DNA from: a virus
Length of the DNA: 26,197 nucleotides
Strand: one strand, 5' to 3'
IMG/VR virus record: IMGVR_UViG_3300048091_000100
Span: 1 to 26,197 of that record
This document shows, one piece after another, positions 1-26,197 of the stretch (position 1 is the stretch's first letter; each line of letters starts with the position of its first letter). The position numbers and the translations under genes were made by a program. The notes beneath the pieces were generated by a model that was given only the letters and a program-made list of their open reading frames with translations, ran no database searches and had not been told where the DNA came from.

Positions 1-299
1 TATTCGAGGATGCCTTCGCGGAAGGCAGGTTCATAGGAGATTGCCGCCGTGCGAACCCAGTCATCCGGCTTGGAATACGCGTAGTCGAAGCCGAACAGCG
101 GCTCGACGTCGCTATCCGGCTGCAGTTTGACTGTGCGAATGGCAAAGTTCCACAAGCCCTGCTCGAGCATGTAGTTGACCGAATCCTGCCATGCGCCATC
201 CAGAGAACGCTTCTCGGGCCGGTCCTCGGTCAAAGACGCAAGGTTGGATGGCCCGAGGAGACGCAGGGCGCCGCGGTAGATGCTCAATCTATCGGCCAT
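1..299 (-). CDS. T7 gp11-like tail tubular protein A, N-terminal part
   Basis: Partial gene: the ATG is at 297-299 and the frame stays open to the window edge, giving about 99 residues. In phages of this type this protein forms the upper ring of the short tail below the portal. The visible N-terminus (ADRLSIYRGALRLLGPSN, then an acidic stretch and MLEQGLWNFA) resembles the start of tail tubular A / Gp11-like proteins of podovirus-like prophages. The start overlaps the end of the upstream gene by 16 bases, in keeping with the packed late operon. Its position downstream of the capsid gene fits a head-tail joining role. The family call is from remembered sequence pattern; the C-terminal part is not visible. 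Confidence 0.65.
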   Translation of the reverse strand, partial: MADRLSIYRGALRLLGPSNLASLTEDRPEKRSLDGAWQDSVNYMLEQGLWNFAIRTVKLQPDSDVEPLFGFDYAYSKPDDWVRTAAISYEPAFREGILE

Positions 300-688
300 T
301 TCTTGCCCTTCCCGCGCGTTGATGTGTAAGCATCGATCAGTCCCCGAGCGATGTTCTCGATGCCGTAGGCCTCCATTTCGATGCCTGGTGCCTTCTCGCC
401 GATGTGGTCGCAAAGGAACTGCCAGACATGAACGGCTTCATGGACAATTGTCATGATGACTTCGAGAGCATCGCGCTCGGCGCCTATATGGACGCAGACC
501 AGAATGATCGCCTCGCCAGTCGTGTCGTTGCGAAGCCACTGTGTGTGGCCGCCTGCATTCGGAACTTCCGGGTATGGAGCGGTACCGTTGACCCGCTTCA
601 TCTCGCGGTTCCATGATGCTTCATCTGGGCAGAAGCCGATTGCGACCGGCTGCCACCCGCTGTTGCACCAGACGACGCCAGTCTTCAC
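284..688 (-). CDS. HExxH-motif putative zinc metalloprotease-like phage protein
   Basis: 134 residues with a GTG start that overlaps the upstream stop (GTGA). A HEAVH motif lies at residues 83-87 inside a hydrophobic helix (IMTIVHEAVHVWQF), followed by acidic residues E104 and E106. E106 lies 19 residues after the second His, close to the HExxH plus downstream Glu arrangement of gluzincin peptidases, so a bound zinc is plausible. It sits between head and tail genes, so it could be a virion-associated or maturation peptidase. It lacks a signal peptide and membrane segment. Substrate is unknown and the activity is inferred only from the motif. The upstream overlap supports translational coupling. 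Confidence 0.65.
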   Translation of the reverse strand: MKTGVVWCNSGWQPVAIGFCPDEASWNREMKRVNGTAPYPEVPNAGGHTQWLRNDTTGEAIILVCVHIGAERDALEVIMTIVHEAVHVWQFLCDHIGEKAPGIEMEAYGIENIARGLIDAYTSTRGKGKKWPID

Positions 689-1146
689 GCCGCAATGCCC
701 TGAGCCCGAGCGGCGTGATTGAGAGCCGCCTGGATGGCATCGACCTTGGACTTGTGGTTACGGCTGATCTCGACACCGCCATCCTTCAGACGGGCACGCC
801 AGCCAGTCTTTGGGGTGTGGTCGATGACATAGCCGTCAGGAATGCTTGCCTCGATCTTGGCCTTTTCCTCGTCGGTCAGCTTGGCCGCAGGCTCTTCCGA
901 CAACCACTTGCGCAGCACGCGGGTTTCAACGAAGCCGTTGCCCTTGTCGGTAACGCGCAGAGTCACATCGAAGCGCTCTCCGATGACGTCGATCAGGTCG
1001 TGGACGCGAAGCCGATCGACATGGTGAGCCCAGTAACCGGGCGTCGTGACGTCTTCGAGAGAATGATCCGGATCGACAACAACATGATGCTGCGTGCGGA
1101 CATACTCGGCGGCGTTCCGCATCTTCGTAGGATGAAGGGTTTTCAT
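685..1146 (-). CDS. Hypothetical phage protein in head-tail region
   Basis: 153 residues, ATG start with a GAGGCAATC Shine-Dalgarno just upstream. I do not recognise the family. The N-terminus is His-rich (residues 14-50). The middle contains a short beta-like stretch (RFDVTLRVTDKGNGFVETRVL), and a charged helix follows (KLTDEEKAKIEASIP). The C-terminus is Ala-rich and helical. The gene lies between the small capsid-adjacent protein and the HExxH gene, and its stop overlaps the next GTG start, so it is part of the late operon. A structural or assembly role is possible from context alone. Confidence 0.7.
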   Translation of the reverse strand: MKTLHPTKMRNAAEYVRTQHHVVVDPDHSLEDVTTPGYWAHHVDRLRVHDLIDVIGERFDVTLRVTDKGNGFVETRVLRKWLSEEPAAKLTDEEKAKIEASIPDGYVIDHTPKTGWRARLKDGGVEISRNHKSKVDAIQAALNHAARAQGIAA

Positions 1147-1276
1147 GATTGCCTCAGTTCATGGGTGAAAACAAAGATCCAGCGAAACCGAGAACGAGCG
1201 GCAGCATGGAGAGCGCCGCCGCCCGTATCCGGTCAGCGATGGAGGCAACACCGCGACCGAAGTCGCGATGATGGCA

Positions 1277-1546
1277 TCAGGTGATAGCGGTCGGAGCCGC
1301 TACGGTAGCCAGGCCCGTGGAGGCGCTGGACGCCGTGCACTGATACAGCTTGTACTTCGGGCCGGTCGTGGCGATGACGTGCACGAGGTCGCCCACGCGC
1401 ATGCCCTTCGCATAGCCGTCCGAGAAGTAGCCGGCGCCGACGATGGTTGCGTCGGCATCGGCAGCGGTCGTGTAACGCCAGACGCGCGGCTGATAGCCGC
1501 CGACCTGGGTATCGAGGAGTGCAAGGTTGTCAGGAACGTATGCCAT
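1277..1546 (-). CDS. Small capsid-adjacent structural protein
   Basis: 89 residues, ATG start with AAGGAGATC upstream. The protein starts AYVPDNLALLDTQVGG and then shows beta-rich, Gly/Ala/Thr-rich sequence with a central VGDLVHVI segment and a Ser/Thr/Ala-rich tail. This composition and its place 12 bp downstream of the capsid gene suggest a small virion component such as a head decoration or head fibre protein, but I cannot name the family. The reading frame continues for 40 sense codons after the TGA stop (1276-1154), which is discussed in the findings. Confidence 0.7.
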   Translation of the reverse strand: MAYVPDNLALLDTQVGGYQPRVWRYTTAADADATIVGAGYFSDGYAKGMRVGDLVHVIATTGPKYKLYQCTASSASTGLATVAAPTAIT

Positions 1547-1558
1547 GTTCAGATCTCC

Positions 1559-2401
1559 TTACGTGGCAACGAACGCGGAGCCGTCGTGAGTCATCTTCAC
1601 GATGCCGTTGTTCTGGAGGAGCTTGGCGCCGTGGAAGACTTCGGCACGGGACCAGGATAGGCCCTGCTTTTCGTCAAACCCGGCGAACACCTTTTCTTCG
1701 CCCACGTTGATCGCGTAGCCGATGGCATTGCGATGATACATGTAGCAAAGCTCAGAGGACGTCCCGAGACCGGTTAGGCGGCTGGAAACGATCCAGTTGA
1801 TACCTGCCCAGCGGAACATCTTGCGGGCCGGACCATTGAGCGGCTTCTGCTCGACATAGTCGCCAGAGGCGAATTCCGTCGTCTGCAGCAGGTAGCCACG
1901 GAAGGCCGGGGAGATGATGGCGAACATGTTGTCTTCGTCTTCGACGTCGACGTCATTGTTGCCGAGGATCGCCTGGGCGCCGGTGACCATGTTGAGCGTT
2001 GCGGTCTGCGCCGTCGACGGGAAGTCGTTGGTCGCATTGGCAAGCTCTGCCAGGATGGTCAGGTCGATGTCACGATTGATGACAGCGATCGATGCATTGC
2101 GCATGACCGTGACCTGATTGCCCTGCGACGCGAAGACGTTGAAGCCGGTCAGCTCGTAAGGAGCGTGCTTCTCAACCAGCGTTGCAGTGCTCTGGTTGTT
2201 CGTCGGGTTGCCGTAGGGGATCTGACCGTTCGTGCCGCGGGTGACAGCGGTATCGCCGCCAGAACCGGAGACAAGGAAGGTCGCCTGGTTGCCGTTGATC
2301 ACGGTTTCCTTCGTCGTGGTCAGCTTGAGCAGGGACTGTTTCTGCTCAAACGCCGGAACGAAGTCTTTCTTGTACTGGACCACTGCAGCTTCAATAGCCA
2401 T
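1559..2401 (-). CDS. Major capsid protein
   Basis: 280 residues, ATG start with GAAAGGATGAG upstream. It would form the icosahedral shell. Evidence is the position directly after the scaffold gene, length and sequence: an N-terminal helical region (residues 1-30), Gly/Thr/Asn-rich loops (47-75), a segment VMRNASIAVINRDIDLTILAEL resembling the spine-helix region of HK97-fold coat proteins, and a C-terminal beta-rich region that includes MFRWAGINWIVSSRL and NAIGYAINV. It is preceded by a 235-base non-coding stretch with a terminator and direct repeats, so its transcription may be controlled separately from the scaffold gene, as often seen for the most abundant virion protein. The exact coat family was not identified. 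Confidence 0.78.
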   Translation of the reverse strand: MAIEAAVVQYKKDFVPAFEQKQSLLKLTTTKETVINGNQATFLVSGSGGDTAVTRGTNGQIPYGNPTNNQSTATLVEKHAPYELTGFNVFASQGNQVTVMRNASIAVINRDIDLTILAELANATNDFPSTAQTATLNMVTGAQAILGNNDVDVEDEDNMFAIISPAFRGYLLQTTEFASGDYVEQKPLNGPARKMFRWAGINWIVSSRLTGLGTSSELCYMYHRNAIGYAINVGEEKVFAGFDEKQGLSWSRAEVFHGAKLLQNNGIVKMTHDGSAFVAT

Positions 2402-2471
2402 GGTCTCATCCTTTCAAAGACTTGTTGAGGGGGTTGGAGCCGGAGCAATCGAGGGTGGCCGGAGAACATGC

Positions 2472-2563
2472 GGGGCCGTTTCCGGGGTGGCCGCTGTTAT
2501 CCGGGGCTTTCACGCTTGGCGATGTCTGGGAGCCGTCACTCAGGGGCCGTTGCCGGGGTGGCC
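2472..2563. repeat. Pair of imperfect direct repeats in capsid leader
   Basis: Two 21-base copies beginning GGGGCCGTT and ending CCGGGGTGGCC lie at 2472-2492 and 2543-2563, differing at one base, 71 bases apart. They lie in the 231-base stretch between the scaffold-gene stop and the capsid start, which holds no convincing gene. On the leftward transcript they are GC-rich and could form alternative structures upstream of the capsid ribosome binding site. Function is unknown. Confidence 0.75.
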
Positions 2564-2574
2564 ATCGTGTTGGC

Positions 2575-2600
2575 AATAAAAAGCCCGCTCGAAGGCGGGA
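2575..2600 (-). terminator. Rho-independent terminator after scaffold gene
   Basis: On the leftward strand a CCCGC stem with loop CTTCGA and GCGGG is followed by CTTTTTATT. Stem arms are 2595-2599 and 2584-2588. It lies 33 bases downstream of the scaffold stop and about 175 bases upstream of the capsid start. It would partly or fully separate scaffold and capsid transcripts. Confidence 0.75.
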
Positions 2601-2632
2601 CGTTCACTGACCTGATGTCAGGGAATGGGTGT

Positions 2633-3622
2633 TCATCGCTTGCCGCGCGCCAAGTCCTTTTCGAGGATCTGGCGATATTCAGCGGCGTAGTCGCGCTCAT
2701 ATCTTTCGAAGTCGGTGTCGCGGATCTTCTCGATCTCGGCGCGACGGCTGCTATGCTTGCTTTCCGCATCGCTGGACGAGAAGACGACATCTCCGAAGGA
2801 GTTGCGGCCCTGATCCGATGCCCATTGGACGAAGCTCGGGATGTCACCGAGGCGTCGGCCGTCTGGCAATCTGGCTTCCGTCCATGTATCGCCGATATCG
2901 CCGGCGGATGACATGAAGCGCTTGGCGAGCGTCAGGTTGCCCTTGTACTCGTCGCGGGACCAGGCATCGCGAAGGGCGTCCTCTGCCTCTTCACTGGCCT
3001 TGGTATCGGCTTGGCCCTGTGCTTCTGCGGCCCTCTCCGACATGTCGACATACCATTCAGCGGCCATCTCGACGAAAGCCGGTGGCGCGTTCTTGGTATG
3101 GGCGAACTCGGTGAAGCTCGACAGGACCGGCTTGTCGGCATCGACCAAGCGCTTGGTGACAGGCTCGGGCAAGACGTAGCCTTCCGGCTTATCCGGAATC
3201 CCCTGCTCTTTCCGCCACTCGGCCATGGCCTTCTCATCCTTGGGATCAGGCATATCGCGCTTGATCTTGCCAGAGCGAATGGTGTTCTGCGCTTCCTGCA
3301 GGGCCTTCACGACGCCATTCAGGGAGCCGTAGCGCTTCAGGAGCTTGAGCTGGTCCTCGTTGTCACCGGAGGCTAGCTCGCGCCAATTGTCAGGAAGAGC
3401 CGAGCCCTTATCTTCATCGGACTTGCCGTCGCCCTTGTCGGTCGTCGTGTCCGTCTTCCCGGCATCGGCGTCGGCGGTCTTGTCTACCGCGCCGGTATCG
3501 GTGGTTCCCTTCGCCTTATCGTCGACAGCGCCCTTGTCAGTGCCACCAGCATCGTTGTTCTGTGTATCCGTCTTCGCCGTGTCATCCACGACCTCTTTGA
3601 TGTCTGCTGTTGCCTCAGTCAT
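2633..3622 (-). CDS. Phage head scaffolding protein
   Basis: 329 residues from ATG 3622, chosen over a GTG five codons upstream because GAGGCAAAC gives a well-spaced ribosome site. Scaffold proteins line the procapsid interior and leave before DNA packaging. The first ~80 residues are a low-complexity Asp/Lys/Thr/Gly repeat-like region (D-K-G-x-x-D units), then an ordered middle (WRKEQGIPDKPEGYVLPEP is typical of podovirus scaffold-like proteins), long charged helices at about 185-225, and a basic Arg/Lys-rich C-terminus, a frequent coat-binding feature. It lies directly before the capsid gene. A terminator follows it. No protease motif is seen. Confidence 0.78.
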   Translation of the reverse strand: MTEATADIKEVVDDTAKTDTQNNDAGGTDKGAVDDKAKGTTDTGAVDKTADADAGKTDTTTDKGDGKSDEDKGSALPDNWRELASGDNEDQLKLLKRYGSLNGVVKALQEAQNTIRSGKIKRDMPDPKDEKAMAEWRKEQGIPDKPEGYVLPEPVTKRLVDADKPVLSSFTEFAHTKNAPPAFVEMAAEWYVDMSERAAEAQGQADTKASEEAEDALRDAWSRDEYKGNLTLAKRFMSSAGDIGDTWTEARLPDGRRLGDIPSFVQWASDQGRNSFGDVVFSSSDAESKHSSRRAEIEKIRDTDFERYERDYAAEYRQILEKDLARGKR

Positions 3623-3629
3623 GTTTGCC

Positions 3630-3944
3630 TCATTCACCGGCCTTGCGGCCTGCCTCAGGTTTCTTCATGGCCGCCGCCATCTTCTCGGCGCGTGACTTGC
3701 CCTCGATCAGCTTCAGGGCGTCCGGCTCTCTCATGCGAGCGATCTGGAGACCGATGTGGCGCTCTCCCTCGCTGAAGGCGCTTTCCCGCTCCGTGGCAGC
3801 AAAGCTCAGTTGCCCGACGTGGCAGGCATTGAAGAGCAGCCATTCAAGCGCCCGCTTCTGCTGCCCGTCGTTCGCCTTGCCATCGAAGAGCGCGCGGAAG
3901 GCGTAGAGCACTTCCTTGTCATAAGCGGCTGGTTTCGGGGTCAT
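3630..3944 (-). CDS. Bbp19-like phage protein
   Basis: 104 residues. The pattern of YDKEVLYAFRALFD followed by SEGERHIGLQIARM resembles the Bbp19-like domain first seen in Bordetella phage BPP-1 and common between portal and scaffold genes of podovirus-like phages, where the usual core is F...F...G and EG.R.....I. The gene has the same position here. The biochemical role is not known; a structural or assembly accessory role is assumed. The stop lies 7 bases before the preferred scaffold start, and the start overlaps the upstream gene by 4 bases. The C-terminus is Lys/Ala-rich and probably helical. Confidence 0.65.
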   Translation of the reverse strand: MTPKPAAYDKEVLYAFRALFDGKANDGQQKRALEWLLFNACHVGQLSFAATERESAFSEGERHIGLQIARMREPDALKLIEGKSRAEKMAAAMKKPEAGRKAGE

Positions 3945-4219
3945 GCGACATGATCCGGCAGAATAAGACGGCTCGATGCCGCACTACCGGTGATCGCTTG
4001 TGTGCCGTAGTCAACGTTAGCATCGGCCATCTTGCGAAGCTGGAAGCGATCGCCTCTGGTCTTGCCCTGTCCGATTGCCGCACCAGTCGTGAATGCCAGG
4101 CATCCGACGATCATCTCGTGAGACATCGGATACTGCTGCGTGAATTTCTGGATGGTGTCGCCGATCGCGAGCATGAGCTTTTCATGCCGCTCGTCGACCT
4201 TCACTTTCGAAATGGACAT
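3941..4219 (-). CDS. Hypothetical protein between portal and Bbp19-like gene
   Basis: 92 residues, ATG start preceded by AGGAGGCAACT, the strong site style shared by several genes of this late operon. The family is not recognised. The N-terminal half is a charged amphipathic helix (KVDERHEKLMLAIGDTIQKF), the middle has a small-residue hydrophobic stretch (MIVGCLAFTTGAAIGQG) that might be one helix, and the C-terminus is Ala/Ser-rich. The middle stretch is reminiscent of small helical phage proteins found near portals. Context suggests a head-assembly accessory protein; this is inference. Confidence 0.65.
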   Translation of the reverse strand: MSISKVKVDERHEKLMLAIGDTIQKFTQQYPMSHEMIVGCLAFTTGAAIGQGKTRGDRFQLRKMADANVDYGTQAITGSAASSRLILPDHVA

Positions 4220-4241
4220 AGTTGCCTCCTATGTCGGTTGG

Positions 4242-5888
4242 TTAAGCCAAGCCTGCTTGCTGCAGGGCCACGCTGGCGCCTGCTACATCGGTCGCCACTC
4301 CAGCCCCTTCACGAAGCGCAGCAGCGGCCTGTGTGAGGCCGTCAACAGCGCTCTCTTGCTCTTCCGCGCTCTGGACAGCCTTCTCATCGGCAAACCAGTC
4401 AGCGGGCGCCCCTGTGCCCTTCACCGCGTCCTTGGTCATCTTCTTGAAGTCCATGGTCGACGGGATCGACTTGTCGAACTGCGAAGCGCCGGCGAGAATC
4501 TGAACGCTCTCCTGGAAGGATGCGACGAGCTGGCGGCCTTCAGCCGTGTTCAGCGGGCTTTCGAAGGAGAATGTCGTCTCTTCGCCATCCAGTAGATCAG
4601 GGATCTTGCCGACGTCGAAATGACGGTTATGAAGGGCAAGCTGGAAGCCAGTGTCGAGCAGCGGCAGGTGATACTCGCTTTCGATCGGCCCGAAGAATGG
4701 CAGGGCAGCACGGCGGAACTCCGCAATGCGCTGCTGCGTCTCATAGGCCGTCATCTCGCGGGTATCGGGCAGGAACAGCTTATTCAGCAGGAACGCTTCG
4801 GCGATCATCTCGCGAACGTCCTTCTTCATGTCCATGCCGATCGATACGTTGCCGGTCTCGATGGTCTGGAACAGCTTGCGGATATCGGCATCGTCGTCGA
4901 TGTCCACGTACGTCATGCCGCCGGCATACATGTTGACCGCATCGCGGAACATCTCGCCTCTGGCGACCGTCGGCGGGTCCACGGCCTTTTCACCCTGCTC
5001 GAGGATGATGCGGGCCATCGACTGGATCATGCGGCCATCGGGCAAAGAGTTGATCGTCGCCGGCGAGAAACCTTGCGGGATGTTCGCCAGCGTGCGCCAG
5101 CGAGGGACCACGTAGCTGAATACCGGCAGGCCAGCCTCACCGAGGATCTGCTCGTGGTCTAGATCCACATAGAGCGAGATGAACGGCGTCTTCTTGTACT
5201 GGCGGCGCTTGGCCTTATCGTCGCCATAGATGTCGTCGACCGGCATCAGGATATGGCGGACGTTGAATTCCTTTGACGGATCCGTCTCGCAAGCCTTCTT
5301 GATATCGGCATGTACCTTGTCACCGTAGAGCTTCTTCAGGTTCCGCGCCGTCTTCTTCATCTTACGATGGAGCGCATCGACCTTGCCGACCTCGTTCAGC
5401 ATCCATGCGCAGTCGCGGGGATGCCATGCCCTGAACAGCATGTGATCGCGGGTTGGTGATTCCTCGACCGAAATCACGCCATTGCCGAATGCTACCCAGT
5501 CGTGATCGACCTCGATCGTGGCGGCCGTGAAGTTGGCGCGACGATCATAGACCAGTCTGCGATAACGCTTCGTGGCATATTCCAGCCAGCGCGCGGCGGC
5601 CGGATCCTCGTCGATCTCTTCCCGTCCGGTCTTCACCTCAAACCAGTCGCCTTGACGAAGCATGGCCGATGGCGCATTGCCGAGCGTCTCGCGAGCCTGA
5701 ACCGGATAGCTTTCCATCAGGTTCGTCGTGAAATCGTCCCCGAGGGAAAGCTCACGCGTGAAGTCCGTGCGCAGCGGGTAGTAGTTCTCGGCGATATCCT
5801 GGCACAGGCTATCCCATGGCTGCTTCTTGCTGAACAGCGCCGCGCCGATGCGGCAAAGCTCCTTTGCGCGGCTATCTTCCAAGATCAA
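4242..5888 (-). CDS. Portal / head-tail connector protein
   Basis: 548 residues, which matches the usual 500-560 of T7 gp8-like head-tail connectors. The protein would form the dodecameric ring at one capsid vertex through which DNA passes. Recognisable features are the N-terminal helical region, WDSLCQDIAENYYP near residue 25, a segment with TLGNAPSAMLRQGDWF, VDHDWVAFGNGVISVEE near 130, and the C-terminal PLLDTGFQLALHNRHF region that resembles connector proteins. The start is TTG (TTGA overlap with the upstream small gene); no better ATG is near the conserved N-terminus, and TTG fits the coupling seen throughout. The C-terminal ~50 residues are Ala/Gln-rich. It lies directly after the terminase genes, as is typical. 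Confidence 0.85.
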   Translation of the reverse strand: MILEDSRAKELCRIGAALFSKKQPWDSLCQDIAENYYPLRTDFTRELSLGDDFTTNLMESYPVQARETLGNAPSAMLRQGDWFEVKTGREEIDEDPAAARWLEYATKRYRRLVYDRRANFTAATIEVDHDWVAFGNGVISVEESPTRDHMLFRAWHPRDCAWMLNEVGKVDALHRKMKKTARNLKKLYGDKVHADIKKACETDPSKEFNVRHILMPVDDIYGDDKAKRRQYKKTPFISLYVDLDHEQILGEAGLPVFSYVVPRWRTLANIPQGFSPATINSLPDGRMIQSMARIILEQGEKAVDPPTVARGEMFRDAVNMYAGGMTYVDIDDDADIRKLFQTIETGNVSIGMDMKKDVREMIAEAFLLNKLFLPDTREMTAYETQQRIAEFRRAALPFFGPIESEYHLPLLDTGFQLALHNRHFDVGKIPDLLDGEETTFSFESPLNTAEGRQLVASFQESVQILAGASQFDKSIPSTMDFKKMTKDAVKGTGAPADWFADEKAVQSAEEQESAVDGLTQAAAALREGAGVATDVAGASVALQQAGLA

Positions 5889-6130
5889 CCTGCCTGGCCA
5901 AGAAGGCTATTTGTGTAAGACGTCGTCCCTGCCCCAGAGGAGGCTCTGGACGCGCGCGAGGCCGCAGAGGTGAGAACGGTCGCAGCACGACCGGAACGCG
6001 CCTGAGCGTCTACTGCTGCCTTGCGGCGCGCTTCCTTGATCGACGGATCTTCCTCATCGGGCATCCGCGTCTCAGGCGTCGGTGTCGTCGTAGTGGTGGT
6101 AGAGCCACCTCCGCCGAACAGCTTGCCCAT
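5885..6130 (-). CDS. Small low-complexity protein between terminase and portal
   Basis: 81 residues, ATG start preceded by AAAAGGAGATAG. The protein starts MGKLFGGGG and then has a run of six threonines and a proline-rich stretch, an acidic patch (PDEEDPSIKEARRK), and a Ser/Arg/Ala-rich tail. It looks disordered at the N-terminus with one charged helix. Short proteins with MGxLFGG and Ser/Thr runs occur in this position in many podovirus-like prophages, but I know no assigned role. The stop overlaps the portal TTG start. It could be a connector-associated or internal virion protein. Confidence 0.65.
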   Translation of the reverse strand: MGKLFGGGGSTTTTTTPTPETRMPDEEDPSIKEARRKAAVDAQARSGRAATVLTSAASRASRASSGAGTTSYTNSLLGQAG

Positions 6131-6133
6131 GGG

Positions 6134-7693
6134 CTATCTCCTTTTCTTCATGTTTGCGTGGCCGAGGTTGACCTTGGGTCGGTTGCCAGACGCCTGATGT
6201 GTTCGGATGCGAAGTTCGACCGAGCTTTCGCCGTACGCCCATGCATTGACGACGGCATCCCCTTTGTCCGGGGAACGCCCAAGCCGCTTCTTGATGTCGA
6301 GCTTTGGCTCGATCAGGATGCCGCGCGGCGTGAGCTTCCACGTCGGAGCGGCGAGATCGGCCAGCAATTCAGGATCAGGCGGCAGAGCGACGGGCTCCCC
6401 GAGGTTCGGTTCCAATGCTTCCCTGAAGCGCCAATGCACCTCAGACCGCTTGTTGGCGAATTTGAGCTTGCCGTCTCTCGTGCGCTTGCTGCTCTCCGAT
6501 GAGCCGTTATGGGCATGGAGGCGGATACCCGCGACGTTGTGCTTCAGGTGCGAGAAGACGCCCGAGCCATAGCCGCCGCCCATATCGATCACGACGTCGC
6601 ACCCATCGCGCATCAGCGCCACAGTGCGGGCCGCCAGATCGATCGGATCGACAGCGCCCTTCATCTTGTCCGAGATCACTTCATCGAACCAGTGACCGTG
6701 TCTGCGGGCGTATGTGTTGGCATCGCCACCGCCAAGCGCCACGTCATGGCTTAGTATGGTCATTCCAAGCCGATCAGGGGGCCGTGGTGTCCAGCGAGCC
6801 TGTGCCTGCAAGATCCACTGCGTCGGGATGACCTGGAATGCAGCATCAGAGGCGGCCACATCGAACCTGCCTTCACGCATCATCGTGCGCAGCGGCTCCG
6901 GCATGGCCTCGATGACCGATGCATATCCGGTGTCTGCGAGGTCTGGATTGTCCTCAAGCAGTGCCGGAATGAATGTTCGCGACCGTGGCTTCTCACCTTT
7001 CGGGCCCAGATAGTCGGGCGTGACCTCGACATCTTCTCCGTTGACGGTCGTGTACCAGCGCAGTTCACCGGGCTTGGCCTTGTTCGGATGGTTCGGGTCG
7101 AGCCATGGAGCCCACCGCTTGATTACCCATTGGCCTTCTGACGTCGTCGGCGGGTTGCCGGTGGCAATCACCCTGCAGCGTTGGTTCGGATCAGCCGAGC
7201 GGTTCCAGCCGATGATGTAGGTGTACTGGCTCTCCGAGAACTGCGTGATTTCGTCGAAGGCCTTCAGGTCGTGCGGAACGCCCTGATAGTTCTCCTTGTC
7301 CGCCTCGTGCTCGCAGTGGCCGAGATCGATGACGCCGTTCGGATGCCGCCATATGCCGTCCTGGCTGTTGAACCCATCCGATGTACCAAGGATGCCCTGA
7401 ATTTCGCGCTTGATACCCTTCAGGTTCTTCGAGATGCGCCGAAGGATCAGTGAATACTTGTGCTCATTGATCGCCAGCAGGCAGACTAGGAAGCTCTTTC
7501 CACCACCAGCGCCACCGCCATAGAACATTTCATCAGCGAGCGAGAAGTAGGCATCGGTCTGCGGGCCCGGGTTAGGCAGCTTGCGCTTGCCATCAACAGC
7601 CGCGTGAGTGTCCGCAAGGATCTTCTCCTGATGTTCCTGCGGCAGAGCGTCGAAGCGCCTCAGGATGTCATCCAGCGTGCCGGCTACGGTCAT
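6134..7693 (-). CDS. terL: Terminase large subunit (packaging ATPase-nuclease)
   Basis: 519 residues, typical length. The enzyme drives genome packaging into the procapsid and cuts the concatemer. Walker A is GGGAGGGKS at residues 59-67, Walker B is KAFDE at 144-148 with E148 as the likely catalytic Glu, and the coupling motif is ATGNPP at 177-182. The C-terminal RNase H-like nuclease has candidate metal-binding Asp residues D317 (ILSHDVAL), D370 (VVIDMGGG) and D479 (SPDKGDAVV). All key residues seem present. Its start overlaps the small-subunit stop by 4 bases (ATGA) and it lies just upstream of the portal module, so it forms part of a classic packaging block. Cos versus headful packaging cannot be told from this view. 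Confidence 0.93.
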   Translation of the reverse strand: MTVAGTLDDILRRFDALPQEHQEKILADTHAAVDGKRKLPNPGPQTDAYFSLADEMFYGGGAGGGKSFLVCLLAINEHKYSLILRRISKNLKGIKREIQGILGTSDGFNSQDGIWRHPNGVIDLGHCEHEADKENYQGVPHDLKAFDEITQFSESQYTYIIGWNRSADPNQRCRVIATGNPPTTSEGQWVIKRWAPWLDPNHPNKAKPGELRWYTTVNGEDVEVTPDYLGPKGEKPRSRTFIPALLEDNPDLADTGYASVIEAMPEPLRTMMREGRFDVAASDAAFQVIPTQWILQAQARWTPRPPDRLGMTILSHDVALGGGDANTYARRHGHWFDEVISDKMKGAVDPIDLAARTVALMRDGCDVVIDMGGGYGSGVFSHLKHNVAGIRLHAHNGSSESSKRTRDGKLKFANKRSEVHWRFREALEPNLGEPVALPPDPELLADLAAPTWKLTPRGILIEPKLDIKKRLGRSPDKGDAVVNAWAYGESSVELRIRTHQASGNRPKVNLGHANMKKRR

Positions 7694-8145
7694 TCTTCGT
7701 GGCTATCCTGCAGGCCTTGAGCGAGCGCGAAGGCAATTGCCCGAGCGAGATCGCGCCGTGAGCTAACTTCCTTAGTCTCGATCGGACGATCCGGGACGCC
7801 TGCTAGTTCTCTCCGCTCGGTGTAATCATCCCGGAAGCGGGCCGACATCGACTTGGCCCACACAGCGGAATTGAACTTGTCCGCGGTAAGGCCTTTCTGT
7901 CCCATATCCTCCCACCAGGCCTGCTCACATTGCTTCGCACGCGTAAGGGAGGTGAAAAACTCGATGTGCTTGTCGGCCCAGTTGTTGAGCGTGGCCTTGT
8001 CGACATCGAGCGCCACGGCGATCTGCGTCAGGCTTTTGCCCTGCTTCCCGAGCTTGACGACCTTCGCGCAATAAGCAGGGTCGTACTTGCTGGGGCGCCC
8101 GCCATTGTTGCCGAGCGCGTTCTTGTTGCCCTTTGGGGGAGCCAT
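7690..8145 (-). CDS. terS: Terminase small subunit
   Basis: 151 residues, ATG preceded by TTGGAGGCAAC. This subunit recognises the phage packaging site and regulates the large subunit. The N-terminus is Gly/Asn/Pro-rich and basic (PPKGNKNALGNNGGRPSKY), then a helix-turn-helix at about 36-60 (SLTQIAVALDVDKATLNNW), then a domain with WWEDMGQKG and FNSAVWAKSMSARFRDDY, typical of small terminases that begin GRPSKY. The position directly before TerL supports the call. The C-terminal tail after ~120 is charged and probably contacts TerL; that is family knowledge, not seen here. Confidence 0.85.
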   Translation of the reverse strand: MAPPKGNKNALGNNGGRPSKYDPAYCAKVVKLGKQGKSLTQIAVALDVDKATLNNWADKHIEFFTSLTRAKQCEQAWWEDMGQKGLTADKFNSAVWAKSMSARFRDDYTERRELAGVPDRPIETKEVSSRRDLARAIAFALAQGLQDSHEE

Positions 8146-8182
8146 AGCTTGTTGCCTCCAAGCCTTCCGATTTCGGTTTCGG

Positions 8183-8575
8183 TTACGGCTTCAGAACGAG
8201 GAAGCCGATGACCAGCGTGCCGTTGACCGCTACGCTGGCGTGGATGTTCTGGATGGTGATGACGACAGAGCCAGCGCCTGGGGTGACGTCAGCAACCGTC
8301 GGCGTGCCCGTGGTGGCCGTTCCCTTGCCAACCGTGACCAGGACCGTATCGCCGGCCTCAATCGCGCTGTTGGTCAGTGTGAGGACGTGAGTGGCGGCGG
8401 CTGCTGTGGTGAGAGCGCCGGTCGTGATCTTGCCCTGCGTCTTGTTCAGGGTTGCCGTGCCCGTACCGCCGGTACCGGATGCTGTTGCCGTCTTGGTGCC
8501 CTGGTCGGAGACGAGAGCGCCGGACTTTGGCTCGATGCCGAACTTGCGGCCGTAGAGAGAGTGAAAGGCTGCCAT
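8183..8575 (-). CDS. Gly/Thr-rich beta-type protein, possible virion component
   Basis: 130 residues, ATG preceded by AAAGGAAGCAG. The first ~25 residues include an ordered segment (FHSLYGRKFGIEP). The middle is dominated by Gly, Thr and Ala (TATASGTGGTGTATLNKTQG) with beta-strand alternation, and the last ~60 residues have strand-like segments (DTVLVTV, SVVITIQN, LVIGFLVL). This resembles small beta-sandwich proteins of capsid decoration or tail assemblies. Together with the next gene it forms a pair of beta-rich small proteins just before the terminase genes. Family not identified; role is inference from composition and context. Confidence 0.65.
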   Translation of the reverse strand: MAAFHSLYGRKFGIEPKSGALVSDQGTKTATASGTGGTGTATLNKTQGKITTGALTTAAAATHVLTLTNSAIEAGDTVLVTVGKGTATTGTPTVADVTPGAGSVVITIQNIHASVAVNGTLVIGFLVLKP

Positions 8576-8615
8576 GTGCTGCTTCCTTTATGTTTGCTGT
8601 TGCTGGGGGAAGTCG

Positions 8616-8879
8616 TCAGTAAAGCCCGACGATGCCTGTGGCCGACGTGCCGGTAATCCGGACGGCGACGATCGAAAGATTGTATTCGACGCCTGCCAGA
8701 AGGGTCAGCGAACGGTCTGCGGTGTCATTGGCAAACCGGCATGCCAGCGTTCCAGCGCCAGCGCAGATGATCTTGCGCGTTGCCGTGAAGGTATTGGTCG
8801 CGTGCGGGGCGATGTCGAAGGAGCTTGCTGCCGGTCCGATCCATTCGACCGACGACCGAGAAATTGGATTGCCTGCCAC
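8616..8879 (-). CDS. Small beta-rich phage protein
   Basis: 87 residues, GTG start preceded by AAAGGAGACG at good spacing. The sequence has alternating hydrophobic residues typical of a beta sandwich (SFDIAPHATNTFTATRKIIC, RSLTLLAGVEYNLSIVAVRI) and two cysteines. No catalytic motif or signal peptide is seen. Its composition resembles the neighbouring 130-residue protein, suggesting both are virion surface or decoration proteins. I do not recognise a named family. Confidence 0.6.
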   Translation of the reverse strand: MAGNPISRSSVEWIGPAASSFDIAPHATNTFTATRKIICAGAGTLACRFANDTADRSLTLLAGVEYNLSIVAVRITGTSATGIVGLY

Positions 8880-8892
8880 GTCGTCGTCTCCT

Positions 8893-9030
8893 TTAGGACT
8901 TGATGCCTGCGGACTTCAGGACGGATTCGGCGGTCTTGATGACCTTGGCCCATTCCTGCTTTGTCTTCGGCTTGGCTGCTTTTGCGGCCGCGGTCTTCCG
9001 CTTCGCTGCGGTGAGCGATGGCTTCTTCAT
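8893..9030 (-). CDS. Small basic Lys/Ala-rich protein, 45 residues
   Basis: ATG at 9028-9030, stop TAA at 8893-8895, preceded by AAGAGGCAATCC, the same ribosome-site style as other genes of this operon. The product has about 13 Lys/Arg in 45 residues (KKPSLTAAKRKTAAAKAAK near the start), then a more ordered tail (KQEWAKVIKTAESVLKSAGI). The first part resembles histone-H1-like or DNA-binding tails. The stop of an open frame just upstream overlaps this ATG. A DNA- or capsid-associated role is possible; nothing more can be shown. Confidence 0.6.
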   Translation of the reverse strand: MKKPSLTAAKRKTAAAKAAKPKTKQEWAKVIKTAESVLKSAGIKS

Positions 9031-9200
9031 CGGATTGCCTCTTGATGGTGGATGTCCAGCTTACCCGCTTGCGCCGGCGAAGTGCCTTGTGCGGCCCCGG
9101 CGTCCTTCTCAGGGATGAGCGAAGTCTTGTGGCCTGTCGCTGGTTGGGCAGGCTGGAGTATGGCCGCTGAATTGGTGATTAAAGCGCTCGCCAGATCCCC
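9027..9200 (-). other. Coding-like frame lacking a standard start; possible shifted 3' part of the lipoprotein gene
   Basis: The frame is open for 57 codons and its TGA overlaps the ATG of the 45-residue basic protein (ATGA), the coupling style of the whole operon. It has no ATG, GTG or TTG start. The translation looks protein-like (ILQPAQPATGHKTSLIPEKD, then an Ala/Gln/Gly-rich tail). It would join in frame to the lipoprotein at 9179-9298 if the GGGG run at about 9197-9200 slipped by one base, giving about 90 residues. Otherwise the stretch holds nothing I can identify. Confidence 0.35.
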
Positions 9201-9298
9201 TCACCGGGAGGCTGGTATGACTGGCAGCCGGACAGGAAGGCAGCGAGGATGATCGCGCCTGTGACGATGGCGGCGAGGATGAGGATGGAGCGGGTCAT
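9179..9298 (-). CDS. Very short lipoprotein with lipobox (Rz1-like candidate)
   Basis: 39 residues, ATG at 9296-9298 overlapping the upstream stop (ATGA), stop TAA at 9179-9181. The sequence is a signal peptide with a long hydrophobic core (residues 5-22) and a lipobox LSGC with Cys25, then a short Pro-containing mature part (QSYQPPGEG). Such short outer-membrane lipoproteins with Pro are typical of Rz1-type o-spanins, which help disrupt the outer membrane in lysis, but no i-spanin partner, holin or endolysin is recognised next to it. A second reading is that it is the N-terminal part of a longer lipoprotein interrupted by a frameshift. Confidence 0.6.
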   Translation of the reverse strand: MTRSILILAAIVTGAIILAAFLSGCQSYQPPGEGIWRAL

Positions 9299-9636
9299 GC
9301 CGGGTCGTAGGTAGCCGCGAAGATGTCGGGCTTGCACGGATAGAACTCGCCCTTCACGCCCCTGATGATCCAGTCACCTGGGGAGCATGTCATCTCGCCT
9401 TCGAGCGTTCTGATCACCACAGGCCCACCTGGGCCTCGCCTTGCGGTATCTCCAGCGAACTGCGCCACCTCAAATAGATTGTGGCCAGTGAACTGAATGG
9501 CGTCGATGACGACCGGCTTCTTGCGAAACTTCGTCCGCTTTAACGGCGGCTTCGGGCATTCGCAGCTATAGCCGTGAAACTTGAACATCTCTTCGCCCGG
9601 AGGCATCGGCTCGCCGCAGATCTCGCAGTTACTCAT
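9295..9636 (-). CDS. Phage protein with zinc-finger-like N-terminus and PGDWI-type domain
   Basis: 113 residues, ATG preceded by GAGGGAGAG. The N-terminus carries CEIC at residues 4-7 and C-E-C at 25-27, which could bind zinc. The rest starts KKPVVIDAIQFTG and ends with SPGDWIIRGVKGEFYPCKPD and FAATY, a pattern I recognise from a widespread small phage protein family without known function. These usually occur near late or lysis genes in tailed phages. The stop overlaps the lipoprotein start. The extra Cys-rich N-terminus is an addition to the core domain and may give the protein a DNA- or protein-binding role. Confidence 0.7.
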   Translation of the reverse strand: MSNCEICGEPMPPGEEMFKFHGYSCECPKPPLKRTKFRKKPVVIDAIQFTGHNLFEVAQFAGDTARRGPGGPVVIRTLEGEMTCSPGDWIIRGVKGEFYPCKPDIFAATYDPA

Positions 9637-9648
9637 GTTCGCTCTCCC

Positions 9649-9969
9649 TCAGTCGAAGCCGTAGCAGCGACCGGAGAGATAGTTCCGTAGCGTATAGCCC
9701 TCGAAAGCCCAGATCTTGCCGCGGGCATTGTCTCGGGCGATCTTGCGGCCAATCTCTTCGTCGAAGTTCTCCGGTGAAGCTGCGGCACTCTCACCAGTGA
9801 CGATGAAGCCATTGCTGAGCGTGAGAGCGCAGACTGTCAGCGTCGTGCCTGGGAAGACGTAGAAGTCCTCCTTGGCGATCTGCCGATCGATGTCTTCCGG
9901 CTTCAGACGCGGAGCGTTGAGGCCCTTGCTCTGGATTTCCTTCTCAATCGCTGCTTCGTTGCTAGCCAT
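9649..9969 (-). CDS. Gp49 family phage protein
   Basis: 106 residues, ATG start. The core TVCALTLSNGFIVTGESA followed by ASPENFDEEIGRKIARDNA and a terminal W-A-F-E-G-Y segment matches the Phage_gp49_66 family (Gp49-like), common in siphoviruses and prophages of Gram-negative bacteria. Function is unknown; family members usually lie with small early or late accessory genes. The N-terminus is charged and helical (EAAIEKEIQSKG). It is the first gene after the terminator at 10003-10035, so it may need its own promoter or antitermination. Confidence 0.85.
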   Translation of the reverse strand: MASNEAAIEKEIQSKGLNAPRLKPEDIDRQIAKEDFYVFPGTTLTVCALTLSNGFIVTGESAAASPENFDEEIGRKIARDNARGKIWAFEGYTLRNYLSGRCYGFD

Positions 9970-10002
9970 TGCCGTTCTTCCTCTTCGGGTTGGCGTTGGA
10001 CA

Positions 10003-10035
10003 AAGAAAAACCCGCCCCCAGTGAAGGTGACGGGT
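10003..10035 (-). terminator. Rho-independent terminator downstream of DUF6362 gene
   Basis: On the leftward strand the arms ACCCGTC and GGGCGGGT pair (one G-U), with further C-G pairs inside, and are followed by TTTTTC. It lies about 85 bases after the stop at 10121 and just before the Gp49-family gene. It probably marks the border between the early/middle and late leftward transcripts. Confidence 0.8.
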
Positions 10036-10045
10036 CTGTTGTGAC

Positions 10046-10116
10046 CGGGAAGGCGGAGCTTGGCGTTGCTCTCTTATCGCTGTCGCCCACTACGCCCAGT
10101 GGACCCGGCCTTCCCG
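10046..10116 (-). ncRNA. Candidate multi-branched structured RNA
   Basis: A 71-base segment is closed by a perfect 9-base inverted repeat (CGGGAAGGC at 10046-10054 with its complement at 10108-10116). Inside are a 5-bp hairpin (arms 10087-10091 and 10098-10102, loop of 6) and a 4-bp hairpin (arms 10056-10059 and 10068-10071, loop of 8). It lies 4 bases after a stop codon and 11 bases before the terminator. The arrangement is compact and resembles a 3'-UTR-derived small RNA. It is not a tRNA: no T-loop is present. Structure is read by eye, function unknown. Confidence 0.35.
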
Positions 10117-10120
10117 ATTT

Positions 10121-10753
10121 CTAAGCAGGGGATTTGACACCCAGGCTTCTATTCCTGTCTGAATGCCGCGCCCGAATGTCTCGGGGGTCGATTGCCCTTT
10201 CCAGTGGAAGAGCAGGGTCAACGTGCGGCTTGCCGTCCGAAGCGATCCAGTGTGTGGCGTACTTTTCGGACGATACCTTTGTTGGTGATGTTTCTACGCT
10301 GTTTTGCGACACGCCGTCTAGTGGAATGCCTAGCCGAACCAAGTGCTTACGGTTGAGAGCTAATGCAATTACTTGACACGACCTATTAATTTTCCTTTCG
10401 AATGTTCGGCGAACCATCTCATTTTTTGATAGATACTGATCCAAGAACATCCCTTTTCGGCTTTTGATGAAGCCGTAGTCGTAGACCAGCTTGCGATCTT
10501 CCTCTTCGAGGTAGCTGTTGATCCACGTCCAGGTCTCCTCCATGCGACTCAGTGCGCCGGCGGTGATAACCCGGCGATAGGACGGCGCCCGATCGTATTC
10601 CGTGGCGATGACGGCCGACACCATCTCGCTGAATGCTCCTTGGCTCATCCGAGGCCCGAGCGCTGCAGGTGAAGCCGCAAGCGTTTCGGCAGCCTCGATG
10701 ATCCGCGCTCGCACCTGCTCGTAAGTCCAGTCGGTAAACACCATCACGTTCAT
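10121..10753 (-). CDS. DUF6362-like phage protein, possible late regulator
   Basis: 210 residues, ATG overlapping the upstream stop by 4 bases. The N-terminal region (DWTYEQVRARIIEAAETLAASPA), the central MEETWTWINSYLEEEDRKLVYDY and a helical segment around 105-138 (EMVRRTFERKINRSCQVIALALN) resemble the DUF6362 pattern found in alphaproteobacterial prophages. The last region looks like a helix-turn-helix that follows a W-rich core. The C-terminal 60 residues are polar and basic. Being the last gene before a strong terminator and before the late genes, it could regulate late transcription, but this is inference. Family call is moderately sure. Confidence 0.6.
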   Translation of the reverse strand: MNVMVFTDWTYEQVRARIIEAAETLAASPAALGPRMSQGAFSEMVSAVIATEYDRAPSYRRVITAGALSRMEETWTWINSYLEEEDRKLVYDYGFIKSRKGMFLDQYLSKNEMVRRTFERKINRSCQVIALALNRKHLVRLGIPLDGVSQNSVETSPTKVSSEKYATHWIASDGKPHVDPALPLERAIDPRDIRARHSDRNRSLGVKSPA

Positions 10754-11205
10754 GCCGCTTCTCCTGAGATCATATCGATGAGATCGCCCTGTACCGGGCG
10801 GAAAAACTTCACTCCAACAAGCACGCGCAGCACATGGGTTGTCGGTATTCCGCAGTTCATAGCCTTTGCTTTGCGCCGCAGGCTGCCAAGGTCGATGCCG
10901 TTAAAGTCACTGACGAGTGAGGAAGATTTCACGAGCGCCGGGTTCTGGACGAGGATCGAGGACACAGCCTTGATCATGTCGGCGTAGAGCTCGGCCGCGT
11001 TCGCCTTGGTTCCGGTCATCAGCATGAAGACGAGCTTCAGGTGATCCTCGCCGTATTCCCTGCCGATCTCGCGCACCGTCGGCTTGCAATAGCACTCATA
11101 CGGCTTGCGGCTCGTCGGGCTATGCAGATGCCCGTCGAACAGCTTCACGCCGCACTGACGGGCAACCTTGTAGATATCGCAGCGGAGCGGCAGGGGATGG
11201 TTCAT
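10750..11205 (-). CDS. Hypothetical protein of early operon
   Basis: 151 residues, ATG overlapping the upstream stop. Family not recognised. The N-terminus contains several cysteines (C9, C18, C38, C40) with YECYC, and the middle is helical with MLMTGTKANAAELYADMIKAVS. The sequence TVREIGREYGEDHLKLVFMLM is found in proteins of rhizobial phages as far as I recall, but without function. It is coupled to both the DnaA-like gene upstream and the DUF6362-like gene downstream. Nucleic-acid binding is possible given the neighbours. Confidence 0.6.
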   Translation of the reverse strand: MNHPLPLRCDIYKVARQCGVKLFDGHLHSPTSRKPYECYCKPTVREIGREYGEDHLKLVFMLMTGTKANAAELYADMIKAVSSILVQNPALVKSSSLVSDFNGIDLGSLRRKAKAMNCGIPTTHVLRVLVGVKFFRPVQGDLIDMISGEAA

Positions 11206-11747
11206 CCGGCGGCTGCCTTCCCTCGTGGATGACGCTCGTTGTAGGCCCGCATCTGCTCCCTGCGGATCTCGCGAGTTTCGAGCACATACTTGATCGCGCC
11301 TGGTTGCCGGTTGAAGAGACGGCTGAGATCGGTCGTCGAGAGGTCTGGATACTCCTCGGCCGTCATCCGCCAGATGTGATGGCGGATCGCGACGAGATGG
11401 ACGCTCTTCTTCCGTGACTTAATATCCCGGCGATTGGTACCGAAAACCGTGCACAGATCGGTTAGGAACTGCTCCGGCGACCGTCGGCGGCCTTCCCACT
11501 TCATCCAGAGCTTCCGCGACAGCAGGTGCGCCTTGGGCTCGTTGGCTTTCATCTCCGGTGTGGGCTTGGCATAGACCACAACAGGCGGGGGAAGCGCTGC
11601 AGGCTCTTCAGCAATGGGTGACGCTGACGGCTCGACGACCGTGAACGCGCGGACCACGTTCACGACACGAGTCTGGCCCATGAGCCGCTGTCTGACCGCG
11701 CTGTACTTGGCGGTGATCTCTGCTGTGTAGTTCCCGGCGATGGTCAT
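11202..11747 (-). CDS. DnaA domain IV-like DNA-binding protein
   Basis: 181 residues from ATG 11747, which overlaps the upstream stop (ATGA); an in-frame ATG 21 codons upstream would run into the neighbouring gene and is rejected. Residues 92-160 resemble DnaA domain IV, the part that binds DnaA boxes: FLTDLCTVFGTNRRDIKSRK, then IRHHIWRMT and a helix pair DLSTTDLSRLFNRQPGAIKYV. The usual DHSTV signature is replaced by RQPGAIKY. No AAA+ domain is present. The N-terminal 90 residues are Pro/Ala/Glu-rich. It sits beside the DnaB-like helicase, so it may mark the phage origin or recruit the helicase. Alternative: a repressor using the same fold. Confidence 0.6.
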   Translation of the reverse strand: MTIAGNYTAEITAKYSAVRQRLMGQTRVVNVVRAFTVVEPSASPIAEEPAALPPPVVVYAKPTPEMKANEPKAHLLSRKLWMKWEGRRRSPEQFLTDLCTVFGTNRRDIKSRKKSVHLVAIRHHIWRMTAEEYPDLSTTDLSRLFNRQPGAIKYVLETREIRREQMRAYNERHPRGKAAAG

Positions 11748-12025
11748 GCTCCGATCCTTTCCACAGGGATAACCTTTCCGCCCTTGCGAAACAGGCGCTC
11801 GGCTTTGCACTTTGCCGCGTCGATCTTTTCGCCATCGCGGCGCATGGTGCCGTTGATGTGCTTGATGACGTGATCCTGAGCGGCGATGATGGCTGCAGAC
11901 CGGACCGCGAAGATCTTCGGCCGGTCACCGTCCATGATCGGCCACGGTCGGGCGTTCTGTGCGAACCGGCACATAGCCCAGAATCCACCAGGAACCGGCA
12001 CTGAATAGGCGGCGAAGTGGTTCAT
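11744..12025 (-). CDS. Hypothetical protein downstream of replicative helicase
   Basis: 93 residues, ATG immediately before the helicase stop region with no gap (helicase ends at 12026). The N-terminus is hydrophobic and aromatic (FAAYSVPVPGGFWAMCRFAQNARPWPI), then a charged helix and a basic C-terminus (KCKAERLFRKGGKVIPVER). No family is recognised. The start motif PVPGGFWAMCRF is unlike a signal peptide because of its prolines and polar residues. The gene is flanked by replication genes on both sides and probably acts with them. Confidence 0.6.
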   Translation of the reverse strand: MNHFAAYSVPVPGGFWAMCRFAQNARPWPIMDGDRPKIFAVRSAAIIAAQDHVIKHINGTMRRDGEKIDAAKCKAERLFRKGGKVIPVERIGA

Positions 12026-13480
12026 CTAGAAAAGCTCCCTTGCATTCTGCTGTGCCTTGTAGGCCATTCCGTAGCTGGTGGAGTTGCCATCCCATGCGAT
12101 ATCTCTGCGGCGGGGAAACTCACTCTCTCGAGACAGGGAAAGAAGGATCTCGGCCTTGCCCTCCGTCTCATCCATTAGTGATTTCCAGACGCCCCACTCC
12201 GATGTTCCCTCACCCGGCTCCATGCCGGCCAGGATAGGCCGCGGCTGAAAGGGAATGATCACCTGGTCAGCGTCCTTATCCATATTGCCGATGAGGTCGC
12301 GATAGGTCGGACGGCGATGCAAGACAGCTCTCAATCGCTTTTCGACGCTACTGCCCTGGTATTCCTGAAACGCTGATTTCTTGAGGTGGGTGAGAGCGAT
12401 GACGGGAATATCCAGCTCCATCGCGAGGTCTTTTAGTTTCGAAGTGGCTATCTGCCCCTGCTTGAACTCGTCTTCATACTGCATCTTGCCTTCCCACTGG
12501 ATCTTGCCGATGTGGTCGACGAAGACGGCGCCGATGCCATGGGACTTCTTAAGCGCCTTGGCCTTCCGGCCGATCTGATCGAGCGTCATCTTGCGGCAGT
12601 CGATCTCGATATGCTTCGACCGCTTGATCTCGATGCCTGCTTCCAGGAGCATCTGCACTTCCTGATCAGAGACGCGGCCGCGCTGCTGTTGACGGGCCGA
12701 GATGCCGGTGCGCCTTGCTTGTTCGCGCATGATGATCTGCTTTACCGTCATTTCACCGCTGTAGAGGAAAACCGGATCCTTCTTGGCAATCTCGAACATG
12801 CACTGCATGGCCAGAGCCGTCTTGCCCTGCTTCACGCCGCCGCCGATGATGATGAGCTGGCCTTTCTGCCAAGGCCCGGTGAGCTGCATGATCTCCGGGA
12901 TGCCAGGATCAATGCCTTCCGCCTTCCTGCCCATGTGCGCCTCGTTGACGGCATCGAATGAGCTATCGATGGCATCGGATAGGGAAAAGCTCGCTTCCTC
13001 GCCAGCAAGGCTCTGTGTGACCTCTGCAAGGCGCTGACGAAGGGCCGTGATGTCATCCGGGATTTTCAGTTCGTCCTCGAAAGCGATCTGCCGGAGGTCA
13101 TCAGCAAGCCCGTGGATCTCACGACGTGCAGCGGCGGCCGTGATGGCTGCGCACCAATCTGGAATGCCGAGGTATCCGACGACGTCACCCATAAGGCGGG
13201 ACATATATTGAGAAACACTCATACCGCCGATGTTGGTGAATTCGCGCAGGCGGTCTTTCAGGGTGATCGTGCTGAATGACTTGCCCGCGGCGCGAAGATC
13301 GACCATCGCTTCGAACATCTGCTGATGAAGCCTCTCTTCGAAGTGCCGCGCTTCGAAATTCGAAGGGACCGCTTCCATGCAGTCGTTCTTCATTAGGAGA
13401 GCGCCGAGGAGCGCTTGTTCTGCTTCGAGCGCGTCAGGGAGCGTCGGAGATCCGTGGATATCGCGTGGATGGGCGTTCAT
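12026..13480 (-). CDS. DnaB-type replicative DNA helicase
   Basis: 484 residues, typical of DnaB. The enzyme unwinds DNA at the phage fork as a hexamer. The N-terminal DnaB domain includes LEAEQALLGALLM at about 18-30. The RecA-like core has Walker A GGVKQGKT at 214-221, Walker B AVFVDHI at 318-324 (D322), the catalytic-type Glu within LYSGEM at 239-244, motif H3 ALTHL at 362-366, and a late motif RRPTYRDLIGNMDKDADQVI matching the DnaB R-x-S-DLR...DAD signature. All hallmark residues seem present. It overlaps the methyltransferase stop by 4 bases. No dedicated primase domain is seen, so a host or elsewhere-encoded primase is expected. Confidence 0.9.
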   Translation of the reverse strand: MNAHPRDIHGSPTLPDALEAEQALLGALLMKNDCMEAVPSNFEARHFEERLHQQMFEAMVDLRAAGKSFSTITLKDRLREFTNIGGMSVSQYMSRLMGDVVGYLGIPDWCAAITAAAARREIHGLADDLRQIAFEDELKIPDDITALRQRLAEVTQSLAGEEASFSLSDAIDSSFDAVNEAHMGRKAEGIDPGIPEIMQLTGPWQKGQLIIIGGGVKQGKTALAMQCMFEIAKKDPVFLYSGEMTVKQIIMREQARRTGISARQQQRGRVSDQEVQMLLEAGIEIKRSKHIEIDCRKMTLDQIGRKAKALKKSHGIGAVFVDHIGKIQWEGKMQYEDEFKQGQIATSKLKDLAMELDIPVIALTHLKKSAFQEYQGSSVEKRLRAVLHRRPTYRDLIGNMDKDADQVIIPFQPRPILAGMEPGEGTSEWGVWKSLMDETEGKAEILLSLSRESEFPRRRDIAWDGNSTSYGMAYKAQQNARELF

Positions 13481-14451
13481 GCGGCACCGTCCATCTCGAA
13501 TAGATTGACAGTCTTTGCCTCGTCCAATTCGGCGATGTTGCGCACGGCCTGGCGGAAATAGGAGGGTTTCAACTCAAAGCCGACACCCTTGCGGCCAGCT
13601 GCCACAGCGCCATAAACCTCGCTTCCAATTCCGAGGAATGGCGTCAGAACCACATCGCCCGGATTGCTCCACAGTTCGATGCAGCGCTCGATCACGTCCA
13701 ACTGAAGAGGCGAGATATGCTGCTCGTCCTTTTCATCCCGGCCCGCGCGATACTGCAGCGTACGCGTCTGGTTTATGTCCATCCAAACCGGCGATGCATA
13801 TCTTTGCCATACTTCGATCGAGAACCACTTTTCAGCATCTGCCGGTGACTTGCCAGAAGCGATGCGGCTGCTGATGCTTGACGGTTCATTGCCGTAGCCG
13901 ACATACCGATCGAACATGCCTTCGACTGGCTCCGGATTGTCTCCTGGCTTACGGAACATTAGCATGTAGTCGGCAAGGCCCTGCCCGCTGATGGTGCTGT
14001 CTTTGGTGATCTGCTTGTGAAGCAGGCGGATGGACTTGGTCCGCTGCTGAGCGACTACCGGGTCTTTCCAGATGCAGACCTCGGAATGAAAGATCCATCC
14101 AGCGTCCTCATAGGCTCGGACGATCTCGCCGCGGAAATCACGCATGCCGATATGGCCGTGCCTGATCTTGCTGGTCGGCAGCTGCATGCAATGAACAGCG
14201 TGAATGCGTCCCGGCATCGTCACCCGCAAAAGCTCCTGGATCAGGAATTGGTAGTGGGTCCAGAAACCGTTGCTATCGTTGTTCGATATATCCCGATCGA
14301 AGTTGCTGAACTTATAGAGCCCTTCGAACGGTGGGGAGTGAATGCCGAAATGGATCGTGTCGGAAGGAATACCGCGAACGAGCTCGCAACTATCCCCCTC
14401 ATAAATCGCATATCGATCAGTCACGACCTGGTTGACTGCTTTGATATTCAT
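13477..14451 (-). CDS. Beta-class site-specific DNA methyltransferase
   Basis: 324 residues from ATG 14451 (GACGGGAG upstream, ATGA overlap); an ATG seven codons earlier is less likely. The enzyme would transfer a methyl group from SAM to an exocyclic amino group of A or C. The catalytic motif is SPPF at 39-42 and the SAM-binding motif is TPFLGIGSE at 270-278, followed by VGFELKPSYF at 290-299. Catalytic motif first and SAM motif last define the beta order. No restriction endonuclease is next to it, so it is an orphan phage enzyme, probably protecting phage DNA. SPPF instead of DPPY leaves open N4-cytosine. It is coupled to an SNF2-type helicase. Confidence 0.82.
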   Translation of the reverse strand: MNIKAVNQVVTDRYAIYEGDSCELVRGIPSDTIHFGIHSPPFEGLYKFSNFDRDISNNDSNGFWTHYQFLIQELLRVTMPGRIHAVHCMQLPTSKIRHGHIGMRDFRGEIVRAYEDAGWIFHSEVCIWKDPVVAQQRTKSIRLLHKQITKDSTISGQGLADYMLMFRKPGDNPEPVEGMFDRYVGYGNEPSSISSRIASGKSPADAEKWFSIEVWQRYASPVWMDINQTRTLQYRAGRDEKDEQHISPLQLDVIERCIELWSNPGDVVLTPFLGIGSEVYGAVAAGRKGVGFELKPSYFRQAVRNIAELDEAKTVNLFEMDGAA

Positions 14452-15836
14452 GCTGCTTCTCCCGTCAGCCATGCCGGTACGGTCATAGGAATTTGCGGAT
14501 TGTAGTCGGGTCGATCGCGAACCATGCCGCGCACTTCCTGGCTGGAAAGGTCTGCCATGTGCATGACCATCGCAGCGGCCATGCGTTCTGCGTCGGCTTC
14601 CTTGCGGCGGAGATTAGCTACGACGGCGCCCTCCATCTCGGATGCGATGAAATGGACGTTGACAGGCTTTGTCTGTCCAAAGCGCCAGAAGCGTCTAACG
14701 GACTGGAATACCTGCTCGAAGCTATCATTGAGCCCGACAAATCCGGTATCAGCGCAATGCTGCCAGTTCATACCGAACCCGGCGATAGATGGTTTTGTGA
14801 TGAGAACGCGGATGCGGCCTTCGGAGAAGTCCACCATCTTCCGTTCCTTGATGTCGTCAGCGTCGGAGCCGGTAAGGTTGACGGCGCCAGGAATGGCCTT
14901 TGCCAAACCCTCCGCCTCGCCGTTCATATTGCACCACCAGACGAAATGCCGGTCGGATGGGGTGATGGAAGCCGCAAGTGCAACTCGCTCGCCCACGCTA
15001 TCTCTGCGGGCTGCGATACGCTCCTGCATCGTGCGGGCTTCCATTGGGAACAGGAGGCCGGTCTCCATGCTCGGAGCGTAATCAACCTGAACCTGGTGGG
15101 AAGCATATCGGAGCGGCGGGAGATCGTAGCCAGTATTGTCGTAACCGAGATCAGACGGCATCCTGAGCATGACAGCCCATGAGGCCATCCATTTCCAGAA
15201 CTCTGCTTCGGCGTGGCCCTTCAGTCGCCATTTCTGCGTATCGCCACCGTCGTGGGTGAAAAACGTAGCCAGCATGTCGGTATAGGACATGATGCCCAGG
15301 AACTCAGCGTGGTTGCCTAGCTCCATGAAATCGTTCGGCGCCGGGGTTGCGGTAGCAGCGAGGCGAAACGGAACCTTTGCGCAATCCTGGATTAGCTTCG
15401 TCCGGTACTTGCCGTCTGTGCTCTTGAGGATCGAGCTCTCATCAAGAGCCACCCCTCCGAAACCTTCAAGGTCAAAATGCTCGATCTTCTGGTAATTTGT
15501 GATGTCGATCGCATCGCCAGACTGGTGTGTCACGACGGACGCTGACATGCCGAATTTCGACGCTTCGCGGCTGTGCTGCATACTGACAGCCAGGGGCGCA
15601 AGGACGAGTACGGGCCGACGCGTTTCTCTCGCAACCTCTTTCGCCCAAACGAGCTCCATAAGCGTCTTGCCGAGCCCTGTACCAGCGAATATTGCAGCGC
15701 GCCCGCGGCGCAAGGCCCATTGGGTTATGTCGCGCTGGTGAGGTTTGAAGAAATCGGGAAGTTCGATCGTACCATTAACGCCGGTCGGCGGGTCGATCAG
15801 ACGTTTCCTGGCGAGGAAGTCGGAATAATCGTTCAC
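14448..15836 (-). CDS. SNF2-family (SF2) DNA helicase/translocase
   Basis: 462 residues, GTG start overlapping the upstream stop. It is a two-domain ATPase that tracks along dsDNA or remodels protein-DNA contacts. Motif Q/I: FKPHQRDITQWALRRG and GTGLGKT at 52-58; motif II is DESS at 132-135, a DEAH variant; motif III AATATPAP at 160-167; the C-terminal lobe carries VLITKPSIAGFGMNWQ and the arginine-finger motif VFQSVRRFWRFGQ. This set is typical of compact phage SNF2 proteins that travel with a methyltransferase. No nuclease domain is present. It probably acts in phage replication, recombination or in a modification step with the coupled methyltransferase. Confidence 0.85.
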   Translation of the reverse strand: MNDYSDFLARKRLIDPPTGVNGTIELPDFFKPHQRDITQWALRRGRAAIFAGTGLGKTLMELVWAKEVARETRRPVLVLAPLAVSMQHSREASKFGMSASVVTHQSGDAIDITNYQKIEHFDLEGFGGVALDESSILKSTDGKYRTKLIQDCAKVPFRLAATATPAPNDFMELGNHAEFLGIMSYTDMLATFFTHDGGDTQKWRLKGHAEAEFWKWMASWAVMLRMPSDLGYDNTGYDLPPLRYASHQVQVDYAPSMETGLLFPMEARTMQERIAARRDSVGERVALAASITPSDRHFVWWCNMNGEAEGLAKAIPGAVNLTGSDADDIKERKMVDFSEGRIRVLITKPSIAGFGMNWQHCADTGFVGLNDSFEQVFQSVRRFWRFGQTKPVNVHFIASEMEGAVVANLRRKEADAERMAAAMVMHMADLSSQEVRGMVRDRPDYNPQIPMTVPAWLTGEAA

Positions 15837-16471
15837 GCTGCACTCCCCTGGAAAAGATCGCCGGCCGGCACGCGCTCGTTGCGCTGCTGCAGCATGGCTT
15901 GAAAGGCTGGACGATAGCGACCTGCGTGGATATCAGCGCCACGCCAACAGACAGCGATGGCCGCGGCTTCGCCGGCGTTGTGAGCGACGGTCTTCCGGCT
16001 CGGAAGAATGATGCCCTCGCGCTCGCATTTGGTGACGATCGCCTCTTTCCAGAGGTTTTCGACCTTCTCCCACCGGCCCTTCTTGTCCGGCTTCGAAAGC
16101 TTCGTGATCTTCTGCGGCGGCTTAAAACCCTTGCCGTAGAACATCAGGCGCCACGTTTGAGAGGAGATAGTGCCCCAAGGAATCCCGAAGTTCGCCACCG
16201 TTGACAGAACAGCGCCGTGAAGCATGCACGAGACCACAGTGGCCATCGTGCCGCCTGGGCTCATCTTCAGGGCGGTTTCCATGATGACAAAATCGGGACG
16301 GTATTCCTTGATCAGGCCGGTGACCTTCAGCCCCATCTGATCGGCGCAATATTCGATCGATGCTTTTGCGGGGAATTCGAGCACATCACACTTGATCGAG
16401 GAGACGTGCTTCTCGGTCTGGAAGAAGGCCCAGCCAGCCGTTTTGGACGTGTCGAAGGACAGAACCTTCAT
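15833..16471 (-). CDS. RuvC-like resolvase/nuclease
   Basis: 212 residues from ATG 16471, which overlaps the GcrA-like gene stop by one base (TGATG); the longer upstream frame is out of line with that coupling. Predicted RNase H-fold nuclease acting on branched DNA, useful for clearing junctions before packaging. Catalytic candidates: D7 in LSFDTS, E65 in FVIMETAL, and the terminal motif HNAGEAAAIA at 164-173, where E168 replaces the usual Asp of HNxADA in RuvC-like proteins. The position between helicase and regulator genes suits a recombination/replication role. The exact specificity is not known. Confidence 0.72.
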   Translation of the reverse strand: MKVLSFDTSKTAGWAFFQTEKHVSSIKCDVLEFPAKASIEYCADQMGLKVTGLIKEYRPDFVIMETALKMSPGGTMATVVSCMLHGAVLSTVANFGIPWGTISSQTWRLMFYGKGFKPPQKITKLSKPDKKGRWEKVENLWKEAIVTKCEREGIILPSRKTVAHNAGEAAAIAVCWRGADIHAGRYRPAFQAMLQQRNERVPAGDLFQGSAA

Positions 16472-16950
16472 CACCAAGCCCTCCCGACGGAGGTAGCCTT
16501 GCGCTCGCTCTCGGTGCCGCGTCCGCGCGCGATGGCTGCATGTTCGGCGCAATACGAACCGTGAAGCCGTCGTCCACCGCAGCAGAGCATGTGGGGACCG
16601 ATGTTGTCGTCGATTGGGAATTTGCAGTGATGCGCCTCCAGCAGGGCGAACTCGACCGGCACTACCACTTCCGGAACTTCGGGCTCCGGGGTGAAGATCA
16701 CCGGCTCGGCTTCGTCGCAGGCAACAGGACGGGGATAACGCGGCACGCTCTTCGGGGCTTTACCCGTCTGCCTTGATGGTTTCCCACGGCTACCGGCCAG
16801 CGCGATCTCCATCCGCGACGCTTTGCCGATGACCGAGTTCCGAGAGGTGCCGAGCTTGTAGCCGATCTCGTTTGCTGAGGCTCCCTCGGCAACCATCTGC
16901 CTGAGGATGGCGATGTTCTGATCTGTCCATGAGAAGGGAGTGCGTAGCAT
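16471..16950 (-). CDS. GcrA-like cell-cycle regulator
   Basis: 159 residues, ATG preceded by GAGGAGG. GcrA is an alphaproteobacterial sigma70 cofactor that binds promoters methylated at GANTC and activates cell-cycle genes. The N-terminal domain matches well: FSWTDQNIAILRQMVAEGAS at 6-25, NEIGYKLGTSRNSVIGKASR at 27-46. The middle is a Pro/Glu/Val-rich linker (70-105). The C-terminal GcrA-like sequence HCKFPID at 108-114, then CCGG at 123-126 and YCAEH at 133-137, resembles the Cys-rich sigma-binding end. All domains seem present. It is encoded next to a CtrA-like gene, so the phage may redirect host or its own promoters. Confidence 0.85.
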   Translation of the reverse strand: MLRTPFSWTDQNIAILRQMVAEGASANEIGYKLGTSRNSVIGKASRMEIALAGSRGKPSRQTGKAPKSVPRYPRPVACDEAEPVIFTPEPEVPEVVVPVEFALLEAHHCKFPIDDNIGPHMLCCGGRRLHGSYCAEHAAIARGRGTESERKATSVGRAW

Positions 16951-16960
16951 ATCGACCTCC

Positions 16961-17536
16961 TCAGACCAGCGACTGCAGGCGCTTGTAGTGGCGCTCTACG
17001 GCCATGAACGGCATCTTCATGATGGAGGCGCAGGCGGCAACCTTGTACTTACGACGGATCAGGTCGAGGAGCTGTTCGTCATGCTCCGGACGCCAGCGCT
17101 GCGCCGAGCCGGGTGTGCGAATGCGAATGCTCGCATCCTTGATCGCGTTGCCATCGGAGGCGTCCGCCATCACGATCTTGTAGCCTTTGCCCCAGATCGT
17201 CTCGACAACCAGACCGACATCGGCCAGCGCCGGCCGGATCTTGCAGATCATGACGTCGATGATCTTCATGTCGGGGCCTTCGCCATGCTCGTCGAGGAAG
17301 ACACTCGAGTAGATGTCGCCCTTCTCCGCCATGCGCGGGAAGCAGTCGATCAGGTACTTGGCCATGTTGAACTGCTGACGGCTGAGTTTCACCGTCTTGT
17401 CGCCGTTGGTGATCTGGCAACCGATGCTGTCGACCAGGATGTTGACGTCATCGACGAACTGCAGGCAGCACGGGCAAATGATGGAATTGCGTCTCGCCGG
17501 GGCGGCAATCTCTTGGTCAACTACATCCGCTTGCAT
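16961..17536 (-). CDS. CtrA-type winged-helix protein fused to a SANT/Myb-like helix domain
   Basis: 191 residues from ATG 17536 (AGAGG upstream); an upstream in-frame ATG starts before a likely terminator. The first 30 residues have a CPCC cluster (C21, C23, C24) without a receiver domain. Residues ~31-122 are an OmpR-type DNA-binding domain with the CtrA-typical run KIIDVMICKIRPALA at 91-105 and ETIWGKGYKI at 112-121. Residues ~147-190 (WRPEHDEQLLDLIRRKYKVA..) resemble a Myb/SANT helix domain. No phosphoacceptor Asp exists, so it would not answer to host CckA signalling. It may occupy CtrA boxes in host or phage DNA. The fusion order is unusual. Confidence 0.78.
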   Translation of the reverse strand: MQADVVDQEIAAPARRNSIICPCCLQFVDDVNILVDSIGCQITNGDKTVKLSRQQFNMAKYLIDCFPRMAEKGDIYSSVFLDEHGEGPDMKIIDVMICKIRPALADVGLVVETIWGKGYKIVMADASDGNAIKDASIRIRTPGSAQRWRPEHDEQLLDLIRRKYKVAACASIMKMPFMAVERHYKRLQSLV

Positions 17537-17553
17537 GATGGAACCTCTGGTGG

Positions 17554-17586
17554 GAGAGAGAAAGCCCGAGGCATTTGCGCCTCGGG
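17554..17586 (-). terminator. Terminator-like or attenuator hairpin
   Basis: On the leftward strand CCCGAGGC at 17586-17579 pairs with GCCTCGGG at 17572-17565 around a 6-base loop (perfect 8-bp stem), followed by CTTTCTCTC. The U-tract is broken, so termination may be partial. It lies about 50 bases after the stop of the GapR-like gene and before the CtrA-like gene, and may reduce transcription of the downstream replication genes until antitermination. Confidence 0.6.
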
Positions 17587-17636
17587 AGTTTGACGGCGGC
17601 GCTTGGGAGGAGGATGGCGGCCGTGCAGGGAACTTG

Positions 17637-18188
17637 TTACGCAGCGTCGGCGAAGGGATCGTCGCCGGTTGCCGGCGGTTCTTCATTGGTCGTGGCCTGC
17701 TTTGCGGCGTTGCGCTTTTCCATCGCCGACTGGAGGTTCTCGCGAGCGATGCGTTGTCCCTCGTCCCAACCGGAAAGCCAGGTCTTGTCCTCGGTGCTGC
17801 CGGCTTGGTATTTCTTCGACACCCGATCTAGGGCCGCGAGACCGGCTTCGACGCCGGCGGCGTAAATCATCTGCTCATTGGTCACGCGGTCGGCGAGGAG
17901 ATCACCCTTGCGATCGTCCTGGATGAGCCCGAGGCGGATCCGGTTCCGCTTCAGCATGTTGAAGTCGTCGACCTTCTTCTGCGGATTGTCGCTGGACATC
18001 ACGTCGATGAAGTCTTTCATCTCCGCCTTGGAGATGCCGTCGTTCTTGGCATCCTTATCGAGCTCCTTTTCGAGAGCCGACAGTTCGTCCCGCTGACGCT
18101 TCAGCGAGAGCCGTTTTTGAATGTGATGGCCCCACAGGGCTTGACGCTCCTCGTCGTTCAGTTGCGTGTTATGTCCTGCGGATGCCAT
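17637..18188 (-). CDS. GapR-like coiled coil with RMF/CrpP-like C-terminal region
   Basis: 183 residues from ATG 18188; an adjacent GTG one codon earlier is possible. The first ~90 residues are a charged coiled coil (SLKRQRDELSALEKELDKDA) followed by KNDGISKAEMKDFIDVM and IRLGLI, which resembles the order of GapR/DUF2312 proteins: coiled coil, AK..GF/DG, and a terminal LG.. motif. GapR is an AT-rich, overtwisted-DNA binding protein of Alphaproteobacteria. The later part, AAGVEAGLAALDR then a WLSGWDEGQ segment at 138-146, resembles ribosome modulation factor/CrpP proteins. Both assignments are by pattern only. The tail is acidic. If right, the protein would combine DNA and possibly ribosome or gyrase contacts. 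Confidence 0.5.
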   Translation of the reverse strand: MASAGHNTQLNDEERQALWGHHIQKRLSLKRQRDELSALEKELDKDAKNDGISKAEMKDFIDVMSSDNPQKKVDDFNMLKRNRIRLGLIQDDRKGDLLADRVTNEQMIYAAGVEAGLAALDRVSKKYQAGSTEDKTWLSGWDEGQRIARENLQSAMEKRNAAKQATTNEEPPATGDDPFADAA

Positions 18189-18191
18189 CAC

Positions 18192-18575
18192 TTACCGTCC
18201 TTTCGCTCGCCTGACTTTTTCAGCCAGAGCCTCAACTTCATCAGCCAAATTCTCAAAAGAAGCATTCTGTCCTCGTACTTCTTCGACTTCCCGCCGGAGG
18301 TCGCTAATCTGTTGCTCGCAGTAATCCAGGTATGCTCCGCGGATCGTAATGAAGGCGTCGATCGTGATGGTCTTTGCCCTGCCCGCACGCAGGTGCATGA
18401 TCTGCCAGAACGAGAGCCCATGCTTGCGGGCCAGCCTTCTGATCGCGTTCTCTACGTCCCCATTGCCCGCGGTTTCCCGCTCGACCATCCTCCTCACGTA
18501 CTCACTTGCAATTGCCGTACTCATGACTTTCGATCCCTGCTTTGATGCTTGTTCGTGAATGAAATTCTTTGACAT
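18192..18575 (-). CDS. Small helical protein with HTH-like and coiled-coil segments
   Basis: 127 residues with ATG 18575 (GGAG upstream), or 110 residues with the ATG at residue 18, which also has a reasonable GGGA site. The region AIRRLARKHGLSFWQIMHLR (about 44-63) looks like a helix-turn-helix, followed by KTITIDAFITI and a long coiled coil YLDYCEQQISDLRREVEEV. This layout suggests a dimeric DNA-binding protein of the early operon. It is one base class away from the GapR-like gene (TAA directly followed by its start). Family not recognised; no catalytic residues seen. Confidence 0.6.
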   Translation of the reverse strand: MSKNFIHEQASKQGSKVMSTAIASEYVRRMVERETAGNGDVENAIRRLARKHGLSFWQIMHLRAGRAKTITIDAFITIRGAYLDYCEQQISDLRREVEEVRGQNASFENLADEVEALAEKVRRAKGR

Positions 18576-18646
18576 CGTGAATGTGCTCCATGCCGCAATG
18601 AGTTAGCTTCTGAGTGTCGGAAGCGGCGGCTTGGAGGTACTGAGTT

Positions 18647-18883
18647 TCAGCCGTCCGCCCGACGGCTTAACTGAGGCACTGACTGCGAATGAACCCGAAC
18701 GCTAAGCTTGGAACCTGAATCGTCTGGGTGCTGAAAATGACTGAAAATGAGAGCCACTTCGGGGGCGCCCCCCTCTTCTTCCTTCCGGCTTGATCGAGAG
18801 GCCGAGACGAGCGCACCCATCACACAGGCCACAAAGCAGCCGGACACGATTGCGGAGAACAAGCCGGTGAGAAAAAGGGTCAT
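18647..18883 (-). CDS. Small membrane protein
   Basis: 78 residues, ATG preceded by GGAGAAG and overlapping the stop of a 34-residue gene. The first ~28 residues are hydrophobic (FLTGLFSAIVSGCFVACVMGALV) and form one membrane segment or an uncleaved signal. The rest is polar (SRSSRKEEEGGAPEVALIFS.., ending SRRADG). The Cys in SGC is a weak lipobox-like site (no Leu at -3). The tail holds a 6-bp hairpin at 18650-18666. It could be a holin-like or superinfection-related small membrane protein. The coding call rests on the ribosome site, coupling and hydrophobic helix. The gap 18576-18646 upstream holds only the ribosome site of the next gene. Confidence 0.55.
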   Translation of the reverse strand: MTLFLTGLFSAIVSGCFVACVMGALVSASRSSRKEEEGGAPEVALIFSHFQHPDDSGSKLSVRVHSQSVPQLSRRADG

Positions 18884-18984
18884 TGCGTCTTCTCCGGTCT
18901 CTGCACCATCGGTCGCGTGTCTGGCGTCCGATGCTCGATTGCGTTCTGTGCGAGGGCGTCTTCGCCGGTGGAGAGCTTCGTCAT
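18880..18984 (-). CDS. 34-residue early leader-type protein
   Basis: ATG at 18982-18984 overlaps the upstream stop (ATGA), and its own TGA overlaps the next ATG (ATGA), so it is coupled on both sides. The product (TKLSTGEDALAQNAIEHRTP and a polar, basic tail) has no membrane segment or recognised motif. It fits precisely between two genes, which supports that it is translated. Role unknown; it might serve only to couple the two genes. Confidence 0.5.
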   Translation of the reverse strand: MTKLSTGEDALAQNAIEHRTPDTRPMVQRPEKTQ

Positions 18985-19367
18985 GCGCCGCTCCCTACGT
19001 CGTCGAGGAATTGATGTTTGTGGACGATCAGCTCGGACGCCGACGGTTCAACGCTCGTAGCGTTCGCTTTTGGCCTCGGATTGATCGTCCCCAATGCCAC
19101 GCCGGCGTCCGATTTGGTAAAGGGATGCTCAGGTGTGACGAAGTTCTGCCAAGCGACAGGAACCTCGTTCGTGCCAAGCCCTGCCCATCGAGCGGGGCTG
19201 AATTTCGTTTTCTCAAGCCAGTAGGACTTGATGACCCGGCCGCACTTCGTTGCGAGCCATACCGGAGCTATGACCGTCTCGTCGAAGGGGCGCTCTTCGC
19301 CTTTCACGGTGCGGATGACTGTGACCTGCTTGCCGCGCGGGGCTTCATCGATGTTGTGGTTCCACAT
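18981..19367 (-). CDS. Hypothetical early phage protein
   Basis: 128 residues, ATG immediately after the stop of the previous gene. The N-terminal half begins MWNHNIDEAPRGKQVTVIRT and has W-rich segments (VWLATKCGRVIKSYWLEKTKF), similar to small phage proteins that start W...I..AP.G..V. The second half is polar with a terminal VHKHQFLDDV. I recognise the general pattern of early-region proteins of alphaproteobacterial phages but not a function. The downstream stop overlaps the 34-residue gene. Confidence 0.6.
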   Translation of the reverse strand: MWNHNIDEAPRGKQVTVIRTVKGEERPFDETVIAPVWLATKCGRVIKSYWLEKTKFSPARWAGLGTNEVPVAWQNFVTPEHPFTKSDAGVALGTINPRPKANATSVEPSASELIVHKHQFLDDVGSGA

Positions 19368-19676
19368 TTACGCGGCCTCCGCAGCGGCGATCGCACGCCT
19401 CATGACCTTCGTCATGGTCTTGTGTCCGCACTGGTCGTTGAACTGGAAAATGGAAAGACCGCCGCATGCCTTGCGCAGGATCATGATGGCGGCGCCGTAG
19501 TCGTCAGAGCTCGGTTGCAGGCGCTGGATCGCGCCGACCATGCAGAACCGGCAAGCCTTTTCATCCAGCGGCTTCACCTGGTTGCCTTGGCGATCGAACG
19601 CGATATCGCGCTGCGCCCACCGGTGCGGGACGTCGATGATCGCCAGAGCGTCTTTCAGGACGGCGGCGGCGCTCAT
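19368..19676 (-). CDS. DUF6197-like phage protein
   Basis: 102 residues, ATG overlapping the Cro-like gene stop by 4 bases. The protein shows W-A-Q-R-D-I-A-F-D then DEKACRFCMVGAIQRLQP, a later FNDQCGHKTMTKVM and an Ala-rich end. This order (Ala-x-x-Cys/x-G-A-I, helix, F-N-D) is typical of DUF6197, common in phages and prophages of Actinobacteria and Proteobacteria. Function unknown. Being the second gene of the early operon, it is expressed early after the switch. Length agrees with the family. Confidence 0.65.
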   Translation of the reverse strand: MSAAAVLKDALAIIDVPHRWAQRDIAFDRQGNQVKPLDEKACRFCMVGAIQRLQPSSDDYGAAIMILRKACGGLSIFQFNDQCGHKTMTKVMRRAIAAAEAA

Positions 19677-19870
19677 GCTGCGCTCTCTGTCAGGAAATCT
19701 TCCATCGTGACCTGGCCGCCTGTGGCCGCCTTGATCTTGGCGATGAGATCGATCTGCGGCGTACGTTCACGCCGGAGAATCCTCGTGATCGTGGACGGTG
19801 CCACGTCAATGCTGGCTGCGAAGGCAACCGGCTTGATGTCGTTTTCTTTGAGATATTGTTCCAGCTTCAT
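19673..19870 (-). CDS. Cro-like HTH regulator
   Basis: 65 residues from ATG 19870; an earlier in-frame ATG lies within the operator region and is rejected. The helix-turn-helix spans about residues 13-35 (KPVAFAASIDVAPSTITRIL) and the rest is a small dimer-type tail (QIDLIAKIKAATGGQVTMED). It is divergently arranged to the CI-like gene and its promoter overlaps three of four operators, the classic place of Cro. It would repress repressor synthesis and start the lytic early operon. A YdaS-type regulator is an alternative. There is no clear Shine-Dalgarno, only GGCAAATTACGCTGC upstream. Confidence 0.8.
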   Translation of the reverse strand: MKLEQYLKENDIKPVAFAASIDVAPSTITRILRRERTPQIDLIAKIKAATGGQVTMEDFLTESAA

Positions 19871-19880
19871 GCAGCGTAAT

Positions 19881-19950
19881 TTGCCACATGGCATATATTT
19901 GTCAACTGGCAATTTGCCAACTGGCGCTGGAAATATTTCCCACGTGGCAA
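19881..19950. promoter_or_regulatory. Four-site operator array between cro-like and repressor genes
   Basis: Four 14-base palindromes of the form TTGCCA-NN-TGGCAA: 19881-19894, 19899-19912, 19914-19927 and 19937-19950, each with at most three mismatches in the half sites. They cover the 91-base gap between the divergent cro-like and repressor genes. The same motif appears four times at 22107-22174. It is the likely binding site of the CI-like repressor and Cro-like protein. Confidence 0.85.
19892..19920 (-). promoter_or_regulatory. Leftward early promoter of the Cro operon
   Basis: On the leftward strand a -35 TTGGCA (19920-19915), a 17-base spacer and a -10 TATATG (19897-19892) are near consensus. 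Three operators overlap the -35, spacer and -10. Transcription would start about 10-15 bases before the Cro-like ATG. Direct read; strength not tested. Confidence 0.6.
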
Positions 19951-19961
19951 ATAGCTAGACC

Positions 19962-20666
19962 ATGGCAAACCGAATCCGCGAAATCCGCAAATCCAAGAAG
20001 CTAACGCTGGAGGAACTGGCCGACGTTTCCGGCATCTCCTTCACCCATTTGTCACGGATGGAGAGCGGGAAGCGCGGCCTAAGTCTGGAGAACGCTATCA
20101 GGGTGGCGAAGGCACTGGATGTCGACCCTTCAGAGGTCACGGACGAGTTCGACCATGAGCAGCTCACTGAAGCCAGCAATATGCCGATGTCCCAAAAAGG
20201 AACAGAAGGCCCTTCGCAAGACATCCCTGAAATTGACCTGATCGCTGGCCTCGGCGGCGGCGGTCTCGCTGCGTTGGAGGTCTCCAACCACAACGGTATC
20301 TCGTTTGCACGGGAGGCAGTCCGTGATCACTGGCGTTTGCCGGATTGGATGCTCGGCCGCATGGGCGTCCGTCCGCAGCACGTCGCTGCCTTCCCATCAC
20401 GAGGCGATTCCATGACGCCTACAATCGATGATGGGGATGTTATTTTCGTCGACACTCGGCACAGGGTTCCCTCGCCTCCTGGCATCTACGCACTTGCCGA
20501 CGAGTTTGGTGGGGTGGTTGTGAAACGCCTCGAGGTGACATCCAGGCCTGGCGATGAGATGATCAAGGTTCAGATCTCATCCGACAACCCGCGCCATACG
20601 ACGCGCGAGCTCAACCTCGATGAGATCCAGATCGTGGGCCGCTATATCGGCCGGTTCACGATCTGA
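19962..20666 (+). CDS. CI/LexA-type phage repressor with S24 peptidase domain
   Basis: 234 residues, ATG at 19962. It keeps the prophage silent by binding operators and can be inactivated by RecA-stimulated self-cleavage. The N-terminal HTH is at about residues 15-37 (TLEELADVSGISFTHLSRME). A linker holds a likely cleavage site, A95-G96 in LIAGLGGGG. The C-terminal S24 domain has the nucleophile S150 in GDSM and the general base K188 in VVVKRLE, 38 residues apart. All catalytic residues are present. A terminator follows directly. There is no clear Shine-Dalgarno, as is common for repressor maintenance transcripts. It very likely controls both operator arrays. Confidence 0.9.
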   Translation: MANRIREIRKSKKLTLEELADVSGISFTHLSRMESGKRGLSLENAIRVAKALDVDPSEVTDEFDHEQLTEASNMPMSQKGTEGPSQDIPEIDLIAGLGGGGLAALEVSNHNGISFAREAVRDHWRLPDWMLGRMGVRPQHVAAFPSRGDSMTPTIDDGDVIFVDTRHRVPSPPGIYALADEFGGVVVKRLEVTSRPGDEMIKVQISSDNPRHTTRELNLDEIQIVGRYIGRFTI

Positions 20667-20671
20667 TCGGA

Positions 20672-20695
20672 GGGCGGGGTCACCGCCCTTTCCTT
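20672..20695 (+). terminator. Terminator after repressor gene
   Basis: GGGCGG at 20672-20677 pairs with CCGCCC at 20683-20688 around a 5-base loop, followed by TTTCCTTCCTT. It lies 5 bases after the repressor stop and 5 bases before the stop of the converging S24-like gene. The U-tract is interrupted, and the opposite strand has an A-rich side, so it may also serve the converging transcript less well. Confidence 0.65.
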
Positions 20696-20700
20696 CCTTG

Positions 20701-21051
20701 TCAGGCGATAAATCGCCGCTCGTCCCGGATGCGGATGTCGGCGACGACAATGCCGACAACAACATCATTGAACTTCTCTCGGTGCATGTGGTGAGACCGG
20801 TAGACCTGGTTCTCGCGGGAGAGAAGCAGGTCTCCATCTAGGCCGAGTATGTTGGTAACCCGGAACAACTCTATACCTAGCCCAGCATCGACGAGGTAAA
20901 CGCCCTCCCCTTCGTACGAGGTTACCGGCGCGGTGAGCACATAGTCGCGCCCGCCGCGAAGTGTTGGTTCCATGGTGTCTCCGAACACTGGGTGAACTCG
21001 AAACCGGTCGGACAGCGCAGTGACCGACGTCGACCTTCCATCCGCATTCAT
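20701..21051 (-). CDS. Stand-alone S24-like domain protein with replaced catalytic residues
   Basis: 116 residues, ATG preceded by CGGAGGG. The fold resembles the C-terminal domain of LexA/CI repressors: FGDTMEPTLRGGRDYVLT at residues 23-40, GEGVYLVDAGLGIELFRVTN at 48-67. The position of the Ser nucleophile is T26 (GDTM instead of GDSM) and that of the Lys base is R64; the spacing of 38 equals S150-K188 in the repressor. There is no HTH. Self-cleavage is therefore unlikely. It could pair with the repressor's oligomerisation surface as an antirepressor or stabiliser. It converges on the repressor gene, suggesting coordinated control. Confidence 0.75.
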   Translation of the reverse strand: MNADGRSTSVTALSDRFRVHPVFGDTMEPTLRGGRDYVLTAPVTSYEGEGVYLVDAGLGIELFRVTNILGLDGDLLLSRENQVYRSHHMHREKFNDVVVGIVVADIRIRDERRFIA

Positions 21052-21335
21052 TTTGCACCCTCCGTAACAAGAGTGTTCACCACATTCCGCATTTCCCCCT
21101 GATTAACACAATTGAGAATTGCAGAAACACGCAAAACAAAAGTAGTCTGCAGTCGCATGTTGAAATTTCCGATCATCATTGCGTTATCGTCATATGAAGA
21201 CGAGGCTGATTTTATAGGTAGTCTCGCCCTCTCCTTATTTGCCCCCGGACAGCGCCCCTCCTGTTGCCAACTCAACCTATCGTAATAAACCCGCGCGCTA
21301 GCTTCTAGGGCTTCAAGCGTATGGCCAGTGGCCAA
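21048..21335 (-). CDS. Doubtful small ORF upstream of S24-like gene
   Basis: An open frame of 95 codons whose stop overlaps the S24-like ATG (ATGA). Its first half lies in AT-rich sequence that also holds the start region of the divergent Arc-like gene, and no ribosome site fits the first ATG. A shorter form from an internal ATG (MMIGNFN or MRLQTTFV) would be 36-43 residues. The strong Shine-Dalgarno of the S24-like gene lies in its last codons. It may be chance or a short leader. The 320-base stretch 21052-21372 otherwise shows AT-rich regulatory-looking DNA without a clear gene. Confidence 0.25.
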   Translation of the reverse strand: MATGHTLEALEASARVYYDRLSWQQEGRCPGANKERARLPIKSASSSYDDNAMMIGNFNMRLQTTFVLRVSAILNCVNQGEMRNVVNTLVTEGAK

Positions 21336-21361
21336 TATTTATTTGGTTAATTGTTACAGCT

Positions 21362-21374
21362 ATGCATTTTGCAT
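21362..21374. promoter_or_regulatory. Short inverted repeat at the Arc-like start
   Basis: ATGCA-TTT-TGCAT forms a perfect 5-base inverted repeat that overlaps the ATG of the Arc-like gene. Arc/MetJ-type proteins often bind short palindromes at their own promoters, so this is a candidate autoregulatory site. The sequence is short and could be chance. Confidence 0.35.
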
Positions 21375-21651
21375 GACCGATCAAAGTCCTAGCCGATCCC
21401 TGGACAAGATAATCATCCGGCTGCCGGATGGGCTAAAGGAAAGAATCCGCATGGTTGCGGTGAAGAACGATCGATCGGTCAACGCCGAGCTGCTGATGCT
21501 GCTCGAGCGGACCTACCCGCCAGAGTCGATCGTCGATGATTTTGTTCGAGACATCGCAGCTTTGGTGAGGCGGTCTCCAGCCGACGACCAGGCTCGGCTT
21601 TGGAAGTCAATCATCGAGAAGGTTGAGACTGCTAGTCGAGGAATGAAGTAA
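21373..21651 (+). CDS. Arc-like ribbon-helix-helix DNA-binding protein
   Basis: 92 residues from ATG 21373; an in-frame GTG 15 codons earlier is possible. Residues 10-50 match the Arc family (PF03869): KIIIRLPDGLKERIRMVAVK then RSVNAELLMLLERTYPP, with the beta-strand (KIIIRLP) for DNA contact and two helices. The C-terminal 40 residues are a charged helix (DFVRDIAALVRRSPADDQAR). Arc-like proteins are phage regulators of lysogeny or antirepressor genes; here it lies between the two operator arrays and next to the S24-like gene. Ribosome site is weak. Likely a repressor of neighbouring promoters. Confidence 0.8.
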   Translation: MTDQSPSRSLDKIIIRLPDGLKERIRMVAVKNDRSVNAELLMLLERTYPPESIVDDFVRDIAALVRRSPADDQARLWKSIIEKVETASRGMK

Positions 21652-21737
21652 GGGGCTTTCCACCCTTCTAACAACTACCCTCAGAGCAAGTATCTTCTAC
21701 AAGAGAATAACCTTTAGAAATTCAGCTTTATATATTG

Positions 21738-21782
21738 GACCCGCAGATTTGCGACCCTATTGACCCGCAGATTTGCGACCCT
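21738..21782. repeat. Two 21-base direct repeats at 24-base period (iteron-like)
   Basis: Two identical 21-base copies at 21738-21758 and 21762-21782, each starting GACCCGCAG and containing the inverted repeat CGCA-GATT-TGCG. The second overlaps the stop of the winged-helix gene. AT-rich DNA lies beside them (21685-21737). The remaining stretch 21652-21737 holds no gene. They could be binding sites for the adjacent winged-helix protein or iterons of a replication origin. Confidence 0.8.
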
Positions 21783-22098
21783 AGCCGAATTCAAACGGCA
21801 AGCGGATGTAGTAGACATTCGGCTTTCGATGTTCCTTCACGACTACCAAGACGCGCTCGTCGACCAACTCTGAGATCGCCCGGATAACTTTGTCCTCGGA
21901 GATCTGCAGGCGGTTGGCGATCTGCTTGTGCGTGTACCAGCAGCACTGGTCGTGCCCGTTCATCTTTTTCGCCAGCCAATAGCCAACGCGAAACGCCCTA
22001 TCAGACAGGGCGTCCATTTCACAAACGTAGTCGAGCCACTTGCGGCGCTTTTCGTAGAAGGCGGCTGCCGCTTCGCCATTGTCGTTTCTCTTGAGCAT
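21781..22098 (-). CDS. Winged-helix / HTH_36-like DNA-binding protein
   Basis: 105 residues from ATG 22098 (AAAGAGGG upstream); a longer frame starting upstream would translate the operator array and is rejected. A helical N-terminus ([21 protein letters not shown]) precedes a winged helix with [19 protein letters not shown] at 54-72, [17 protein letters not shown], and the wing VYYIRL. This is the layout of HTH_36 or plasmid/phage Rep-type N-domains. It is under the second operator array and divergent to the pentapeptide operon. Repeats follow its stop. It may be an early activator or initiator; the target repeats suggest DNA binding close by. Confidence 0.75.
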
Positions 22099-22106
22099 TC
22101 CCTCTT

Positions 22107-22174
22107 TTGCCACACGGCAAGATTTTTTGCCAGATGGCATTTTGCCACTTGTCAATCTTTTTGCCAGATGGCAT
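22107..22174. promoter_or_regulatory. Second four-site operator array
   Basis: Four further copies of TTGCCA-NN-TGGCAA: 22107-22120, 22127-22140, 22142-22155 and 22161-22174. Mismatches are small (TTGCCACACGGCAA, TTGCCAGATGGCAT twice, TTGCCACTTGTCAA). They lie between the divergent winged-helix gene and the pentapeptide operon. The same consensus and number of sites as the array near the repressor suggests the same regulator binds both. Confidence 0.85.
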
Positions 22175-22177
22175 ATT
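22149..22177 (+). promoter_or_regulatory. Rightward early promoter
   Basis: A -35 TTGTCA at 22149-22154, a 17-base spacer and a -10 CATATT at 22172-22177. Operators at 22142-22155 and 22161-22174 cover the -35 and -10. It would drive the pentapeptide/recombination operon with an ~75-base leader that has no other visible feature. Confidence 0.6.
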
Positions 22178-22257
22178 CCTCTCATCAGCCGACGACGACT
22201 GAGCCCCGCAAGGAAGCAGCGAGACGTCGATCGGCGCAAATGGAGATGAGGGCAATC

Positions 22258-23124
22258 ATGAAATTCGATGTACTCGACAGGTTCACAGGCGACGTGAAGT
22301 TCACGGCGGAGATCGATTGCGACGACAGCGCGTTGCCTTCTCTCAAGCTGGGGCTCGCCATCAAGTGGGCGGTCAAGGAAAAGAAGGACCTCAGCGGGGC
22401 CTACCTCAGCGGGGCCAACCTCAGCAGGGCCAACCTCAGCGGGGCCTACCTCAGCGGGGCCAACCTCAGCGGGGCCAACCTCAGCAGGGCCAACCTCAGC
22501 GGGGCCTACCTCAGCGGGGCCAACCTCAGCGGGGCCTACCTCAGCAGGGCCAACCTCAGCGGGGCCTACCTCAGCGGGGCCTACCTCAGCAGGGCCAACC
22601 TCAGCGGGGCCTACCTCAGCGGGGCCAACCTCAGCGGGGCCTACCTCAGCAGGGCCAACCTCAGCGGGGCCTACCTCAGCGGGGCCTACCTCAGCAGGGC
22701 CAACCTCAGCGGGGCCTACCTCAGCGGGGCCAACCTCAGCGGGGCCTACCTCAGCGGGGCCGACCTCAGCGGGGCCTACCTCAAAGAAGCTAAGGATGCT
22801 GATCTCGCTATCGCTATGACGCGCATCCTTCCTGAAGGCGATCTGATCGGCTGGAAGAAGTGCGAGAGCGACGTGATCGTCAAGCTTCGCATTCCGGCTG
22901 AGGCAAAGCGCTCACATGCATTCGGACGCAAGTGCCGCGCCGAATATGCTGACGTACTGGAAGTAGTCGGTGGCGAAGTCGGTATTTCGATGCACGACGG
23001 CAAGACGAAATACGAAGTCGGCCAGCGCGTCACGCCAGACAAGTTCGATGAGAACTGGGTCGAAGAGTGCTCTTCCGGCATCCACTTCTTCATCACGAAG
23101 GAGGAGGCACTTGCTTATGTTTAA
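22258..23124 (+). CDS. Pentapeptide-repeat protein with DUF5758-like C-terminus
   Basis: 288 residues from ATG 22258, preceded by GATGAGGG; an earlier in-frame start would read the operator array backwards. Residues 1-43 form a short N-domain ([20 protein letters not shown]). Residues 44-178 are 27 pentapeptide repeats, A(N/Y/D)LSG or A(N/Y)LSR, which form a right-handed square beta helix; some such proteins mimic DNA and block gyrase. The last 110 residues ([31 protein letters not shown]) match the DUF5758 pattern, often fused behind pentapeptide repeats in phages. It is the first gene of the rightward early operon. Function unknown; DNA mimicry or host inhibition is plausible. Confidence 0.85.
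22387..22791 (+). repeat. 27-unit, 15-bp tandem repeat within the pentapeptide gene
   Basis: Each unit encodes one pentapeptide. Units are almost identical in DNA (CTCAGCGGGGCC followed by TAC, AAC or GAC; some use AGG for Arg in place of GGG). Differences are mostly one or two bases. Positions of the Arg variant (units 3, 7, 11, 14, 18, 21) suggest a 7-unit, 105-bp block duplicated, showing recent expansion. Such low divergence is prone to copy-number change. Confidence 0.9.
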
Positions 23125-23419
23125 GATGGACACCCTCCCCATCCCCCGCACCGTCACCCGCTTCAACGTCGAAGCAGCCTTCGGCACAACGACTACTCTG
23201 TACCTCGGCCACATCCCCGGCATCGGCATGCGCTGGTCTGTCGATCCGGATGCAGCTTGGGAATACCAGGACGAGGACGAAGCTCAGGACGACGCCGACC
23301 AGCACGGCGGGGAGGTCTTCAAGTTCGAGCGCCTTACGCGCCGGACCGATCCCGAGAGCTTCACCGGACACAATACCGCAGCTCGGCTTGAGCGCGCCCT
23401 TCAGGAGGCTGCGGAATGA
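23117..23419 (+). CDS. Hypothetical protein of rightward operon
   Basis: 100 residues from ATG 23117, with GAGGAGG 9 bases upstream and an 8-base overlap with the pentapeptide gene; the ATG at 23126 is an alternative. The protein starts [19 protein letters not shown], has an acidic middle ([18 protein letters not shown]) and a basic end ([12 protein letters not shown]). The acidic middle is reminiscent of DNA-mimic proteins, but there is no family match. It overlaps the next ATG by 4 bases. Context suggests an early accessory role. Confidence 0.65.
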
Positions 23420-23634
23420 TCACCAAGAAGACAATCGAACTCGTGAGCGTCTGCTCTGATGCCGAGATAATCGCCAAGTCTGCGCATGCTGCCTACTGGC
23501 TTTCTTACAGCCCAGATGCAGCCGAGAGCGGCGGGCTCGGCATCCAAGAGCGAGAGATCGTCGACCGCTTCAAGGCAATCGCTGACAAGCTCGGCTATCG
23601 CGTCGAGAAGATCGAAGCCGAGGAGGTGGCGTGA
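23416..23634 (+). CDS. Small early protein
   Basis: 72 residues, ATG overlapping the previous stop (ATGA). Helical segments (CSDAEIIAKSAHAAYWLSYS, then EIVDRFKAIADKLGYRVEKIE) suggest a small soluble protein. No family is recognised. The next gene overlaps at its end (TGATG). It may act with its neighbours in early host takeover; nothing more is visible. Confidence 0.6.
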   Translation: MITKKTIELVSVCSDAEIIAKSAHAAYWLSYSPDAAESGGLGIQEREIVDRFKAIADKLGYRVEKIEAEEVA

Positions 23635-23930
23635 TGACCAGGATCAACACAGGTGGTCCGGCCTTCCCAGGTCAACATAGTTACATCGACGGGATGCCTT
23701 CTGATTACGAAGGAATGAACCTTCGAAACTGGTTCGCAGGCAACGCTATCGGCGCCGTTGTGGTGCAGTGCGCTAATGATCTTCGGTTCCTCGAAGGAAT
23801 GACACCGGCTGAATACTTCGCGAACAAGGCCTTCGATATCGCTGACGCGATGATTGCCAAGAGCAAGGCTGCCGATAAGGCCAACGCTGAGGCTCGCGAG
23901 AAGGAGTACGGCGATGATCGTCCCTTCTGA
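23634..23930 (+). CDS. Small phage protein of the NTGGPAFPG type
   Basis: 98 residues from ATG 23634, directly at the stop of the previous gene (TGATG); GTG 23631 is the alternative. The N-terminal pattern NTGGPAFPGQHSY followed by GMNLRNWFAGNAIGAVV and a terminal ALA-rich DAMIAKSKAAD is a recurring early/middle phage family (first part: TGGPAFP; middle: GMxLRDWFAGxA) of unknown role. The ~100-residue length is usual. It precedes a small membrane protein and the recombination genes. Confidence 0.7.
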   Translation: MTRINTGGPAFPGQHSYIDGMPSDYEGMNLRNWFAGNAIGAVVVQCANDLRFLEGMTPAEYFANKAFDIADAMIAKSKAADKANAEAREKEYGDDRPF

Positions 23931-24144
23931 CCTTTGCCATATGCGCGGCATCGAATGCTCGTGCCCTGCCGGCACCTGCCAGCAGCAGCCGAAGGCCGAA
24001 GCCGTCCCCCTCTTCCGCCCGACCAACCGGGACATGCTCTTCGTATTCGTCACTTGCATCGTCCTCGCCGTCATCGTCGGCGGGACCGTCCACGCCCTGC
24101 AGGTCGCTGAGCGCGAATATCAACTTCAACTGAGGATCGGATGA
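23914..24144 (+). CDS. Small single-pass membrane protein with Cys-rich N-terminus
   Basis: 76 residues from ATG 23914, preceded by AAGGAG. The N-terminal 25 residues contain C8, C15, C17 and C22 (CHMRGIECSCPAGTC), which could bind metal. One membrane helix lies at about 41-61 (MLFVFVTCIVLAVIVGGTVH), followed by a short charged tail. It overlaps the previous gene by 17 bases and the ERF gene by 4 bases. Such proteins in this place are seen in rhizobial phages without function. Topology is probably N-in or N-out uncertain. Confidence 0.65.
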   Translation: MIVPSDLCHMRGIECSCPAGTCQQQPKAEAVPLFRPTNRDMLFVFVTCIVLAVIVGGTVHALQVAEREYQLQLRIG

Positions 24145-24983
24145 TGGCTGATTTCCTCGACATCCCCGGTTCAGAACAATCAATCGGCGGCTTGGCGCTC
24201 GGCGTCGTCGCGAAAGCAAAACAGGCCATGGAGGCAAAGAAAATGGGAAATGCACTGGAAGTCCAGACGCCATCGCAGATCGCTGCCATGGAGCAACCTC
24301 GGGCCGTTCTGACGCCCATGGAGATGATCGACCGCGCTCTGTCGTCGAACGCCAACGTCGAGACGCTTACGCAGCTCATGAACCTGCAGGAACGTTGGGA
24401 AGCCAACCAGGCGCGCAAGGCGTTTGATGCAGCGATTGCCGCCGCCAAGTCTGAAATCCCACCGATCGCTCGAAATGCTACTGGTCACAACAGCAAGCGT
24501 TACGCAGACTTTTCGGCCATCGCCACGGTCGTCGATCCTATCCTCTCCAAATACGGATTGTCTTACCGGTTCAAGACCACACAGACCGACAAGATCAACG
24601 TGACCTGTGTCCTTTCCCACAAGGAAGGCCATGCAGAGGAAACGACGCTCTCCGGGGGTGCGGACACCAGCGGAAGCAAGAACGCCATTCAGGCTATCGG
24701 CTCTACCCTCACCTATTTGCAGCGCTATTCGCTTAACGCGGCGCTCGGTCTGTCTGCTTCGAATGACGATGACGGTAAGGCTGCCGGCGGGAACGGCTCG
24801 GTAAATGATGAGCAACGCATCGTTCTGCAGGACAAGATCGAGGAAGTAGGCGCAGATATCGCCAAGTTCTGCGAGCGCTGGAATGTCCCTGCCCTGTCTG
24901 ACTTCCCACAGAAGAAGTTCGACGAGGCCATCCAGTCCTTGAACCGCTTCGCGCAGCAGCAGCGGAGACAGGCAAATGGTTGA
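24141..24983 (+). CDS. erf: ERF-family single-strand annealing protein
   Basis: 280 residues, two adjacent ATG codons (24141 and 24144) overlapping the previous stop. It anneals complementary single strands in phage recombination, partner of a 5'-3' exonuclease. The ERF core is at about 94-212: AFDAAIAAAKSEIPPIAR at 95-111, SKRYADFSAIATVVDPILSK at 118-137, and the signature TYLQRYSLNAALGLSASNDD at 191-210. The N-terminal 60 residues are a variable leader. The C-terminal part (ALSDFPQKKFDEAIQSLNRF) resembles the charged tail of ERF proteins. Directly followed by a YqaJ exonuclease with an 8-base overlap, as is common. Confidence 0.9.
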   Translation: MMADFLDIPGSEQSIGGLALGVVAKAKQAMEAKKMGNALEVQTPSQIAAMEQPRAVLTPMEMIDRALSSNANVETLTQLMNLQERWEANQARKAFDAAIAAAKSEIPPIARNATGHNSKRYADFSAIATVVDPILSKYGLSYRFKTTQTDKINVTCVLSHKEGHAEETTLSGGADTSGSKNAIQAIGSTLTYLQRYSLNAALGLSASNDDDGKAAGGNGSVNDEQRIVLQDKIEEVGADIAKFCERWNVPALSDFPQKKFDEAIQSLNRFAQQQRRQANG

Positions 24984-25611
24984 GATCGAACAGGGCACGC
25001 CTGAATGGTTCGCCATCCGCTGCGGGAAGGTTACGGCCTCCCGCGTGGCTGATGTCGTTGCCACCACGAAAACAGGCTGGGGGGCTTCCCGAGCCAACTA
25101 TGCCGCGGAACTCATCGCAGAACGCCTCACAGGAGAGGCAGCAGAGGGTTTTACGTCCTCGACAATGCAATGGGGCACGGATCAGGAACCGCGTGCCAGG
25201 GCCTCGTATGAGTTCTACAGGAACGTGGACGTTCAGCAGGTTGGGTTCGTCATCCATCCGACGATTGCCGACTCCGGCGCATCTCCTGATGGCCTCGTAG
25301 GTGAGGATGGTCTTATCGAGATCAAGTGCCCGAATACGGCAACCCACATCGATACGCTCATCAAGCAGGTGATCCCGGCCAAGTATGTCACGCAGATGAT
25401 GTGGCAAATGGCCTGCACTGGTCGGAAGTGGTGCGATTTCGTCTCCTACGATCCTCGCCTGCCTGAGAGCATGCAGATGTTCGTTCGGCGGATCGATCGT
25501 GACGAATCCGTCATCAAGCACCTTGAGACGATGGTTGTTGAGTTCCTCGATCTTGAGGTCGTCTCCAAGGTCGAAGCACTACTCCGGATCTACGAGCAGG
25601 AGGCCGCTTGA
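24976..25611 (+). CDS. YqaJ/lambda-exo-type recombination exonuclease
   Basis: 211 residues, ATG overlapping the ERF gene by 8 bases. The PD-(D/E)XK nuclease motif is SPDGLV at 103-108 with D105, then E115 and K117 in LIEIKCP. The N-terminal QGTPEWFAIRCGKVTASR at 6-23 is the typical YqaJ opening and MQWGTDQEPRARASYEF at 64-80 is the second conserved region. The enzyme degrades one strand at DNA ends to feed the ERF protein. Catalytic residues are all present. Its stop overlaps the next ATG by one base (TGATG). Confidence 0.9.
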   Translation: MVEIEQGTPEWFAIRCGKVTASRVADVVATTKTGWGASRANYAAELIAERLTGEAAEGFTSSTMQWGTDQEPRARASYEFYRNVDVQQVGFVIHPTIADSGASPDGLVGEDGLIEIKCPNTATHIDTLIKQVIPAKYVTQMMWQMACTGRKWCDFVSYDPRLPESMQMFVRRIDRDESVIKHLETMVVEFLDLEVVSKVEALLRIYEQEAA

Positions 25612-26197
25612 TGGGCCGCGCTCTCCTCGTCCTCGATACCCCATCCGACCGACAGAAGGCCGTCACGTGGATCGGCAAAGCCCCGGTAGGGACGCGCGTT
25701 GAGTTCAAGGCATCCAAGCGGACTTTGCCGCAAAACGATCTGCTCTGGGCGCTCCTGACCGAGTTTGCCCAGCGGTACAGCCACAACGGCACGAAATACG
25801 AGCCGGGACAGTGGAAGGCGATATTCCTTCACGCCTTCGGCCGGGAAATCAGCTTCCTGCCCAGCCTGGACGGAAAGACCTTCCTGCCGATCGAGATGTC
25901 ATCGTCCGACCTGTCGAAGCAAGAGATGACGGATTTCATCGAGTTCATCATCAAGGAAGCCGCAGAGCGCGGCGTGATCCTTCACAACCCGAAAGACAAC
26001 GATTCCGGTTCCTCCCCCGAGCCGGACGACACAGACGCTGACACGCCCTCCTCAGCGTCTGCTGCCGAAGAGGCCGGCGATCCTTCCTCCTCCTCCCAAG
26101 GATCGCCGGCCGCCCCTGAGACCGAACGTGAGACGCTGATCCGGTTCGCAAGGGATGTCCTGCCGCTGGCCGCCGACATGACGGTTTCACCAGGCGC
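25611..26197 (+). CDS. NinB-like recombination protein with long C-terminal extension, partial
   Basis: ATG at 25611; the frame is open to the window end (195 codons seen). NinB (Orf of lambda) helps load recombination functions on SSB-coated DNA. The motif KRTLPQNDLLWALLTEFA at 36-53, WKAIFLHAFG at 69-78, and SSSDLSKQEMTDFIEFIIKE at 97-116 match NinB (PF05772). After about residue 127 a Ser/Pro/Glu/Asp-rich linker follows that is not part of the usual ~140-residue protein, and then a helical segment (ETLIRFARDVLPLAADM) begins that may be another domain. A strong inverted repeat lies within the linker. It completes the recombination set. Confidence 0.85.
   Translation, partial: MGRALLVLDTPSDRQKAVTWIGKAPVGTRVEFKASKRTLPQNDLLWALLTEFAQRYSHNGTKYEPGQWKAIFLHAFGREISFLPSLDGKTFLPIEMSSSDLSKQEMTDFIEFIIKEAAERGVILHNPKDNDSGSSPEPDDTDADTPSSASAAEEAGDPSSSSQGSPAAPETERETLIRFARDVLPLAADMTVSPG
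26072..26111. repeat. Perfect 14-bp inverted repeat in NinB linker
   Basis: Arms GGCCGGCGATCCTT (26072-26085) and AAGGATCGCCGGCC (26098-26111) are exact complements with a 12-base C/T loop. It encodes part of the low-complexity linker. There is no T-tract after it on either strand, so it is not a usual terminator. It would form a strong hairpin in mRNA or single-stranded DNA. Confidence 0.9.

Follow-up and report, generated by a model that had tools for sequence, protein, structure and literature searches.

A probable lambda-type immunity region with four operators in each of two arrays in a phage related to viruses of rhizobia

Introduction

In phage lambda, two arrays of three operators lie 2.3 kb apart and are joined by an octamer plus a tetramer of the CI repressor (PMC8053113; PMC3708714; PMC5880393). 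From work on lambda it has also been argued that, when a set holds an odd number of operators, one dimer is left over and can recruit non-specific binding (PMC5880393). Operator number differs elsewhere: N15 and phiKO2 have three plus two (PMC4997575), phage 16-3 has two plus two (oL1, oL2, oR1, and oR2; PMC12429752), four operators have been reported in the OR of phage H-19B (PMC8065619), and 933W has been reported to be without OL3 and without short-range cooperativity (PMC5977221). The CB repressor of phiKO2 loops between its operator groups (PMC4997575; PMC8053113). The phiLM21-like prophages of S. meliloti had yielded no operators that match the ones of lambda or 16-3 (PMC12429752).

Here we analyze a window of 26,197 nucleotides from a soil phage that has relatives among the viruses of rhizobia and whose operator arrays are kept intact in about a dozen related phages. 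The window very probably contains the lambda-type immunity region of an alphaproteobacterial temperate phage, in which each array has four operators; CI would bind all eight, and the arrays are likely, by analogy with lambda, to be joined by a loop. That operator number varies between phages was known already; the new element is the presence of four sites in both arrays, for which we found no report in the open literature searched, nor did that search return the operator sequence TTGCCA-NN-TGGCAA.

Results

The preliminary description of this DNA had listed eight palindromes in two groups of four, and both the grouping and the spacings are borne out base for base. The consensus is TTGCCA-NN-TGGCAA (TTGCCANNTGGCAA), with array 1 sites starting at 19881, 19899, 19914, and 19937 (18, 15, and 23 bp between starts), array 2 sites at 22107, 22127, 22142, and 22161 (20, 15, and 19 bp), and 2,226 bp from the start of one array to that of the other. 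Reading inwards from cro, array 1 consists of the outermost site TTGCCACATGGCAT (19881–19894), which adjoins cro and has a core with 95% pairwise identity over 11 loci; TTGTCAACTGGCAA (19899–19912), which carries the outward −35 element TTGACA on its complement; TTGCCAACTGGCGC (19914–19927), centered 41.5 bp 5′ of the cI start codon, the position of OR2 in lambda; and the innermost site TTCCCACGTGGCAA (19937–19950), which adjoins cI and overlaps its presumed promoter. Array 2 runs from the innermost site TTGCCACACGGCAA (22107–22120), degenerate or absent in several relatives, through TTGCCAGATGGCAT (22127–22140), whose core is invariant in 11 loci, and TTGCCACTTGTCAA (22142–22155), which contains the outward −35 element TTGTCA, to a second copy of TTGCCAGATGGCAT at the outermost position (22161–22174). 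None of the eight matches TTGCCANNTGGCAA perfectly; seven have a single mismatch and the site at 19914 has two.

A palindrome frequent by chance would have little meaning, a concern already raised in the preliminary description. At two or fewer mismatches, no further copy was present in the 26,197-base record, which is a viral-contig fragment and not a whole genome, and 150 first-order Markov simulations of the record sequence, scored at the same threshold, gave a mean of 0.9 sites and at most 5. Not one simulation contained an 80-bp span with three sites, against two observed spans that each hold four. Simulation and conservation together rule out a chance or low-complexity origin. There is no third array in the window, and the motif is nearly absent outside the arrays of related records: complete listings at one or no mismatch for seven related viral records gave just two extra-array matches, both in one record. 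Single operator-like sites with one mismatch each lie at 1853 and 3352 of contig IMGVR_UViG_3300037420_000520 (G406, the phage of locus L026), and are possible additional CI targets.

Array 1 lies between a leftward Cro-like gene (19673–19870, minus strand; 65 aa, HTH_3 E-value 1e-5), which opens the leftward operon, and a rightward gene for a CI-type repressor of 234 aa (19962–20666, plus strand). The repressor matches HTH_3 (7e-17), Peptidase_S24 (2e-12), and the PHROG 4 transcriptional repressor family (1e-35), and has an Ala-Gly hinge and a Ser/Lys dyad (Ser150 and Lys188 in the numbering of the window CI) that does not vary across 16 aligned homologues. Array 2 has on one side a winged-helix (HTH_36) gene transcribed inward, that is leftward (21781–22098, minus strand), and on the other the outward, rightward recombination operon. 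This operon opens with a gene for a pentapeptide-repeat protein (22258–23124, plus strand), the first large gene to the right of array 2, and further along the same arm are genes for an ERF annealing protein and a YqaJ exonuclease (24141–25611, plus strand) and the recombination gene NinB. The leftward, cro-side arm encodes a DnaB-like helicase (12026–13480, minus strand) and, as judged from ORF inspection, terminase-like and structural genes beyond it. The island between the arrays also holds an Arc-like ribbon-helix-helix gene (21376–21651, plus strand). The region thus has the components of a lambda-type switch: a repressor combining a Cro/C1-type HTH with an S24 autocleavage domain, a small divergent Cro-like HTH gene, two operator arrays that flank cI and overlap outward early promoters, and DnaB on the cro arm with ERF, YqaJ, and NinB on the other. 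It departs from the three operators per array of lambda in having four, a number that we do not treat as strict because known lambdoid phages vary too (three plus two, or an OR of four).

Several smaller features of the region deserve mention. The winged-helix protein (21781–22098, minus strand) resembles the N-terminus of O-like replication initiators and could act as a second regulator of the switch; its gene is conserved in most relatives, where it is likewise transcribed inward from array 2. Between the Arc-like and winged-helix genes, positions 21740–21785 contain a short direct repeat, gacccgcagatttgcgaccctattgacccgcagatttgcgacccta. Within the pentapeptide-repeat gene, positions 22390–22780 form a nearly perfect tandem DNA repeat, CTCAGCGGGGCC(TAC/AAC), which suggests a recent repeat expansion. 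Just 3′ of array 2, the stretch at 22190–22245 (TGAGCCCCGCAAGGAAGCA..GTCGATCGGC) is shared with locus L005 (7050–7090) although the arrays differ, and could be either the leader of an early transcript or a small reading frame rich in Arg.

Promoter elements are built into the operators. The predicted outward promoter PR (19878–19905, minus strand) combines the −35 element TTGACA (19905–19900) with a −10-like CAAATT (19883–19878), a poor match to TATAAT, across a 16-bp spacer; predicted PL (22149–22177, plus strand) has TTGTCA (22149–22154), a 17-bp spacer, and CATATT (22172–22177), and was also picked up by a consensus promoter scan. The outward −35 element is TTGACA in array 1 of 14 of 14 loci and TTG(A/T)CA in array 2 of 13 of 13. 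In every relative it falls within the second-outermost operator of each array, and the −10-like CAAATT or CATATT follows after 16 or 17 bp, at the outer edge of the outermost site. This built-in −35 element accounts for the odd base that the second-outermost site shows in either array, and the two arrays are therefore mirror images facing outward. The promoter overlap claimed in the preliminary description is thereby upheld by the conserved −35 elements, but the two operons that it named do not account for all the promoters: both arrays are flanked by divergent genes (cro and cI; the winged-helix gene and the rightward operon), which brings the number of promoters to as many as four instead of two, with the inward promoter of array 2 weakly defined.

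Relatives of the repressor were collected from viral contigs and genomes, and additional arrays were found by pattern search. Array 1 occurs in 14 distinct loci, with its sites in the same order, and 13 of these carry both arrays; where a host is named, most carriers belong to the Rhizobiaceae, named hosts including Pseudorhizobium tarimense and Agrobacterium vitis. Array 1 adopts the registers 18-15-23, 18-14-23, 19-14-23, or 19-15-24. Array 2 keeps 20-15-19 in all 13, the innermost position being counted even where it is degenerate or lost. The earlier proposal that the two arrays belong together is supported. Their separation ranges from 1.2 to 2.5 kb, and the cargo genes between them differ. 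Pairwise identity over 11 loci is 83–100% in the operator cores, against 31–78% at the central two bases, 61–67% in the spacers, 27–36% in the flanks, and 48% at the third codon positions of cI, so that constraint acts on every site individually. Among the middle sites, three of the four cores reach 92–100% and the fourth 87%.

Wider sampling over 395 genomes of the family of Agrobacterium vitis CG78 (63 of its genus) added one genome with both arrays (G201, locus L031) and a few looser matches. In the ‘phages’ collection, the best CI matches were below 60% identity (29–30% for the full protein), and no isolate with these arrays was found there. The place that rexA/rexB take in lambda is filled in loci L039 (6694–7158), L018 (6694–7161), and L008 (5681–6160) by a gene that begins at the stop codon of cI or overlaps it and whose product is predicted to be a small membrane protein; it is a possible exclusion or lysogenic-conversion gene, and the L039 copy had no PHROG match.

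A natural domain swap points to the part of CI that reads the motif. Carriers of the motif have CI N-termini 57–71% identical to that of the window, while most of their C-termini are just 31–41% identical; conversely, six loci with C-termini 56–93% identical to that of the window CI but N-termini only 16–24% identical do not have the motif. It tracks the N-terminal domain in every locus examined, including L023, where a related N-terminus is joined to a window-type C-terminus and the arrays are present. Two of the six swapped loci have palindromes of their own, ATACGnnnnnGTAT at 4887, 4919, 7045, and 7068 in L006 and ATAGGn6CCTAT at 5893, 5914, 7388, and 7422 in L011, in each case two near cI and two again 1.5–2.2 kb away; both places have changed specificity along with the repressor. 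De novo arrays were just partial in L005, where a GTAACA element is common to both regions, and in L012, where the sites are weaker. Because the Cro-like protein travels together with the N-terminal domain of CI and with the motif, CI and Cro cannot be told apart as binders by the swap. The palindromes are accordingly best read, as the preliminary description had predicted, as putative operators of a CI/Cro switch that cover promoters, a reading supported by conservation and by co-inheritance with the CI N-terminus.

Four operators per array is common in the family but not universal, and the three outer sites form the constant core. L042 has the innermost site missing from both arrays (3+3), L031 has it missing from array 2, and the contig that holds L041 has three sites in its array 2 region (L060); the innermost array 2 site is degenerate in L014, L017, and L018. 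The contrast drawn earlier between four sites per array and the usual three therefore stands for most relatives but is weakened by these three-site arrays in three of them and by the precedent of the H-19B OR (PMC8065619). Co-loss of array 2 site 1 with the inward winged-helix gene was considered as an explanation and proved inconsistent, as L018 and L042 retain the gene. Since L006 and L011 have about two clear sites per array, four sites are not tied to the two-array layout itself.

The island contains a further S24 protein, resembling the C-terminus of CI but with no HTH (20701–21051, minus strand), in which the catalytic Ser of CI is replaced (GDTM); counterparts are found in L046–L055 and in L006 (5636–5986). 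Wherever cI is visible the two genes are tail-to-tail, within about 35 bp. The catalytic Ser position is variable, being T, V, A, or E, and S in one. Most of the partner CIs combine a window-type C-terminus (78–94% identical) with an N-terminus of another, unrelated type, of which there are at least three, and the companion is absent from the loci examined with an L007-type C-terminus. A low-confidence model matches the C-terminal domains of LexA and 186 CI. The cleavage-dead companion is a candidate partner or dominant-negative form of CI, and could turn out to be more unusual than the operators.

Discussion

The conservation and the gene order enable us to propose a working model for the switch. 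CI dimers would occupy all eight 14-bp palindromes through their N-terminal HTH. Within array 1, PR, and with it cro and the replication and late arm, would be covered by the outer two sites, while site 3 has the position of an activating site for cI: a center 41.5 bp before the cI start corresponds to the activating position of lambda OR2, provided that the cI transcript has no leader, like that of lambda. Site 4, over the cI promoter, would provide negative feedback like that of OR3. The outer sites of array 2 would cover PL and the recombination arm, and its inner sites would control the inward winged-helix gene. Cro may antagonize CI at these sites, and RecA-stimulated self-cleavage of CI would release both arms. 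By analogy with lambda, CI oligomers would join the arrays into a loop of about 2.2 kb.

Looping is plausible from the lambda precedent and the shared anatomy. The preliminary description had taken four sites per array, in equal arrays at a distance, to suggest a looped octamer-type complex; the 3+3 layout of lambda, with its 2.3 kb loop, already does this (PMC8053113; PMC5880393), and an octamer is here what we infer from that analogy. Operators of one array are 18–19 bp apart in the outer pair and 20–24 bp in the inner pair, with 14–15 bp between pairs, which suggests lateral pairing of sites 1 with 2 and 3 with 4, about two helix turns apart, the pairs lying on roughly opposite faces. It is conceivable, though improbable, that two lateral CI tetramers form on each array in this way and that a pair of octamers, 16 CI subunits in all, links the arrays as a bifacial loop clamp; every dimer would then be paired, unlike the odd-numbered octamer-plus-tetramer of lambda.

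The anatomy can be read in other ways. The arrays could be CI/Cro operators that act independently, without long-range CI contact, two outward operons needing repression. We hold this to be a genuine though lesser prospect: independent switches would tolerate the observed range of separations (1.2 to 2.5 kb), 933W is reported to do without OL3 and short-range cooperativity (PMC5977221), and CI C-terminal domains differ widely among carriers of the same arrays, but all separations remain within the looping range of lambda (2.3 kb; PMC8053113), and the inner spacing of array 2 is conserved though the outward promoter has no need of it. With sites 2 and 3 just 14–15 bp apart, their simultaneous occupancy is uncertain, and if they were never filled together each array would hold three alternating CI dimers, the lambda number. 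The 1-bp gap left between 14-bp operators at 15 bp center spacing would fit such exclusion, as would L042, L031, and L041/L060, where three sites suffice in one array or in both. The individual conservation of the middle-site cores (92–100% for three of four, and 87%) argues against it, and an offset of 15 bp would place the dimers on roughly opposite helix faces, where they could avoid a clash; on balance we find it unlikely.

The sites could also be bound mainly by another regulator, the Cro-like, Arc-like, or winged-helix protein, and by CI just incidentally. The co-inheritance of the Cro-like protein with the motif leaves room for this, as does the different specificity of Cro and CB in phiKO2 (PMC4997575). 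However, ORF inspection of the relatives reveals no other Arc-like gene between the arrays, L014 and L017 keep both arrays but have no winged-helix gene, and the motif follows the CI N-terminal domain in every locus examined, making this much the least likely of the alternatives. We favor occupancy of all eight sites by CI.

Within this family, nature provides related switches that have 4+4, 4+3, and 3+3 operators and whose CIs share their N-termini but have unrelated C-termini. An even-numbered natural system would test the odd-number argument from lambda, and the work supplies a concrete operator consensus for rhizobial prophages.

Among described systems, phiKO2 and the N15 immB region also have repressor operators between cB and cro together with a distant OL group, but their operators are 16 bp long and number three plus two, and their repressor is without self-cleavage residues. 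Rhizobium phage 16-3 is likewise a temperate rhizobial phage with oL and oR operators for its C repressor, and differs in having two operators per region (PMC12429752) rather than four per array. The OL/OR system of lambda has the same anatomy: cI lies between the arrays (about 2.3 kb apart in lambda), the operators overlap outward early promoters, cro is on one side with replication and recombination genes on opposite arms, and CI combines an HTH with an S24 domain. The two CI proteins are only distantly related, the window has four 14-bp operators per array where lambda has three of 17 bp, the cargo between cI and array 2 differs, and an inward winged-helix gene leaves array 2. When compared by site number, the Stx1 phage H-19B is reported to have four operators, a number given for OR only (PMC8065619), whereas the window has four in both arrays, with the register conserved.
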